Positions 1 through 64,000 of a DNA stretch of 64,000 bases are shown here, one piece after another. The stretch lies in assembly GCA_028819215.1 (NCBI GenBank), contig JAPPMG010000066.1, positions 1 to 64,000 of the forward strand. Reading direction: 5' to 3'. Position numbers and translations under genes: made by a program. Origin of the DNA: Bryobacterales bacterium (GTDB lineage Bacteria > Acidobacteriota > Terriglobia > Bryobacterales > UBA6623). Numbering within the stretch: the first letter of the stretch is position 1; every line of letters begins with the position of its first letter. The notes below the pieces were generated by a model. The model searched no databases and was not told the origin of the DNA. It was given only the letters and a program-made list of their open reading frames with translations.

Positions 1-1
1 T

Positions 2-184
2 CTGATCGTATCGCGCGCCACGGCGGGCCCCGCACTCGATCCTATGGTATTTAACAATAGCGCCCCCGCCATTTGTAACGTTAACTCGGCCGCGCAGGCG
101 GCGGCCGGCGACGTCGTGCGGGTCGTGGGCTGCGCGGGCATGACGCTCTTGGTCGAAGTCTCCCCGCCAGATACGGATGGCTGA
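2..184 (+). CDS. C-terminal end of an unidentified protein (5' truncated)
   Basis: An open frame enters from the left edge of the window and runs about 60 codons to a TGA. It is absent from the ORF track because its start lies outside. The visible tail contains VFNNSAPAICNVNSAAQ and GDVVRVVGCAGMTLLVEV, alternating hydrophobic and small residues suggestive of beta-strands in an exported or cell-surface protein. No family is recognised. It converges on the TPR lipoprotein gene, whose stop lies about 20 bases away. It could be a chance open frame, but its residue composition looks coding. Confidence 0.4.
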   Translation: MIVSRATAGPALDPMVFNNSAPAICNVNSAAQAAAGDVVRVVGCAGMTLLVEVSPPDTDG

Positions 185-204
185 GTCCTGCCCGCCTGCC
201 CGCG

Positions 205-1629
205 TCACAGACCGAACTCACTTGCGACCCGGGCTGCAACCTCGGCGTGGCCTCCGGCACGGGCCTTCTCCAGCGCCATCCGGGCGTATTGCTGGGCACG
301 AGCCGGGTCGGCCAGCTCGCGATAGACTGCTGCGAGCAAGTAGGCCTGCAGCGGCGCCCCCGGATTCTCTCGCTCTAGCGCCTTGTGGAGCAAGGGCAGC
401 GCGTCGCGGTAGCGCCCCCTCTCTGCAAGCCGCCGACCGAGGTGGTAGTTCGCCTGGGGGTGTGACGGGTCATGCTCGATGGCAAGCCGGTAGTGCCGGG
501 CGGCTTCAGCGTCTTGTCGGGTCTGCTCCAGTGCGTTGGCTAAGTTGTTGTGCGCATTTGCGTCTTGGGGATTGATGGCAAGGGCCTTCCGGAACGCCGC
601 GGCCGCCCCGGTGTAGTCAGCGGCAAAATGTCGTGACACGCCATAGTTGTAGTGCGCTTCTGCGATCGAGGGGTTGAGGCTCACGGCACGCTCGTAGTGC
701 TTCGCCACTTCGTCATGTCGATCGAGCTGCCCGTAGACCACGATGAGATTCACATGAGCTTGGGCATAGTTGGGATCGATCTCGAGCGCACTGCCGTAGA
801 GCGCCAAAGCACCTTCGAAGTCGCCGCGGTCTTGCAATGCCCGGGCGTCATTGAAGGCTTGCTGGGCGCTCGCGGATCGAACCGTGTCCATGGCATCTAT
901 CAGGGGGTCCTCGTAGTGGCGCCGAAGCGCGGCCCGGGAGGATTCGTAGCGTTCCAAGTGCTCCTCCGCCTCAGCCTCGCGACCGGCTGACCTCAGTTCC
1001 TGACCCAGTGCGTAGATCGCCTCTCGATAGTCCGGCTCGGTCGCTAGCGCCGCTTCGAAATGCCGGATCGCCGTGCCATCGGCCTGCCCGGAAGCGATCC
1101 GGCCCAGGCGGTAATGCACGGCGGCGCTATCGGGCGCAAGGCGAAGCGCCTGCCGCAGAGCGTCTTCCGCGGCGGAGCGCTCTCCAGACAGCTCCAGCAA
1201 GTCTGCGCGCCGAATGGCAGTGGGAAGGTCGTTCGGGCGCATGGCGGCAGCGGCTTCGAAGGCAACCAGCGCCGCTGCGGTCTGTCCCAGATCCGAGCGG
1301 GTCACGGCAAGCAGGTACGACCACTCGAACTCCCGCGGCTCTAGGTGCCGGCATCGTTCGAAGCAGGCTGCGGCGGCTTGGTTCTGGCCGTACGCGTAGA
1401 GCACCCTGCCAAGCGCACCTACAGCCTCGGCGCTGTCCGGCTCTGCCTGCGCTCGCTCGGCGGCGGCCCGGATCTGCTCGCGCACCGTCGGCGCGAACCC
1501 ATCCAAGACCGGATCCGGCACGGGCGGCAGCGAGGAGTCGGAACAGGACCATTGCAGGATCGCCGCCGCGGCGATGCAAGCGACGACCGCCAGCCCCGGC
1601 CCGCGCCGGCAATCAGTCCGCAAAGGCAT
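205..1629 (-). CDS. TPR-repeat lipoprotein, last gene of efflux-like operon
   Basis: The 474-residue product begins with a hydrophobic stretch (VVACIAAAAILQWSC) that reads as a signal peptide with a possible lipobox cysteine, so it is probably anchored in a membrane facing the periplasm. The rest is tandem TPR units: an N-terminal block near residues 60-210, then a second block around 250-450 with canonical pieces such as AEAHYNYGVSRHFAADYTGA and ANAHNNLANALEQTRQDAEA. TPRs bind partner proteins; no catalytic motif is visible. It overlaps the upstream TolC-family gene by 17 bases, so it is co-translated with the efflux operon and may act as an accessory or assembly factor. That role is inferred from position only. 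Confidence 0.8.
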   Translation of the reverse strand: MPLRTDCRRGPGLAVVACIAAAAILQWSCSDSSLPPVPDPVLDGFAPTVREQIRAAAERAQAEPDSAEAVGALGRVLYAYGQNQAAAACFERCRHLEPREFEWSYLLAVTRSDLGQTAAALVAFEAAAAMRPNDLPTAIRRADLLELSGERSAAEDALRQALRLAPDSAAVHYRLGRIASGQADGTAIRHFEAALATEPDYREAIYALGQELRSAGREAEAEEHLERYESSRAALRRHYEDPLIDAMDTVRSASAQQAFNDARALQDRGDFEGALALYGSALEIDPNYAQAHVNLIVVYGQLDRHDEVAKHYERAVSLNPSIAEAHYNYGVSRHFAADYTGAAAAFRKALAINPQDANAHNNLANALEQTRQDAEAARHYRLAIEHDPSHPQANYHLGRRLAERGRYRDALPLLHKALERENPGAPLQAYLLAAVYRELADPARAQQYARMALEKARAGGHAEVAARVASEFGL

Positions 1630-2911
1630 CGCGAATCCTGCCAGCTGCGTATACGGACCCCAGGCGCGCCTTGGCGAGCTCGTATTCGGCCGCGATCAAG
1701 CCGCCCCATGCAGCGGACTCCTCGATCCGCCCGCGCTGTAAGTCCTCCAGCGCGATCCGGCCCTCTTCGAACTGCGCGAGGAGCACGTCCAGACTCTCGC
1801 GGGCGTAAGCGAGTTCCCGGCCCGCCAATGCGCGGCCGCGCTGGGCCTCTTCCAGTGCGGCCCCGGCCCGCTGCGTTGCCAGTTCCAGCGCCGTCCGCTT
1901 GGCGGCCTTGCGCAGCGAGAGCTCGCGTTCGTCCAGCCGCGCCCTGGCCACCCTCTCGGCAACGCCGCGACCTGTGAAGATCGGAACCTCCACCGCGATG
2001 CCGGCTTGCCAATTGTGGCGCTGGAAGCGTCGGAAGAAGTCGTCGTAGTTGTTGAATCTCGCCAGGAGCGAATACTGCCCCACGATGTCCAGCCGCGGGT
2101 TTCGAGCGGACTTGGCGCTGCTAGCGCGGTGTCTGGCGGCACGCAAGCCCGCATCCAGAGCGGCGATCTCGGGATGCTCGCCGATCGGCCTGCCAGCTAT
2201 CCCATGGGCGGCGTCCAAGACCGCGGCGCTGTCCGCGGCCGAGCCGTCTGCGACCAGCCTCACGTCAGGCCCGAGGCCGAGCATCCGCCTCAGTTCCGCT
2301 TCCAGCAAGTCCGCGCGAGACTGCGACGCTGCCAACCTGTCGAGGGCTCGCGCCGTGTCAAGGCGTGCCCGGCTCAGCGCCAGCGGAATCTCGAAGCCTT
2401 CCTCGACGCGTGCTGCAGCGGAGGACTCGATCCGCTGGAAGTGCTCGAGCTCACCCTGTCTGCGCCGGTGCTCCGCGAGCGCAAGCTCGAAATCCAAGTA
2501 GGCGATCCCTGCCAAGTAGGCGGCTCGCTCCGCAATCGCCGCGGCTTCGTGCTCTCCAGAGCGGATTTCCTCGCGAGCACCTCTGGCCCGCCCCGGCCGC
2601 TCGGTGTCCAAGAGCGGCTGCCTCAGCGTGATCTGCGCAATCGAGGGACTCGCGCCCAGAACGCTCTGCGGAATGCCGGCGGTGGCGCCCAGGCCGGACC
2701 CTCCGTACAACTGCGTGGCGCGCTCGGCGCGGACAAGCGCCAGGGCGTTGGCCGAGCGTTCGACCGCCAGCTGTGCCAAGCGCACGTCGGGGTCCGCCAC
2801 CAGCGCAATCTGAATGACCTCCCTTAGGTCGATAGAACGTGCCTGCGGCTGCTCAGCCTGAACGCCTGCAGTGGCTGCCGAGAGGCACAGAAGAGTAGCA
2901 ATCCTAGTCAT
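1613..2911 (-). CDS. TolC-family outer membrane efflux protein
   Basis: The product is 432 residues, typical of outer-membrane factors of tripartite pumps. The start chosen is ATG at 2911 (MTRIATLLCLSAATAGVQA, a signal peptide), not the upstream ORF-track start, which would read deep into the permease gene. This start overlaps the permease stop as ATGACTAG. Long alpha-helical, Ala/Arg/Glu-rich repeats (SIDLREVIQIALVADPDVRL; later RKAAKRTALELATQRAGAAL) match the duplicated OEP helical-barrel domains. It should form the trans-envelope exit duct for the adaptor and permease encoded upstream. Confidence 0.88.
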   Translation of the reverse strand: MTRIATLLCLSAATAGVQAEQPQARSIDLREVIQIALVADPDVRLAQLAVERSANALALVRAERATQLYGGSGLGATAGIPQSVLGASPSIAQITLRQPLLDTERPGRARGAREEIRSGEHEAAAIAERAAYLAGIAYLDFELALAEHRRRQGELEHFQRIESSAAARVEEGFEIPLALSRARLDTARALDRLAASQSRADLLEAELRRMLGLGPDVRLVADGSAADSAAVLDAAHGIAGRPIGEHPEIAALDAGLRAARHRASSAKSARNPRLDIVGQYSLLARFNNYDDFFRRFQRHNWQAGIAVEVPIFTGRGVAERVARARLDERELSLRKAAKRTALELATQRAGAALEEAQRGRALAGRELAYARESLDVLLAQFEEGRIALEDLQRGRIEESAAWGGLIAAEYELAKARLGSVYAAGRIRDAFAD

Positions 2912-4142
2912 GTCGAAGGGCCTCCGCCGGATCGAGGTTAGCCGCACGGGCCGCCGGAAGCAGACCGAACACACCGCCGCAGGCCGCCGCGCCGAGGAGA
3001 GCGAGAGCGACCCAATGACTCGGAACGCGCGGTGCCAGCTCTGGCCAGACCAGCGCCGCCGCCCACGGGATGCCGACCCCCACCAATGCCCCGCTGACGC
3101 CGCCGACCGCCGCAAGCAGCATGGCTTCGAACACGAACTGCGCCCGGATCTCTCGCCGGGAGGCTCCCACCGCCCGGCGAATGCCAATCTCGACCGTGCG
3201 CTCCGAGACTGCGATCAACATCATGTTCATGATGAACACCCCACTAACCGCAAGGGTAATTGAAGCGACCAGGATCAAGGCAACGCTAAGTGCCAACAGG
3301 ACCCTCCTTGCTGTGGCCAGAATCCCCGCTAGCGTTTCGACGCGGTACAGCGAACCGGCGCGGTGGCGAGACTCGAGCGTCTCTCGCACCATCCCGGCAA
3401 CCTCCTCGACTCTCTGCTGCGACCTGACCGAAACGTAGAGCGGATCGACCCGCTCGGTCTCTTGGAAGTAGCGCAGCACGGTGTGCGGCACCAGCATGGA
3501 GCGCTCGGACACTTCAGACTGCCCGTACGTCTCGACGCGCTCGGAAAACACGCCGATAACCTTGAACTCAATTCCGTGCGCCGTGACGCTCTGGCCGACG
3601 GCGGCCGCGCCAGAGCCAAACAGGTCCTGCCCGAGGCGGCGCGTGACCAAGCAGACCCGGGCCCTGCCTTCCAGGTCGGCCCGCTCCAAGAAGCGACCGT
3701 GATGGACCACTGGGTTCCGCACCCGAAGGTAGGACTCGCTGGAGCCCAGGATGCGGATCTGGGTCGGACGGCCGTGGATCATGATGGAATCCCACGTGCT
3801 GCTCACGCCGGCAACCGCGGCGGCCAGCGCGCCCAACCGAAGTCGCACGGCTTCGACGTCCGCGAGGTCGATGTAATCCGCTTCCGAATCCGAGACATTC
3901 CCGCCGGCCTCATAGTAGGCATACACCAGGTTCGAGCCAACACCTTGTATCTGAGCCAGAACGAACTGGCTGCCTGTCGCCGCAACTGTGGCGACGAGCA
4001 CCACGGCAGCTACGGCAGCTGCCATGCTGGCGGCCGTGAGTGCCGAGCGCAGCCTCTGGGCCCGCAGAGCGCGCAGGCCGGCGAGAGCGATTTCTCGGTG
4101 CGCCAGAGATTCCTTCGGCCGCATCCTCTCTAGCCTAAGCAC
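2904..4142 (-). CDS. MacB-type ABC transporter permease (no ATPase domain)
   Basis: The 412-residue protein has the MacB/LolC fold order: an N-terminal membrane helix (residues about 33-60, SALTAASMAAAVAAVVLVAT), a large periplasmic MacB_PCD-like domain (about 60-260), then a C-terminal FtsX-type domain with three helices, including VALILVASITLAVSGVFIMN and the signature EIGIRRAVGASRREI. No Walker A or B motif is present, so the ATPase must be a separate protein, and none is encoded in this operon. The alternative start MRPKESLAHREIA six residues in is also possible. Its stop overlaps the TolC-family start, and its neighbours are an adaptor and TPR proteins. Confidence 0.88.
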   Translation of the reverse strand: MLRLERMRPKESLAHREIALAGLRALRAQRLRSALTAASMAAAVAAVVLVATVAATGSQFVLAQIQGVGSNLVYAYYEAGGNVSDSEADYIDLADVEAVRLRLGALAAAVAGVSSTWDSIMIHGRPTQIRILGSSESYLRVRNPVVHHGRFLERADLEGRARVCLVTRRLGQDLFGSGAAAVGQSVTAHGIEFKVIGVFSERVETYGQSEVSERSMLVPHTVLRYFQETERVDPLYVSVRSQQRVEEVAGMVRETLESRHRAGSLYRVETLAGILATARRVLLALSVALILVASITLAVSGVFIMNMMLIAVSERTVEIGIRRAVGASRREIRAQFVFEAMLLAAVGGVSGALVGVGIPWAAALVWPELAPRVPSHWVALALLGAAACGGVFGLLPAARAANLDPAEALRHD

Positions 4143-4292
4143 TCCTCGCGGTCTACCGGTCCCCTGTGGCGCGAATCAGCGCGGTCGCACGCCCGCGCCG
4201 GCTCGCTCCGCCATCATTGGTCATCGACCCAGACAGCTTACGAGTCCCTGTCGGCGCGCGAGCCAAGCGGCACCTCTGGCGGCGATCGCGAC

Positions 4293-5069
4293 CTACCTCG
4301 GGATTTTCTTCAACAGCGCTCGCACTTCGAACAGCGGTGTCCCGCTCGGATCGCGATCAGGGCTAGCGAGATAGCGCTCGGCAAGCTGCTTGGCGCGCGG
4401 ATACAGCGACTTGCGCCTGGCCCCAATCCAAGCCTCGGCAGCCGCCAGCCATACAGCCGGATTCTCCGGATCGCGTGCAAGCGCGGCTTCAAACAGGTGG
4501 TCGCTCTCGGCGTGCGACCCGCGCCTTGCCAAGCAGCCCGCGTGCGCTACGAGATAGCTTGAGTCGTCGGGGGCTCGCTCGCGGGCCAGTTCGAACTGCT
4601 TGCACGCCTGTTCGATCTCGCCAACATCCTCGTGCCAGATTCCTAATGCATAGGCACCGTGCGCGGAACTGACTGCCTGAATGCGCTCGGCAACGCCGCG
4701 CGCATCGCGCTTGCTGCCCCCGGCGATTCCAGGAGCCTCCAACAGGAATCCCATCAGCGCGTCCAGCGCGTCGATGTTGGAGCCGTCAAGCTCGACCGCC
4801 TTCTCGAACTGCCGCTTGACCCGCGCTACCAGCGGCATGGCTCCGAGGCGTCGAAACGCGGACATGGTTTGCACGCGCCGTCCGATCGCAAGCCCGACCC
4901 AGAGGTTTATCTCGGAATCCTCTGGATCTTCGCGCAAGGCCCTTGCGAACGCCCGCTGCGCCTGCTCATACTCCTCGGCGGCGTAGTGCTGGAGAGCCTG
5001 CTCCCGGTGCTGCTCGGCCGACGCCGCGCCGACCAACAGCAGCAGGACGACAACGATCCTGCTAGTCAT
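4293..5069 (-). CDS. exported TPR-repeat protein
   Basis: The 258-residue product starts at ATG 5069 with MTSRIVVVLLLLVGAASA, a clear signal peptide. The longer ORF-track start would overlap the adaptor gene by about 190 bases. TPR-like helices follow (YAAEEYEQAQRAFARALRED; DGSNIDALDALMGFLLEAPG). The region around residues 90-150 resembles TPR proteins with an EKAVELDGSNIDALDAL-type segment. The start overlaps the adaptor stop as ATGACTAG, identical to the permease/TolC junction. About 150 bases without a recognisable gene separate it from the permease. Probably a periplasmic scaffold for the transporter; the function is inferred. Confidence 0.75.
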   Translation of the reverse strand: MTSRIVVVLLLLVGAASAEQHREQALQHYAAEEYEQAQRAFARALREDPEDSEINLWVGLAIGRRVQTMSAFRRLGAMPLVARVKRQFEKAVELDGSNIDALDALMGFLLEAPGIAGGSKRDARGVAERIQAVSSAHGAYALGIWHEDVGEIEQACKQFELARERAPDDSSYLVAHAGCLARRGSHAESDHLFEAALARDPENPAVWLAAAEAWIGARRKSLYPRAKQLAERYLASPDRDPSGTPLFEVRALLKKIPR

Positions 5070-6270
5070 CGGTCGCCTGATCCAGGTGCAACGGCTGTCC
5101 GTCGCTGAGAGTGCGATCCCGCGGTAGCGCAATGGAGTCAGACTCCGCCAAGCCGCTGACAATTTCGGCATATACGGGCCCGACCACTCCCAGAGCCACG
5201 GCGCGCCTCGCCGCACGGCCCTCTTCGACCACCCACACGAAAGGCTCTTCGCCGCCACCCATCACGGCTGCGCGCGGCACGCTGAGCGCGCGCTCGGCTC
5301 GCTGCGTCACGATCCGCACCCGCACGGCCAGCCCCGGCAGGAGCAGGTTCTCCGGATCATCCGCCTGGCACAAGACCTCGCCCACGCGTCGCGGGCCGAC
5401 TTCGATCACTTCCGTAGCCAGTGTCCCTACCTGGCATTCCCACTCCCGATCGGGGTATGCGTCGGCGCTGATGCGAGCGACCGAGCCCTGCGGGATCCTG
5501 CCAAGTTCAGGCTCGTCGACGAAGACGCGTACCGTCACACTCTCAGTGGTCCCTATGCGAGCGACCAAGCTTCCGTATTCCAGAAAATCGCCTTCCCGGA
5601 CCGCCAGCGAGAAAAGCGTGCCGTCGGCCGGGGCCCGCAACACAAGAGCCTCGACGGCTCGCTCCGCTTCATGCAGCTCTGCCTCCGCTTCTAGAATCGC
5701 GGCTCCAAGTTCCGAGCGCCGCCCCTTCAGCGGCGGCGCCTGCAATTGATAGCTGAGAGCTTCGATTTCGTCTGCGAGGTCTTGCAAGGCACGCGCTTGG
5801 GCATCTACTTCGGACCGGGCAACCGCGTTCCGAGCCAATAGCCGCCGGAGACTCTCGAGATCCTCTGACGCCCGAGACCGTGCGGCCTCCAGCTGCGTCA
5901 GCTCGCCACGAAGCTGGGAGCTGCGAAGCGGATCTAGACCGGCCTCCAGCTGCACCAAGCGAGCCTTGGCGGCCGCCAAGCGAGCGGCGGATCGATCGCG
6001 TGCCGCCCCTTGACCGGCGTCGACCAGCCGCAGCAGTGGCTCGTCCCGCTCGACCTGACCCCCGCGCTGGGCGTAGATCTGGCCGACCCGACCCGACGCA
6101 CTCGAGTGCACAGCGACAGTCCGTTCTGCCTCGATCCGGCCGTTGGTGGTCAAGGCGCTCTCGATGTCCCGGCGGGCGGGCCTGACGCCATCTACGCCCT
6201 CGGTAGGGCCGACACATGACAAGGCCGCGCCCAAGCCCCAGGCGCAGAAAATCAGTGCAGCCTTCGGCAT
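5062..6270 (-). CDS. HlyD/MacA-family periplasmic adaptor, lipoprotein
   Basis: The 402-residue protein starts MPKAALIFCAWGLGAALSC, a signal peptide ending in a lipobox-like LSC. It then shows the membrane-fusion-protein plan: a biotinyl-lipoyl-like half (about 40-70, VHSSASGRVGQIYAQRGGQV), a long coiled-coil hairpin (about 85-190, with ARLVQLEAGLDPLRSSQLRG), the second lipoyl half (about 200-230, LVLRAPADGTLFSLAVREGD), a beta-barrel domain and a membrane-proximal domain. It links inner-membrane permease to outer-membrane TolC-like channel, and both partners lie downstream on the same strand. It sits 8 bases downstream of an unidentified exported-protein gene. Confidence 0.88.
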   Translation of the reverse strand: MPKAALIFCAWGLGAALSCVGPTEGVDGVRPARRDIESALTTNGRIEAERTVAVHSSASGRVGQIYAQRGGQVERDEPLLRLVDAGQGAARDRSAARLAAAKARLVQLEAGLDPLRSSQLRGELTQLEAARSRASEDLESLRRLLARNAVARSEVDAQARALQDLADEIEALSYQLQAPPLKGRRSELGAAILEAEAELHEAERAVEALVLRAPADGTLFSLAVREGDFLEYGSLVARIGTTESVTVRVFVDEPELGRIPQGSVARISADAYPDREWECQVGTLATEVIEVGPRRVGEVLCQADDPENLLLPGLAVRVRIVTQRAERALSVPRAAVMGGGEEPFVWVVEEGRAARRAVALGVVGPVYAEIVSGLAESDSIALPRDRTLSDGQPLHLDQATDD

Positions 6271-6278
6271 CTGCCCTG

Positions 6279-7085
6279 CTAGCGAGCCTCAGCCTCTCCA
6301 CCCGGCCGGTGGCTGAAGGCCCAGACGCGCAAGTCCGACTCGCCAGGAGTGAAGTCTACGATCGCGTATTCGCCCGCCGCGAGCGGCGCCACCGGCCACA
6401 CCTTGTAGACCAGCGGAGCCAACTGCTGCCGGAAGACCTCAACCTCCTCTTGCGCTTCGAACTGCTCGTCTGACCTCGGGACCGTGTACACCTGCTGCAC
6501 GATACGCCTGTCCTTCTTGCGCTCCGGCTCGATCCGCGCGATGCCAAAGCGCGAAAAGCTGTCCAAGCGGATATAGAAGGCGGGCTTCTCATCGGTGGTA
6601 ACCGTGCTCGCAGACAGCCCCTTGATGGACAACGTGCGCTTGCCGGCAATGACCGGCGCCGGTGCCAGAATATTCAGGAAGGACCGCCCGGTGCTGCGGT
6701 CGATCTCGTAGAAAACCTGTTCCACCGGCACCGGTTCCTGCCCGCGGAGATAGTAGACGCCGTCCTCCAAGGGCACCGAGTGCAGCTCGGTTCGCGCCCG
6801 CCGCTCGGCCAACCGTTCCCGGCGTTCCTCCGCCTGCCGCTGCTCGAGCTCCGCCCTGCGAGCCCTGTTGTAGACGTTAGTGCGCTCGAGATCGACAATC
6901 GCGGCTGGAACCTCCTCCCACTGGCCCCGCTCGGAGCTGAAATAGCGCACGCGGTCGTCGACCACCTCGTACTCGCGAACATCTAGGCGCGTGCCGTCCG
7001 TGAGGAAGATTGCGCGGCTCTGCGCCTGTGCGGCAACCGCGAAGGCGAGCAGCGCGACCATGGCGCGAACGAATTGACCCCTCAT
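6279..7085 (-). CDS. exported protein of unknown function, first gene of the efflux operon
   Basis: The start is set at ATG 7085 (MRGQFVRAMVALLAFAVAAQA, signal peptide); the ORF-track start lies upstream without support. The 268-residue product begins after cleavage with IFLTDGTRLDVREYEVVDDR, a motif like the short beta-rich modules in which a LTDG/V-Y pattern precedes a basic coiled region (RRAELEQRQAEERRERLAER, about residues 85-110). The C-terminal 150 residues look beta-rich and include GVYYLRGQEPVPVEQ and GEYAIVDFTPGESDLRVWAF. I do not recognise the family. Its tight spacing to the adaptor gene suggests a role in the same envelope system. Confidence 0.7.
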   Translation of the reverse strand: MRGQFVRAMVALLAFAVAAQAQSRAIFLTDGTRLDVREYEVVDDRVRYFSSERGQWEEVPAAIVDLERTNVYNRARRAELEQRQAEERRERLAERRARTELHSVPLEDGVYYLRGQEPVPVEQVFYEIDRSTGRSFLNILAPAPVIAGKRTLSIKGLSASTVTTDEKPAFYIRLDSFSRFGIARIEPERKKDRRIVQQVYTVPRSDEQFEAQEEVEVFRQQLAPLVYKVWPVAPLAAGEYAIVDFTPGESDLRVWAFSHRPGGEAEAR

Positions 7086-7150
7086 GGCTGGTGGACCGGC
7101 AACTCTCTCAATGTTATGCCCAGTCGGCCCGTCTTGGCCGGCTCGGCGAG

Positions 7151-9553
7151 CTAGAACCGTACGCGCAGTTGCACGGTCGCCTGGCGGCCCGGCGCAAGGG
7201 CCGTGCCCGAGAAGAGCCCGCTGAAATTGATGACGTTGAGCCGGTTCGTAGCGTTGCGCAGGTCGAACTGGAGTGTCGCGGACTTGCTTCCCCGCTCCCA
7301 TACGCGGGATCCGACAGAGAAGTCGAGGCTGAGATTGGGGTGCACTCGCGAGCGCGCGAAATTCACTTTCCTGAGGATGGCGCCCGGAACCGGCTGAGCT
7401 TCGTCGTCGCCATCGTCATCGTCGTCCCCGTCGTCGTCGTCCCCGTCATCATCGTCCCCGTCATCGTCGTCATCATCGTCGTCGTCATCCTCCAGTTCAA
7501 CAGGCAACCCGCTTCCGTACCGGATGCCGAACGAAGCCCAGACTCTGGGATGAATCTGGAATCGGACGGTCGTCGCGACGGTGTTCCGCTGGTCTTGACT
7601 GATCGGGAACTCCTCGACCACGTCCCGGAGTTCCTCCGCCTCCCCGCCCTCCACGAAGAGTCCGCCCGTGACCGGAGATCTAGCCCTTCCCAGCATGTTG
7701 GAGTAGCTGGCGACTGCCGAGATGCCCTTCCATCGCGGGGCTTCGATGCGGACCTCGGTCCCTTCAATCGCCGCCGAATCGAACGTGATCGGGAAAGACA
7801 GGCCGGTATTGAGGAAGACGTCGTCATCGATGTAGTTCTGGAACCGGCGCCAGTAGTGCTTGGCGTCGATCCGCATTGCGCCCCCGATCGGTTTGCGCAT
7901 GCCGATTTCGATGAAATGCCCCTTGTTGGCCGGAACCGCCAGAACCTCTTCGACAGCGTCCAGCCCCAAGCCGGTCCCGGCACTGCTCAGCAGCAAGTTC
8001 TCGGTCGGGGGCGGCTGGAAGATCCGGTCGTAGGAGGCATACAGCTGGAGTCCCGCCGGGGGAACGAAGTAGCTGGCCGCGAGGCGCGGGCTGAACGCGC
8101 GATCCGAAATCAGCAGGCGGTACTCGTCGAAACGGAAGCCGATGCTGGCTGCGAAGTTGCCGGCCCGCAGCTGGTCGTAAGCGTAGAAGCTGGCCTCGGT
8201 GCTGCGCTGCCTGTCGCGGAAGTCCAGATCGAAGTCCGGCAGTTCGTCGGGCTCCGCCATCAGGAAGCGTTCCCGGAGCCCGCTGGATCGAATGTCCCCG
8301 CCGATCTTGAGTGTATGGCGCTCTCCCTCGAACGTCACGTCGGCCATCACCACGCCTTGGCTGAACCCGCGATCCTGCGAAACGTAGACAGGCGTCGACA
8401 GTTCGTTGCTCCAAAGTTCGCTGGTCAGGTCCCGCAGCATCCCGCGGACCGATACCAGCGTCCGGCTTGACAGCGTGCCCTGATAGTGCACCTGCCCTGC
8501 TGTCTCGCTCGACCGGCGGTCCTGTCGCTGCCCTGCCTCCTGCTGGACCAGGTCATTCGGTACCAGGAAGTTCGTGCGGTTCGTGCGCGCGTACCCAGTC
8601 AGCCGATGGCGGCTGCTGAGATCGCGGGCGAACCGCGCGTTGCCGCCGCCGGAACTGCCGCGATTCGTGAAGTTTTCCAGCGAGGGCGGATCGAGGTACC
8701 GGTCGGTGGCGCCCCCCTGAATTCCGATCGTCAGTTCTGTGCCGCCGCTCGCGTACTGGTGCGAGAACGCGCCGATGCGCGTCGCATAGCCCCCGCCCTG
8801 CACATCGAGCGAGGTCCGGTGTCCGCTGATAGCACTCCGTCGCGTGTCAAGCGCGATCACCCCTCCCAGCCTCCGGCCGTATTCGGCCGGAATGCCCGCG
8901 GTAAGGACTGTGACTGCCTCGAACTCGGAGTTCTCGAACGCCGGCGCGAAGGCTATCGAGCGATTGTCGTACAGGGGCATGCCGTCGATTACGTACTGCG
9001 TGTCGTACTCGGACCCCCGTGGGTGGAGCACGGCATTGGCTTCCAGCAACCATCCGGGCATCGCCGTGACCATGTCGACGGTACTCCGGCCCAGAGTGGT
9101 TCCCAGGGCCTGCTCGAGGTCCTCGCGTCCGGATCGCGTGCCCTGCGACGGCCGGTACGGCTCGAACAGGGGCGCGCGGGCGCGAACGGTGACTTGCTCC
9201 CGGACCGTGGCCACGGAGAGTGCGATCTCGACGACCCGCGGAACTGCCGACTGCAATGCGATGCGGCGTTCCGCAACCTCGAATCCCTCGTGGCGCGCTG
9301 TGAGCAAGTAGGTGCCTGGAGGAATGCGATGCAGGGTCGCTCGTCCTTCGGCGTCGGCGACCGCGCCCGCGATGAATTGGGGACTTCGCGAGACGAGCTC
9401 GAGCGCGGCAGGTACGCCCTGGCCACTAGGGTCGATGACGCGAACCTCCAGCCGGCCGTCCATCACTTGGGACGGGGCGGACGGGACGAGAAGAATGGAG
9501 CACGACAACACCGTGGCAACAAGGCGAAGGCGGGCAAAGTGAGAGCGAGACAT
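7151..9553 (-). CDS. TonB-dependent receptor with N-terminal carboxypeptidase-like domain and Asp-rich loop
   Basis: The 800-residue outer-membrane protein starts with a signal peptide (LVATVLSCSILLVPSAPSQ), then a carboxypeptidase-regulatory-like beta-sandwich (about 30-115, LEVRVIDPSGQGVPAALELV). A TonB plug follows (about 135-245, VIDGMPLYDNRSIAFAPAFE; LTAGIPAEYGRRLGGVIALD), then a 22-strand-type barrel ending in the aromatic C-terminus QLRVRF. Near the C-terminus an extraordinary run of 25 Asp and 4 Gly interrupts the barrel after SFGIRYGSGLPVEL. It imports an unknown ligand using TonB energy. It is divergent from an ECF sigma/anti-sigma pair that may control it. Confidence 0.92.
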   Translation of the reverse strand: MSRSHFARLRLVATVLSCSILLVPSAPSQVMDGRLEVRVIDPSGQGVPAALELVSRSPQFIAGAVADAEGRATLHRIPPGTYLLTARHEGFEVAERRIALQSAVPRVVEIALSVATVREQVTVRARAPLFEPYRPSQGTRSGREDLEQALGTTLGRSTVDMVTAMPGWLLEANAVLHPRGSEYDTQYVIDGMPLYDNRSIAFAPAFENSEFEAVTVLTAGIPAEYGRRLGGVIALDTRRSAISGHRTSLDVQGGGYATRIGAFSHQYASGGTELTIGIQGGATDRYLDPPSLENFTNRGSSGGGNARFARDLSSRHRLTGYARTNRTNFLVPNDLVQQEAGQRQDRRSSETAGQVHYQGTLSSRTLVSVRGMLRDLTSELWSNELSTPVYVSQDRGFSQGVVMADVTFEGERHTLKIGGDIRSSGLRERFLMAEPDELPDFDLDFRDRQRSTEASFYAYDQLRAGNFAASIGFRFDEYRLLISDRAFSPRLAASYFVPPAGLQLYASYDRIFQPPPTENLLLSSAGTGLGLDAVEEVLAVPANKGHFIEIGMRKPIGGAMRIDAKHYWRRFQNYIDDDVFLNTGLSFPITFDSAAIEGTEVRIEAPRWKGISAVASYSNMLGRARSPVTGGLFVEGGEAEELRDVVEEFPISQDQRNTVATTVRFQIHPRVWASFGIRYGSGLPVELEDDDDDDDDDDGDDDDGDDDDGDDDDDGDDEAQPVPGAILRKVNFARSRVHPNLSLDFSVGSRVWERGSKSATLQFDLRNATNRLNVINFSGLFSGTALAPGRQATVQLRVRF
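7403..7489 (-). repeat. GAC/GAT trinucleotide tract encoding 25 Asp and 4 Gly
   Basis: On the plus strand this is an almost pure run of gtc/atc triplets broken by four gcc or ccc triplets, with blocks of four or five triplets between them. Read in the receptor frame it encodes Asp blocks of 10, 4, 4, 5 and 2 separated by single Gly. The mixture of GAC and GAT codons argues that the protein composition, not only DNA slippage, is maintained. Confidence 0.95.
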
Positions 9554-9577
9554 GGGCTACACTTGTACATTCCATTT

Positions 9578-9623
9578 CGCCCGGTTTCGTTCAGGGTTTT
9601 TCTGATCACGCCTGAAACGGGCG
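9578..9623. promoter_or_regulatory. imperfect inverted repeat between receptor and sigma-factor genes
   Basis: The arms are CGCCCG...TTCAGG (9578-9595) and CCTGAA-A-CGGGCG (9611-9623). TTCAGG pairs with CCTGAA and CGCCCG with CGGGCG, leaving an internal loop on the left arm. The element lies in the about 95-base gap between the divergent TonB receptor and ECF sigma gene, so it could be an operator or an RNA hairpin for either. No clear -10/-35 pair was assigned. Seen by eye only. Confidence 0.35.
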
Positions 9624-9648
9624 GTGCGAAGCTTGGCCACGTCTGGGC

Positions 9649-10254
9649 ATGGCCGTCAGGCACACATGGTACGTCTCCGCTTCCTCCGTCGGCGGGGCAG
9701 TCGCAACTCTGCCGATTCCGGGAGTTTCCGGCAAGGCAGCTCCCGCAACCCACCGCGTCGAGATCCACGACGAAGTGACCGCCCTGTTCGATGACCTCAG
9801 GGAACCGATCCTCCGCTACCTGCTTTCGATGGGCCTGAGCGTTGCTGACGGCGAAGACGTGGCCCAGGAGACATTCCTGGCGCTGTTCAGACACCTGCGC
9901 CGAGGCCGGCCTCGGACGAACCTGAGAGGCTGGATCTTCCGGACTGCGCACAATCTCGGCTTGAAAAGCCGTAGGCTCGACGGACGGGCTCGAAAGACGA
10001 TTCGAACGCCGTCACTTGCCGACCCCGTAGCTGACGGAGCGCCGAACCCGGAGCAGCAGCTACGCATGCGCCAGCGTCATGAGCGAATGTGTGCTGTGCT
10101 GAACGCGCTCCCCGCGCGCGATCGCTACTGCTTGAGTCTGCGGGCCGAGGGCTTGCGATATCGTGAAATCGCCCGCGTGCTGGGAGTTTCCCTGGGAACG
10201 GTTTCGAATTGCATGAGGCGGGCCGCCTCGCGGCTCCAGAGCGTGCAAGCGTGA
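9649..10254 (+). CDS. ECF-type RNA polymerase sigma factor
   Basis: The 201-residue protein carries sigma region 2 (about 45-110: EPILRYLLSMGLSVADGEDV, then AQETFLALFRHLRR and GWIFRTAHNLGLKSRR) and region 4 (about 140-195: LNALPARDRYCLSLRAEGLR, RYREIARVLGVSLGTVSNCM, a helix-turn-helix for the -35 element). The first about 35 residues are not typical and the true start may lie further in. It is followed 8 bases later by a gene with an anti-sigma zinc motif and is divergent from a TonB receptor, the usual setting for cell-surface signalling control. The regulon is unknown. Confidence 0.88.
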   Translation: MAVRHTWYVSASSVGGAVATLPIPGVSGKAAPATHRVEIHDEVTALFDDLREPILRYLLSMGLSVADGEDVAQETFLALFRHLRRGRPRTNLRGWIFRTAHNLGLKSRRLDGRARKTIRTPSLADPVADGAPNPEQQLRMRQRHERMCAVLNALPARDRYCLSLRAEGLRYREIARVLGVSLGTVSNCMRRAASRLQSVQA

Positions 10255-10262
10255 GGACGACG

Positions 10263-11096
10263 ATGTGGAGCAGCGAAAGACACCTGTCCGACGCGGACCT
10301 AGTCTTCCTTCTGCAGAGCGGATCCCAGGCGCGACGTGCTCGTCGCTACCGGCGGCATATTGAGGAATGCGAAGAGTGCCAGGCTCGGTTGAATGGGATG
10401 CAAGCTCCGCTGCAAGAGTTCTTCGCGGCCCGTCGACGGATTCTGGACGCGGCCCTGCCCCCGCCGGAATCGGCGAGGGATCAGCTCCGTGACGCCCTTG
10501 CCCGGGCCGTTGCGGAGGGCTCGGATCAACGATCGCAGCTGGCTTGGAGGCTCTCCGCCGCCCTAGCCACCGTGGCCTTGGCCATCGCGTTGGGCGCGGG
10601 CGGGATCTTGTGGTACTCCGGCAATGCCCCTGTCGACGGACCGGACGTGGCAGCTCTCCGAGCGGTGCCCGACTCGCGGCTGACGCCTGGCAGGATAGGT
10701 CCCGCGAGTTCGGTCGAGCTGTGTGCGTCCGACAGGCCCGCTGTCCCCGTGACGGTCGACCGCCAGGTTGCGCTGGCGGTCTTCCGGGCCCATGGTATCG
10801 AGACACCGCAGCCGCTGGCGTACGAACTCGATCATTTGGTGCCGCCCGAGCTCGGAGGGGTCACGGTCCCGGAGAACCTGTGGCCGCAGCCCTACGAAGG
10901 GTCGGTCTGGGATGCGAACGCGAAAGACGCGCTCGAGGACAGGCTCGTGCGGAAGACTTGCAGCGGGGAAATCTCGCTACGGGCCGCCCAGGCAGACATC
11001 GCCCGGGACTGGGTCGCCGCCTACCAGAAACACTTCCAGACGGAGAAGCCCTTGGTGGAACATGCGGCGTTCCTGAAGGACCAGCCTTGGGAGTGA
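10263..11096 (+). CDS. membrane anti-sigma-like protein fused to an HNH-like DHLVP...NLWP domain
   Basis: The start is ATG 10263, preceded by GAGGA at good spacing; a GTG at 10251 that overlaps the sigma stop is the alternative. Residues about 25-45 hold H-x3-C-x2-C (RRHIEECEECQARL), the zinc-binding anti-sigma signature. One membrane helix follows (about 97-117, ALATVALAIALGAGGILWY). The roughly 130-residue outer part contains YELDHLVPPELGG and ENLWPQPYEG, the hallmark of an HNH-like family of unknown role seen in small exported proteins. Two conserved Cys (ELCASD, RKTCSG) may form a disulfide. A cytoplasmic sigma-binding half joined to such an extracytoplasmic half is unusual. The anti-sigma role is inferred from motif and position. 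Confidence 0.7.
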   Translation: MWSSERHLSDADLVFLLQSGSQARRARRYRRHIEECEECQARLNGMQAPLQEFFAARRRILDAALPPPESARDQLRDALARAVAEGSDQRSQLAWRLSAALATVALAIALGAGGILWYSGNAPVDGPDVAALRAVPDSRLTPGRIGPASSVELCASDRPAVPVTVDRQVALAVFRAHGIETPQPLAYELDHLVPPELGGVTVPENLWPQPYEGSVWDANAKDALEDRLVRKTCSGEISLRAAQADIARDWVAAYQKHFQTEKPLVEHAAFLKDQPWE

Positions 11097-11213
11097 TGGT
11101 TCCGGTCACGGATCCGCGATTCCGGGCCGGAACGGTTTCGCCGGCCAAGTTCGGTGAAGTGAGGCAGAGGCAGGCAATGCGCTCAATGCAATGGGCATTG
11201 CCCAGGCATGCAC

Positions 11214-11465
11214 TCAGCTCGAGCTTGAAGGGTCGCTCCTAGTGATAAATCTTTTATATGCAATAGGTTGGCGTGAGATCAATTGCTCGGCCAAGCGGTA
11301 GAAGATTTTTCTGATACGCCGCGGTATGCGCCGGTTGAGCCGAAACGTGCACTCGTCTAGATACCCCTGCAGGTGTTTCGATCCGACGCTGCCGTGATGG
11401 GTCCGCAGTAGCCAGCGTTTCAGCAGCGAGCTGAGCAAGCGGGCGCGAGGGAATTCCGCTTCCAA
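11214..11465 (-). pseudogene. relic of an IS1595-family transposase (C-terminal part)
   Basis: On the minus strand the frame reads LLSSLLKRWLLRTHHGSVGS, KHLQGYLDECTFRLNRR and FYRLAEQLISRQPIAYKRF. This matches the conserved C-terminal end of IS1595/ISXO2-like DDE transposases (SxLKRWLLGTHxGxVSxKHLQxYLDEFxFRFNRR). The N-terminal zinc ribbon and most of the DDE domain are missing, and the upstream sequence in this frame is unrelated. The stretch is visibly richer in A+T than its surroundings. It is a decayed fragment, not an active element. No terminal inverted repeats were identified. Confidence 0.7.
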
Positions 11466-11653
11466 TCCGGGGGACGAGTCAACTCTACTAGACCTAAGTG
11501 CATACCTGGGATCCCCCAATTCTAGGACTTGAGGGTGAGGCACGGTGGGTTTCCGACGGATCTGGAGGCTCTCTATCTGAGCCAAGACACGATGAGCAGA
11601 GACACGACCATCCGTCTGGAGGGCGCTTCTGTGGTACGTTCAATCGGAACGCC

Positions 11654-13486
11654 ATGGCTAATCCTCGCAATCGACAGCCTCGTCCGCTTGACGCACCCGC
11701 ACTCCTAGCGCTCGCGCTGGCAGCCCTGCTGCTAGCCGCGGGCTGCGCGACCGCACCGGTCGACAGCCGGCCGAACATCATCCTCGTGATGACCGACGAC
11801 CAGGGCTACGGCGATGTCGGCGCGCACGGAAATTCGATGATCCGAACGCCGCATCTGGATGCCCTGCACGCTGAGAGCGTGCGGATGACAAACTTCCATG
11901 TCGACCCCACTTGCTCGCCGACCAGATCCGCTCTGATCACCGGAAGATACTCGTCGCGGACCGGTGTCTGGCACACGATCATGGGGCGTTCGATCGTCCA
12001 CCGCGACGAAACCTCGTTCGCCGACGTGCTCTCGGATGCCGGCTACGCGACGGGCTTCTTCGGGAAGTGGCACCTAGGCGACAACTCGCCCTACCGCCCG
12101 ATCGACCGAGGCTTCCAAGAGGCCGTGTACCACGGCGGTGGCGGCGTCGGCCAGACGCCGGACTACTGGGGCAATGACTATTTCGACGACACTTACTGGC
12201 ACAACGGCGAGCCCACCCCTTACGAGGGCTACTGCACCGATGTATTCTTCGACAACGCCCTGCGATTCATCGAGGAGCAGCAAGCCGAGGACGGGAGCCC
12301 ATTCTTCATCTATCTGGCGACGAACGCCCCGCACGGGCCGTTCTTGGTCGACGAGTCCTATTCCAAGCCGTACGCCGACAACGGGGTTCCCTCTCCGATG
12401 GACAAGTTCTACGGCATGATCGAGAACATCGACGACAACATGGGGCGCCTGACCGCGAAACTGGACGAACTCGGCATCGCGAACAACACCCTGCTGATAT
12501 TCATGACCGACAACGGCTCTGCGGCCGGCGTGACCAACACGCACCCGACCCAGAGGGTCGGATCGACCAACGCGGAACTACTCGCGCGGGCGGCCAAGGA
12601 AGAAGCGGAGGGCGCGTGGCAGGGCTTCAACGCCGGAATGCGCGGAAGGAAGGGGTCTGAATACGACGGCGGCCACCGTGTGCCGTTCTTGGTGCGTTGG
12701 CCCGGCGGAAACTTGGGCGAGCCCCGGGATGTCGCGAATCTCGCGGCGCACATCGATGTCCTGCCGACCTTCGCGGACGCGGCAGGCGCGCCGCGGCGGG
12801 AAGACCTAGACTGGGACGGCACGAGCTTGCTGCCCTTGCTGCGAGGCGGGGACTGGGACGACCGGACGCTGGTCGTGCATTCCCAGCGCATCCGGTTCCC
12901 GGAACGCTGGCGCAAGAGTTCCGTCATGACGGAACAGCACCGGCTAGTCAACGGGCAGGAGCTCTATGACATCCAAGCCGATTCGGGCCAGTTGACGGAC
13001 ATCTCGGCCGGAAATCCCGAAGTGGTCGCCGAGCTCCGCGCGGCGTACGACTCGTGGTGGGAGCATATCGACGATCGCTTCGAGCAGCATGTGCACCTAG
13101 ATATCGGCTCGGATGCCGAGAATCCGGCGCGGATCACGGCCCACGACTGGCTCCCTCCCGACGATTCAGTACAGGTGCCCTGGAACCAAGGCCACGTCGC
13201 CCGCGCCCCGGCCGTGAACGGGACTTGGAATATCCAAGTGACTCAAGCGGGTACCTATGAATTCGAGCTGTACCAGCGCGACGAGCCTGCCAGCTTCCCG
13301 ATCGAGGCGAATACGGCGACGCTCCGCATCGGAGAGCTGGAAGAGACCGTGCCCGTAGAGTCTGGCGCGTCCGTCGCGACCATCAAGATGGAGCTGCCCG
13401 CAGGCAAGACGACCATGCACAGCCGGTTCATTGCCGAAGACGGGACTGAGCGAGGGGCGTTCTACATCTACGCAAAGCGCCTGTAG
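11654..13486 (+). CDS. lipoprotein sulfatase (arylsulfatase-type)
   Basis: The start is ATG 11654; the ORF-track extension reads back over the transposase relic. The 610-residue product has a lipoprotein signal (ALALAALLLAAGC), the N-terminal metal motif PNIILVMTDDQGYGDVGAHG, and the formylglycine motif C-S-P-T-R within DPTCSPTRSALITGRY. It also has the GKWHLGD and FMTDNGSAAG motifs. The catalytic alpha/beta domain covers roughly 40-480. A beta-rich C-terminal extension (about 490-610, NGTWNIQVTQAGTYEFELYQ) is extra and may bind carbohydrate. It should release sulfate from an organic sulfate ester at the cell surface. Maturation of the Cys needs an FGE or anSME enzyme, not seen in this window. 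Confidence 0.92.
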   Translation: MANPRNRQPRPLDAPALLALALAALLLAAGCATAPVDSRPNIILVMTDDQGYGDVGAHGNSMIRTPHLDALHAESVRMTNFHVDPTCSPTRSALITGRYSSRTGVWHTIMGRSIVHRDETSFADVLSDAGYATGFFGKWHLGDNSPYRPIDRGFQEAVYHGGGGVGQTPDYWGNDYFDDTYWHNGEPTPYEGYCTDVFFDNALRFIEEQQAEDGSPFFIYLATNAPHGPFLVDESYSKPYADNGVPSPMDKFYGMIENIDDNMGRLTAKLDELGIANNTLLIFMTDNGSAAGVTNTHPTQRVGSTNAELLARAAKEEAEGAWQGFNAGMRGRKGSEYDGGHRVPFLVRWPGGNLGEPRDVANLAAHIDVLPTFADAAGAPRREDLDWDGTSLLPLLRGGDWDDRTLVVHSQRIRFPERWRKSSVMTEQHRLVNGQELYDIQADSGQLTDISAGNPEVVAELRAAYDSWWEHIDDRFEQHVHLDIGSDAENPARITAHDWLPPDDSVQVPWNQGHVARAPAVNGTWNIQVTQAGTYEFELYQRDEPASFPIEANTATLRIGELEETVPVESGASVATIKMELPAGKTTMHSRFIAEDGTERGAFYIYAKRL

Positions 13487-13538
13487 CGATGACCCCGGCC
13501 CACATCGACGACCCCGCAGCGTCGGGATTTTCGTCGAT

Positions 13539-13784
13539 TCACCAACCAAGACCAGGCCGGTCATATAACTCCTCGCGCGTTGGCCTGCGACCACCGGGCC
13601 AGTCTAGCTTGCGCGGCTTCATCTCCAGGTAGCTTCGCATCGCTACTTCGTAGCCGTCCTCACGGAGCCGCATCCCCTGGAGCAACTCGGCAAGCCATCG
13701 GGACACGCTAAGGTCGTCTTCGGCTGCTTTGACGCGAAGCCACCGAACCAGATCGTCCGGCAAGGCGATAGTGATCCTCTTCAT
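13539..13784 (-). CDS. ribbon-helix-helix (CopG/VapB-type) antitoxin-like protein, no toxin beside it
   Basis: ATG 13784 gives an 81-residue protein beginning MKRITIALPDDLVRWLRVKA. This is the beta-strand plus helices of the RHH DNA-binding fold, followed by DLSVSRWLAELLQGMR. The C-terminal tail PTREELYDRPGLGW is typical of VapB-like RHH antitoxins paired with PIN toxins. Downstream on the same strand only about 50 bases precede the convergent sulfatase stop, so no toxin gene follows. The upstream 160 bases hold no gene. It may be a solitary regulator or the remains of a toxin-antitoxin pair. Confidence 0.7.
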   Translation of the reverse strand: MKRITIALPDDLVRWLRVKAAEDDLSVSRWLAELLQGMRLREDGYEVAMRSYLEMKPRKLDWPGGRRPTREELYDRPGLGW

Positions 13785-13946
13785 CGCCGACGCTACTCCG
13801 AAGTGCTCACGCGAGCAGTGTGACACAGGAATTGCGCCGAATCGCACGAAGACAACCAAGCAATAAGGGGACTAGCCAGAAGTGTTGACGGATTTCGTCC
13901 CTTCGCCCCGACAGATCAGTTGCCAATTGGCCTTGCGGCGTTCCGG

Positions 13947-16805
13947 CTAGAACCTTACAGAAAGGCGCGCATAGTAGAAGCCACCGTTGAAGCCGAAAGG
14001 CGCTGACCGGCGCGAGAAGAGGAAGACCCCAGGCGATTCGACGATGACCCTGCCACTCGAATCCTCAAGCCGACCGTTTCGCGTCTGGCCCACGTGGTTC
14101 TGATCCGGAACGGTGTTGAGCAGGTTCTGGGCCCCGACCGTCAGCTCGGTGTGCTTGAAGACCCTGAAACCAACATGCATGTCGGTAACCACCTTTCCGC
14201 AGAACTGCTGGCGCGATCCGCCAATCGGGCTCGCGGAGAAGCCCGACGATCCGCAGGGCCTCTCGCCTAGGTTTCCGCCTTCCTGCACCCAGTAGCTGCC
14301 GAAGTAGCGCACCGCTCCGCCGACCTTGAACAGGCCGATGCTGTAGTCCGCCATCCCCTGGACGCGGGTGTTGGGCTGCCATTCCGTCAGGATCGAGCGA
14401 TCCTGGCTCCCGAAGATCGTGTCCTCGAGGCCGGCCAGCAGCGTCGGGGCGTTGACCCCGCCCACTAAATCCGTGTTCACGAGCATGCCGGAAAGGCCGA
14501 AGTCCAGCACGGATCCGTTCCGCCAAGCGTGCAAGCTGCTAAATGAAAACTCCATTCCCGAGGTGACCGTCTCTGCAGCGTTCGTAAAGAACTGCGACGC
14601 CGTGGCGTTGACGGCGTCGAGGCCGGCGATCGCTTCGGGAATGCCCGCGAGCTTGGCGGCGGTGAACGAGCCGCTGATCACGATGCGGTCCTGCACGGTG
14701 ACCCGAAACGCGTCCACGGTCAGCGAGGTCGTCGGGCTGATGCGAACGACCGCCCCGCCGCTGAAGTTCACCGACCGCTCCTGCTTGAGATCCGGGATGC
14801 CCAGCGCCTTGGCGACCGAGCTGTCGTTCGAGTAGGTTCCGCGTTCCTGCGCGACAGTCTCGCCCGCGGCATTTGTCACGAATTGGGTGCTCACGTTCGT
14901 GAAGTGGAGCTGGTGCAGCGAGGGCGCCCGGAAGCCGGTGTTCACGCTTCCGCGGAGGGCGAAGGCGGGGTTGAAGTCGTAGCGGACGGACAGCTTTCCG
15001 GTGAGTGCGCCGCCGAAGTCGCTATAGCGCTCAAAGCGCCCAGCCATACCGACCTTGAAGCCGTTTCCAAAGCCGATTTCGACATCGCCGTAGAAGCCGG
15101 CATTCGTCCGGCTCTCGTCCACGTTCCGCTGGAAGCCCGGGAAAACCTGGATCCCGGCCGGCGCCGCGACACAGACCGAATCGTCCTCGATGCCCGGATC
15201 GTCCTTGCAATTGCGGTACGAGAAGGGATCGCCCGCCCGGATTCCGTAGCGGTCCCGGCGAAGCTCGGCTCCGAACGCGAGATTCGTGGTCCGGCCGCCG
15301 CCCTCAAACTGCCGCGAGACGTCGAAGTTGGACGTGGTCTGGTCAAACCGCGGGCCCCCGGAGTCCGCCTGGCGCGGGCTGAGGGTGCCGTAGGTGGCGT
15401 TGTTGGAATTCGTGATCAGGAAGTCGAACGAGTTGCGCCCGTGACTCATGCTGAGGTCGAAATTCCAGCCTGTGGCCGAAGTCAGGTCGAAGCCCGCCAC
15501 GAACGACAAGTCGGAGACCTCGGTATTGATCTGTGGCAGGAACCCGTCGGGATAAAACTCCAAGACTGTGTTGCTGACATTGGCGCGACGGTAGAAACCC
15601 GTGCTGTGGTTGTTGCGGAGGGTCCAGCCGCCAAAGGAGTAGAAGCTGGCTCGCTTGCCGATCGGAACCCCGGCGTTGTAGTACGCGCTCAGCTGATCGC
15701 TGTCCGCATCCCCGATCCGGAAATTCTTGCGATAGAAGGTGTACTCGCGGGGGTCGAAGCACCTGCCCGGCGTTCCTGCGCCCGGGTTCCCTTCGCCGCT
15801 GCCGACTGCATACGGCACGTCCAGCGGGCAGTCCACCAGCGGGTACTGGGTCCGAGCGCTCCAGCCCGCTCGATTGGTGCGATAGCGATCGCGGGATTCG
15901 AAGGTCAGGTTCAGGAACCCGCCCTTCTCCGAAGCCCATCCGCCGTGCATGCTGTTCATCAAGGTGTCGCCGTCCCCGGCGTAGGTCTGCCCCCAAGCGG
16001 TGTCGAAGGCGAAGCCAGGGCTGTCTTTCAGGACGATGTTGATCACCCCCGCGATCGCGTCCGAGCCGTACTGGGCTGCGGCGCCGTCACGCAGCACTTC
16101 GATGCGCTCGACTGCCGCGATCGGAATCGCGTTCATGTCGGTACCAGCCGTGCCCCGGCCGACCGACGTGTTGACGTGGAGCAGGGCGCTGTTGTGCCGT
16201 CGCTTGCCGTTGACCAACACCAGCGTCTGGTCGGGGCCCAGGCCCCGAAGGGTCGCGGGGCGCAGCGCATCCGTCCCGTCGCTGATCGTCGAGCTGGAGA
16301 AGTTGAACGACGGGGCTTGCATCTGCAGGGCGCGCCCTGTCTCGAGCTGTCCCGTGCTCCGCAGACGCTCGCCCAGCACCAGCTCGACCGGGACTGCGGA
16401 CTCGAGGGGCTGCACGCCCTCGGAGCGAGTGCCGACGCTGGCTTCCACATCGATGACCTCGCTGACGACCTCGAGCTGTAGTTGGATGGTGACCGATCCC
16501 TCGGACCCGGCCACTTCCCGGCTGGCGGTGGCAAAGTTCGGTGCGCTCACGACCACCGAGTGCGGACCGTCGGCCAGGCCGCCAAAAATCGCGACGCCGC
16601 TGTCATCGGTCGGCATCTCTTGGTCTCCGATCGCCACGGATGCGTTGGTGACGGCGTCCGAGAACGGATCGATTACCTTCACGCTGAGTGCTTGGCCGAA
16701 GAGCGGGGTGGTCGATAGCAGTCCGAAGAGAAACGACACTGCCAGAAGCGGCCCAGTCCTAGGCTCGAGGGCCGGACGCACCCTGTGCTGGGCTCGATTG
16801 AGCAT
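13947..16805 (-). CDS. TonB-dependent receptor (large, with N-terminal CarboxypepD_reg-like domain)
   Basis: The 952-residue outer-membrane protein has a signal peptide (LLAVSFLFGLLSTTPLFGQ) and a beta-sandwich of about 80 residues (LSVKVIDPFSDAVTNASVAI). A plug domain follows (about 130-260, TLRGLGPDQTLVLVNGKRRH; RIEVLRDGAAAQYGSDAIAG, a very well conserved plug motif), then a barrel ending GGFYYARLSVRF. The plug resembles receptors for complex organic ligands rather than classic siderophore receptors, but the substrate cannot be told. It is divergent from the DUF3604 genes, which suggests import of products handled by those enzymes. Confidence 0.92.
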   Translation of the reverse strand: MLNRAQHRVRPALEPRTGPLLAVSFLFGLLSTTPLFGQALSVKVIDPFSDAVTNASVAIGDQEMPTDDSGVAIFGGLADGPHSVVVSAPNFATASREVAGSEGSVTIQLQLEVVSEVIDVEASVGTRSEGVQPLESAVPVELVLGERLRSTGQLETGRALQMQAPSFNFSSSTISDGTDALRPATLRGLGPDQTLVLVNGKRRHNSALLHVNTSVGRGTAGTDMNAIPIAAVERIEVLRDGAAAQYGSDAIAGVINIVLKDSPGFAFDTAWGQTYAGDGDTLMNSMHGGWASEKGGFLNLTFESRDRYRTNRAGWSARTQYPLVDCPLDVPYAVGSGEGNPGAGTPGRCFDPREYTFYRKNFRIGDADSDQLSAYYNAGVPIGKRASFYSFGGWTLRNNHSTGFYRRANVSNTVLEFYPDGFLPQINTEVSDLSFVAGFDLTSATGWNFDLSMSHGRNSFDFLITNSNNATYGTLSPRQADSGGPRFDQTTSNFDVSRQFEGGGRTTNLAFGAELRRDRYGIRAGDPFSYRNCKDDPGIEDDSVCVAAPAGIQVFPGFQRNVDESRTNAGFYGDVEIGFGNGFKVGMAGRFERYSDFGGALTGKLSVRYDFNPAFALRGSVNTGFRAPSLHQLHFTNVSTQFVTNAAGETVAQERGTYSNDSSVAKALGIPDLKQERSVNFSGGAVVRISPTTSLTVDAFRVTVQDRIVISGSFTAAKLAGIPEAIAGLDAVNATASQFFTNAAETVTSGMEFSFSSLHAWRNGSVLDFGLSGMLVNTDLVGGVNAPTLLAGLEDTIFGSQDRSILTEWQPNTRVQGMADYSIGLFKVGGAVRYFGSYWVQEGGNLGERPCGSSGFSASPIGGSRQQFCGKVVTDMHVGFRVFKHTELTVGAQNLLNTVPDQNHVGQTRNGRLEDSSGRVIVESPGVFLFSRRSAPFGFNGGFYYARLSVRF

Positions 16806-17133
16806 GGGGGTAGGCTGCCTCCCTCGGATATACGAACTCAGGGAATCCGGTCACGTGGCCGCTCGGCGGAGTGGAACCTATTCGAACTCCCGACGCTGTC
16901 GAATCGCCGGCTGGGGAGCTTCGGCCCGGTATAGCTTGAGCGTACCAGCGCCGCGCGGGGGCTCCCTGAAACTGTTGCGGCACGGCTCGATTCGCTTGGG
17001 AGGCGTCGCATGGCGCGGAAGCGGCGAAGGAACGCCGCCCGCGGCTGGCAGCATTTGGGGTCCGATTCTCGCAAGCTCCAATGGCTGCACGCCAAGCGAG
17101 CTCTCCAAGATCGGGGCGTGAGATACCCCGTCC
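16806..17133. other. 328-base intergenic region between divergent genes
   Basis: This separates the second TonB receptor (minus) from the first DUF3604 gene (plus). ORF-track entries across it are low-complexity Arg/Pro/Ala frames with no recognisable domain. It probably carries both promoters, but I could not assign convincing -35/-10 pairs. Confidence 0.5.
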
Positions 17134-19821
17134 ATGCCTGCGATCTGCCACCATGTCTGTACGCCCGTGCAGGAGGTTCTACAGGCCGCGCGCATTCCCG
17201 CCGGATTTGGCCGCTTTCTGGTGCCCTTGATGGTCTTGGCCATCCACCCCTGCCTGAGCCCAGACGCCAATGGCCAGAGCCAGTCCGGGAGTCGTGACGA
17301 CTACATGTCGCCTCAGGCTCGGACGAGAGTCGAAGCACTCAAGGCCGGAGCGGCGCAGCACCCGACCGACGGATCGAACCTAGCCGAGCGCACTCCAGTG
17401 CTATGGCGCTGGATAAACGACTATGCCCTCGCGGGCGGCCCCGTGCCGGAGCGCGCTACCGGGATTCTGCAATCCGCCTTCCGGGAGTTGCTCGATGCTA
17501 GGCGCGCGGGGCGCGAGCCCGTGGTGTCTCTCTCTCAGCGACCGGACGGGCGCGCCATCTATGCCGATGCGCGCATCGATCAGGTGATCGAAGAGCTCCG
17601 CCTCAAGGATGAGCGGCCAGGCGCCCTGGGCCAGTTCGACGTCAGCTCGCGCGGTCCGTTCACAGCCGATACCTGGATCACCGTGGAGCTGACCTATACC
17701 GTCGGCGAACTTGCCCTAGAGCAAGGAGGCAAGGTCGTGGTCGGGCGAAACTCGCAGTGGGATCGTGGCGACCTGCAGAACGACGGTCCGGGCGATGGCT
17801 ACGTCACGATCAAGGCCTCCAGGCCAGACGTCCGGTTCGTGAAGGTTGAGATCCCGCGGGGTCCGGAGCGGTACAGCGCGGTCGGCGCAAGGCCGGCATT
17901 CCTGCTCGAGCGAGGCACGCTCTCCCAAGGCGACTCCTTCACTCTGGTCTACGGTGATCGCACCGGCGGAGGGCGCGGCTGGCACATCCACACCTACGAG
18001 AACGACTTGACGGTACTGCCCGTGTATGTGGATCACTCCGGTGACGGCAGGTATCCGACACACCACTGGCCGGCGTTCGAAGTGGCGGGCGCAGCAGCCG
18101 CAAGGGTGAAGGGATTCGCGCCGTCCGTGGTCGAACCGGGCGAAGCCTTCGACCTGGTTGTCCGCAGCGAGGACGTCAATTTCAATCGTGCGAAGAGCGC
18201 AATACCGGCGTACCGAATCACGCTGAACGGCGAGCCTTTCCGCGAGGTCCCGGCGGGCGCACCGGCTTTCAACGTGCTCGAGGACATCCGCTTGGACGAA
18301 CAGGGGGTTTACCGTTTCGGCTTCGAGTCCGCCGAGGGCAGGATCACGGGCTCCAGCAACCCGGTGTGGGTGCGCCGCGATCCGCCGCACCGCATCTACT
18401 GGGGCGAGACGCATTCCCACGCGGGGCTGGCCGAGGGACAGGGCTCGATCGATGGAGCCTACCGGTATGCGCGCGACGACGCCCAGCTCGACTTTTACGG
18501 CATGTCCGACCACGACACCGCAATGGATGACCTCGAGTGGAAGAACGTCCGCGAGGCCGTGATTCGTTACAGCGAGCCCGGCCAATTCATCGCCTTCCTC
18601 GGCTACGAATGGACCGTGCAAAGGAGGCTCGGCGGGCATCATAACGTCTTCTACCGCCGCCCCTTCGACGAGCGGGTCGGCGCGCAGCTCGCACCCAATC
18701 TCGCCTCCCTGTACCAAGGGCTGCGCGAGCGCTATGACACGAACGACGTTCTCATCATTCCGCACGCCCATCAGCCCGGGGATTGGCGAAACAGCGACAC
18801 CGACATGGAATCCCTCGTAGAGATCATGTCGATGCACGGCACGTTCGAGTGGTTCGGCAACTACTACCTCCGGAACGGACATCAAGTCGGATTCGTTGCA
18901 GCCTCGGATGACCATCGCACGCATCCCGGCTACACCGGCACGCGCGCCCGGGGCATGACGCAGTTCGGCGGCCTGGCCGCCGCGCTGGCGAGCGAGAAGA
19001 CCGCGGACGCCATCTTCGACGCCCTCAAGCAGCGCCGGGTGTATGCCGCAACGACCGCCGAGCGGATCATCGTCGACCTCGAACTGAACGGCGAGCAGAT
19101 GGGCCGGCGGATCGGGTACAGCGACGACCGCCGCCTGCGAGCGCGCGTGATGGGAACCGCCCCGATCACCGAAGTGGCGGTAGTCAAGAACGGCGACGAG
19201 GTCTATCGGATGCGCCCTCTGAAGGCAAGCCTCGCCGACCGAGTGACGGCACAGATCACTTTCGAATCGTCCTCGGAACCGTTCATCCGCGACAGCCCGC
19301 GAGGGGTGCGCAGGTGGAGCGGCACGATTGACGCTCGCGGCGCCACAATGGCCGGCTATCGAGCGCCGCGAATTGAGAACCGTCACCATGAGCGCTGGGA
19401 GCGGGAGGGCGATCGGCTGCACTTTCGCACCGCGACGCGCGGCCGCGCCGATTCCGTGCTGATCGAACTCGAGGGCGCGACGCCTTCGACCCAGATCGTC
19501 GTGAGCCTGGACGAAGGGGCGGAGTTCGGCAAGGCACCGATCCACGTTCGGACCTACCGCACTCATCCAGCGCGGACGCTTGAGTTTCGATTCTCCGACC
19601 TGCGAGACGGGCTGTCGGAAAAGGACCTGCAGGCGGACCCTGACTCGGACCGGGTGACCCTGCAACTGGTCAGCGACGACCAACCGCTAGACTGCGACTT
19701 CGAGTTCGTCGACCAAGGCGCCGTCGGGCATGGTGACTACTACTATGTCCGCGCCAAGCAGCTCGATGGCGCCATGGCGTGGTCATCGCCCGTTTGGGTC
19801 GGGGGCGAAGAGCCCAGATAG
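17134..19821 (+). CDS. DUF3604 (PHP-like) exported protein
   Basis: The 895-residue product has an N-terminal hydrophobic segment (GRFLVPLMVLAIHPCLS, about 26-42) that may be a signal; the true start could be downstream of the listed ATG. Residues about 60-400 are a beta-rich region. The catalytic-looking part begins near 425 with HRIYWGETHSHAGLAEGQGS. Further metal-type motifs are YGMSDHDTAMDD, IIPHAHQPGD and AASDDHRTHPG, the His/Asp set expected of the PHP superfamily. A C-terminal beta domain ends DYYYVRAKQLDGAMAWSSPV. DUF3604 enzymes are thought to be metal-dependent hydrolases; the substrate is unknown. It is followed by a shorter paralogue. Confidence 0.85.
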   Translation: MPAICHHVCTPVQEVLQAARIPAGFGRFLVPLMVLAIHPCLSPDANGQSQSGSRDDYMSPQARTRVEALKAGAAQHPTDGSNLAERTPVLWRWINDYALAGGPVPERATGILQSAFRELLDARRAGREPVVSLSQRPDGRAIYADARIDQVIEELRLKDERPGALGQFDVSSRGPFTADTWITVELTYTVGELALEQGGKVVVGRNSQWDRGDLQNDGPGDGYVTIKASRPDVRFVKVEIPRGPERYSAVGARPAFLLERGTLSQGDSFTLVYGDRTGGGRGWHIHTYENDLTVLPVYVDHSGDGRYPTHHWPAFEVAGAAAARVKGFAPSVVEPGEAFDLVVRSEDVNFNRAKSAIPAYRITLNGEPFREVPAGAPAFNVLEDIRLDEQGVYRFGFESAEGRITGSSNPVWVRRDPPHRIYWGETHSHAGLAEGQGSIDGAYRYARDDAQLDFYGMSDHDTAMDDLEWKNVREAVIRYSEPGQFIAFLGYEWTVQRRLGGHHNVFYRRPFDERVGAQLAPNLASLYQGLRERYDTNDVLIIPHAHQPGDWRNSDTDMESLVEIMSMHGTFEWFGNYYLRNGHQVGFVAASDDHRTHPGYTGTRARGMTQFGGLAAALASEKTADAIFDALKQRRVYAATTAERIIVDLELNGEQMGRRIGYSDDRRLRARVMGTAPITEVAVVKNGDEVYRMRPLKASLADRVTAQITFESSSEPFIRDSPRGVRRWSGTIDARGATMAGYRAPRIENRHHERWEREGDRLHFRTATRGRADSVLIELEGATPSTQIVVSLDEGAEFGKAPIHVRTYRTHPARTLEFRFSDLRDGLSEKDLQADPDSDRVTLQLVSDDQPLDCDFEFVDQGAVGHGDYYYVRAKQLDGAMAWSSPVWVGGEEPR

Positions 19822-19933
19822 CGCGGGCTCGGCAAGTCACCGGCGCACGCGCGGCGGCAGTCAGGCCGGCATGTCCGCAGACCGTTGCGCCCGGCTGCCG
19901 CACGGCAGGAGGGCGGCGCGGCGGCGTGATAGC

Positions 19934-21595
19934 ATGATGTGGCGGCGCACCGAGAAGGCGGCCGGGCCCCAGCGAGCAGCAGTGAGCGAGGACGGAATCT
20001 CCAGGCGCGACTGGATGCGCCACTGTGCACACACCGGAACCGGGGCCGCGTTGGCCGGCGCCGTGCCGGCCGCTGCAAGCGCAGCGGCGCAGGCCGGGTC
20101 GGCAGCACCGTACAAGAACTACTTCGGCGACCTGCACAACCACAACCAAGTCGGGTACGCCCAAGGCACGTTAGAGCGCAGCTTCGAGGTGGCCCGCAAC
20201 CACCTCGACTTCTACGCTTTCACGCCGCATTCGTACTGGCCGGACGTGGGCGAGTACGACGGCAAGATCGAATACAAGTGGAAAAACGGCTTCGCGGTGG
20301 CGAAGTCGCGCTGGCCCGATGTCGTCCGGCTGGCTCGCGAGTTCGACGATCCGGGCACGTTCACCACGATCCTTGGCTACGAGCGCCACGGCACGATGGA
20401 GGGCGACTACCATATCCTCTACCCGGACCTTAACGGCGATTACGAATTGATCGAAAGGCTCGACGAGCTCAAGGCGTTCGCAAAGCGCCGGGGCTGCATC
20501 CTGGTTCCCCATCATCCCGCCAATCGGCTCGGGCATCGCGGCATTGCGTCGTCGTCGATCGACACCTCGGTCTCGCCGGTGCTGGAGATCCACTCCGAAT
20601 GGGGCTGCGCCGAGCATGACCGGGCACCGCACCCTTACAAGCGACACACCGAGGGCGGGCGCTGGACGCGTCACACGCTGCAGCACTATCTCAGCGAGGG
20701 GCATCGCTTGGGAGTCGTGGCGAGCACCGATGACCATCTGGGGTATCCCGGCGGATATCGCGAAGGCCTGGCCGTCATCAAGGCTCGCGAACTGTCCCGC
20801 GAGGCGATCTTCGACGCGCTGTGGAATCGGCGCACTTACGCCGTGACCGGCGATCGCATCGAACTCGACTTTTCCGTCAACGGCGCGATGATGGGCCAAG
20901 AGGTTCCCTTCGCCCGCCGGCGCGAGATCCAAGCCAGCGTGCGCGGCTGGGACTTGGTGGACCGGATCGAGGTGGTCAAGAACGGCCGCGTGATCCATCG
21001 CGAATTCCCGGTGGACCGCCAGCCCGGAGCGAACCGCTGGGACGAGCCCGTGATCGTGCGATTCGAGTACGGCTGGGGCCCGTGGCCGGCGCTGGGGTGG
21101 GGCGGCACGGCCGACTGGGACTTCACCCTCGCCGTGGAAGGCGGCCGCATCGAGGGCTTTCATCCGTGCTTCACGTCAGGGCCGCTGGACGAGTTTCGCC
21201 GCGACAAGATCGTGAGCAGCGACGACACCTCGGTCAGAGTCCAGTCCTACACGGCCCTCAAGCAGCAGCTGGACGACTATTCGCAAAAGGCCCTGGTACT
21301 GCGGGTGCGAGGCGACGGGAACACCCGCGTGAGCGTGAACTGCACCAAACCTACCAAGTGCTCGGTGACTCAGACCCTCGCGGAACTCACCGAGTCAAAC
21401 GAGATGCTGTTCACGCGACCGTTTCCGTGGGAGTCGGCCATGCTGCACCGCGTCGTGTTCCACGACAACTGGGAGAGTTCCTTCACTGCAGAGGACGAGG
21501 GCGACGGATCGCGCACCGACTGGTACTACCTGCGCGTCTTCGAGTCCAACGGCGAGCTCGCGTGGTCCAGCCCGGTCTGGGTAGAGGCCGCCTGA
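19934..21595 (+). CDS. DUF3604 (PHP-like) protein with Tat signal, paralogue of the preceding gene
   Basis: The start is ATG 19934 (a second ATG follows at 19937; GTG 19982 is an alternative). The ORF-track start overlaps the upstream gene without need. The N-terminus has a twin-arginine motif (ISRRDWMRHCAHTGTGAALA) before an Ala-rich cleavage region, so the folded metalloenzyme is probably exported by Tat. PHP-type motifs follow: YFGDLHNHNQVGYA, DFYAFTPHSYWPD, ILVPHHPANRLGHRG, LEIHSEWGC and VASTDDHLGYPGG. The end WYYLRVFESNGELAWSSPV mirrors the end of the upstream protein, showing shared descent. The pair probably acts on one class of substrate. Confidence 0.87.
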   Translation: MMWRRTEKAAGPQRAAVSEDGISRRDWMRHCAHTGTGAALAGAVPAAASAAAQAGSAAPYKNYFGDLHNHNQVGYAQGTLERSFEVARNHLDFYAFTPHSYWPDVGEYDGKIEYKWKNGFAVAKSRWPDVVRLAREFDDPGTFTTILGYERHGTMEGDYHILYPDLNGDYELIERLDELKAFAKRRGCILVPHHPANRLGHRGIASSSIDTSVSPVLEIHSEWGCAEHDRAPHPYKRHTEGGRWTRHTLQHYLSEGHRLGVVASTDDHLGYPGGYREGLAVIKARELSREAIFDALWNRRTYAVTGDRIELDFSVNGAMMGQEVPFARRREIQASVRGWDLVDRIEVVKNGRVIHREFPVDRQPGANRWDEPVIVRFEYGWGPWPALGWGGTADWDFTLAVEGGRIEGFHPCFTSGPLDEFRRDKIVSSDDTSVRVQSYTALKQQLDDYSQKALVLRVRGDGNTRVSVNCTKPTKCSVTQTLAELTESNEMLFTRPFPWESAMLHRVVFHDNWESSFTAEDEGDGSRTDWYYLRVFESNGELAWSSPVWVEAA

Positions 21596-21599
21596 GCGC

Positions 21600-22622
21600 T
21601 CAATCGCCGACATAGCGGGCGTACAGGCTCCGCGCCAAGCCCAGATCTTGCGTGCCCTTGACGATGGCGCGCCCGTCCGAGAACACCGTCAGCGCATGCG
21701 GCGGGCACGAGAACTGGACCGCCAGCTCGCTAGCGCGAACCTGGCCTAGCGGCTCCAGGTCATGCGCCAGCGCGGCGAGGTCGACGGGCCGGTCGCGGGC
21801 GGGAACCTGCACGGCATCGCGGCCACAGATCCGCGCTGAGGCAACCGAGCGCGCTTCCAAGCGAGCGAACCGCCGCAGGCCGCAAGTCGGACAGTCCGGT
21901 CGCGGCGTGTCGGCCCGCAAGGCCGCGCGTTCGCCGCTCCAGACGTCGATCGTGACCAATCTACGTTCCAAGGCGTCCGTGCGTCCCGCGAGGATCTTGA
22001 GCGCCTCGACGACCTGCAGAGAGGCAACCAGCGAGGTGACGGCGTTTAGCACGCCGGCGGTGTCACATGTCGGCTGGCGGCTCTGCGGCGCATCGTCGAA
22101 CAAGCACTCCAGGCAGGCTGTCTGGCCGGGGAGCACCGGCATGATCGAGCCGTGCGTGCCCACGGCCGCGCCATAGATCCAGGCGATGGAACGCTTGGCC
22201 GCAACCTCGTTGATCAGGAAGCGCGTCTCGTAGTTGTCAGTTCCGTCGAGGATCACGTCGGCCGACTCCAGCAGCCGCTCAGCATTGGCAGCCACTAGAT
22301 CCTTGACCACGGGCACAACGGTGACCCCGGAATTGGCCCGGTGCAGCGCTCGCGCCGCAGCCTCCGCCTTCGGCACGCCGCGCGCCGCATCGTCTTCGTC
22401 GAACAAGACCTGCCGCTGCAGGTTGCTCTCCTCGACATAGTCACGATCGACCAGCAGCGTTGTGCCAACGCCGGCCCGCACGAGCAGGGCTGCCTGCATC
22501 GTTCCAAGCGCTCCACAGCCGACCACGGCCGCGCAGCTGGCAGCCAGCCGTTCCTGCCCCTCGCCGCCGATCTCGGCCAGCAGCCTCTGCCGAGAATAGC
22601 GGTCGCTGGCGTTGGTCGTCAT
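21600..22622 (-). CDS. ThiF/MoeB/HesA-family adenylyltransferase
   Basis: The 340-residue protein starts with the RYSRQRLLAEIGGEGQERL motif. It then has the nucleotide-binding VVGCGALGTMQAALLVRAGV and VDRDYVEESNLQRQVLF, an E1-like fold that adenylates the C-terminal Gly of a sulfur carrier (ThiS or MoaD). Paired Cys motifs TACLEC and CPTCG form the structural zinc site, and PTCDTAGVLNAVTS contains the expected catalytic Cys region. The C-terminal about 80 residues (CGRDAVQVPARD...LTVFSDGRAIVKGT) match the tail found on many ThiF/MoeB proteins. With thiC elsewhere in the window a thiamine role is plausible, but MoeB is equally possible. It converges on the DUF3604 gene with a 4-base gap. Confidence 0.85.
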   Translation of the reverse strand: MTTNASDRYSRQRLLAEIGGEGQERLAASCAAVVGCGALGTMQAALLVRAGVGTTLLVDRDYVEESNLQRQVLFDEDDAARGVPKAEAAARALHRANSGVTVVPVVKDLVAANAERLLESADVILDGTDNYETRFLINEVAAKRSIAWIYGAAVGTHGSIMPVLPGQTACLECLFDDAPQSRQPTCDTAGVLNAVTSLVASLQVVEALKILAGRTDALERRLVTIDVWSGERAALRADTPRPDCPTCGLRRFARLEARSVASARICGRDAVQVPARDRPVDLAALAHDLEPLGQVRASELAVQFSCPPHALTVFSDGRAIVKGTQDLGLARSLYARYVGD

Positions 22623-22699
22623 GCAGCGATAGGGGACGCGGCCCGCTGTTCGATGCTAGCAGCGCATCCTGCCTCGGCTGTTCGGCAGGGACTTAACCT

Positions 22700-22705
22700 T
22701 ATAAT
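22700..22705 (+). promoter_or_regulatory. consensus -10 box (TATAAT) just before the Omp85 gene
   Basis: An exact TATAAT lies in an A+T-rich patch between the divergent thiF-like and Omp85 genes. The -35 position (around 22677-22683, GCTGTT or CTGTTC) is poor. If used, transcription would start within a few bases of the proposed TTG start at 22716, leaving little or no leader. Confidence 0.4.
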
Positions 22706-22715
22706 TCTCATAGAA

Positions 22716-25682
22716 TTGCACCGAGCGCGGCTGACTCTTCTAGCTCTTCACGTCCTACTGGTGGCTCCCAGCGCCGCCGGGGATTACTTCGGCGCTCCGA
22801 TTTCGGGGATCGCCTTCGATCCCCCGCTCGCCGTCGAAACGCGCGCGGCGACCGAGAAACTGCTCAGCGTGCGCGTCGGCCAGCCGCTCGAACGGGCGGC
22901 GCTGCGCGAATCGATCCAAGCCCTTTTCAGGACCGGTCGATACAGCGACATACTCGCTGACGCCACGCTTGGCGAGGACGGCGCGCGACTGACATTCTTG
23001 ACCATGCCCGCATGGTTCGTGGGCAACGTCCGCGTGGAAGGTGTCGAGCGGCCGCCCTCCTCCGGCCAACTGATCAACGCCACCCAGCTGCGGCTCGGCA
23101 CGATCTTCACCGAAGAGAAGCTGGGCGAGGCGATCAGCTCTCTGCGCGAAGTACTCATCGACTACGGCTTCCGGGAGGCGGCGATCGACCACGCCCTCGT
23201 GCGTGACCCAGAGACTCAGCAGGTTCACATCGACCTCGCGGTGACCAGCGGGCGGCGGGCCCGCATCGGCGCACTGCTGTTGGCAGGCGAGGGGCTCTCG
23301 TTGGACGCCGAGGAGATCCGCGCGATCACGGGCTGGAGGAGGGATTCGATATTCCGGCGTGACCGCATCCAGCGCGGCATTGGGCGCTTGCGGGAGCACT
23401 TTCAGGCGCAGGGCTACTGGCAGTCTGAAATCCGAGCCCAAGCCGCCGAATACCGGCCGGCCGACAACCAGGTCACGTTGGTGGCGCGAATCCGACGCGG
23501 CCCGAAGACCTCCGTCCGCGTCGAAGGGGTGCGCATGAGTCAGAAGCGGCTGCGCCGGCTTCTCACGCTCTACTCCAGAGGTTCGATCGATGACGACCTG
23601 CTCCGCGCCGGGAGCGCCAGCCTAGCGGAGTACTTCCAGGGCCGGGGCTATTTCGACGCGGCCGTGAGCTTCGAGGTCGAGCGATCCACCGCAGACGAGG
23701 TCGCGATCGTCTACCGTGTCGACCGCGGCCGGAGGCGGCAGCTGAGGGACATCGAGATCACGGGCAACCGCTATTTCGATGACGGCACGATCCGCGAACG
23801 CCTGCAGCTAGGCACGGGCAACTCGGCCTCTAGTCCCGGATCCTTTAGCCCGGCGCTGCTCTCGCAAGACCTGCAATCCCTGCGGCAGCTGTACGCCTCG
23901 AACGGATTCCGAGAGGCCCGCGTGAATGGGGAGGTCCTCCCCGGCATCGACGGAAACCCGAATCACTTGGCCGTCGCGATCTTCATCGAGGAAGGGCGGC
24001 AGACGCTCGTTTCCAGATTGGTCACGAGCGGGATGTCAGAGTTCCCGGCGGACGAATCGACGTTCGAATTCGCCTCGGCCCCGGGCCAGCCCTTCAGCGA
24101 GTCCAGCATCGCCACCGACCGCCAGCGCATCCTGCGCGAATTCTTCGACGCGGGCCATCAGGATGTCAACTTCGACTGGCGCTCGGAACCGGACGAGTCG
24201 CCCGGCCAAGTAGTCGTGTACTACGACATCCGGCATGGCGAACCGAGGCAGACTGGCCGCGCCATTCTGTCCGGCGCCGAGAAGACGCGGGGCGAAGTCT
24301 TGACGCGCCAGATCGAAGTGGCCGCGGGAGAGCCCCTCTCGCAAGCCAGCATGTTCGCGACACAGCGCAACCTCTACGACCTCGGCGTCTTCTCCAAGGT
24401 CGAAGTAGCGCTGCAGAACCCGACTGGGATCGAAGAATCCAAGGACGTGCTGATCCAGGTCGAGGAAGCCAGGAGGTGGGCGCTCGGGTTCGGCGGCGGC
24501 GCGGAGTTCGGAAGGTTCGGGCGGAACACTGCAGAGCTGACCAATCCAGTCGGCGACGCGGGCTTCAGCCCGCGCATGACCGTCGAGGTGACCCGGCTGA
24601 ACGTAATGGGCAAGGCCCACACGCTGAGCTTCAACACGCGCCTGTCATTGCTGCAGCAGCGCGGCCTGTTCACCTACGAGGCACCGCGCTGGTTCAACTC
24701 GGATCGCTGGCGACTGACCGTGACCGGCCTGTATGACACGTTCCGCAATGTCAACACGTTCACCGGCCGCAGGGTCGAAGGGGCGTTCCAGCTATCGCAA
24801 GCGATCAGCGGTCGGGAGACCGCGCTGTACCGATACGCGTATCGCAGAACGTCTATCGACCAGAACACCCTGAACATCGAGCCGCTGCTCGTTCCGCTGA
24901 TTTCCCAGCCAGTGCGCGTCGGGCTGATGTCGTCGACGTACATTTCGGACCGCCGGGACGATCCGACAGACACGACTTCGGGCATGTACAACACCGTGGA
25001 TATCGCGTTGGCTTCCAAGATCTGGGGCGCCCAGCCCAATTTCGCGCGCATGTTCGCGCAGAACAGCACCTATCACCAGGTCCGGCGGCGCGTCGTGTTT
25101 GCCCGCACGCTTCAGATCGGGGTCAACGTCCCGTGGGCCGGATTCGGGAGCGAGGGAGTGGACCGCGAGGGCTTCGCTGTCCGGCCCGATCCTCGCGTGC
25201 CGCTGTCGGAACGCTATTTCGGCGGCGGTTCCGCCTCCCACCGCGGCTTCGCCTACAATCAAGCAGGCCCTCGGGACTCGGCGACCGGTTTCCCGCTGGG
25301 CGGCGGCGCTCAACTCTTCAACAGCGTGGAGCTGCGCTTCCCGCTCGCTGGCCCCGATATCTCGGCGGTGCTGTTCCACGACGCGGGCAACGTCTACTCG
25401 CGCCCAGGGCGCATCAGCCTCAGATCTAACCAGCAGGTGCGCACCAACCCTGGAGGCGGAAAGGAATTCGATTTCGACTATCTCGTCCATGCGATGGGCC
25501 TCGGAATCCGCTACCGCACACCCATCGGCCCGCTGCGGTTTGACCTCGCGTACAGCCCCAACCCTCCGCGCTTCGTGGGATTCGATGGTACGCGCGAGCA
25601 ATTGCTGCTAGGAACGGGGACTTTCCGCGAGCAGCGTGCCAGCGCCGTTCAGTTCCACTTTTCGCTCGGCCAGACGTTCTGA
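22716..25682 (+). CDS. Omp85/BamA-TamA-family outer membrane assembly protein with about seven POTRA domains
   Basis: The ORF-track start lies inside the divergent ThiF gene. The first in-frame site that keeps the signal peptide (LTLLALHVLLVAPSAAG) is TTG 22716, giving about 988 residues; this start is uncertain. The periplasmic part holds a run of POTRA-like units, recognisable by repeated patterns such as ISGIAFDPPL, VGNVRVEGVERP, RIGALLLAGEG, VRVEGVRMSQ, RDIEITGNRYFDDGTI, SRLVTSGMSEF and RAILSGAEKTRGEVL. The C-terminal about 320 residues form the beta-barrel, ending in QFHFSLGQTF with the terminal Phe. BamA has five POTRAs and TamA three. It sits directly upstream of a SurA-like gene and tamB. 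Confidence 0.87.
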   Translation: MHRARLTLLALHVLLVAPSAAGDYFGAPISGIAFDPPLAVETRAATEKLLSVRVGQPLERAALRESIQALFRTGRYSDILADATLGEDGARLTFLTMPAWFVGNVRVEGVERPPSSGQLINATQLRLGTIFTEEKLGEAISSLREVLIDYGFREAAIDHALVRDPETQQVHIDLAVTSGRRARIGALLLAGEGLSLDAEEIRAITGWRRDSIFRRDRIQRGIGRLREHFQAQGYWQSEIRAQAAEYRPADNQVTLVARIRRGPKTSVRVEGVRMSQKRLRRLLTLYSRGSIDDDLLRAGSASLAEYFQGRGYFDAAVSFEVERSTADEVAIVYRVDRGRRRQLRDIEITGNRYFDDGTIRERLQLGTGNSASSPGSFSPALLSQDLQSLRQLYASNGFREARVNGEVLPGIDGNPNHLAVAIFIEEGRQTLVSRLVTSGMSEFPADESTFEFASAPGQPFSESSIATDRQRILREFFDAGHQDVNFDWRSEPDESPGQVVVYYDIRHGEPRQTGRAILSGAEKTRGEVLTRQIEVAAGEPLSQASMFATQRNLYDLGVFSKVEVALQNPTGIEESKDVLIQVEEARRWALGFGGGAEFGRFGRNTAELTNPVGDAGFSPRMTVEVTRLNVMGKAHTLSFNTRLSLLQQRGLFTYEAPRWFNSDRWRLTVTGLYDTFRNVNTFTGRRVEGAFQLSQAISGRETALYRYAYRRTSIDQNTLNIEPLLVPLISQPVRVGLMSSTYISDRRDDPTDTTSGMYNTVDIALASKIWGAQPNFARMFAQNSTYHQVRRRVVFARTLQIGVNVPWAGFGSEGVDREGFAVRPDPRVPLSERYFGGGSASHRGFAYNQAGPRDSATGFPLGGGAQLFNSVELRFPLAGPDISAVLFHDAGNVYSRPGRISLRSNQQVRTNPGGGKEFDFDYLVHAMGLGIRYRTPIGPLRFDLAYSPNPPRFVGFDGTREQLLLGTGTFREQRASAVQFHFSLGQTF

Positions 25683-26365
25683 TGACGAAGCTACGGTCAA
25701 GCAACATCCCGTATGCGGCCTTGCTGGCAGGCGTCGCCATGGCCGCGGCCACCCCGAGGGCCGAGATTGTCGACCGGGTGGCGGCGATCGTCGGCAGCGA
25801 GGCAATCACGCTATCCCAAGTGCGCACCCAAATGAACGTGGTCGCCTTGCTTGACGAATCAGAGCCGGCCGGCCTTGAAAGCGGAGGCAGGGCTGCCTTG
25901 GAGGCTCTGATCGACCGGCGCCTGGCAATGCAGGATCTTGCTTTGACACCCTTCCTGCTGGCCCCGGCTGACGAGGTCGAGGGTCCGCTCCGAGCCCTGA
26001 GGGGCCGAACGTTTGCGGGCGGGCGGGACTTCCCAGCCGCGCTGGCGCACTACGGGCTCACCGAGGATGACTGCAGGGCCTTCTTCAGGGAAAGGGCCAG
26101 TTTCGAGCGCTATGTCTCGTTCCGCTTCAAGACCGGGCAAGACGTGAGCCCCGGGGCTATCGAAGCCTTCTACCGCGACGAGTACAGCGCTGGACAGGCG
26201 GCGCTCGGCGCTCCCATCGAGCCTCTGGAATCAGTGCGGTCGAGCATTCTGGACATCTTGGCAGAGCGCCAAGCGAACAGGCTGCTCGAGCAGCGCATCA
26301 TGGAACTGCGGGCCTTGACCCGCATCGAGATCTTGGCGTTCGCGCCCGCTGGGGGCGGGCAATGA
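25682..26365 (+). CDS. SurA_N-type periplasmic chaperone-like protein without PPIase domain
   Basis: The 227-residue product has a signal peptide (YAALLAGVAMAAATPRA) and the SurA/PrsA N-terminal opening VDRVAAIVGSEAITLSQVRTQM. Helices follow, and the final segment (SVRSSILDILAERQANRLLE) resembles the C-terminal helix that completes the SurA chaperone core. No parvulin PPIase domain is present, so it would act as a holdase for unfolded outer-membrane proteins. Its ATG shares one base with the Omp85 stop (TGATG) and its stop overlaps the tamB start (ATGA), so the three are translationally coupled and likely form one pathway. Confidence 0.82.
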   Translation: MTKLRSSNIPYAALLAGVAMAAATPRAEIVDRVAAIVGSEAITLSQVRTQMNVVALLDESEPAGLESGGRAALEALIDRRLAMQDLALTPFLLAPADEVEGPLRALRGRTFAGGRDFPAALAHYGLTEDDCRAFFRERASFERYVSFRFKTGQDVSPGAIEAFYRDEYSAGQAALGAPIEPLESVRSSILDILAERQANRLLEQRIMELRALTRIEILAFAPAGGGQ

Positions 26366-29300
26366 TCAAAGCAGCGCTGACATCGATCCTGCGGCACAGG
26401 ATCGCACTCGCCGCAACTGCCTTCATCGGGCTGGGCTGGGGTGGCTTCGAAGCCGCGATCCGCACCGATTGGTTCCTCGACACCCTGCGCCACAGGGCTA
26501 TCGCGAAGCTGGAGCAGTCACTGGGCGAGACGGTATCGATCGACGAGATCCGCTTGGGCGACTCGCGACTCGCATTCGAGATCAAGGGGCTCGAGCTGCG
26601 TGCCAGCGATGACGCGGCCGCTGCCCCGTTGCTGTCAGTGCCGCATGCCGCGGCGACGCTCGGGTGGCGATCACTGTTAGGCGGCGTGACCGTGCTCGAA
26701 TCGCTGAGCCTGCGCGATCCTGTCTTCAATGTGACGGTCGCCGAAGACGGCCCGGCGATTCTCGGCCAAGCTTCGCAGGAATCGCTGATCTCGGGCCTTG
26801 CGGTTCGCCGGTTTGAACTCGACGGCGGCCAACTCGTTTGGAACGGCCGGCCGTACGACCTAGAATTCCGCGGGACGGGGCTGCGGGTCGAGACGAGGTT
26901 CGATCCTCGATCGCAGCGACATACTATCGATGCCGAACTCCGTGATCCACAGGTCGGCAGTGCCGACTCGTTGGCACTGATCGGATCGACCGTGTCGATG
27001 TCGGCCGTGGCCGACACGACGGGTGTCGAAATCACGAGCGCCGAAGTTCACGGCCAAGACCTGTCGGCCCAGCTACGCGGCACGATTCGGGGCCGACAAC
27101 AGCTCTCGGCTCGCTGCGTCTTTTCTCTCCAGTCGACAATCGCGCCCTTGGCCGACCTGATCGGCTACGCAGGTCTAGGGCTGCTTGGCTCGCTGGCAGC
27201 TAGCGGCGAACTGGAATGGGACGGAGCGAGCGGCGCGGTTGCGTATTCGGGAGGATTCGCGGCATCTTCTGTCGGCTCGTCAGCTCTTGAGCTGGACCTG
27301 TCCGTAGCAGGGAGATTCTTCGGGAACGAGTCTTCCGTCGAACTGGCAGATCTCGAGGGTGCCGCGCTCGGCGGGGGCTTGCAGGCGCAGGCCACGATCG
27401 ATGCCCCGTGGCTCGAACCTCGGCTCACTTCCAACGGCAGCGTCAGCGGCATCGCGCTCGCGAATGTCGCAACTGCGATGGGATCGACCGTACCGGCGTG
27501 GAGCGGTTCGGTGGACGCCGAATTTGACCTCTCCGGCACCGCCCCGCACGACCTGCTGGCGAACGTGCGCTTGCAGGTCGCGCCGACCGAGGAGCCATCC
27601 ACGCTGCCGGTCGGGGGGGACGCGTCATTGCACTTCAGCAGCGCGACCGGACGCGTGTCAGTGGATGGGTTCTCGCTCGCGACGCCCAACATACGAGCCA
27701 GCGGCAGCGGCGGTTTCGCGGTTGCGGGCGGAGGCGAGCTGCTGGTTGAGGTTGAGATTGACTCCAAGCAGGCGCTCGAGCGAATCCTGGCCGTGCTGCG
27801 AATCGTCTCGCAATTGCCGCCGACCGCTCCGGACGGTCGCTACTCGTACCGAGGCAGCCTGGACTGGGGGCCCGAGCAGATCGCGAGCGCGACTCTGAGC
27901 GGAGACTTCTCGATCGAAGAGTTCACGTTGGGCGGTCAGCGCTGGGACCATCTCGCCCTGCAAGGCGTCCTGTTCCCGGATCGCATTGACGTGATGGAAG
28001 GCCGCATGGTCGACGGAGCCGGCGACTTGAGGTTCAGCGGAAGCCTGCCTCTGCAGGAACACGGGGCCCTCGACCTGGCGATTTCCGCGACCGCGATCGA
28101 CGCTCGCAAGCTGGCGCTCGCAAGCGGCTTTGCGCTTCCGATCGAAGGACTGCTAGCCATGGAAGCCTCCCTGAGTGGCACGCAGTCCGAGCCAGTCGCG
28201 GCAAGCAGCGTCATCGTCGACATGCCGACCTTCTTCGGCGAGCGTTTCGATGGCCTCGAAGCGGAGGTTTACTACGACCCAAACGGTTTCGAGCTCCGCA
28301 ACGCGTCGCTCGAGCGCGGTCAGTCCCGGCTTACCGTCACCGCGTCCACGTCCGGGCGGACCGAGGAGGCGCGGTTCAGCATGGAAAGCAACAGTTGGCC
28401 ATTGGAGGAATTCACGTGGGCTCGCGCACTGGCGCCGGGAGTTACCGGCGCGTTGCGCTTCGATCTCCGGGCCGCAGGCCCGCCAACCCTGAGGGGATCG
28501 CTGGGATCGCTCGAGCTTTCTGGCACGTGGGAAGTGTCCGACCTGCGCCGGCGGGGCCTGGAACTCGGCAACTGGAGCGGCAGCGTAAGCTCCGCGCTTG
28601 ATGCCGAGAACATCCAACTCGACTGGCAGGCCGACGTCTTTGACGGCACGTTCCGCGGAGATGCGACGCTGCAGCGGCAGCTCGGCCCTTCCAGTTACAA
28701 CGGCAGCGTTCAATTCGACAGCCTGAGCACGCAGCGATTGGCGGAGTTTCTCGACCTGCCAAGCGGCACGCCGCTGGGCACGCTGATGGGCAGCGCGGAC
28801 TTTGGCGGGGTTGTGGGCTCAGCCGGCACGTTCGTAATGGACGGAACCATCGAACGGGCCGAGGTCAGCCTGCCGAGTCCGGACGGCGAACCGCACGTGA
28901 TCTCGAACGTGTTCCCTCTGCGCTGGGGGATCAGGGACGGTGACTTGCGTTTCGATTCCATGGCGCTGACCGGGCCGGACACCGACTTCCGTATCGATGG
29001 CGCAGTCGGTCTGGAGGGGGAACGGTCATTAGACGTGAGCATCGACGGAGACGTCGACTTGAGCCTGCTCGATGGCTTCGCAGACGGCATCCAGACCGTC
29101 GGGACCACGAGGATTGGCGTGCGCATTCGGGGCACGTTGGATGATCCGTCACTCGAAGGATCCGTGGAGCTGGTCGACGCGTCGATCAGTTCTGTCGGGC
29201 TGCCGCTCCAGCTCAGCAACCTTAACGGAGCCATCGCGTTTCAAGGCGGCCAAGGCAGGATAAGCCGGCTGACGGCGACCTCCGGCGGGGGGACGGTTCA

Positions 29301-30318
29301 GTTCAGCGGCGTGACATCGTTTCGTGACTCGGAATTCGAATACCGCCTACAAGCCTCCGCCAGCGATGTCCGCCTGAACTATCCGCCCAGTGTCGCCAGC
29401 GTGATCGACGGGGATTTCGTCTGGGCGGGGGCGGGCGGGCGGAGCATCCTCAACGGCAACATCGTGATCACACGCATGTCGACGGCCAGCGACCTGTCGT
29501 TCGCGGACCTGTTCTCGAGTCTGCAAGTGAGCGGGGGCAGCCTCGACTCGAGCCCACTGCTGGAGGGCCTGCAGCTCAACGTGCACGTAGGAGCCGTCCA
29601 GCAACTGCCGATAGAGACATCGCTTGTGCGCGACGTGCAGGCGGATTTTGACCTGGACTTTGTGGGAACGCTGGCCAATCCGTCCCTCGTGGGCGCGATC
29701 CAGATCGTACAGGGCGAGTTGCGGATGCTCGGCACGCACTACCAGATCAATCGGGGGGAGATCCGCTTCATCGACGCCCTGCAAGCGGAGCCCGTCCTCA
29801 ATGTCGAGTTGGAGACACGCATCCGAGATGTTGATCTTGCCCTGGTGCTGTCGGGGCCGGGCCGAAATCTGGATTTGAGCTACCGCTCCGATCCGCCGCT
29901 GCCGTTCCACGACCTGGTAGACCTGGTTGCCGTTGGCAAGGAGCCGACGATCGATCCGAGCATCGCATCACGGCGGCGAATCGAACAGCAATCGCTGGTG
30001 CAGACTGGCGCCGACAACATCCTCAGCCAAGCAATCGCCCGCCCGGTTTCGAAGCGCCTACAGCGCTTCTTCGGCGTCAGCCGGCTCAAGGTGGACCCGC
30101 AAGTCGGCGGTCTGGAGTCCAACCCGACCGCCCGCCTGTCGACCGAACAGCAGATCGCCGACGATATCACGCTGATCTACAGCTACGATCTCTCGTCGGC
30201 CCAGCAGCAGGCCATCCGCTTGGAGTGGAATCCCGACCGCAACTGGTCGTTCATCATGACGCGGGACCAGAACGGCCTGCTGGGTTCCGACGTGCTGTAC
30301 AAGCTGCGGCTGAGATAG
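26362..30318 (+). CDS. TamB-like translocation and assembly module protein (DUF490)
   Basis: The 1318-residue protein begins with a single N-terminal membrane anchor (RIALAATAFIGLGWGGFEAA). A very long beta-rich, AsmA/TamB-like periplasmic body follows, built from repeats of hydrophobic/polar alternation. It ends in the conserved C-terminal DUF490 domain (GTHYQINRGEIRFIDALQAE; LSYRSDPPLPFHDLVDLVAV) and a final beta-strand tail FIMTRDQNGLLGSDVLYKLR. TamB-like proteins bridge inner and outer membranes and help deliver proteins or phospholipids. It overlaps the SurA-like gene by ATGA and lies two genes after the Omp85 protein, which could be its TamA-type partner. Confidence 0.9.
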   Translation: MIKAALTSILRHRIALAATAFIGLGWGGFEAAIRTDWFLDTLRHRAIAKLEQSLGETVSIDEIRLGDSRLAFEIKGLELRASDDAAAAPLLSVPHAAATLGWRSLLGGVTVLESLSLRDPVFNVTVAEDGPAILGQASQESLISGLAVRRFELDGGQLVWNGRPYDLEFRGTGLRVETRFDPRSQRHTIDAELRDPQVGSADSLALIGSTVSMSAVADTTGVEITSAEVHGQDLSAQLRGTIRGRQQLSARCVFSLQSTIAPLADLIGYAGLGLLGSLAASGELEWDGASGAVAYSGGFAASSVGSSALELDLSVAGRFFGNESSVELADLEGAALGGGLQAQATIDAPWLEPRLTSNGSVSGIALANVATAMGSTVPAWSGSVDAEFDLSGTAPHDLLANVRLQVAPTEEPSTLPVGGDASLHFSSATGRVSVDGFSLATPNIRASGSGGFAVAGGGELLVEVEIDSKQALERILAVLRIVSQLPPTAPDGRYSYRGSLDWGPEQIASATLSGDFSIEEFTLGGQRWDHLALQGVLFPDRIDVMEGRMVDGAGDLRFSGSLPLQEHGALDLAISATAIDARKLALASGFALPIEGLLAMEASLSGTQSEPVAASSVIVDMPTFFGERFDGLEAEVYYDPNGFELRNASLERGQSRLTVTASTSGRTEEARFSMESNSWPLEEFTWARALAPGVTGALRFDLRAAGPPTLRGSLGSLELSGTWEVSDLRRRGLELGNWSGSVSSALDAENIQLDWQADVFDGTFRGDATLQRQLGPSSYNGSVQFDSLSTQRLAEFLDLPSGTPLGTLMGSADFGGVVGSAGTFVMDGTIERAEVSLPSPDGEPHVISNVFPLRWGIRDGDLRFDSMALTGPDTDFRIDGAVGLEGERSLDVSIDGDVDLSLLDGFADGIQTVGTTRIGVRIRGTLDDPSLEGSVELVDASISSVGLPLQLSNLNGAIAFQGGQGRISRLTATSGGGTVQFSGVTSFRDSEFEYRLQASASDVRLNYPPSVASVIDGDFVWAGAGGRSILNGNIVITRMSTASDLSFADLFSSLQVSGGSLDSSPLLEGLQLNVHVGAVQQLPIETSLVRDVQADFDLDFVGTLANPSLVGAIQIVQGELRMLGTHYQINRGEIRFIDALQAEPVLNVELETRIRDVDLALVLSGPGRNLDLSYRSDPPLPFHDLVDLVAVGKEPTIDPSIASRRRIEQQSLVQTGADNILSQAIARPVSKRLQRFFGVSRLKVDPQVGGLESNPTARLSTEQQIADDITLIYSYDLSSAQQQAIRLEWNPDRNWSFIMTRDQNGLLGSDVLYKLRLR

Positions 30319-30342
30319 GCCTCGGGCGTCTCGCCGGCCGCA

Positions 30343-31425
30343 CTACGCCAGCTGCAGCGCGGGCTGGGGGGCAAGGCCGAATCCGTCGAATTGCTTGCGC
30401 CTCAGGCGGGGGTAGGCCGCGGCGGCGATCATGGCGGCATTGTCAGTTGCCAGCGCGAGCGTCGGGAAATAGCACGGCAGCGGCAACGACTCGAACGACG
30501 CGCGCAAGCCCGAATTGGCCGCGACGCCGCCCGCGACGATGATCGACTCGACTTGCTCCTCTTCCGAAGCTCGCACCGCTCGCCTGAGCAGCTCGGAGAC
30601 GGCGCGCCGCTGAAACGAAGCGATCAGATCGAGGCAGCCTTGGCTCGATGAGTCCAGCAGGGCCTGGAAGGTGGGGCGCCCGTTGTTCCACAGGGCGCGT
30701 CGCGACTCGATCTCCTCGCCGAGGCTGGCGCCTTGAACATAGTGGCGGATCGCCGTCTTCAACCCGCTAAAGCTCATGTCGAGCGGATTGCCCTTCATGT
30801 GCACGACTGGCAGGGGAACCCCTCCGGGGTCGCCGTGCGGTGCCAGCCGGTCAAGAATCGGCCCGCCCGGGTAGCCGAATCCGAGCAGCTTCGCCACCTT
30901 GTCGTAGGCCTCTCCGGCCGCATCGTCGCGCGTGCGCCCCAAGAGCCGGTACGCGTAGGCATCCCGGTCACGCCGGTGGACGATGAACATATGGCTGTGG
31001 CCGCCGCTCACCACCAAAGCCAGGGCTGGAAACTCAACCTCCCCTCCGGCCGCTCGACGCTCGAGCACGACGGAATGAATATGGCCCTCGATGTGGTTTA
31101 CGCCGATCAACGGCACCCCTAGGGATGCCGCCAGCCCTTTGGCGTAGGTGACGCCGACCAGCAGCGCCCCGATCAGCCCCGGACCGTAGGTCACCCCGAT
31201 GGCATCGACGTCTTGGTATCCGATCTCGGCGCGCGCCAGCGCTTCCCGAACGACGGGCACGATGGCACGCAGGTGCTCGCGGGAGGCCAGTTCCGGCACC
31301 ACGCCGCCATACGCGGCATGGACATCGAACTGCGAAGAAATCACATTGGACAGCAGACGGTCCCCATCGGCGACCACGGCAGCCGCGGTCTCGTCGCAGG
31401 AAGTCTCGATCCCAAGCAGGTTCAT
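30343..31425 (-). CDS. tsaD: tRNA N6-adenosine threonylcarbamoyltransferase TsaD
   Basis: ATG 31425 gives a 360-residue enzyme starting [20 protein letters not shown], the expected TsaD opening; the ORF-track TTG start adds 15 unrelated residues. Diagnostic motifs are the metal-binding [26 protein letters not shown], the substrate region [31 protein letters not shown], and [13 protein letters not shown]. TsaD transfers the threonylcarbamoyl group to A37 of ANN-decoding tRNAs, together with TsaB and TsaE, which are not in this window. It converges on tamB. A short ORF with a very strong ribosome-binding site lies upstream. Confidence 0.97.
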
Positions 31426-31595
31426 CACATACAGGAATGCCCCCGCGAGCGCTCGCGCCCGCGAGGGCAAGGTCGGCGCTGTCGCGCCGGTTTAGATTGC
31501 ACTGGCAGCACCCTTGGCGCGGCGAGTTGCCGGTCCACGGTCACTACGGCCCCGCACTGGCAAGAACGGGGCATCGGAACGTCCGAGCAGTCGCG

Positions 31596-31652
31596 CTAAC
31601 TCTCGGCCACCTCTCCGTCCAGATGAATACTACCAGCAGTACTGTCGTTCAT
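31596..31652 (-). CDS. possible 18-residue leader ORF, or N-terminal part of a TAG-interrupted small gene, upstream of tsaD
   Basis: ATG 31652 opens MNDSTAGSIHLDGEVAES followed by TAG. It is preceded by a near-perfect anti-16S match (AAAGGAGGTGAT) and a promoter-like pair. After the TAG the same frame stays open for 56 more codons, rich in Cys and Arg (PRSCQCGAVVTVDRQLA), and ends with TGA at 31425-31427, sharing its A with the tsaD ATG. It could be a regulatory leader peptide, a short gene broken by a point mutation, or chance. No family recognised. Confidence 0.3.
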   Translation of the reverse strand: MNDSTAGSIHLDGEVAES

Positions 31653-31660
31653 GTCTCTGA

Positions 31661-31672
31661 ATCACCTCCTTT
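31661..31672 (-). promoter_or_regulatory. extended Shine-Dalgarno sequence AAAGGAGGTGAT
   Basis: On the minus strand this 12-base stretch is fully complementary to the 3' end of 16S rRNA. It is far stronger than the sites in front of the neighbouring genes. It sits 8 bases before the ATG at 31652, and about 240 bases before tsaD, so it serves the short upstream ORF and not tsaD directly. Confidence 0.6.
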
Positions 31673-31690
31673 GGCCAGTTTGGTAGCCCC

Positions 31691-31720
31691 ATGCTAGCGC
31701 AGGGGCGAAATCTCAGTCAA
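31691..31720 (-). promoter_or_regulatory. putative sigma-70 promoter for the tsaD transcript
   Basis: Read on the minus strand: TTGACT (31715-31720), an 18-base spacer, then TAGCAT (31691-31696), matching five and four of six consensus bases. It lies about 40 bases upstream of the short leader ORF and directs transcription into tsaD. Base matches are by eye. Confidence 0.4.
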
Positions 31721-31808
31721 TCCCCACAACACGACCGAGATTTGAGCGCGGGAATTCGGTAAACCGCGGCTGCGGCTATGTTTGGCCTCCCGTGCCCCGC
31801 GGCGAGCC

Positions 31809-32357
31809 TCACTGCGGGGAGGGGGGCCGCATGAGCCGGTACTCGCCGGTCATCGCGGGGTCCTCGAACTCTAGGAACGTGTCGCCATCGGCCCCGCGGT
31901 ACCGCCACACCTCGAACGGGTGGCTCGCGGTGAGCACGCCGCCTTCGCGGGACGGTCGCCGATACTGGCCGCCCGACGGGTGCGACTCGATCTCGTCCGG
32001 CGGCCCGCGCGTGATATAGGTCCGGCCGCGATCGGTCTTCCAGCCGGGAATCCGCACGCTGAACCGATCGTTGGCCCAGGCGATGCGGCGGTAATGCTCT
32101 TCCTTGTATTCGTTCGCGGTGGAGTCCGGAGTCTGGTCGCGCCGCATCCAGAACGACTCGATGAAGTCCTCGCGCTGCGCGTCCGTTGTCAACCGCACGA
32201 ACGCCTCGCGCTCTTCGCTCGTGATGATGTAGGGGACATCCTCGTCGAGCCAGCGCTCGAAGGGCCCTGGAAGCTCCTCCGCGGTCTGTGCCGCAAGTGG
32301 CCCCACCAAGCCGGCGGCAGCCAGCGCCGCAATCCAGATCGCAAATCCGCTAAGCAT
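31809..32357 (-). CDS. GWxTD-domain exported protein
   Basis: The 182-residue product has a signal peptide (MLSGFAIWIAALAAAGLVGPLAAQ). The conserved region contains WLDEDVPYIITSEEREAFVR, FIESFWMRRDQTPDSTANEY and the family-naming motif in VRIPGWKTDRGRTYITRGPP, ending with PFEVWRYRGADGDTFLEF. GWxTD proteins are common in Acidobacteriota and Bacteroidota; their role is not established, though they are often predicted periplasmic or outer-membrane associated. The full domain is present. A strong purine-rich ribosome-binding site (AGGAAGGAGGAGCG) precedes the ATG. It is on the same strand as tsaD but separated by an internal promoter. Confidence 0.85.
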   Translation of the reverse strand: MLSGFAIWIAALAAAGLVGPLAAQTAEELPGPFERWLDEDVPYIITSEEREAFVRLTTDAQREDFIESFWMRRDQTPDSTANEYKEEHYRRIAWANDRFSVRIPGWKTDRGRTYITRGPPDEIESHPSGGQYRRPSREGGVLTASHPFEVWRYRGADGDTFLEFEDPAMTGEYRLMRPPSPQ

Positions 32358-32625
32358 CGCTCCTCCTTCCTCTCCGGTGCCGTGCGCAATCGAGAGGGCT
32401 CCCCGGCCTGCCCGACCGCTTCAGGCTCTTGCGCCTTCGGGCGGCCTCTCCAAGTCTGACTCTAGGGTCACCGGCGCGGATGGTCAAGTCAGAGATCGGG
32501 AGCAACACGCACACCGGTGCAGCGGCCTCGCGCCGCGGCGACGCACGCTTGGCGGGCCGGGCCGGAAGGCAGGCCAGGCCCGTGTCGATAGAATGAAAAT
32601 TGCCGCCATCGTGCGGACGAGACCC

Positions 32626-33546
32626 ATGTACGAAGTGATTGTGATCGGCTCCGGCTGCGCCGGGAGCACCGCTGCCATCTATGCGGCCCGTGCAAGCTTG
32701 AAGCCCCTGGTGATCGAGGGCCTGGAAGCGGGCGGCCAGCTGACGCTGACCACGGACGTGGAGAACTATCCCGGGTTCCCGGAAGGCATCATGGGACCTG
32801 ATCTGGTCGATCGCATGAAGCAGCAAGCCCAGCGCTTCGGCGCCACCTACAGGCACGGCGCCGTAACGCGAGCGGATCTGTCCTCCCGCCCGTTCAAGCT
32901 CTGGATCGGCGACGAGCGGCTCGAGGCGCGGACCCTCATCGTCGCTTCCGGCGCGTCCGCCCGCTGGCTGGGGCTGCCATCGGAACAGGCCCTTGTTGGC
33001 CATGGCGTCAGCTCATGCGCGACGTGCGACGGGTTCTTCTTCCGCGGACAGCCGGTGACCGTCATTGGCGGCGGCGACAGTGCCATGGAAGAGGCGCTGT
33101 TCCTGACTAAGTTCGCCACCGAGGTGACCATCGTGCACCGCCGCGAGGAGTTCCGGGCCTCGAAAATCATGCTGGATCGCGCACGGTCCAACGAGAAGAT
33201 CAACTGGATCACCAACGCGACGGTCACGGAGGTCGCCGATCCGGCGGCCCAGGCCGTGACGGGCCTGAGACTGCGCAGCACTGTCAACGGCAAGGAATGG
33301 GACCACAAGACCAGCGCGCTGTTCCTTGCCATCGGGCACGTGCCCAACACAGACATCTTCAAGGGCCAGCTCGACCTTGACGAACAGGGCTACATCGTGT
33401 CCCACGGCGGCGCGCGGACGAACATCCCGGGCGTCTTCCACGCCGGTGACGTCGAGGACAGAGTCTACCGGCAAGCCGTCACGGCGGCCGGCGCGGGCTG
33501 CAAAGCCGCCATCGAGGCGGAGCGACTGCTGGAAGCCGAGGGCTAG
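32626..33546 (+). CDS. trxB: thioredoxin reductase
   Basis: ATG 32626 (MYEVIVIGSGCAGSTAAIYA) gives 306 residues, normal for low-molecular-weight TrxB; ATG 32593 is a possible longer start. It shows the FAD-binding N-terminus, GGQLTLTTDVENYPGFPEGI, the redox pair C-A-T-C in VSSCATCDGFFFRGQ, the NADPH-binding VTVIGGGDSAMEEALFLTKF, and the C-terminal FAD motif GVFHAGDVEDRVYRQAVTAA. It reduces thioredoxin with NADPH in the cytoplasm. Unlike many TrxB, the Gly-x-Gly-x-x-Gly segment reads GSGCAG with Cys in place of a small residue. It is divergent from the GWxTD gene and stands as a single gene. Confidence 0.95.
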   Translation: MYEVIVIGSGCAGSTAAIYAARASLKPLVIEGLEAGGQLTLTTDVENYPGFPEGIMGPDLVDRMKQQAQRFGATYRHGAVTRADLSSRPFKLWIGDERLEARTLIVASGASARWLGLPSEQALVGHGVSSCATCDGFFFRGQPVTVIGGGDSAMEEALFLTKFATEVTIVHRREEFRASKIMLDRARSNEKINWITNATVTEVADPAAQAVTGLRLRSTVNGKEWDHKTSALFLAIGHVPNTDIFKGQLDLDEQGYIVSHGGARTNIPGVFHAGDVEDRVYRQAVTAAGAGCKAAIEAERLLEAEG

Positions 33547-33568
33547 CCCGCGCGCCCAGGCGTCAGGC

Positions 33569-34099
33569 TCAGGCGGACTGCGGGAAGAGGTCCAATTGGC
33601 CGGGCAGCGTCTTGGACACCTTGGGTCGGCGGCGGAAGGCGTCCGGCTTGCCGATGACCCCCATCACGACGCACATCTGCACTGCGGCTTGCGGCACGAA
33701 CACGCGCCAGGCGAGCCCCCTGGAGTCGGGCGGCGTCAACGTGACGCCCGGGGCGCCGAGCACGCGCAGGTCGTTGGGGATCACGCCCTCTAACTCCCCG
33801 CCGTCCAAGAAACGCAAGCGAATCCAAAGCCCGCCGAGCTTCGGCCGGGAGATGAACTCCTTGCGCTGGCCGCGCTCGGGATCCTTGTCGAACTCCCGCA
33901 CAAAGTACACGGCCCGCACCTGGTCGTACGGGATGACCGCCGGCTCGGCCGTGCGCGTGATCAGCTCGATCCCGGCGCTGCTCAGATACTGCTGAGGGTC
34001 CACCCAGCCCTCGACCCTGTCGAGCCCGAAGCGTCGCACGCAGACCTTCTTGGCTGTGGAATTCAACAATTGCCCCCGAAATGTTTGGCCATTCGCCAT
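33569..34099 (-). CDS. conserved hypothetical protein (Acidobacteria-type DUF)
   Basis: The start is taken at ATG 34099 (MANGQTFRGQLLNSTAKKVC), giving 176 residues; the longer ORF-track start adds 14 residues lacking similarity. The body includes EGWVDPQQYLSSAGIELITR, IPYDQVRAVYFVREFD and FLDGGELEGVIPNDLRVL. This layout of short beta-strands recurs in uncharacterised acidobacterial proteins, where a strand-rich core reads like a small-barrel fold. No signal peptide or catalytic motif is visible, so it is probably cytoplasmic. The C-terminus DLFPQSA is hydrophilic. It is convergent with trxB and divergent from xerD. Function unknown. Confidence 0.7.
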   Translation of the reverse strand: MANGQTFRGQLLNSTAKKVCVRRFGLDRVEGWVDPQQYLSSAGIELITRTAEPAVIPYDQVRAVYFVREFDKDPERGQRKEFISRPKLGGLWIRLRFLDGGELEGVIPNDLRVLGAPGVTLTPPDSRGLAWRVFVPQAAVQMCVVMGVIGKPDAFRRRPKVSKTLPGQLDLFPQSA

Positions 34100-34162
34100 G
34101 CTAGTACGCACATACAGGGGTGTCAAGCAGGGCTCCCACAAGCAGTCCGGTATGATTGGCCT

Positions 34163-35056
34163 GTGGAGCGGGCAGACTCCTCGCTGCAGGAATACCTAGC
34201 CTACGCCAGTATCGAAAAAGGCCTGTCGGCGAACAGCATCGCCGCGTATCGCCGAGATCTGACCCGCCTCGCGGAGTTCCTGGAAGGGCGGGGCGCGCCC
34301 GTATCGGGGGCCAGCAACGCCGACCTGAGAGGCTTTGTCGACGGGCTCTACGAGGCGGGCTTGAGCGCCCGGTCGGTCGCTCGGTATCTCAGCAGCATCC
34401 GCAGCCTGTATCGCTATCTGGTAGATCAAGGCCAGATCGTCGAGGATCCCTCGGCCAACCTCGCTTCTCCGGGCCAGTGGAAGACGCTACCGAAGTTCCT
34501 CACCTATGACGAGGTTGACCAGCTGCTCGCCGCGCCGCCGCCCGAGACGCCCCTGGGCAGCCGCGATCTCGCGATGCTGCAACTGCTGTACGCAACCGGA
34601 CTGCGGGTCTCGGAGCTGATCGCGGTGCGGCTCTCCGACCTCGACTCCAAGACGGGGATCGTGCGCACGGTTGGCAAGGGCAACAAGACGCGCCTGGTGC
34701 CAGTCGGCCGGACGGCCCTTGACGCGATCGAGAGCTACGTCGAGCAACATCGGCGGGCGATCCTCAAGAACGCTTCTTCGGAGTTCCTGTTCGTCACCTC
34801 ACTCGGCAAATCGATGTCCAGGCAGGCGTTTTGGAAGCTGCTGCGCAAGTACGGCCTTGTCGCCGGCATCGACAAGCGGATCACGCCCCACGTGCTGCGG
34901 CACAGCTTCGCGACGCACCTGTTGGAGCGCGGCGCCGACCTGCGCAGCCTCCAGCTGATGCTGGGGCACGCGGACATCTCCACGACCCAGATCTACACCC
35001 ACGTGCTGCGGTCCCGGATGCGCAAGATCTACGACAGCTACCACCCGCGCGGCTAG
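34163..35056 (+). CDS. xerD: tyrosine recombinase XerC/XerD family
   Basis: GTG 34163 (VERADSSLQEYLAYASIEKG) gives 297 residues, the usual XerD length; the ORF-track start would overlap the divergent hypothetical gene. The N-terminal SAM-like core-binding domain (about 1-95) is followed by the catalytic domain with the Arg in LLYATGLRVSELIAVRLSDL, the Lys region VRTVGKGNKTRLVP, the H-x-x-R box HVLRHSFATHLLERGADLRS, LMLGHADISTTQIYTHV, and the Tyr within the last motif. It resolves chromosome dimers at dif with a partner. The LGHxxISTTQIYTHV ending favours XerD, but XerC or a single-recombinase Xer cannot be excluded. No dif site was found here. Confidence 0.92.
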   Translation: MERADSSLQEYLAYASIEKGLSANSIAAYRRDLTRLAEFLEGRGAPVSGASNADLRGFVDGLYEAGLSARSVARYLSSIRSLYRYLVDQGQIVEDPSANLASPGQWKTLPKFLTYDEVDQLLAAPPPETPLGSRDLAMLQLLYATGLRVSELIAVRLSDLDSKTGIVRTVGKGNKTRLVPVGRTALDAIESYVEQHRRAILKNASSEFLFVTSLGKSMSRQAFWKLLRKYGLVAGIDKRITPHVLRHSFATHLLERGADLRSLQLMLGHADISTTQIYTHVLRSRMRKIYDSYHPRG

Positions 35057-35113
35057 CCGGGCCGGATCTGAGCCGGGCAGTGTCCCGAGACGGCTCTCTG
35101 CTACGCTGCCAGC

Positions 35114-36331
35114 ATGAATCTGGACGAGATGCTGTCGCGGGACGCGCGCGGGATGCGTTCGTCGCTGATCCGGCAGCTCACCGGCTTGGTCAACCAGCCG
35201 CACGTGATCTCGTTCGCCGCCGGCTCGCCCAACGCGCAGACTTTCCCGCACGAGAAGTTGCGCCAAATCCTGCACGATCTGGTCGAGCGCGAGCGGGGCC
35301 ATGTATTCCAGTACTCCGTGACCCGCGGCAACGCGCAGCTAATCGATGCGGTCTGCGAGCGCGACCGCTCGCTCAAGTGCATCGAGTCCACCCCCGCCGA
35401 GACCCTGCTCGCCAGCGGCTCCCAGCAGGGGCTGGATTTCATCGCCAGAGTGCTGCTCGACCCGGGCGACGCGGTCTTCGTGGAGACGCCGAGCTTTATC
35501 GGCGCCATGTCGTCCTTCGAGAACTTTCGCGCCAAGCTGTTCGCAGTCGATTGCGACGAGGACGGCATGGACATGGGCCACCTCGCTCGGCGCATCGCCG
35601 AGGCGCGCTCCCAAGGCCGCCAGTGCAAGCTCATCTATGTCGTCCCGAACTTTCAAAACCCTGCCGGAACGGTGTGGTCGCAAGCGCGGCGGCAAGCACT
35701 GTGCGAGCTCTCGCGCCACGAACGGGTAGTGGTGGTGGAAGACGACGCATACGGCGAACTCTACTTCGACGGGATCGATCCCGAGGCCCTGGCACCAATC
35801 AAGTCTTGTCCCGATAGCACCCACGTGATCTACGTCTCGACGTTCTCCAAGATCCTCGCGCCCGGACTGCGCGTGGCGTGGATGCACGGCCCGGCCGAGA
35901 TCATCCAGCGGATCGAGTACTGCAAGGAAACCGGTGACCTGTGCACGCCGACGCTGAGCCAAAGGCTGGTGCTGGAATTCCTCGAGCGAGGCTGGATGCC
36001 GGCGCAGGCAGGCCTGGCCCGAAACTTCTACGCCGCCAAGTCCAAGACGATGCAGACCGCCCTGCGAGGGCACTTTTCCGGCCTGGCGCGCTGGCGCGCT
36101 GCGCGCGGCGGCTTGTTTCAGTGGCTGGACCTGCCGGAGGGCGTCGACGCTCTGGACCTGCTCCACGACAGCCTCGAACAGGACCAAGTCGCCTTCATTC
36201 CCGGAGGGCCGTTCTTCGCCGAAGCAGGACGGTCCAATGCGGTGCGACTTTCTTTTTCGAACGTAAGGGACCAAAATATTGATATCGGCCTGTCCCGCCT
36301 GAGTCGGCGGATCCGGCAAGCGCTCGCCTGA
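35114..36331 (+). CDS. PLP-dependent class I/II aminotransferase (2-aminoadipate/MocR-catalytic type)
   Basis: The 405-residue enzyme has the fold-type I layout: ISFAAGSPNAQTFPHEKLRQ near the N-terminus, LLASGSQQGLDFIARVLLDP, YVVPNFQNPAGTVWSQARRQ, EDDAYGELYFDG, and the PLP lysine in VSTFSKILAPGLRVAWMHGP. A conserved Arg near the C-terminus (NAVRLSFSNV) would bind the substrate carboxylate. Close relatives include alpha-aminoadipate, aromatic and multi-substrate transaminases. It stands about 60 bases after xerD and the same distance before a 2-hydroxyacid dehydrogenase, suggesting coordinated handling of an amino acid and its keto- or hydroxyacid. Confidence 0.9.
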   Translation: MNLDEMLSRDARGMRSSLIRQLTGLVNQPHVISFAAGSPNAQTFPHEKLRQILHDLVERERGHVFQYSVTRGNAQLIDAVCERDRSLKCIESTPAETLLASGSQQGLDFIARVLLDPGDAVFVETPSFIGAMSSFENFRAKLFAVDCDEDGMDMGHLARRIAEARSQGRQCKLIYVVPNFQNPAGTVWSQARRQALCELSRHERVVVVEDDAYGELYFDGIDPEALAPIKSCPDSTHVIYVSTFSKILAPGLRVAWMHGPAEIIQRIEYCKETGDLCTPTLSQRLVLEFLERGWMPAQAGLARNFYAAKSKTMQTALRGHFSGLARWRAARGGLFQWLDLPEGVDALDLLHDSLEQDQVAFIPGGPFFAEAGRSNAVRLSFSNVRDQNIDIGLSRLSRRIRQALA

Positions 36332-36391
36332 AGTCGCGGCGTGCGGGTCTCGGACGCGAGGCACGCGTCCGGCCGGTCGCGAGCCTGAGCT

Positions 36392-39316
36392 ATGCCCGCA
36401 TACCCGAGCGACCTCGCTGCACAAATCAGCCGCCAGATCGAGGGCGAGGTGCGCTTCGACCGCTACTCGCGAGTGCTGTACTCCACCGACGCCTCGGTCT
36501 GGCAGATCGAGCCGATCGGAGCGGTCATCCCCAAGCACCACGGAGACGTCAGGTCCCTGGTCCAGCTCTGCTCGAAGCATCGAGTGCCCGTCCTGCCACG
36601 CGGCGGCGCCACGAGCCTTTCCGGCCAGACCGTGGGCGAGGCCGTCCATGTCGATTTCGCCAAGTACATGAACGGCATTCTCGAGACCAACCTCGAGGAG
36701 GGCTGGGTGCGCATCCAGCCGGGCGTCGTCCAAGACCAGCTGGGCAGGCACCTGAGGCCGCTGGGCTATCAATTCGGCCCCAACACGTCTTCCGCGAGCC
36801 GCGGCACCATCGGCGGCATGATCGGCAACAACTCGGCCGGTTCGCACTCGATCCTGTACGGCAAGACGATCGATCACGTGCTGGAACTCCGCTGCGTCTT
36901 CGCCGACGGCTCCGAAGCGTGGCTGAAACCAGTCGCGAACCGCGATTTGGAAGCACTCGGCAGGGGCGACGATTTCGTGGCCTCCTTGTATCGCCAGCTG
37001 CCCCAGATCGGAGCGCAGTACCGCGACGAGGTCTTGACCAGGTTTCCGCAGATCCTGCGGCGCGTCAGCGGCTACAACCTAGACGAACTCGTGCGCGACG
37101 GCGACGCCTTCGGCGCGGGCTATTCCAGCCGTCCCGGCCCGCTCAACCTCAGCCGGGTCGTTGTCGGCTGCGAGGGAACCCTGGCGGTCGTCACCGAGGC
37201 AAAGCTGCGCATCGTCCGCTCGCCCGCTAACAAAGGCATCCTCGTGGTGCATTTCGACTCCGTCTTCGCCGCGGTCGACGCCGCCGAGATGATCGTTTCG
37301 ACCAACCCGTCCGCAGCGGAGCTGATCGACGAATTCATCCTCAACAACGCCCGCGCCAACCCGTCGTTCGCGGGCAAGCTGGACTGGGTCGACCACGGCG
37401 CCCAAGCGCTGATGGTCGTGGAGTACCAAGGCCAGACCGCGGGCGAAGTCGACGCCAAGCTCAGCGCACTGCGCCATCTGCTGGAGCGGAACGGCACCGG
37501 ATTCGGCTACCTGCCGATCAGCGATCCGGCCAAGCAAGCACAGGTCTGGGGAGTGCGCAAGGAAGCCCTCGGCATCCTGATGTCGGTGAAAGGCGACCAC
37601 AAGCCGATCGCATTCGTGGAGGATCCGGCAGTGCCCATCCAGCAGATGGGCAGCTTCCTCAGGGACTTTCGCAACATTCTCGAGAAATACGAGGCCCACG
37701 GCGGCTACTACGGACACGCCTCGGTGGGCTGCCTGCACGTCCGTCCGATGGTCAATCTCAAGGATCCGGCGGAAGTGCGCAAGATGGCGGCGATCGCCGA
37801 CGAGGTCTTCGGCATCGTGATGAATTACGGCGGCTCGATGTCCGGCGAACACGGGGACGGCATCGCCCGCAGCAAATACAACCAGTGGCTCTTCGGCGAC
37901 AAGATCTACCAAGGCTTCCTGGACTTGAAACGGGCCATGGACCCGCACAACATACTCAACCCGGGCAAGGTGGTCAACGCTCCCGAACTCACCGATGACC
38001 TGCGCTGGGGCGCGGACTACAAGATGCGCCAAGTGAAGACGACGCTGGACTTTTCCGGCGACGGAGGGTTTGACCGGGCGATCGAGCTGTGCAACGGCGC
38101 GGGCGTCTGCCGCAAGCGCATGACGGGTACGATGTGCCCCTCGTACCACGCCACGATGGACGAGGAGCACTCCACGCGGGGCCGCGCCAACGCCTTGCGC
38201 GCCGCCCTGTCCGGGGCGCTTCCGCCCGAGGAGTTCACGTCGCGCCGAATGCACGACGTGCTGGACCTGTGCCTCGCCTGCAAGGCGTGCAAGACCGAGT
38301 GCCCCTCCAACGTGGACATGGCCAAGATCAAGTACGAATGGCTGTCCCACTACTACGACGAGCACGGCGTGCCGCTGAAGGCCAAGGCCTTCGGGCACAT
38401 CGAGCGAATCTACCGCCTAGCCGGCAAGGTGCCGCGCCTGTTCAATTTCGTCGGTTCGCTCCCGCCTGTGCGATGGCTGAACGAGGCCCTCCTGCACGTC
38501 GACCGCAGGCGGAAGCCGCCCAGCATGGCGGTGCAATCTTTCCGCGATTGGTTCGCGCGCCGTCCCGCCGGAGACCCCACGGCCGGCCGCGGACAGGTGA
38601 TTCTGCTGGACGACTGCTTCATGAACTTCAACTACCCGGAGGTCGGCAAGGCGGCGGTCGCCCTGCTCGAGGCTGCCGGCTATGAAGTCCTGCTGGCCGA
38701 CCACCGCTGCTGCGGCCGCCCGATGCTCTCGCACGGTCTGCTGGAAGACACCCGCGAGGCGGCCGTCCACAACGTGCGCGAACTCGACGCGCTGGCCAGC
38801 GGCGACGCGCAGATTGTCGGCTGCGAACCCAGTTGCCTGCTCACGCTGCGAGAAGAATACCCGGAACTCGTGCCGGACAGCGCGGCTAGACGCGTCGCTT
38901 CCAAGGCCCTGATGCTGGAAGAATTCTTGCTGCAACTGGCCGACCGGAACGAACTCGACATCGGCTGGCAGCCACTCGAGCGCAACGTTCTGTACCACGG
39001 GCATTGCCATCAAAAGGCCCAAAGCGGCACGCGGGCGACCCTGCAAACCCTAGAGCTCGTGCCCGGGCAGCGAGTGGAGGAGATCAATTCCGGCTGCTGC
39101 GGAATGGCCGGATCCTTCGGCTTCGAGAAGGGCCACTACGAGATCTCCCAAAAGATCGGGGCGGAGCGGCTCTTCCCGGCAGTGAATTCTGCCGCCGCCG
39201 ATACGGAGATCGCTGTCAGCGGGGTGTCCTGCCGCCAGCAGATCGACCACTTCACGAATCGAACGGCCCGGCACGTGGCCGAAATCCTCTGCGACAGCCT
39301 CAAGGACTCGCGATGA
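36392..39316 (+). CDS. FAD-linked 2-hydroxyacid dehydrogenase fused to Fe-S/CCG domains (YdiJ/GlcD-GlcF type)
   Basis: The 974-residue protein joins a PCMH-type FAD-binding domain (about 35-270; VLPRGGATSLSGQTVGEAVH) and a FAD-oxidase C-terminal domain (about 280-530; MSGEHGDGIARSKYNQWLF) to a ferredoxin-like segment (about 565-640; LCLACKACKTECPSNVDMA). Two CCG electron-transfer domains follow (HRCCGRPMLSHG; CGMAGSFGFEKGHYEIS). This matches the long D-2-hydroxyglutarate/D-lactate dehydrogenases such as YdiJ, which oxidise a 2-hydroxyacid and pass electrons to the respiratory chain. The exact substrate is not readable. Its stop overlaps the following exporter gene by ATGA. Confidence 0.92.
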   Translation: MPAYPSDLAAQISRQIEGEVRFDRYSRVLYSTDASVWQIEPIGAVIPKHHGDVRSLVQLCSKHRVPVLPRGGATSLSGQTVGEAVHVDFAKYMNGILETNLEEGWVRIQPGVVQDQLGRHLRPLGYQFGPNTSSASRGTIGGMIGNNSAGSHSILYGKTIDHVLELRCVFADGSEAWLKPVANRDLEALGRGDDFVASLYRQLPQIGAQYRDEVLTRFPQILRRVSGYNLDELVRDGDAFGAGYSSRPGPLNLSRVVVGCEGTLAVVTEAKLRIVRSPANKGILVVHFDSVFAAVDAAEMIVSTNPSAAELIDEFILNNARANPSFAGKLDWVDHGAQALMVVEYQGQTAGEVDAKLSALRHLLERNGTGFGYLPISDPAKQAQVWGVRKEALGILMSVKGDHKPIAFVEDPAVPIQQMGSFLRDFRNILEKYEAHGGYYGHASVGCLHVRPMVNLKDPAEVRKMAAIADEVFGIVMNYGGSMSGEHGDGIARSKYNQWLFGDKIYQGFLDLKRAMDPHNILNPGKVVNAPELTDDLRWGADYKMRQVKTTLDFSGDGGFDRAIELCNGAGVCRKRMTGTMCPSYHATMDEEHSTRGRANALRAALSGALPPEEFTSRRMHDVLDLCLACKACKTECPSNVDMAKIKYEWLSHYYDEHGVPLKAKAFGHIERIYRLAGKVPRLFNFVGSLPPVRWLNEALLHVDRRRKPPSMAVQSFRDWFARRPAGDPTAGRGQVILLDDCFMNFNYPEVGKAAVALLEAAGYEVLLADHRCCGRPMLSHGLLEDTREAAVHNVRELDALASGDAQIVGCEPSCLLTLREEYPELVPDSAARRVASKALMLEEFLLQLADRNELDIGWQPLERNVLYHGHCHQKAQSGTRATLQTLELVPGQRVEEINSGCCGMAGSFGFEKGHYEISQKIGAERLFPAVNSAAADTEIAVSGVSCRQQIDHFTNRTARHVAEILCDSLKDSR

Positions 39317-40245
39317 GTCCTGCCCCGGCCCGCCTCGCTGCTACGCGCCCCGTCACATGGAAGGTCGGACTGTTCGCGCTGCTGATCAGTTTCTTCTGGA
39401 GCGGCAACATTGTTTCGATCAAGTTCGGGCTAGCCACCATCCCGCCGTTTTGGAGCGCTTTCTGGCGCATGGCCATCGGGGCGCTGGCGGTCTCGGCGTG
39501 GGCTTGGTTGCTGCGCAAGCCGGTCTGGATCGAACGCGAACAGCTGCGCGATTTCCTGCTCCTGGGGGCGATGTTCACGGCCCAGATCGCGATCTTCAAC
39601 CTATCGGTGTTCTACACGTCTCCGGCCTACGCCGTGATCCTGCTCAACACCAACCCCGTGATGGTCAACCTGATCAGCCACCACTTCGTGAAGGCCGACC
39701 GGCTCAGCGCGAGCAGGCTGCTCGGGCTGGCCATCGCCTTCGGGGGCATTTCGTACGTGATGCTCGGTCAGCCGGACGCGACCTTGGCCCCGAATCCGAT
39801 GCTCGGCAACCCGCTGATGCTCGTCTCGTCCTTCCTGCTAGCGCTGCGCATCGTGTACACGCAGCGCATGGTGCGCCGTGTCGGCGCGTATAGGCCCGTG
39901 ATCTGGCAGATGGTGCTGTCGCTGCCCGGGTTTCTCGCGCTGGCACTCGCCTTCGAGGAACCACTGCTCCAGCCGCTGTCGTATGAGCCGGTGCTGGCGA
40001 TTCTCTACCAAGCCATCGTCGTGGCCGGCTTCTGCTTCGTCTCGTGGACGAACCTGCTGAGGCTCTACAGCGCCGGCAATCTCGCGATGTACACCTTCAG
40101 CGTGCCCATCTTCGGCATTTTTCTCGCAGCGGCACTGTTCGACGAGCGCATTACCGGACGCCTGCTCGTAGGTGCCGTAGCGGTTGCGGCGGGCATTGCG
40201 ATCGTCACCAAAGCGAGGATGGGAGAGGCTTCGCGTGCCCGCTAA
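39313..40245 (+). CDS. EamA/DMT-family transporter (first of a tandem pair)
   Basis: ATG 39313 overlaps the dehydrogenase stop as ATGA and yields 310 residues, the usual ten-helix EamA size; the ORF-track start inside the dehydrogenase is discarded. Hydrophobic segments include VGLFALLISFFWSGNIVSIK, LLGLAIAFGGISYVMLGQPD and PVLAILYQAIVVAGFCFVSW, spanning two duplicated EamA halves. DMT proteins usually export amino acids or related metabolites through the inner membrane. The coupling to a hydroxyacid dehydrogenase suggests the cargo is a product of that pathway. A paralogue follows immediately. Confidence 0.9.
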   Translation: MSPAPARLAATRPVTWKVGLFALLISFFWSGNIVSIKFGLATIPPFWSAFWRMAIGALAVSAWAWLLRKPVWIEREQLRDFLLLGAMFTAQIAIFNLSVFYTSPAYAVILLNTNPVMVNLISHHFVKADRLSASRLLGLAIAFGGISYVMLGQPDATLAPNPMLGNPLMLVSSFLLALRIVYTQRMVRRVGAYRPVIWQMVLSLPGFLALALAFEEPLLQPLSYEPVLAILYQAIVVAGFCFVSWTNLLRLYSAGNLAMYTFSVPIFGIFLAAALFDERITGRLLVGAVAVAAGIAIVTKARMGEASRAR

Positions 40246-41257
40246 GGCTCCCCAGAAGCCGGGACGGGTCGCGATTGCCACGGCATTGGTGCTGTCGGCG
40301 ATGTGGGGCCTGAACATCGTCGGCATCAAGGTTGCCCTCGCCACGTTCCCGCCAGCCTGGAACGCATTCTGGCGCGCACTGCTGGGCTGGCCGGTGCTAT
40401 GGGTCTGGGCTCGCCAAGGCGGGGTCCGTCTCAAGCCGCTGCCGGGCGAGACCCGCCCGCTGGTCCAGCTCGGGGTGTTCTTCGCGATCCAGATCATCAT
40501 GCTGAACCTCAGCCTGGACTGGACATCGGCCGGGTTCGCATCCGTCCTGCTCAATGCCGCGCCGGTCTTCATCAACACGTTCGCTCACTTCTACGTGCCC
40601 GGAGACCACCTTTCTGGTCAGCGACTGGCAGGCCTGGCCATGGCCTTCGGAGGCGTGGCCATACTGTTCCTAGGGCAGCCGGACCCCTCCCTGGCTCCGC
40701 GCCCGGTCCTGGGCAACGTCCTGGCCTTCGTCACCGCCGCGGTCATCGGAGGTCGCATGGTCTACACGCAACGGTTGGTGCAGCACATGGATTCTATGCG
40801 GGTGATCTTCTGGCAGGTCGGATTTTCCCTCCCGGTCTTCCTGCTCTTTGCGGCCATCTTCGAACCGCTGATGGTCGGCCCCTTGACGCTGTGGCCGTTC
40901 GTGTCTTGGATGTACTGCTCGTTAGGCGTGGTGGGCATCGCATTCGTACTGTGGATCCGCCTCCTAGAGAAGAACTCGCCCGCGCTGCTGTCCGTGTTCG
41001 TGTTCCCCACTCCGATCTTCGGAGTCGCGTTCAGTGCATTGATCTACTCCGAAGCACTGCCAGTGGAACTGGTCATCGGGGTGCTATGCGTGGCCTTTGG
41101 GATCCTGATCGTCATGCTCGAGAAGCGCCGCCAAGCAATAGAACCCTTTCCCGAGCGGACCGCCGGCACGCCGCGTGCGGAACGGTCAGAGTCGGAGCGC
41201 GAACCGCAGTACCGGGGCGAACCCGAGACCGTTGGGGTCTCCCGGGCGGGCGACTAG
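40235..41257 (+). CDS. EamA/DMT-family transporter (second of a tandem pair)
   Basis: GTG 40235 (VPAKAPQKPGRVAIATALVL) overlaps the first transporter by 11 bases and gives 340 residues. The two EamA halves are visible (ALVLSAMWGLNIVGIKVALA; LAGLAMAFGGVAILFLGQPD; SVFVFPTPIFGVAFSALIYS). The same AMAFGGxxILFLGQPDPSLAPxP wording as in the neighbour shows tandem duplication. The last about 45 residues (RRQAIEPFPERTAGTPRAER onward) are a charged cytoplasmic tail absent from the first copy. Two overlapping transporters may form a heterodimer, as in EmrE-like pairs, but EamA proteins are usually monomeric or homodimeric, so separate roles are possible. Confidence 0.88.
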   Translation: MPAKAPQKPGRVAIATALVLSAMWGLNIVGIKVALATFPPAWNAFWRALLGWPVLWVWARQGGVRLKPLPGETRPLVQLGVFFAIQIIMLNLSLDWTSAGFASVLLNAAPVFINTFAHFYVPGDHLSGQRLAGLAMAFGGVAILFLGQPDPSLAPRPVLGNVLAFVTAAVIGGRMVYTQRLVQHMDSMRVIFWQVGFSLPVFLLFAAIFEPLMVGPLTLWPFVSWMYCSLGVVGIAFVLWIRLLEKNSPALLSVFVFPTPIFGVAFSALIYSEALPVELVIGVLCVAFGILIVMLEKRRQAIEPFPERTAGTPRAERSESEREPQYRGEPETVGVSRAGD

Positions 41258-41349
41258 CCCGATCACCGCAGATGCTGAGCATCGCATCCATCTCTTTGAA
41301 AACAAATATCTTACTCGACCTCTGGAGGCATTCTGGGCGGCGCGTGGGA

Positions 41350-41355
41350 TATAAT
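41350..41355 (+). promoter_or_regulatory. consensus -10 box upstream of fabZ
   Basis: TATAAT lies 46 bases before the fabZ ATG, in the 144-base gap after the second transporter. The -35 position is weak. It would let the lipid A genes be transcribed separately from the preceding operon. Confidence 0.45.
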
Positions 41356-41401
41356 CGCAGTTTCGCTCGAGGCGGGCCCGCCGCTCTCCGGGGCTCCTGC
41401 G

Positions 41402-41845
41402 ATGTTGAACATCGAAGAAATCCAGAAGATCCTGCCGCACCGCTACCCGATGCTGCTGGTGGACAGGATTGTCGAGATGTCGGACAAGCGGATCATCGGC
41501 ATCAAGAACGTCACCTTCAACGAGCCCTTCTTCCAAGGCCACTTTCCGGGCAACCCGATCATGCCCGGCGTGTTGATCGTGGAGGCCATGGCCCAGTGCG
41601 GCGGCGTACTGGCCCTAGGAGCGATCGCAGACCGCGAGCGCAAGGTGGTGCTCTTCACCTCGATCGACGATTGCCGCTTCCGCGTCCAAGTGACGCCAGG
41701 CGACCAACTGCGCTTGGAGCTTGACATCTTGCGGCAGCGCGGCAATGTGATCAAGATGCAAGGCCAGGCCTATGTGGGCGACCGGCTTGTAGCGCAAGCA
41801 GTGCTAATGTGCAGCATCGCCGACAGGCCCGCGGCATACGCGTGA
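41402..41845 (+). CDS. fabZ: 3-hydroxyacyl-ACP dehydratase FabZ
   Basis: The 147-residue protein starts MLNIEEIQKILPHRYPMLLV, the standard FabZ opening. The hot-dog fold active site is in EPFFQGHFPGNPIMPGVLIV, with the catalytic His in GHFPG, and EAMAQCGG carries the conserved Glu on the central helix. FabZ dehydrates 3-hydroxyacyl-ACP in fatty acid elongation and competes with lipid A acylation for 3-hydroxymyristoyl-type ACP, explaining its linkage to lpxA. Its stop shares a base with the lpxA ATG (TGATG). Confidence 0.96.
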   Translation: MLNIEEIQKILPHRYPMLLVDRIVEMSDKRIIGIKNVTFNEPFFQGHFPGNPIMPGVLIVEAMAQCGGVLALGAIADRERKVVLFTSIDDCRFRVQVTPGDQLRLELDILRQRGNVIKMQGQAYVGDRLVAQAVLMCSIADRPAAYA

Positions 41846-42621
41846 TGGCGATCCACCGCACGGCAATCGTAGACCCCGCCGCGAGCGTCGACCCGACCGC
41901 CGAGATCGGACCGTACTGCATCGTCGGGCCGGGCGTTCGGGTTGGAGCCGGCACGCGCTTGATGGCCCATGTCTACGTCGACGGCGACACGGAGATCGGG
42001 CGTGACAACCGCTTCTATCCGTATTCAACCGTGGGAGTAGCTCCCCAAGATCTGAAGTACCGAGGCGAGCCTTCGAAGACGACCATCGGCGACCGCAATC
42101 AGATCCGCGAATTCTGCACCGTCCATCGCGGCACGGCGGGCGGCGGGAGCCTGACCGCAATCGGAGACGACAACCTGCTGCAGGCCTATGCGCACGTCGC
42201 GCACGATTGCTTCGTCGGCTCGCACTGCGTCTTGTGCCACTCGGCAACGCTGGGCGGGCACGTCGCGGTGCAGGACTATGCCTGGGTGGGCGCTCACAGC
42301 GGCATCCATCAGTACTGCCGCATTGGTGCCCACAGCTTCGTCGGCGGGTTCAGCGTCGTCACCCAAGACGTGTTGCCGTTCGCGACGGTCGTGAGCGAGC
42401 GGGAGACCAAGACCCACAACGTCAACGGAACCGGGCTGAAGAGACGAGGCTTCTCTAGCGAGGAGATCCAGTCTCTCAGGCGGGCATTCAAGATCTTGGT
42501 CCAATCGGAGCTCAACAACGACCAAGCCTTGGCCAAGATCGCCGCAGAACTGCCTGCGTCGCCATACCTCGATCAGCTTCGCGACTTCGTCCGCAGTTCC
42601 AAGCGGGGATTCGTCCCGTGA
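41845..42621 (+). CDS. lpxA: acyl-ACP--UDP-N-acetylglucosamine O-acyltransferase LpxA
   Basis: ATG 41845 gives 258 residues, typical of LpxA. The left-handed beta-helix hexapeptide repeats are evident (IHRTAIVDPAASVDPTAEIG, YCIVGPGVRVGAGTRLMAHV), with HVAHDCFVGSHCVLC containing the catalytic His region and YAWVGAHSGIHQYCRIGAHS. The C-terminal helical part begins near NVNGTGLKRRGFSSEEIQSL. It transfers a 3-hydroxyacyl chain to UDP-GlcNAc, the first step of lipid A synthesis, so the cell is expected to make LPS. It overlaps lpxI by GTGA. Confidence 0.96.
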   Translation: MAIHRTAIVDPAASVDPTAEIGPYCIVGPGVRVGAGTRLMAHVYVDGDTEIGRDNRFYPYSTVGVAPQDLKYRGEPSKTTIGDRNQIREFCTVHRGTAGGGSLTAIGDDNLLQAYAHVAHDCFVGSHCVLCHSATLGGHVAVQDYAWVGAHSGIHQYCRIGAHSFVGGFSVVTQDVLPFATVVSERETKTHNVNGTGLKRRGFSSEEIQSLRRAFKILVQSELNNDQALAKIAAELPASPYLDQLRDFVRSSKRGFVP

Positions 42622-43430
42622 AGTACGGACTCATCGCAGGGGGCGGCAGCTTTCCCATCCTCACGTTGAAGGCGGCGCGCGCAGCGGGCCACCAAATGGC
42701 CGTGGTTGCCGTCAAGGAAGAGGCCGCGCCGGAAGTGGAGGAACTGGCCGATTCCTGCCAGTGGGTGTCGCTCGGCCAGCTGTCCAAGCTGATCGAAACG
42801 TTCCACGCCGAAGGAATCAGCCAAGCGGTGATGAGCGGGCGCATTCAACACAAGCAGATCTTCTCGGCAATCCGCCCGGACTTGCGCCTGCTCAAGTTGC
42901 TCAACAGCCTTCGGCGCAAGAACACGAATTCCCTGCTCGGCGCGTTGGCGCAGGTCTTGGAGGACGAGGGCATCTCGCTGCTCGATTCGACACACTTCCT
43001 TTCCTCGAGCCTCGCGCGTCCGGGGCCTAACGGGAGGCGAAAGCCTTCAAAGGGCGAATCGAGCGATATCGCGTATGGCCGGGAAATTGCGCAGGCGCTG
43101 GCGGGATTCGACATCGGCCAGAGCGTGGTCATCTGCGAGCAGGCATGCGTGGCGGTCGAAGCCATGGAAGGCACGGACTTGTTGCTCGAGCGCGCGAAGG
43201 CCCTGTCCAACGGGCGGCGGCTGACGCTCGTGAAAGTGGCCAAGCCCAACCAAGACATGCGCTTCGACGTGCCGGTGATTGGCACGCGGACGATTCGGAA
43301 GATGCGGGCTGCGAACGCCACGGCCGTCGCGGTCGACGCGGCCAAGACACTGTTGCTCGACAAGGAGCAGTTGGTAGCGGAGGCGGATCAGGCGGGTATC
43401 GCGGTGTTCGGGCTTGCCGCACCCGCCTGA
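42618..43430 (+). CDS. lpxI: UDP-2,3-diacylglucosamine pyrophosphatase LpxI
   Basis: GTG 42618 overlaps the lpxA stop. The 270-residue protein begins KYGLIAGGGSFPILTLKAAR, the LpxI-specific N-terminus, and contains VMSGRIQHKQIFSAIRPDLR, VICEQACVAVEAMEGTDLLL and KVAKPNQDMRFDVPVIGTRT, which carries the conserved Asp/Arg/Pro motif of the catalytic DUF1009 domain. LpxI cleaves UDP-2,3-diacylglucosamine to lipid X and UMP, replacing LpxH in alphaproteobacteria, Acidobacteriota and others. lpxD and lpxB, usually linked, are not in this window. Confidence 0.95.
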   Translation: MKYGLIAGGGSFPILTLKAARAAGHQMAVVAVKEEAAPEVEELADSCQWVSLGQLSKLIETFHAEGISQAVMSGRIQHKQIFSAIRPDLRLLKLLNSLRRKNTNSLLGALAQVLEDEGISLLDSTHFLSSSLARPGPNGRRKPSKGESSDIAYGREIAQALAGFDIGQSVVICEQACVAVEAMEGTDLLLERAKALSNGRRLTLVKVAKPNQDMRFDVPVIGTRTIRKMRAANATAVAVDAAKTLLLDKEQLVAEADQAGIAVFGLAAPA

Positions 43431-43433
43431 CAG

Positions 43434-43964
43434 ATGACTTCGATCGATCCCTTCGCGACACGGGCGTCCGGGAGGCTGAGGCTTTTCGTGTACGGCACGC
43501 TCAAGCGCGGGTTTGCGAATCACGAGCATTTCTGCCAAGGCCTCTTGGATTTCCACGAGGCAGAGATCCGCGGCCGCCTTTACGATGGCCCTGGATTCCC
43601 GCTCCTCCAAGTCCCAGGCGAGGACATCCTCGCAGAAGGGACGGGACGGGCCATGCACGACCTCGCCGTGCAGTTGCGTGCTGCGGATCAGGTTCGGTCG
43701 TCCTCGCGTTCGGCCGACAGATCCGCCGTCACTGGTTCGTGGGACACGGTATACGGAGAGTTGTTCTCCTTCTCCGACCCCGAGGCAAGGCTACCCGCTA
43801 TCGACAGGCTGGAGGGCTTCAACCCAGGCCACGCGAGCCTCTATCGGCGGGTGTTGGTGCCAGTCGTGACCCGCGATGCCTGCGAGGTGACTTGGGTCTA
43901 CGTCGTGGAAACGCCTGGCTTGAAGGAGCGTCGGCTCTACAGCGGCCGCTGGCCTGAGGTTTAA
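43434..43964 (+). CDS. gamma-glutamylcyclotransferase-family (AIG2/GGCT-like) protein
   Basis: The 176-residue product contains the fold signature RLFVYGTLKRGFANHEHF, where YGTL binds the glutamyl substrate, and YDGPGFPLLQVPG. A Glu expected as the general acid-base appears in GELFSFSDPEARLPAIDRLE. The insert near residues 75-100 (RSSSRSADRSAVTGSWDT) is Ser/Arg-rich and atypical. GGCT-like enzymes act on gamma-glutamyl or glutathione-derived amines and are often of unknown substrate in bacteria. It starts 3 bases after lpxI, so it is probably in that operon, although no lipid A link is known. Confidence 0.8.
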   Translation: MTSIDPFATRASGRLRLFVYGTLKRGFANHEHFCQGLLDFHEAEIRGRLYDGPGFPLLQVPGEDILAEGTGRAMHDLAVQLRAADQVRSSSRSADRSAVTGSWDTVYGELFSFSDPEARLPAIDRLEGFNPGHASLYRRVLVPVVTRDACEVTWVYVVETPGLKERRLYSGRWPEV

Positions 43965-43986
43965 ATCCTTGATCACCGAGTCCCTC

Positions 43987-44024
43987 TTGACGCAGCGTCG
44001 GCATTAGTCATATAGTTAGCTAAC
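43987..44024 (+). promoter_or_regulatory. promoter with overlapping palindrome before the Phd/VapC pair
   Basis: TTGACG (43987-43992), an 18-base spacer, then TATAGT (44011-44016). The perfect 10-base palindrome GTTAGCTAAC (44015-44024) overlaps the end of the -10. Type II antitoxins of the Phd family repress their own operon by binding palindromes at this position, so the site is a good operator candidate. Confidence 0.55.
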
Positions 44025-44046
44025 ATTGTCAGGCGAGGTATCGCCA

Positions 44047-44277
44047 ATGTCCATGGTGAACATCCATCAGGCAAAGACCCAGCTGTCACGGCTGTTGGTA
44101 CAGGTCGAGGCTGGCGAAGAGGTCGTAATTGCCCGCAACGGAAAGCCTGTAGCGCGACTCGTGCGTTTTCGCGACCGTGGCAAACGGCGATTCGGAGCAC
44201 TGCGGGGAAAGATCAGCATCGACGAGAGTTTCTTCGATCCGCTCCCAGAATCCGAGTTAGCTGCTTGGGAGCGATGA
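44047..44277 (+). CDS. Phd/YefM-family antitoxin
   Basis: ATG 44047 gives 76 residues starting MSMVNIHQAKTQLSRLLVQV, the standard Phd fold (beta-strand, IHQAKxxLSxLLxxVEAGE). VVIARNGKPVARLVRF follows, then a C-terminal toxin-binding tail (DESFFDPLPESELAAWE). The N-terminus dimerises and binds DNA; the tail neutralises the toxin. It ends 3 bases before the PIN toxin gene. The upstream promoter with a palindrome fits autoregulation. An alternative start is ATG 44053. Confidence 0.9.
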   Translation: MSMVNIHQAKTQLSRLLVQVEAGEEVVIARNGKPVARLVRFRDRGKRRFGALRGKISIDESFFDPLPESELAAWER

Positions 44278-44280
44278 ATC

Positions 44281-44667
44281 GTGCGGACGCTGCTTGACAC
44301 GCACGCGTTCTTGTGGTGGCTGGACGGAAGCGAGAAACTGTCGCAATCTGCCAAACGAACGATTTCAGACGAAGCAAACGAGATCCTGATCAGCGCCGCG
44401 TCTGCGTGGGAGATCGCCACCAAGTGGCGTCTCGGCAGACTTTCGGCCACGGAGGCTGTAGCACGAATTATCCCCGAGACGATCGCTGATCAGGGCTTCG
44501 ACGAGCTGCCGATCACTGTTGAGGACGCCACGCGAGCGGGTTTGCTGCCCGGCCCGCATCGTGACCCGTTTGACCGGATGTTGATCGCGCAGGCTCTGGC
44601 GCACGAGCTTGTGCTCATTTCGATCGAGGACTGCTTCGATGCCTATGGCGTAGCCCGTCTCTGGTAG
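44281..44667 (+). CDS. VapC-type PIN-domain ribonuclease toxin
   Basis: GTG 44281 gives 128 residues. RTLLDTHAFLWWLDGSEKLS has the first catalytic Asp; SAASAWEIATKWRLGRLS holds the conserved Glu; HRDPFDRMLIAQALAHELVL holds the acidic pair of the DPFDRMLIAQA motif, typical of Phd-paired PIN toxins. It is an Mg2+-dependent RNase that cleaves tRNA or rRNA when released from the antitoxin. The target is unknown. The pair is flanked by unrelated housekeeping genes and may have moved in recently. Confidence 0.92.
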   Translation: MRTLLDTHAFLWWLDGSEKLSQSAKRTISDEANEILISAASAWEIATKWRLGRLSATEAVARIIPETIADQGFDELPITVEDATRAGLLPGPHRDPFDRMLIAQALAHELVLISIEDCFDAYGVARLW

Positions 44668-44692
44668 TTCCACCTCATTCTCAATGCGGACC

Positions 44693-44719
44693 CACCCAAG
44701 CGCCGGGACAGCGTGGGTG
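44693..44719. terminator. hairpin between convergent genes (possible bidirectional terminator)
   Basis: CACCCAAGC (44693-44701) pairs with GCGTGGGTG (44711-44719) except for one mismatch, with a 9-base loop. It lies in the gap between vapC and the convergent DHH gene. No clear T-run follows on either side, so intrinsic termination is uncertain. Confidence 0.35.
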
Positions 44720-44791
44720 CGGCAGTTTCCCTGACGAGGGTCAGCAACTGTCTCAAGTGTGTCCGATCGCTGGATGAACTGAGCGCCTGAG

Positions 44792-47447
<2,656 letters not shown>

Positions 47448-47450
47448 CGT

Positions 47451-49205
47451 CTATTCGGGCACGGCCCGCCGCGCTGTCGAGTACACTTCGCGACCGCCCA
47501 ACATCGTCGCCAGGACTCGCGTGTCGCGCAGCTCCTGCTCGGCGCAGGTCAATATGTCGCGGTCGACGACCACGAAGTCGGCATACTTGCCGGGCTCCAG
47601 CGATCCCTTGACATCTTCCTCGAACGTCAGATAGGCCGCATTGAGCGTCCACATCCGCAACGCCTCCTCGCGGGTGATTCGTTGCTCGGGATTATGCACT
47701 GACCCGTCTGCTGTCGTTCGGGTCACGGCGATCCACATGCCGAGGAATGGATCGAACGGATTGACGGATTCCCGGGCGTCGAACTTGATCATGTGATCCG
47801 AACCGCCGGCAACGACGACACCCGCGTCGATGATCGAGCGATAGGGCTGCAAGGTGCCCATGCGATCCGGCCCGAGCACGCGGGCTAGGGCCGGCCCGTC
47901 GAAGTGGTACCAAGCGGGCTGCATGTCCGCCACGACCCCCAGCGCTGCTGCTCTGCGAATCGCGTCCCCGCTGAGGAAGTTGGCGTGAGTGAGGGTGAAT
48001 CGACGATCCGTGATCGGCACCTTGCGATTGACCGCTTCGTAGGCGGCGAGCAGCACGTCAGTGGATCCGCCGCCGGTCGTATGGGCGGTCATCTGCCAGC
48101 CGAGGTCAGCGGCCAACGTCACGATTTGCTCGAGATCGCCTGGACGGATGCGCAATTCGCCGCGGTAGTCGGCGTCCTCAAACCCATAGACCTGGGTGTT
48201 CTGGCCGTAGGGCGCCCTCATATAGGCTGTGCCGAGCAAGATGCCGCCATCCAGAACGACCTTCAGCGCGCCCACGCGGAACATTTCGTCGCCGTGGCCG
48301 GTGACGGCTCCGATCCCCTCGATTTCCCGCAGGACCTGCTCGACCGGCCGCTCTGCGTTGACCACGCGAGTGACCGATGTGCGCACTTGCAACTTGCCCT
48401 GCTGCCACAGTTCCTGATAGGCGCGAAACCCAGCAGCAGTCTGACTGCGATCAATGACGCTGGTCAGTCCGGCCATGCTGTACGCGCTCTGCATCGCAGC
48501 CAAGGCAGAGACCATCTGGCCGTGGCTGTAGGTGCGCGCCTCCAGCAGAGGCGCCACGAGTTGGCGCGCGCCGATGATCAGACCGGTGGGCTCGCGCGCG
48601 CTGTTCCGCAGCAGCTTTCCGTTGGTCGGATCCGGGGTGCCGGCCGAAATGCCTGCCAGTGCCAGGGCCGCCGAGTTCAGCACCGCGGCATAGCCGTTGT
48701 CGAGCATGACGGGTCGCTCGCCGGCATATTCGTCGATCTCCCAGCGATCCGGATAGCGGCGCTCCCGAAGGCGGGTGGAATACACCTTCGGGACGAAGAT
48801 CAAACCCTCGCCGGCAGGCTGCGCTTGAATGTGTCGGCGCACGGCCTCGAAACTCCGCAAGACGGGAATCTCGCCGTCCGCTTCAGCCAGGGCTGCCTTG
48901 ATGGGGTGGACATGGCTATCGATCAATCCCGGGAGCACCGTCTTGCCCTGCAGGTTCACCTGGCGGGTCCGCGGACCGGTCTTGCGGCCCACTATCTGCG
49001 TCGTGCCGACATCCAAGACGCGCCCGGAGGAGACCGTCATGGATTCGACCACGGGGCGCTCGTCCCACATGGTGATGATCTTGCCGTTGTAGTAGAGGGT
49101 GTCGGCCGGCCCGGCCGGAACGTCACGCTTGGGCGGCCACTGCTGCGGCGACGCCTCCGCGCCGAGAAGAAGCAGCAGCGTGACGAGGCGCAGCGCCACA
49201 ATCAT
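47451..49205 (-). CDS. exported amidohydrolase (amidohydrolase family 3)
   Basis: ATG 49205 (MIVALRLVTLLLLLGAEASP) gives 584 residues with a signal peptide; the ORF-track start is far upstream. It shows the family 3 pattern: DTLYYNGKIITMWDERPVVE, VLPGLIDSHVHPIKAALAEA (metal His pair), TAHTTGGGSTDVLLAAYEAV and GSDHMIKFDARESVNPFDPF, with C-terminal LEPGKYADFVVVDRDILTCA. Such enzymes hydrolyse amides, ureas or related bonds in the periplasm. The substrate is unknown. It lies on the same strand after an exported esterase with a 77-base gap, so the two may be co-transcribed. Confidence 0.87.
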   Translation of the reverse strand: MIVALRLVTLLLLLGAEASPQQWPPKRDVPAGPADTLYYNGKIITMWDERPVVESMTVSSGRVLDVGTTQIVGRKTGPRTRQVNLQGKTVLPGLIDSHVHPIKAALAEADGEIPVLRSFEAVRRHIQAQPAGEGLIFVPKVYSTRLRERRYPDRWEIDEYAGERPVMLDNGYAAVLNSAALALAGISAGTPDPTNGKLLRNSAREPTGLIIGARQLVAPLLEARTYSHGQMVSALAAMQSAYSMAGLTSVIDRSQTAAGFRAYQELWQQGKLQVRTSVTRVVNAERPVEQVLREIEGIGAVTGHGDEMFRVGALKVVLDGGILLGTAYMRAPYGQNTQVYGFEDADYRGELRIRPGDLEQIVTLAADLGWQMTAHTTGGGSTDVLLAAYEAVNRKVPITDRRFTLTHANFLSGDAIRRAAALGVVADMQPAWYHFDGPALARVLGPDRMGTLQPYRSIIDAGVVVAGGSDHMIKFDARESVNPFDPFLGMWIAVTRTTADGSVHNPEQRITREEALRMWTLNAAYLTFEEDVKGSLEPGKYADFVVVDRDILTCAEQELRDTRVLATMLGGREVYSTARRAVPE

Positions 49206-49282
49206 TGGCCGCCTCCGCGAGATGCGAACTCCGAGGAACCGAGCCGGCGCCAACCGGCACTCCGCGAATTCGTAAGCCGGCG

Positions 49283-50149
49283 CTACCAAGTCGGATCGCC
49301 CGGTCGGCCAACCACCGGCTGGCCTTCGACGTATCCGAGAGAGGCCAAGAAACGGTCCATGTGCCAGACCGTGCTGGTGTACGCGGCACGGCTGCGGCCG
49401 TAGTTGAAGAATCCATGCGGCCGGCCTTCGTAGCCGACCAGCTCGCAGCGGTTGCCTGAATTCTTCATCGCATCGCAAAACGTCTCAGCGGTCTCGAACG
49501 CAACCGTGGTGTCCGCCTTGCCGTGGAAGACAATCGTCGGCGGATCACCGGCGTCGACGTGGTGTAGCGGCGAGCCCGCTTCCGGATCATCGCCCCAGCG
49601 CCGGGACATGGCGACGAGGTCCGTGACTGGATTGAACAGCAGAAGCGCGTTGGGCTTGGAGCTGACAGAGGAGTCCTCGCCCTTCTCTTCGAGCCCGTCA
49701 ATCACCCCGGTAGTGGCCGCCACGTGGCCGCCGGCGGATCCGCCGCCCGCCGCGATCCGGTTGGGATCGACACCCAGTTCCGCGGCATGCTCTCGAACCC
49801 AGCGCACCGCGGACTTGCCATCTGCGACACACTGCCTGGGCGTCGTGCCGTGGCTGCCACGCGTGCGGTACTGGGCGCTGATGGCAACCATGCCGCGCGA
49901 GGCCAGATAGCGGCTGTGCGGGAAGAACTGCGTAGGGGTGCCGCCAACCCAGCCCCCGCCAAAAAAGAAGACGGCGGCGGAGCGCCTGTCGCTAGACTTC
50001 CAGCCTTCGGGCAGGAAGACATGCAGTTCCAGCGGGTCCTTTTCGAACTGCTTGAACACGATCTCCTTGTCAGGCTTGAATTCTCGCTGCTGTGCGAAAG
50101 CAGCGACACTGGCCAAGGCGAGCAGGCAGGCGAGGGAACGCAGTTTCAT
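49283..50149 (-). CDS. exported alpha/beta-hydrolase (esterase/lipase, BD-FAE-like)
   Basis: ATG 50149 (MKLRSLACLLALASVAAFAQ) gives 288 residues with a signal peptide. The oxyanion-hole region is AAVFFFGGGWVGGTPTQFFP, the nucleophile elbow is IAAGGGSAGGHVAATTG (G-x-S-x-G with Ser), and PPTIVFHGKADTTV plus EGRPHGFFNYG contain the Asp and His of the triad. The family includes acetyl xylan and feruloyl esterase-like enzymes. It is probably periplasmic. It sits between an amidohydrolase and a large heme/propeller protein, all on the minus strand. Confidence 0.9.
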   Translation of the reverse strand: MKLRSLACLLALASVAAFAQQREFKPDKEIVFKQFEKDPLELHVFLPEGWKSSDRRSAAVFFFGGGWVGGTPTQFFPHSRYLASRGMVAISAQYRTRGSHGTTPRQCVADGKSAVRWVREHAAELGVDPNRIAAGGGSAGGHVAATTGVIDGLEEKGEDSSVSSKPNALLLFNPVTDLVAMSRRWGDDPEAGSPLHHVDAGDPPTIVFHGKADTTVAFETAETFCDAMKNSGNRCELVGYEGRPHGFFNYGRSRAAYTSTVWHMDRFLASLGYVEGQPVVGRPGDPTW

Positions 50150-50331
50150 CGCATCAAGTCTAGCACCGGGATCATTCCGCATCGGGACCATCAGCCCCGA
50201 CGAAACGAGGCGCCGGGAGACTGCCCGACATGTCCCTTTCAGGGTCTCAGGCGTGGCATGCGACCTCGCGGCCGGGCGGGCCGCCATATCCCTCCCATCG
50301 AGCGTGTTCAGACAACGCGCGGCGTAGCGCG

Positions 50332-53025
50332 CTAGTCATACTTCGCCACGAACGGCGTGCCGGGCTCGTCGACGAGAGCATGAATCGAGTGACTGATCTC
50401 GGTGTCGATGCGATCGCCGGCAGCCGTTCGGATACTGATGTAGGTCATCATCTGCATGACCGGCCTGAGATCGTCCACAACAATCCGGACCGTCTTGCGA
50501 TCGGGCAGCAGCGTGGCGGACCGCACCGTCATCTCCTCGACTCCCTGGTCGCCATTCAGCTTCCAGCGATCAGAGCCGTAGCGGCTGAGCCACTTGTAGT
50601 TCCAGCGCTTTGCGCTGTAGTTGGCGGGATCTTCTGCGCTTGCCGGGTCCAGCTCGTGCAGGAAGGATACATCGATGCCTTTCTTGCTCACATGCAGCTC
50701 GCTCGGGACCAGCACCTTGCCGCCTGTGAATCGCGCGCGATAAAAGCCGCCCACCGCCTTGCGCTTGGTGCCCCAGCCATACAGGCCCGCTAGGTAGAGG
50801 TTGCCGTCTGCCTCGCGGAAGTCCGGCCGCATGATGCCGGAATCAAAATCAACAGGCAGCTCTACTGCGCCTCCCTGCACTCCATCGCCGGTGTTCTCCA
50901 TCAGCACCAGGAAGATCTTGCCCCGCCCGAACGACGAATGCACCAAGTGCCCCTTGAACGGCCCCCATTTGTCGGTCCCGACCCACGCCTGGCCAGCGCC
51001 GGAGTTGTCCACGGAGATCGGAAGCCAAGTGATCGGATTGTCATACGTGGTCCGGTCACCGATGCTGCCGCCCCACATGTAGCCATGAAAGCTGCCCGGC
51101 GAGCACAGGTTCACGCGAGTGGAAGGAATCCAGTGGCCTTCTTGGTCGGAGGTGGTGATTTCTCCGTTGGGTCCGACGGCGACTCCGTTGGGCACGCGGA
51201 AGCCCGTGCAGACAATCTCCAGGTTCTTTCCGTCAGGGTCCATCTTGAAGATGACCCCGTGGTGCTTCACCTTGGCGGGCAAGGCGTGACGGGCAGCTTT
51301 CGCAAAGTAGAAATTGCCGGCGCGGTCCCGGTCGAGATCGAAGGTGAACTCGTGAAAATGGTGCGTGACGTGAAATTCGTTGTTGAAGTTCTCGTAGTAG
51401 TCAGCTTGGCCGTCTCGGTTCAAATCGTGTAGAACCGTGATCTGGTCGCGATCCAAGACATACACCTTGCCGTCCACAACTTCCAGGCCTTGGGGCATGT
51501 GGAAGCCGACGGCGTAGCGACTCCACGTGAGCTTGTCCAAGTCCTCGTCCACTCCATCGACGATCCAGATGTCGCCCGACCACGTCGCGACGGCCGCTCG
51601 ATCATCGTCGAAGAAGGCGAAGTCAGTGGGCCGGAACCACGATTTCCAGGGGTTGTCGAAGGGCAGCGTGATCTCGTCCACGGTCCACGCGGCGCCACCA
51701 CCTCCAAGGCGTCCCTGTGTTTCCACGGTCTTGCGGTAGGTTCGCGGCCCGCCCCGGGTGTAGGGCTCAAGGCGCTCGGGCCGAGGGGCTTGCCGCAACG
51801 CACCAGCGAACGCCCCTAGACGCTGGGAGCGCACATCAGCGTAGTAGAGGGTGAAGCGCTGCTCCTCGCCAGACCGAGGAATGCTCAAGCGCACCTCGCC
51901 CGCCGCCGACAGGTCCCATCTGGCCTTCTTGCTCAGCCCGGCGACACCGACAGCCGTGCCTTCGTCTCCTCCGAGATACACAAGGTGTTCAATCGCCGGC
52001 CCGTTGCCTTGGTTGAGGTTCTTGAGCGAGAGCTGACGGACCTGCCCGCCCTGCACGGCGGCCACTTCGAGCAAGAGCGATTCGCGCGAGGGGCCGACTT
52101 CGATGGTCCGAGTCAGTGCCTCAACGCCCCAATCGGTCTCGAGGCCCGGCATTTCGAGCACGTTGGCGTCGCCCACGCTGTACTCAAGCACCACCCTGTC
52201 GCCGAACATGTAGCGCCCCTTGTACCGCGCCCACTCCGCGGGCAGCGGACCGAATCCTTCAGTGCGGGGATCGGCGAAGCTGCCATCACGAGCCCAGCCC
52301 GGGGCAACCGGGGTCTCGAACACGGGCTTGCCGTCCAAGTGCGGGTGCGGCCCGTGCCTCCAGTCATAGACCGTGCCGGTCAATACGTATTGCGGGCCGT
52401 TCCATCCAGCCGACATGCGCAGCAGCTCGGTGTCAAAAATGACCCCGGCGCGGCGCTCAGCCTCCAGCATGATGGCGTGGGATTTGTAGCTGATGTTGTC
52501 GCCCGGCTGCTTGTCCGCCCGGGGATCTTCCGGCTCCTTGACCGTTACGCTGGCGGAGATTACAGGACCGTAGTCCATGTGAACCCAAGGCTGCTCCTCG
52601 CGCCTAGTGCTGTCGTCGAACCGGGTGCTGGCGAACGGCGCGCCTTGGTCGATCCAAGCGCGCAGGATGCCGATCTGTTCGTCCGTCAGGGGGCCGCCGG
52701 CCGGCGGCATGATCAGATTCTCTTCCAAGCCCGCAACCAAGTGGATCAGGCGGCTGTTCGCGCTATCGCCTGCGATGAAGCCGGGCTGGCCCGAGTATCC
52801 TCCGCGTGCGGCGGACTTCTTCCGCCACAGACTGTAGCCGTTCATCGCGGCATCGTCGCCATGGCAGGCATAGCAGTGCTGGACGAAGATCGGATCGACG
52901 TCGCGCATGAAGTCGATCTTGCGATCGACGGGAGTCGGCAACTCGGCGGCGCACAAGAACTGGCATGTGCCGGCCAGAGCAAACAGCATGCCGGCGGTCA
53001 TGGGCAAGCGGGGTCGTAGGGGCAT
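50332..53025 (-). CDS. large exported protein: planctomycete-type cytochrome c domain plus DUF6797/propeller-like region
   Basis: The 897-residue product starts with a signal peptide (MTAGMLFALAGTCQFLCA) and a cytochrome c domain (about 35-135; DPIFVQHCYACHGDDAAM, C-x2-C-H heme motif, and a candidate axial Met in ENLIMPPAGGPL). A DUF6797-like beta-rich region follows (about 180-420), then a six-bladed propeller-like dehydrogenase region (about 440-780; FRPTDFAFFDDDRAAVATWS, FRVPNGVAVGPNGEITTSDQ). This architecture is shared with PVC-type dehydrogenases and putative membrane-bound sugar dehydrogenases. It may oxidise a sugar or polyol with heme electron transfer; the substrate is inferred only by family. 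Confidence 0.82.
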   Translation of the reverse strand: MPLRPRLPMTAGMLFALAGTCQFLCAAELPTPVDRKIDFMRDVDPIFVQHCYACHGDDAAMNGYSLWRKKSAARGGYSGQPGFIAGDSANSRLIHLVAGLEENLIMPPAGGPLTDEQIGILRAWIDQGAPFASTRFDDSTRREEQPWVHMDYGPVISASVTVKEPEDPRADKQPGDNISYKSHAIMLEAERRAGVIFDTELLRMSAGWNGPQYVLTGTVYDWRHGPHPHLDGKPVFETPVAPGWARDGSFADPRTEGFGPLPAEWARYKGRYMFGDRVVLEYSVGDANVLEMPGLETDWGVEALTRTIEVGPSRESLLLEVAAVQGGQVRQLSLKNLNQGNGPAIEHLVYLGGDEGTAVGVAGLSKKARWDLSAAGEVRLSIPRSGEEQRFTLYYADVRSQRLGAFAGALRQAPRPERLEPYTRGGPRTYRKTVETQGRLGGGGAAWTVDEITLPFDNPWKSWFRPTDFAFFDDDRAAVATWSGDIWIVDGVDEDLDKLTWSRYAVGFHMPQGLEVVDGKVYVLDRDQITVLHDLNRDGQADYYENFNNEFHVTHHFHEFTFDLDRDRAGNFYFAKAARHALPAKVKHHGVIFKMDPDGKNLEIVCTGFRVPNGVAVGPNGEITTSDQEGHWIPSTRVNLCSPGSFHGYMWGGSIGDRTTYDNPITWLPISVDNSGAGQAWVGTDKWGPFKGHLVHSSFGRGKIFLVLMENTGDGVQGGAVELPVDFDSGIMRPDFREADGNLYLAGLYGWGTKRKAVGGFYRARFTGGKVLVPSELHVSKKGIDVSFLHELDPASAEDPANYSAKRWNYKWLSRYGSDRWKLNGDQGVEEMTVRSATLLPDRKTVRIVVDDLRPVMQMMTYISIRTAAGDRIDTEISHSIHALVDEPGTPFVAKYD

Positions 53026-53180
53026 GTTGAATCGCCACTATTGTAGGTGGGCGGTGGGGCGTACTGCCGACGCGGGACCGTGGCCGCCCACATGACTTAG
53101 CCGCGGACCCGATGCAGCGCCGAGACCCAGTCCCGGAAGCTCAAGGCCGCTGGACCCACAGGATTGACAACACCACTAGA

Positions 53181-53243
53181 TTTTCCCGTACGATCAATTT
53201 CTTCCGAAGATTCACTCCAATCGCATGAATTTTCCCGTACGAT
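53181..53243 (+). promoter_or_regulatory. two copies of TTTTCCCGTACGAT upstream of hipB (candidate operators)
   Basis: The 14-base element occurs at 53181-53194 and 53230-53243, starts 49 bases apart. Each contains CGTACG and ends in TACGAT, a plausible -10. TTGACA at 53164-53169 could serve the first copy (19-base spacer). The second copy ends only 6 bases before the hipB GTG. HipB-type repressors bind repeated operators over their promoter, so these are good candidates for autoregulation. The surrounding sequence is visibly A+T-rich. Confidence 0.6.
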
Positions 53244-53249
53244 AAAAAA

Positions 53250-53552
53250 GTGGTCAGTGCAAACAAGACTTGGGAGCCTGCATACGGAACCGTTCGGTCG
53301 GCCCGCGACCTCGGCCGGCTAATGCGCTCGCATCGGAAAAGCAGGGGCTGGACTTTGCAGCAGCTTGCTGGATTTGCCAACGTGAGCATGCGCTTCCTGT
53401 CCGAGCTCGAGAGGGGCAAGGAGACCGCAGAGATCGGAAAGGCCTTGCATGCACTGCGACTGCTTGGCCTCGAAGTGGTGCTCTCCCCTAGGGCTGAGGT
53501 TCCGGTTTCGGCACGCGCCGAAATCAAGGGGGTGTCGGAAGTAAGGAGATGA
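53250..53552 (+). CDS. hipB: HipB-type XRE-family antitoxin/repressor
   Basis: The 100-residue protein carries an HTH-XRE domain (about 20-85): ARDLGRLMRSHRKSRGWTLQ, QLAGFANVSMRFLSELERGK and ALHALRLLGLEVVLSPRAEV. This is the layout of HipB, which represses the operon and binds HipA. The GTG at 53250 has no visible Shine-Dalgarno sequence and lies just after an operator-like -10, so the mRNA could be leaderless, or translation could begin at the in-frame ATG 53322. It overlaps hipA by ATGA. Confidence 0.88.
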   Translation: MVSANKTWEPAYGTVRSARDLGRLMRSHRKSRGWTLQQLAGFANVSMRFLSELERGKETAEIGKALHALRLLGLEVVLSPRAEVPVSARAEIKGVSEVRR

Positions 53553-54811
53553 CTGGCGAATCGCTCGTGGTGTGGCTCGGGGGCCGGCGCGTCGGCCTGC
53601 TACGAAGCAGTCCGGGCCACGGTATGGAATTTGAGTACGAACCGGGATGGATTCGAGCGGGCGGGGTCGCGCTTTCTCAGTCGATTCCTCTACAGCAGTC
53701 CGGAGAATTGACTGTCAGCGACAGCCGCGCTCATCGTTTCTTCGCAAACCTGCTGCCAGAGGCGATGGCCCGAGCGCGAATCGTACGTCGGTGTAGAATC
53801 CCGGACGACGACTTTGCGCTGCTGCGAGCCTTGGGGAGAGAGTGTGCAGGTGCTGTCGAGATCCTTCCCGAAGGCAACGAGCCCGACGATCCAAGCTCTC
53901 ACCGATACGAACGAATCGACCACAGTAGGCTCGCAGACCTCCAGTTCAAAAGCGGCTGGGACTTCGAAGGTCTTGAACGGCGGCCCGCTCCCCACCCTGC
54001 TCTGGCCGGAGCGCAGGACAAGACCGCGCTGGCCCTGTTCGACAACAAGACCTGGCTGCCCAAGGGAACTGCTCCGTCAAGCCACATTCTGAAGTTCGAC
54101 TCTGTCGAATACTCCGACGTCCTTGCATTCGAGTGCTTCGCTACGCTGCTCGCCGAGTTCGTAGGACTACCGGTGGTGGATTTCGAACTTCGTACCGTAG
54201 GGCGAGACTCCATCGCACTGATAGAGCGTTACGATCGAATCCTTGAGGATGACGGTCGGATCCGGAGGCTACACCAAGAGGACTTCTGCCAAGCGATGGG
54301 CTTGAGCAGCCGAAACAAGTACGAGACCGATGGCGGCCCGTCGTTCGCTGACTGCTACCGGCTTATACGGGACGTGTCCGACGCGCCCCTCGACGACTTG
54401 GAGCGGTTGCTTCGCTGGCAAGTCTTCAACGTGCTCGCCGGAAACTCGGACGGCCATGCCAAGAACCTCTCGCTGCTATACGGATCGGACGGAGCGACCC
54501 GTCTGGCTCCTTTCTATGACTTGGTTCCTACCAGAGCAATCGAGAATCTCGACCACGACCTGGCAATCGGCGTTGGCGGGATGCGAAACCCCGGCAACGT
54601 AGGCCGCAGACATTGGGAATCGCTGGCTGCCGAGTGTGATGTCCGATCAAATGTCGTTCTGTCCCTGGTCGAAGAGACCGCCGAGTTGCTGATGGTACAT
54701 TCCGCGGAAGCCAGGGCACGGTTCGAGGACACGCACGGCAGACTCCCGGCGCTTGACCGTGTCGAGCGAGTGGTGTCTCGCCAGTGTCAACGTGCTACAC
54801 GCATAGACTGA
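53549..54811 (+). CDS. hipA: HipA-family serine/threonine kinase toxin
   Basis: The 420-residue protein has a HipA_N domain (about 1-110; VVWLGGRRVGLLRSSPGHGM, FFANLLPEAMARARIVRRC) and a HipA_C kinase domain: the ATP-loop region PALAGAQDKTALALFDNKTW, SHILKFDSVEYSDVLAFECF, the catalytic loop NVLAGNSDGHAKNLSLLYG, and the metal-binding Asp in LAPFYDLVPTRAI. In E. coli HipA phosphorylates glutamyl-tRNA synthetase and halts translation. The core motifs are intact, so it should be active. It is followed by about 175 bases without a gene, then a convergent VIT-family transporter. Confidence 0.93.
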   Translation: MTGESLVVWLGGRRVGLLRSSPGHGMEFEYEPGWIRAGGVALSQSIPLQQSGELTVSDSRAHRFFANLLPEAMARARIVRRCRIPDDDFALLRALGRECAGAVEILPEGNEPDDPSSHRYERIDHSRLADLQFKSGWDFEGLERRPAPHPALAGAQDKTALALFDNKTWLPKGTAPSSHILKFDSVEYSDVLAFECFATLLAEFVGLPVVDFELRTVGRDSIALIERYDRILEDDGRIRRLHQEDFCQAMGLSSRNKYETDGGPSFADCYRLIRDVSDAPLDDLERLLRWQVFNVLAGNSDGHAKNLSLLYGSDGATRLAPFYDLVPTRAIENLDHDLAIGVGGMRNPGNVGRRHWESLAAECDVRSNVVLSLVEETAELLMVHSAEARARFEDTHGRLPALDRVERVVSRQCQRATRID

Positions 54812-54987
54812 GACACTCCGACCGGGACTGGGCCGGCGGCGATGTGACTGAACCTCAGCGTGAACTCGACGGTAGAGTTGACTGGAAGTGCGGGCCTCAA
54901 GGGAATGGAAGTCCTCCTCGTTGCGGCGCAGCGCCGGGCGCGCCGCCATGGCACAGTGATCGTGGCCGCCGCAGACTATGCGTGGCC

Positions 54988-55542
54988 CTACACAATTGCG
55001 GCCACACCAGCGCCCGTCGCGTATGCGACGACCGCCACTAGCACGCCCAGTGCTAGCATTTCGAGGCCGCTGACCCACCATCGGCTGGCCGTGACGAGGG
55101 CACGCAGGGCTCCGACCGCGAATTGCGCGAGGAGCGCCAGCACCGACGCCAGCAGGAAGCGATGTTCCAGTTCAGGAACGACATAGGGCACGAGAGGAAT
55201 CGCGCCGGCCACGGCGAATGCCAAGAACGTCGCAAATCCGTGTCGCGCCGGGTTCGCCTCCTCCTCGGGCAGGTTCTGCCTTTCCCTAGCGCTCTCCCGA
55301 GCGCGAATGCTCAGAAAATTGCCAACACCCATCGATAGTCCGTCCGCAAACAGATTGGCAATTCCGACGATGAGCACGGCGGTCGATGAGAGGGCCCCTC
55401 CGGAGACCCCGGCTACGATTGCGTAACTGGTCAGGAGGCCGTCATTCGTGCCATAGATGAGATCACCGATGTAGTGTTGTGCTGTCTCGAATGCTCCGTG
55501 CGGAGCGCGGTGCAGAGAGGGTCGATTCGTGGAGCGTCGCAT
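54988..55542 (-). CDS. VIT1/CCC1-family iron or manganese transporter
   Basis: ATG 55542 gives 184 residues; the ORF-track start adds 51 residues with no membrane helix. The N-terminus HYIGDLIYGTNDGLLTSYAI is the VIT family signature, followed by VAGVSGGALSSTAVLIVGIA and NLFADGLSMGVGNFLSIRAR with the conserved metal-binding region. Then comes the metal-binding loop (ARESARERQNLPEEEANPAR), shorter than in plant VIT1, and three more helices. Members export or sequester Fe2+/Mn2+. It stands about 100 bases downstream of the DUF4143 ATPase gene on the same strand. Confidence 0.88.
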   Translation of the reverse strand: MRRSTNRPSLHRAPHGAFETAQHYIGDLIYGTNDGLLTSYAIVAGVSGGALSSTAVLIVGIANLFADGLSMGVGNFLSIRARESARERQNLPEEEANPARHGFATFLAFAVAGAIPLVPYVVPELEHRFLLASVLALLAQFAVGALRALVTASRWWVSGLEMLALGVLVAVVAYATGAGVAAIV

Positions 55543-55637
55543 TGCCGCATGGTAGCGAGAGTTCGGTTGTTTCAGAAGATCGCGAATCGATCGGTTCGTT
55601 CCTGCCTTGTCGATGCCGGTTAGAAGTCCACACGTGT

Positions 55638-56801
55638 TTATGGCAGCGGTTGACCCGGCATGATCTCGTGGAGCAGTTCTTCCACTGGCAAGCACAGGAT
55701 TCCATCGATCTCAAGCCGCTCAGCCCCCCTGTACGCAAGACGTGGACGGGCCTCCGGGTAGTCTTGGCGGAACCGCTTGAGGTGACGGAGGTCGGCCAGC
55801 CGCACCCGCCGGGAGTGTTTGACCTCCAGCGCCCAGAATTCGTCCCTGCCATACACCACGAAGTCAACCTCGCTTCCAGCGCGAGTCTTCCAGTAGTAAA
55901 GATTGGCAGACGATCGGGAGTAGGCCAGCCAAGCCCTCAGATGTTGCGCCACGAGCCCTTCCAGGGCTGCCCCGCGAGCCTCTTCGGGACGGTCCAGCGG
56001 GCCGGCGGGCCGAAGCGACCGGAATATTCCTGTGTCGGCGAAGAAGAACTTGGGATGTGCAGTCATGTGCCGTCTTGCACGCTTGGTGAAGACGGGCACA
56101 CGGAACGCTAGAAGCAAGTCTTCGACGATCTCCACGTATCCTTCGACTGTCTTGCGACTGACCGCGCATTCCCGGGCGACCTCGCTTACGTTGAGGATCG
56201 CCCCGTGGGCGAAGCTGATCGCTTCGAGAAAACGATGGAATGCCCCGGTGTTTCGGACAAGGCCCTCCGTCTGCACCTCTTGCTGCACGTACAGGCCAAC
56301 ATAGGAGCTCAGGGTATCCGCAGGGTCTCTCGCGTCCCAGACGATGGGCAGCAATCCGACTTCAAGTGCAGCGTCCAGACTGAATCTCGGCCCAAGTTCC
56401 GCAGCCATGAATGGATGCATGAGACGGAGCGTTGCACGACCTGCCAGCAAATCGACACCGGCTCGCTTGAGCTTCCTTGAGCTGGAGCCCGAGAGGACGA
56501 AGCGCGGACAGTTGGGAAGCTCGATCAACTGGTGCACGACCGTGAGTAGTTCTGGCACCCGCTGCACTTCGTCAATCACGACATCCTCCGAGCCGGGGTT
56601 GGCCGCGACCAGTTCGCGCAAGCGCTCGGGACGGGCGGCATAGAGACGCTGCTGGGCCGGAGAGAGAAAATCAACCCAGACAGCGTTCGGAAGGGCGCTG
56701 TGCAACCATGTGCTCTTTCCTGTTCCGCGCAGTCCGAACAGGAAGGAATGCCCCGCAGGAGGGCGAAAGAATTTCCTTTCAATCGCCATTATTCGACTCA
56801 T
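55638..56801 (-). CDS. AAA-type ATP-binding protein with DUF4143 C-terminus
   Basis: The 387-residue protein has a Walker A site (SFLFGLRGTGKSTWLHSALP), Walker B (SEDVVIDEVQRVPELLTVVH) and the sensor-like RFVLSGSSSRKLKRAGVDLL of the AAA_14 group. A DUF4143 domain follows (about 200-370; FHRFLEAISFAHGAILNVSE, NLYYWKTRAGSEVDFVVYGR), with a nuclease-like GSEVDFVV...ALEVK core resembling PD-(D/E)XK. These proteins are common, mobile and of unknown role. ATG 56789 (MAIERKFFRP) is an alternative start. The upstream gap is A+T-rich, like the HipBA region, hinting at acquired DNA. Confidence 0.85.
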   Translation of the reverse strand: MSRIMAIERKFFRPPAGHSFLFGLRGTGKSTWLHSALPNAVWVDFLSPAQQRLYAARPERLRELVAANPGSEDVVIDEVQRVPELLTVVHQLIELPNCPRFVLSGSSSRKLKRAGVDLLAGRATLRLMHPFMAAELGPRFSLDAALEVGLLPIVWDARDPADTLSSYVGLYVQQEVQTEGLVRNTGAFHRFLEAISFAHGAILNVSEVARECAVSRKTVEGYVEIVEDLLLAFRVPVFTKRARRHMTAHPKFFFADTGIFRSLRPAGPLDRPEEARGAALEGLVAQHLRAWLAYSRSSANLYYWKTRAGSEVDFVVYGRDEFWALEVKHSRRVRLADLRHLKRFRQDYPEARPRLAYRGAERLEIDGILCLPVEELLHEIMPGQPLP

Positions 56802-57080
56802 TATGGCAGGTTATGTTGCATTTTGCAGAAAGACTCATCAAGACGGCGATCGAATCGCAGATTCGGCCCAGTTCGAACTTCGTTGCATTCAAGTAGTTGA
56901 TAGAGCAACGGGACCGGGCGGCCGGCCTTGGCCCGAGCCGGAATGATCGAAAAACGATCAGTGCGACCACGCAGGATAGTGAAAACATGCTCTCGGCGCT
57001 GAAGCCGAGTTTGAGGTTTCGCTCGACGCGGCAAAGTCGATCGGACTGCGCCACGGGCGGAACGCTGACCGGGATGCTCT

Positions 57081-58571
57081 ATGCTGTGTCCGATGCGACT
57101 CGCACTAGGTCTTGCCGTCTTGCTGGGCTCGGCGGCTCCGGCGCTCCCGAATCCCAATGTCGTCATAATTCTGACCGACGATCTTGGCTACGGGGACGTG
57201 GGAGCCTATAACCCGGAATCCAAGATACCGACTCCGAACCTCGACGGCCTGGCCGCAGAGGGGATGCGCTTCACAGACGCTCACACCCCGGACGGCGTCT
57301 GCACTCCAACGCGCTACGGGCTTCTGACTGGCCGCTACGCGTGGCGCACCTGGTTGAAGCGTGGGGTGTTGAACGGATCCTCGCCTCCTCTCATCGAGCC
57401 GGAGCGACTGACACTGGCCGACATGCTTCGCCAGCAGGGCTACGAGACCGGCATGGTCGGCAAGTGGCATCTCGGGCGTCGCTGGCATCTTCTGGACGAA
57501 TCGCGAGACCAGATCGTGGCGAACGTCGACTGGTCGAAGCCCGTGATCAATGGCCCAGCGCAACATGGCTTCACCTACTCCTTCGGGCTTGCCAAGCCCG
57601 CCTGGGGGTTTGTCGAGAACGGCAAAGTGCTGGCGCGACCGACGCTGGCATTTGACCTCACGCACCTGCCTGCCTATCTCATGGGAGGCAACAATAACAA
57701 AGGAACGAAGTCGCCCGGCTTCGAATTCGAGCGCATGCTGCCTCGATTCACAGAGGAAGCGGTGGGCTTCATTGCGAGGGCGGCAGAGCAGACGCAGCCT
57801 TGGTTCCTCTACTTCGCGCCGCTGGCACCGCACCGCCCCGTCGTGCCGAACAAAGACTTCACAGATCAGAGCGCAGCCGGCCTCTACGGGGATTTCGTCG
57901 CAGAAGTCGACTGGTCCGTCGGAGAGGTGCTGGCGGCGATCGAAAGAAGCGGGCAAGCCGACAACACCCTAGTGGTCGTGACTAGCGACAATGGCCCGGA
58001 GGCTGACGCCTATCGGCGGATCTTGGAATACCGCCACGCCAGCATGGCCAAGCTGCGGGGCCTGAAGCGGGACCTTTGGGAGGGCGGCCATCGCGTGCCG
58101 TTTCTGGCCCGCTGGCCCGGCAAGATCCCAGCAGGCAGCGTGCAGGACGAGGTGCTGTGCCTGACCGACCTGATGGCAACGGTGGCGGCGATCGTCGGCT
58201 TCCAGCTGCCAAGCGACGCGGCGGAGGACAGCTACGACATGAGCGATGCGCTCTTCGGCGCCGACAGCGACTCGCCCGTGCGCGAGGCGACCGTGCATCA
58301 TGGCTCGCGAGGCTGGTTCGGAATCCGGCAGGGAGATTGGGTGCTGATCAATCACCCAACTGGTGACAACAACGGCGGAGCGAATCGCGAGCCGGAATGG
58401 TTCCGTCAACAGCGCCTCGCGAAGGTCCACGACCAAGACGTAGAACTGTACAACCTGAAGGAAGATCCCGCCCAGACGACCAATCGTGCGGCGGAAGCCC
58501 CGGAACGCGTGCGCAGCATGCAGCGCTTGCTCGAGAGTTACAAGCAAGACGGCCGGAGCGTGAGCCGCTGA
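57081..58571 (+). CDS. exported sulfatase (arylsulfatase-type)
   Basis: The 496-residue product has a signal peptide (MRLALGLAVLLGSAAPALP; ATG 57093 is a likely start too) followed by NVVIILTDDLGYGDVGAYNP, which provides the metal-binding Asp pair. The formylglycine motif is C-T-P-T-R in DGVCTPTRYGLLTGRYAWRT. Further conserved pieces are MVGKWHLGRRWHL, FLYFAPLAPHRPVVP and VVTSDNGPEADAYRR. It belongs to a different branch from the first sulfatase (no C-terminal beta extension). It would act in the periplasm on sulfate esters. It is convergent with the enolase-superfamily gene. Confidence 0.93.
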   Translation: MLCPMRLALGLAVLLGSAAPALPNPNVVIILTDDLGYGDVGAYNPESKIPTPNLDGLAAEGMRFTDAHTPDGVCTPTRYGLLTGRYAWRTWLKRGVLNGSSPPLIEPERLTLADMLRQQGYETGMVGKWHLGRRWHLLDESRDQIVANVDWSKPVINGPAQHGFTYSFGLAKPAWGFVENGKVLARPTLAFDLTHLPAYLMGGNNNKGTKSPGFEFERMLPRFTEEAVGFIARAAEQTQPWFLYFAPLAPHRPVVPNKDFTDQSAAGLYGDFVAEVDWSVGEVLAAIERSGQADNTLVVVTSDNGPEADAYRRILEYRHASMAKLRGLKRDLWEGGHRVPFLARWPGKIPAGSVQDEVLCLTDLMATVAAIVGFQLPSDAAEDSYDMSDALFGADSDSPVREATVHHGSRGWFGIRQGDWVLINHPTGDNNGGANREPEWFRQQRLAKVHDQDVELYNLKEDPAQTTNRAAEAPERVRSMQRLLESYKQDGRSVSR

Positions 58572-58601
58572 CTCAACGCCTCGGTACGGCTCGTCAGGCC
58601 C

Positions 58602-59882
58602 TCACGCGATTTGGCGAGCGCCCTGAATCACCGCCGTGATGTCCCGGATCCCGACGCCCGGGCCGGTTGGTACGGCGAGCTTGCCGTCTCGGATAGAAAG
58701 CGCCGGATCGAACCAGTCCGCGTACCGTTCGATGTTCCGCTTGTACTCTTGGTACCGTCCGATGTCTTTTGTGCGGGACGCAAAGTGCAACATATAGACG
58801 AAGCCGAAGCCTCCGGATATGTGGACGGTAGTCGGCATCTGGGCCAGCTCGGCCATGTTGGCAACCCGGGCCGACCGGATCATGCCCCCGTAATAGTGCA
58901 GGTCAGGCTGGACGATGTCGACGCCCCGATTGGCAATCATCCAACGGAACCTGCGCTCGCTGTATTCTTGCTCCCCTCCGGAAACCGGCAGGGACAGCGA
59001 ATCTGCCACGACCTTGGTGTCCTCGAGATGGTCGAACGGGCAGGGCTCTTCAAAGTAGACCGCTCCGACCTCTTCGAGAAGGCGCCCGATCGGCAGCGCG
59101 TGGTCGGGGTCGTAGGAACTGTTCGCGTCGCCGTGCAGGTCGATCGCGTCTCCCAGCCCCTTTCGAGCTAGCGGAATCAGGGCTTCCGATCGCCCCGGAG
59201 AAGCGTCGAGGTTGCGGCTCATACGCCCGCCGAGCCGGAACTTGACCGCTTTCGCGCCGGTCTCGTCGACCAAGGACTGCAAGTACTCGACTTCCTCTTC
59301 CGGAGACGAGTCCCGGCGGCCGCTTGCCACGTAGAAGTCGATCTCGTCGCGAAGCGTCCCGCCCAGCAGGTCACCGATCGACTTGCCGCAGGCGCGGCCC
59401 AGCAAGTCGAGCAGGGCGAATTCGACCCATGCCTGCACAGACCACAGCGCGAGCCCTTGGAGCTTGTAATTGCTGCGATGCCGATACAGTTCGAAGAGCA
59501 GCTCGGACTCTAGCTTCCGGGCGTCTTTGCCGAGGAAGAACGGGATCACCAGTTCTTGGAGAATCGAGCTCAGATAGCGGCGACCATTGGTCAACGACAC
59601 CCCTTCAGCCCCGTCCTTGGAACGGACATGGACGAACTGGTTCCCGTCCTTCTCCAAGAGGCGGATGGAGTCGATGATCAGAGGAGTGTCCAGCCCAGAC
59701 ACGTCGAGTACCGGCCGTGCAGCGGCGGCATCGAGGTCTGCGGTCGTCAGTCCAGCCGGTTCGTCTCCGGGAGCGCCGCCGCACGCTACCAAGGGTGCGC
59801 TGGCTGCCGATGCAGCGATGAATTTCCGCCGTGTCAGGCGGCTGCGGAAACTATCCCGGAATGTTCTGACGCCTCGTGCCAT
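58602..59882 (-). CDS. Tat-exported mandelate racemase/muconate lactonizing (enolase superfamily) enzyme
   Basis: ATG 59882 gives 426 residues. The N-terminus SRLTRRKFIAASAASAPLVACGG has a twin-arginine motif and a lipobox-like LVAC, so it is probably a Tat-exported lipoprotein. The catalytic barrel carries KAVKFRLGGRMSRN (Lys pair), metal ligands in LHGDANSSYDPDHA, VYFEEPCPFDHLED and SGGEQEYSERRFRW, then IVQPDLHYYGG, and a His in TTVHISGGFGFVYM. This set fits acid-sugar dehydratases and racemases of the MR subgroup. Export is unusual for the superfamily. It is downstream of DUF1697 and symporter genes on the same strand. Confidence 0.88.
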   Translation of the reverse strand: MARGVRTFRDSFRSRLTRRKFIAASAASAPLVACGGAPGDEPAGLTTADLDAAAARPVLDVSGLDTPLIIDSIRLLEKDGNQFVHVRSKDGAEGVSLTNGRRYLSSILQELVIPFFLGKDARKLESELLFELYRHRSNYKLQGLALWSVQAWVEFALLDLLGRACGKSIGDLLGGTLRDEIDFYVASGRRDSSPEEEVEYLQSLVDETGAKAVKFRLGGRMSRNLDASPGRSEALIPLARKGLGDAIDLHGDANSSYDPDHALPIGRLLEEVGAVYFEEPCPFDHLEDTKVVADSLSLPVSGGEQEYSERRFRWMIANRGVDIVQPDLHYYGGMIRSARVANMAELAQMPTTVHISGGFGFVYMLHFASRTKDIGRYQEYKRNIERYADWFDPALSIRDGKLAVPTGPGVGIRDITAVIQGARQIA

Positions 59883-59971
59883 CTCGTCTCGCCCCGCCGG
59901 ACCGCACAAGCGGCATCGGCGGCTCCGACTAGACCGTAGCATGACCCGCTGTTCTCCGAGCCGGCGCGAGC

Positions 59972-60532
59972 CTACCCGGTCGCTATTTTCAACAAGTTCT
60001 CGACCGTTCTCCAGTTGCGGAACGTAGCTGGCGTCGCAAGCACTCGTTCCACGTAGCTGGCAGTGAAGCGGGTTCCTGACATGCCGTTCGGCAGGCGCAG
60101 ATAGATCTCCTTCCCGCGCACTACGAACTCGTCGGGCGGAGACCGATCCGGGTCAAGGCTCGAGACTCGGTCTTGAGATGGCTTGTCGGCCAGGAAGCCC
60201 ACGTGCAGGACGCGGGGGTCCTGCGATGCGTCCAGAAACGGGTTCTCGTCGACTACCCGGGCCAAGTCGGCGACAGACCGGAGAATGACGGGGATGTCCG
60301 TGCCCATCCGGGCGGAGACTGCGGCCCCCACGGATTCCCGCGCGTTCAGTGCGATCGAGGGTGCCGCCGCAAATACGACGTTCCCACTCTGGATGTAGGT
60401 TCTCACTGAAACACACCCAGCTTGCTCGAATGACCGAGCCAGCTCGGCCATCGGCAGACGGTTCCGTCCGCCGACATTGATTCCGCGCAGTAGCGCGACA
60501 TAGGTGTCGCGGCTCGTTTCGAGGCTCTCCAC
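59972..60532 (-). CDS. DUF1697 family protein
   Basis: The ORF-track entry reads far into the symporter; the best start is GTG 60532 (VESLETSRDTYVALLRGINV), 11 bases after the symporter stop. The 186-residue product has the DUF1697 hallmarks YVALLRGINVGGRNRLPMAE, VRTYIQSGNVVFAAAPS, ILRSVADLARVVDENPFLDA and VRGKEIYLRLPNGMSGTRFT. The family is widespread, cytoplasmic and of unknown function. It probably shares a transcript with the symporter and the enolase-superfamily gene that follows 89 bases downstream. Confidence 0.87.
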   Translation of the reverse strand: MESLETSRDTYVALLRGINVGGRNRLPMAELARSFEQAGCVSVRTYIQSGNVVFAAAPSIALNARESVGAAVSARMGTDIPVILRSVADLARVVDENPFLDASQDPRVLHVGFLADKPSQDRVSSLDPDRSPPDEFVVRGKEIYLRLPNGMSGTRFTASYVERVLATPATFRNWRTVENLLKIATG

Positions 60533-60543
60533 GTCGATTCCGG

Positions 60544-62316
60544 CTAGAAGCACTCGACATTGCGCCGCCAAACACGGACCAATCCGAGGCCGCTGAGTCC
60601 TGCCACGAGGGCGGCCGCCAACGCATGGGCAATCTCCCCGTACAACAGGTATCCGGTCGAGAACATGAAAGCGTAGATCGCGATCGAGCCGAGCAGCGAC
60701 GCGACCAAAGGCGGCATCAGGTGGCGGGCTTGGGCCAAGGCTACCTCTGTCCCGGCCTTGCGCGCGACACGCTTCCAGCCGGGACCTGTTGGACGAACCT
60801 TGCGATAGAAGCTGACCAGAGTCGCTTCGTCGGTCGGAGCGCCGAGGTAGGCGAACGGCAGCCAGCAAGCCGTGGTCAACCCCACGCCGATCACAAGCCG
60901 CAGCCACGCATCCAGTTCCGGGGCTATCGCCGGCAGCGCCACGGCAACCGAGAACGATGCGACCATCGCGGCCAACTCGGTCGCAGCGTTGATGCGCCAC
61001 CAGAACCAGCGCAACAGGTACAGCAATCCCGTCCCTGCCCCGATTTGCAACAAGATCTGGAATACCCCCAGAGCACTCTCCACGGTCAAGGAAACGGCGC
61101 ATGCAAGCACCATCAACAGGACAGTGAACCACCGCCCTGCCCAGACCAGTTGCGCTTCGCTGGCACCAGGACGCAGGAAGCGGCGGTAGACATCGCCGAC
61201 CAAGATCGAAGACCCCCAGTTCAGCGAAGTCGACATCGTGGACATGTAGGCGGCGGCGAGCGATGTGACCACCAAGCCCAGCAGCCCCGGCGGCAGGAAC
61301 GTCAGCATGGCCGGATATGCCAGATCGTTCCGCACCACACCGGCCGCCACATGCGGGAAGCGCTGCTGAATGGAGCCAAGGTCCGGAAATACAATCAGCG
61401 ACGCCAAGGCGACAACAATCCACGGCCACGGCCGCAAGCCGTAATGCAGCAGATTGAACAGCAGGGTCGCGCCGAGCGCATGCGACTCGTTCTTGGCTGA
61501 CAGCATGCGTTGGACGAGGTAGCCACCGCCGCCCGGCTCCGATCCGGGGTAGTACGCAGCCCACCACTGCACTATCAGCGGCACTAAGAACACCGGTGCC
61601 AGATCAATCCAAGACATCGTTTCGAACGATGGCCAGAACGCTGTCCGCTGGCGCACTGCCTCGTGCGCCAGCATGCCGCTCAGCCCGCCGACTTCGGGCA
61701 GCCGGACGATGTAGACGGTCGCGGCCACCGATCCGACCATGGCCATTCCGAACTGGACCATGTCCGTCAGCAGCACACCCTGCAGCCCGCCCAGAGCGCT
61801 GTAGGCCAAGGTTACGCCGGCGGCGACGACCAACGTCTGGCCGGGGCTCCAGCCGAACATCACCGAGCCGATCTTGATCGCCGCGAGCGAGACCGCGGCC
61901 ATGATCAAGACGTTGAACACCAGCCCTAGGTAGACGCCCCGGAAGACCCGCAGGAACGCCGCCGTCTTGCCTGAGTAGCGCAGCTCGTAGAACTCGACGT
62001 CCGTCGCGACGCCGGAGCGACGCCAGAGCTTGGCGTACAGGAACACCGTCAGCATCCCGGAGAGCAAGAAAGCCCACCAGGTCCAATTGCCCAGCACGCC
62101 GTCCCGACGGACGATGTCAGCGACCAAGTTGGGCGTGTCGGTCGAGAAGGTCGTGGCGACCATCGAAACACCCAACAGCCACCAAGGCTGGCGGCGGCCA
62201 GCCAAGAAGAAAGACGAGAAGTCGCCTCCCGCACTCTTGGCGACCCGCAAGCCGACCAGCAGCGAGAAAGCGAGAAAGGACGCCAAGATCGCCCAGTCGA
62301 CGGCGGTCAGTTGCAT
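60544..62316 (-). CDS. sodium:solute symporter (SSS family)
   Basis: The 590-residue membrane protein begins MQLTAVDWAILASFLAFSLL and shows the SSS pattern: FFLAGRRQPWWLLGVSMVAT with the Na+-site region FSTDTPNLVADIVRRDGVLG, then about 13 helices, LGGLQGVLLTDMVQFGMAMV and LVVTSLAAAYMSTMSTSLNW (conserved Na+-binding Ser/Thr). A large tail follows (SLLGSIAIYAFMFSTGYLLY). Substrate classes include sugars, carboxylates and amino acids. Its neighbours, an exported isomerase and an exported acid-sugar-type enzyme, suggest a sugar or sugar acid substrate. Confidence 0.92.
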   Translation of the reverse strand: MQLTAVDWAILASFLAFSLLVGLRVAKSAGGDFSSFFLAGRRQPWWLLGVSMVATTFSTDTPNLVADIVRRDGVLGNWTWWAFLLSGMLTVFLYAKLWRRSGVATDVEFYELRYSGKTAAFLRVFRGVYLGLVFNVLIMAAVSLAAIKIGSVMFGWSPGQTLVVAAGVTLAYSALGGLQGVLLTDMVQFGMAMVGSVAATVYIVRLPEVGGLSGMLAHEAVRQRTAFWPSFETMSWIDLAPVFLVPLIVQWWAAYYPGSEPGGGGYLVQRMLSAKNESHALGATLLFNLLHYGLRPWPWIVVALASLIVFPDLGSIQQRFPHVAAGVVRNDLAYPAMLTFLPPGLLGLVVTSLAAAYMSTMSTSLNWGSSILVGDVYRRFLRPGASEAQLVWAGRWFTVLLMVLACAVSLTVESALGVFQILLQIGAGTGLLYLLRWFWWRINAATELAAMVASFSVAVALPAIAPELDAWLRLVIGVGLTTACWLPFAYLGAPTDEATLVSFYRKVRPTGPGWKRVARKAGTEVALAQARHLMPPLVASLLGSIAIYAFMFSTGYLLYGEIAHALAAALVAGLSGLGLVRVWRRNVECF

Positions 62317-62422
62317 GCGTCACCCACTCTCGAGTGTGGCCACAGAATCGCCGCCGCGAATGTGCGGGGAGCCGTGGTGTGCGATCGCCTCGCTACGCGC
62401 GCGAACCGATCATCGCGGCCCG

Positions 62423-63352
62423 CTAGACACGCTTGACGGCCGCCAGCAGCCCCTTCAGCGAATGCTCGCTGGCGGCAGCCTTGCTGCCTTGAATCGTGTA
62501 GTGGGTTTCCAGCGAGACTACGCCATCGTAGCCATCGTCCAGCAGCGCGCGGAGCTGGCCCACATGATCGAACTCGCCATCGCCGACTCCGCACCACTCG
62601 AAATCACCCTCCTTCGTACGGCGGTAGTCGCGGACGTGAACGTGCAAGATTCGCGAGCTGTCCAAGGATTCGTAGCCGGCGGGGAACGGCTCGTCGTCTC
62701 CGGCTCGGGCGGAGTTGTTCGGATCCCACGTCAGGCCCAAGGCGGGCGAGCGCACCTGCGCCAGCAGTTCCGCCGAATGGGCCGCCGTCTCCACGTAGCT
62801 GCCTGCGACGTTTTCGACAGCCAGCTGGAAGCCAGCTCGCTGGGCCCGCTCGGCGGACTCGCCTACTAGTTCGAAGACCCTCGGATAGGCTGCGGGATCC
62901 GGCTGGCCGCCGCGGGGATAGGTGAACGCAAACGTTCGAATCAGGCGCGTGTCGAGGAGTTCGGCCCGCTCGAAAGCCCGGTCGAGCAGGTCCCACTGCT
63001 TCTTCAGCGCCTTAGCGCCATCGGCGGAGCTGCTGTCCGGCAACGGAACCTTGAAGAATCCTGTGTCGAGGATCGCAAGCCGAATGCCGGCGTCGTTTAA
63101 GAGGGTCCGCGCGTGCCGGATCTTCTCGACCGGCAATGAGGTGTTGTACTTGCCCCACAGATGGCGGATTTCGCAGTAGTCCAAGCCATGCCGCCCGAGA
63201 AAATCGAGCGCGATACGAAGATCGTCGTCAATCTCGTCGGTAGTGACGGCCAAACGGATGCGCGATGAGGAGTCATTGGCCAAGGCGCTGGCTAGGCCGG
63301 CCGAGAGCGCCATCCCCGCGCCGAAGAATTCCCTTCTTGATGTGCGTGCCAC
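62423..63352 (-). CDS. exported sugar phosphate isomerase/epimerase-like TIM-barrel protein
   Basis: GTG 63352 (VARTSRREFFGAGMALSAGL) gives 309 residues with a twin-arginine-like SRREFFGAG signal; the longer ORF-track start has an implausible Arg/Pro leader. The barrel shows AP-endonuclease-2-type features: HGLDYCEIRHLWGKYNTSLP, LAVENVAGSYVETAAHSAEL, LGLTWDPNNSARAGDDEPFP, ILHVHVRDYRRTKEGDFEWC and VVSLETHYTIQGSKA, placing the metal-binding Glu/Asp/His. Such proteins isomerise or epimerise sugars; export implies a periplasmic substrate. It precedes the symporter by about 106 bases on the same strand. Confidence 0.85.
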   Translation of the reverse strand: MARTSRREFFGAGMALSAGLASALANDSSSRIRLAVTTDEIDDDLRIALDFLGRHGLDYCEIRHLWGKYNTSLPVEKIRHARTLLNDAGIRLAILDTGFFKVPLPDSSSADGAKALKKQWDLLDRAFERAELLDTRLIRTFAFTYPRGGQPDPAAYPRVFELVGESAERAQRAGFQLAVENVAGSYVETAAHSAELLAQVRSPALGLTWDPNNSARAGDDEPFPAGYESLDSSRILHVHVRDYRRTKEGDFEWCGVGDGEFDHVGQLRALLDDGYDGVVSLETHYTIQGSKAAASEHSLKGLLAAVKRV

Positions 63353-63381
63353 GGTTTCAGAGATTATAACGGTTGGCGACG

Positions 63382-64000
63382 ATGAGTCGTGGGTTTGAAC
63401 TGGCTGCGAATCGTGCGACCGACTTCGTAACGGGCATGGCGGGCTGCCTGCTCGGGGCGTGGCTCGTGAACGCGCTACGCACCTCATGCACGTGGATCTT
63501 GCTGGCATTCGGTGACGCCGAATTGCTCGAGGGTCGCTTTGGCGCGCAGGTGGCGCTGCCGCATGGCACACCTTGGATCCTGCACGCGCTACAAGAGTTT
63601 GGCCCGCTGCTGCTCACTGTGGTCGCCTTCGGAGCGGCGGCGTGGCTGGCCTGCCGCACTAGGTTGGCAGCCTCGCTCGCATCCGCATGCGTGGCATTCT
63701 GGCTCGGCGCCTCGCTCTGCATCGAGCTGCTGCGGTACGGGTGGGCCAGCCGCGGGCCGTTGGAACTGTTGCTGCAATCCTTGGGCGTGCCGCAGGGCGG
63801 TGAGTTCGTGCAACGAGTGCTGGCAGTTTTGCTCGCGCTCGGCATCGGGCTGCTTCTGCGCTCCGGGCTGAGGCGATCCGGGCTGCTGCCGCTGAGCGCA
63901 TTCGCCGCGCCGGCTTGCCTGCTGTACTTTCTTGTCGGGGATCTCCAACTCGACTCGCCGTTCCTGGCGCGCCTCGGTGCGAGTTACGTGCCCTTGGCGT
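63382..64000 (+). CDS. multi-pass membrane protein, 3' truncated by window edge
   Basis: The frame from ATG 63382 (MSRGFELAANRATDFVTGMA) is open to the end of the window (206 codons) and is not in the ORF track because its stop lies outside. It contains several hydrophobic helices: FVTGMAGCLLGAWLVNAL, FGPLLLTVVAFGAAAWLACR, LASACVAFWLGASLCIELLR, VLAVLLALGIGLLLRSGL and FAAPACLLYFLVGDL. The minus-strand ORFs here are shadows of this gene. It is divergent from the TIM-barrel gene. No family is recognised. Confidence 0.75.
   Translation, partial: MSRGFELAANRATDFVTGMAGCLLGAWLVNALRTSCTWILLAFGDAELLEGRFGAQVALPHGTPWILHALQEFGPLLLTVVAFGAAAWLACRTRLAASLASACVAFWLGASLCIELLRYGWASRGPLELLLQSLGVPQGGEFVQRVLAVLLALGIGLLLRSGLRRSGLLPLSAFAAPACLLYFLVGDLQLDSPFLARLGASYVPLA

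Follow-up and report, generated by a model that had tools for sequence, protein, structure and literature searches.

Cell-surface signaling systems such as FecI-FecR-FecA and FoxI-FoxR-FoxA (PMC11637429) combine an ECF sigma factor with a single-pass anti-sigma factor, which has a periplasmic C-terminal half, and with a TonB receptor, which carries an extra N-terminal periplasmic domain and whose gene is transcribed by the sigma factor. An anti-sigma factor with an enzyme-derived outer half is also known: RsgI6 of Clostridium thermocellum, an anti-sigma-I factor, has an outer GH10 domain, formerly an enzyme and now of low catalytic activity, which is thought to be a binding sensor (PMC4711584). 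The zinc class I anti-sigma factors (ASDI), such as ChrR, RsrA, and RsiW, are marked by an N-terminal Hx3Cx2C domain and an adjoining ECF gene; the main text of the survey of this class mentions no member with an HNH-like outer domain, and the term 'HNH' is absent from it (PMC7406223). For the HNH domain itself, Cas9 is a described example, where D839 and N863 are Mg ligands and H840 serves as the general base (PMC6706240). Here, we describe a bacterial locus that probably encodes a membrane zinc anti-sigma factor whose outer half comes from a secreted HNH-like family, and that would form a cell-surface signaling circuit driving a TonB-type receptor; from the sequence evidence, we put the probability of this reading at roughly 0.7. 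The literature searched, which omits most subscription journals, contained no account of an anti-sigma sensor of the HNH-like kind.

The window, that is, the whole stretch of DNA analyzed, comprises 64,000 nucleotides from a Bryobacterales bacterium of the Acidobacteriota, a phylum of soil and sponge bacteria. The open reading frame of the anti-sigma factor starts 8 nt past the stop codon of the ECF gene, which is one of 16 ECF-type genes over the cut-off in this genome, and the receptor-like gene lies divergently on the other side (Table 1). The reading frame is a genuine gene; its product is found in four relatives (MAGs labelled Terriglobia or Bryobacterales) with 88-94% identity and identical ends. 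Downstream of it lies a sulfatase gene (11498-13486, Pfam 1.3e-59), whose position is kept in the related loci L004-L007 and L055 and which may hint at sulfated substrates, and beyond the sulfatase lies a second, complete TonB receptor with a CarboxypepD_reg domain (13947-16805, minus strand).

Table 1. Features of the locus, with positions in the window and the basis of each assignment
Feature	Position	Strand	Basis
TonB-receptor-like gene, divergent, CarboxypepD_reg domain at the N-terminus; predicted sigma-factor target	7151..9553	-	PF13620 1.9e-11; joined to TonB receptors by iterative search
TGAAC-N15-GGAAT promoter of ECF type, A-tract upstream, facing the divergent receptor gene	9569..9593	-	motif search, exact match
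ECF sigma factor gene, 201 aa from first ATG	9649..10254	+	Pfam Sigma70_r2 2.8e-9, r4_2 3.9e-11; NCBIfam TIGR02937
Membrane anti-sigma factor with HNH-derived extracytoplasmic domain (predicted), 277 aa	10263..11096	+	ORF, ATG to TGA
Hx3Cx2C zinc motif H32-C36-C39 (H32-I-E-E-C36-E-E-C39), anti-sigma domain	10356..10379	+	sequence; NCBIfam NF052375
Single membrane helix, about residues 97-118	10551..10616	+	hydrophobicity; similarly placed hydrophobic stretch in fused relatives
Outer HNH-like beta-beta-alpha domain, about residues 140-258	10680..11036	+	AlphaFold2; phage HNHc match; weak HNH matches in relatives
D190, the invariant metal-ligand Asp, and H191, the general-base His, which most fused relatives replace by Tyr	10830..10835	+	
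P195, marker residue of the fused subfamily	10845..10847	+	residue counts
N205 of NLWP, an invariant residue and, by analogy with N863 of Cas9, the second metal ligand	10875..10877	+	

The initial annotation had proposed an H-x3-C-x2-C zinc anti-sigma factor encoded next to its ECF sigma factor and crossing the membrane once. Both proposals agree with the data, since the motif is present at H32-C36-C39, the ECF assignment of the neighboring gene is confirmed by Pfam, and a hydrophobic stretch lies at about residues 97-118. The anti-sigma model NF052375 matches the window protein with an E-value of 3.2e-8, below the cut-off of the model, and zf-HC2 is matched above the cut-off in five relatives (L056, L076, L092, L144, and L146). 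By its N-terminal Hx3Cx2C motif and its ECF neighbor, the protein is placed among the zinc class I anti-sigma factors. Two fused copies, L079 and L085, both beside an ECF gene, have a decayed zinc motif (IHCWQC), which is consistent with a structural rather than a sensory role of the zinc.

The outer part of about 160 residues contains the two motifs that the initial annotation had pointed out, D190-H191-L-V-P-P-E-L-G-G and N205-L-W-P-Q-P. A direct scan of this domain of the window protein matched no Pfam or NCBIfam HNH model; its relatives show weak matches to HNH, HNH_5, Endonuclea_NS_2, and several PHROG HNH families. In the AlphaFold2 model of the domain, built from 62 sequences of the window, the genome collection, and viral contigs (mean pLDDT 79.9, pTM 0.77), D190-H191 ends one strand, N205 starts the next, and K221-D222 lies in the helix after it, a strand-strand-helix order that corresponds, as modeled, to the beta-beta-alpha metal finger. 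This model matches models of phage HNHc domains in Foldseek (E 6.9e-7, TM 0.72). Matches to the PDB were mostly HNH domains, none of them significant (best E 1.3), and a profile of the domain gave a weak match to Cas8f-HNH (E 0.033); Cas8f-HNH is the best PDB match by both profile and fold, significant in neither, and it covers the short HNH core and not the helical C-terminal part. The D-H...N order is shared with the HNH domains of Cas9 and Cas8f, onto which the residues are mapped by analogy, although these two, unlike the window protein, are cytoplasmic RNA-guided nucleases.

The fusion was next to an ECF gene not just in the window. About 121 fused copies were found in Acidobacteriota, and in nearly all of them, with one clear exception, an ECF gene lies directly upstream. 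The outer domain has homologues in 90 of 200 sampled genomes of the order and 120 of 399 of the class, and these are sparse in the remaining phylum (9 of 247 and 25 of 396 genomes in two overlapping samples). As a first set, 94 loci were fetched, and 60 loci across the class were chosen afterwards as a test. The first set contained 77 fused loci with the zinc motif and an upstream ECF gene, the two loci with an ECF gene and a degenerate zinc motif (L079 and L085), and five with the zinc motif in which no ECF gene was detected; four of the five are close to a contig end, and the fifth, L114, is a true exception. In the test set, all 34 fused copies had the zinc motif and the ECF gene, 25 standalone copies had neither, and one copy was truncated. 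The loci split cleanly into fused copies, having a zinc motif, a membrane stretch, and an upstream ECF gene, and standalone secreted proteins without zinc motif or ECF gene. The question raised in the initial annotation, whether the fusion exists in other genomes and always lies beside ECF genes, is answered positively, apart from a few truncated loci and L114; an absence of homologues with this fusion, named there as refuting, is excluded by more than 100 fused loci, and because of this recurrence the pairing of an anti-sigma part with an HNH-like part is far beyond chance. At L114, the frame preceding the fused anti-sigma gene resembles that of a secreted protein, and a TonB-type receptor lies downstream.

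The fused copies sampled come from one phylum, Acidobacteriota, other phyla being represented by plasmids and viral contigs alone, and the plasmid copies (12 read) and viral-contig copies (80 read) are all standalone. These DHLI-LELGG-NLWP proteins of phages, plasmids, and many bacteria share with the window protein the same domain, the Cys pair, and the D, N, K, D, E, and W residues; they differ in that a signal peptide replaces the anti-sigma part, the His is kept, position 195 is Leu, and no ECF gene is nearby. A profile search of IMG/VR found the secreted standalone form in at least 399 viral contigs, whereas the window domain, used as the query, had no match among GenBank phages. DH is intact in the 80 viral copies read (L161-L240), and the domain is apparently a common, uncharacterized exported protein of environmental phages. 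Several of the plasmid copies (L149-L160) lie near genes for single-stranded DNA-binding protein, DNA ligase, DNA methyltransferase, and RNase HII, neighbors that might point to a function in transferring or degrading DNA.

Fused and standalone copies differ at the general-base position. Among 121 fused copies, this residue is Tyr in 110, Phe in one, and His in 10, whereas among 130 standalone copies, some of whose viral members are near-duplicates found with a pattern admitting Tyr or His alone at this position, it is His in 129 and Tyr in one. The putative metal ligand D190 and the residues N205, K221, D222, and E225 are essentially invariant in fused (119 rows) and standalone copies alike. 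Position 195 is Pro in all 119 fused rows and in none of the 55 standalone rows, which have Leu instead. With 111 of the 121 fused copies having Tyr or Phe in place of the general-base His, the fused family looks mostly like a pseudo-nuclease, and the label 'nuclease' is doubtful for it. The 'nuclease-like fold' of the initial annotation thus stands for the fold, which the modeled beta-beta-alpha arrangement of the inspected site residues supports, and is questionable as to nuclease for most of the family. The one standalone Tyr, in L160 of the Sphingobium plasmid pHAL16, has toprim, helix-turn-helix, and single-stranded DNA-binding protein genes as neighbors and is a possible independent loss of the general base.

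The window copy belongs to the minority with His, and D190, H191, N205, K221, and D222 are complete in it and in L004-L007 and L055; beyond this clade, two other fused groups have His, with the copies L262, L267, L272, and L274. In a tree built without the His/Tyr column, the fused copies form one clade (SH-aLRT 99), within which the six-member His clade of the window is nested with the Tyr copy L056 as its sister (SH-aLRT 96, and 99 in a larger tree); these trees have 122-127 columns, their deeper order is uncertain, and the sister is a single sequence. Retention of the ancestral His in this clade was considered and found less likely than reversal, because the clade nests among Tyr copies and has P195. 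The sequences thus favor a history of one capture, one loss of His, and a later regain in the window's genus, where the intact DH is probably a regained state; Tyr and His codons are one transition apart. His was perhaps regained twice elsewhere as well (genus code g239). Genome G652 has two fused paralogues, L261 and L267, one with DY and one with DH, which are natural material for probing what this residue does.

A divergent TonB receptor had also been suggested by the initial annotation. The gene in question matches CarboxypepD_reg at its N-terminus, and Pfam gave no direct match to a plug or barrel in it; an iterative search joined it to receptors having both. A TonB-type receptor is present in the fetched flanks (about 4-5 kb) of 91 of 111 fused loci (62 of 77 in the first set and 29 of 34 in the second), mostly divergent and adjoining the ECF gene, versus two of 40 standalone loci (0 of 14 and 2 of 26), with a p-value of about 1e-18 that, like the one below, is a guide only, as related genomes are not independent. 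For comparison, about two of the 15 other ECF genes in the window's genome have a Plug match within 3 kb, a minimum figure because the Plug model misses the window's own receptor.

The 380 nt preceding the ECF domain were searched, without supervision, for two short blocks spaced by 14-18 nt. The best 9-base motif was ATTCC-N15-GTTC, present in 45 of 99 non-redundant loci, with seven as the largest number in eight shuffled sets. On the opposite strand, this motif is TGAAC-N15-GGAAT and faces the receptor; the sites share an upstream A-tract, and the fuller form is CTGAACAAA-N11-GGAATAT. Exact sites face the receptor in 52 of 110 loci and the ECF gene in 30, and all 82 exact sites with spacings of 14-16 have a spacing of 15. 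With up to one mismatch allowed, a receptor-facing site is found in 61 of the 70 loci whose receptor is divergent, leaving nine without one, but in 11 of 40 loci without such a receptor (p 5e-10), and in 22 of 790 random windows per strand. The loci hold 84 exact sites in 42 kb of ECF-upstream DNA, compared with 22 in 1.34 Mb elsewhere. In the window's one exact site, the end lies 15 nt short of the receptor frame's first ATG, although the true start codon may be further in, and no exact site in the window faces its own ECF gene. The promoter motif strongly supports the prediction that the sigma factor transcribes the receptor gene. The whole genome has 12 exact sites, compared with three for the reversed control pattern, and the window's site alone combines the A-tract with a receptor start codon; a mainly local circuit is therefore favored over a genome-wide regulon. 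Another exact site (L322, contig C18:54345-54369) lies about 0.5 kb 5' of a different ECF gene; the anti-sigma factor belonging to that gene (L003) is distantly related and has another outer part.

In its layout, the locus is similar to the Fec and Fox systems: an ECF sigma factor, an anti-sigma factor of predicted single-pass topology with its C-terminal half in the periplasm, a receptor with an additional N-terminal domain, and a receptor gene that is predicted to be transcribed by the sigma factor. Its components are different, however. The anti-sigma domain is of the zinc Hx3Cx2C type, the HNH-like domain replaces the FecR/STN-like C-terminal half, and FecR Pfam models matched neither the window protein nor nine relatives; among 11 receptors examined, CarboxypepD_reg is found in 10 and STN in none. 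Because the FecR-type domain and the receptor STN domain are both absent, the circuit, judged by its domains, would work like FecI-FecR-FecA and yet falls outside the FecR/FecA family. The resemblance to RsgI6 lies in the enzyme-derived outer half of a membrane anti-sigma factor, whereas RsgI6 has a glycoside hydrolase in place of the HNH-like fold, belongs to the SigI/RsgI family and a Gram-positive envelope, and has no TonB receptor.

We propose that the N-terminal zinc domain would hold the ECF sigma factor at the membrane, and that the outer domain would be a periplasmic sensor that binds rather than cuts. The metal ligands are kept and the base is missing, which suggests, by analogy with the GH10 domain of RsgI6, binding without cutting. 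The bound partner could be the N-terminal CarboxypepD_reg domain of the receptor or, alternatively, a ligand of the ancestral active site, one containing a metal or phosphate; receptor contact, as in Fox signaling, and ligand sensing are equally open. Loss or gain of the contact would open the anti-sigma factor to stepwise proteolysis, regulated proteolysis being the release route in other membrane anti-sigma factors. The freed sigma factor would then transcribe the receptor gene and, in many relatives, also its own operon. A more specific version, in which the anti-sigma factor senses extracytoplasmic nucleic acid, a related phosphodiester, or a metal ligand through a domesticated, mostly non-cutting HNH site and thereby turns on a TonB receptor for what it senses, seems to us unlikely, if conceivable.

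The outer domain could have a simpler task, that of a passive structural plug or docking module contacting the receptor or a regulatory protease, with the ancestral site uninvolved. Contact between sensor and receptor is the rule in FecR-type signaling (PMC11637429), and the receptors here have an extra N-terminal periplasmic domain; however, the near invariance of D190, N205, K221, D222, and E225 in the 119 fused rows exceeds the needs of a plain dock, and we consider this explanation possible but doubtful. Another suggestion is that in the window's genus the domain is an active periplasmic nuclease, and that cleavage of nucleic acid or another phosphodiester, or release of the product, triggers the sigma factor. 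The complete set of site residues in the window copy, L004-L007, and L055, together with the His of four further copies, speaks for this idea, but the circuit is unchanged in the 111 fused copies without His, the window copy falls inside a Tyr-bearing clade by its P195 and by the tree, and the literature searched gave no described activity for the standalone family, which makes an active nuclease improbable.

A coincidental neighborhood would leave an ordinary stress-responsive sigma/anti-sigma pair beside TonB receptors, with its regulon elsewhere. Receptors are abundant in the window's genome (43 Plug matches), and some ECF-receptor neighborhoods are therefore coincidental; in addition, no receptor is in reach at 20 of 111 fused loci. 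These observations are opposed by the promoter enrichment, the fixed spacing, the association of the site with a divergent receptor, and the singular position of the window's site among those in its genome, and mere coincidence appears very unlikely.

The preferred reading, a captured HNH-like sensor in a receptor-driving circuit, would extend the short list of anti-sigma sensor domains by one derived from a nuclease. It would also provide one clear route by which a secreted enzyme-like protein is captured as a sensor, with the general base mostly lost and the metal ligands kept, and it draws attention to the secreted HNH-like proteins of phages and plasmids as an abundant, uncharacterized family. 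With TGAAC-N15-GGAAT as a concrete promoter, cultured Terriglobia would allow direct tests of the target gene and the sensed compound. The circuit is widespread across Acidobacteriota, a phylum with many TonB receptors about whose regulation little is known.
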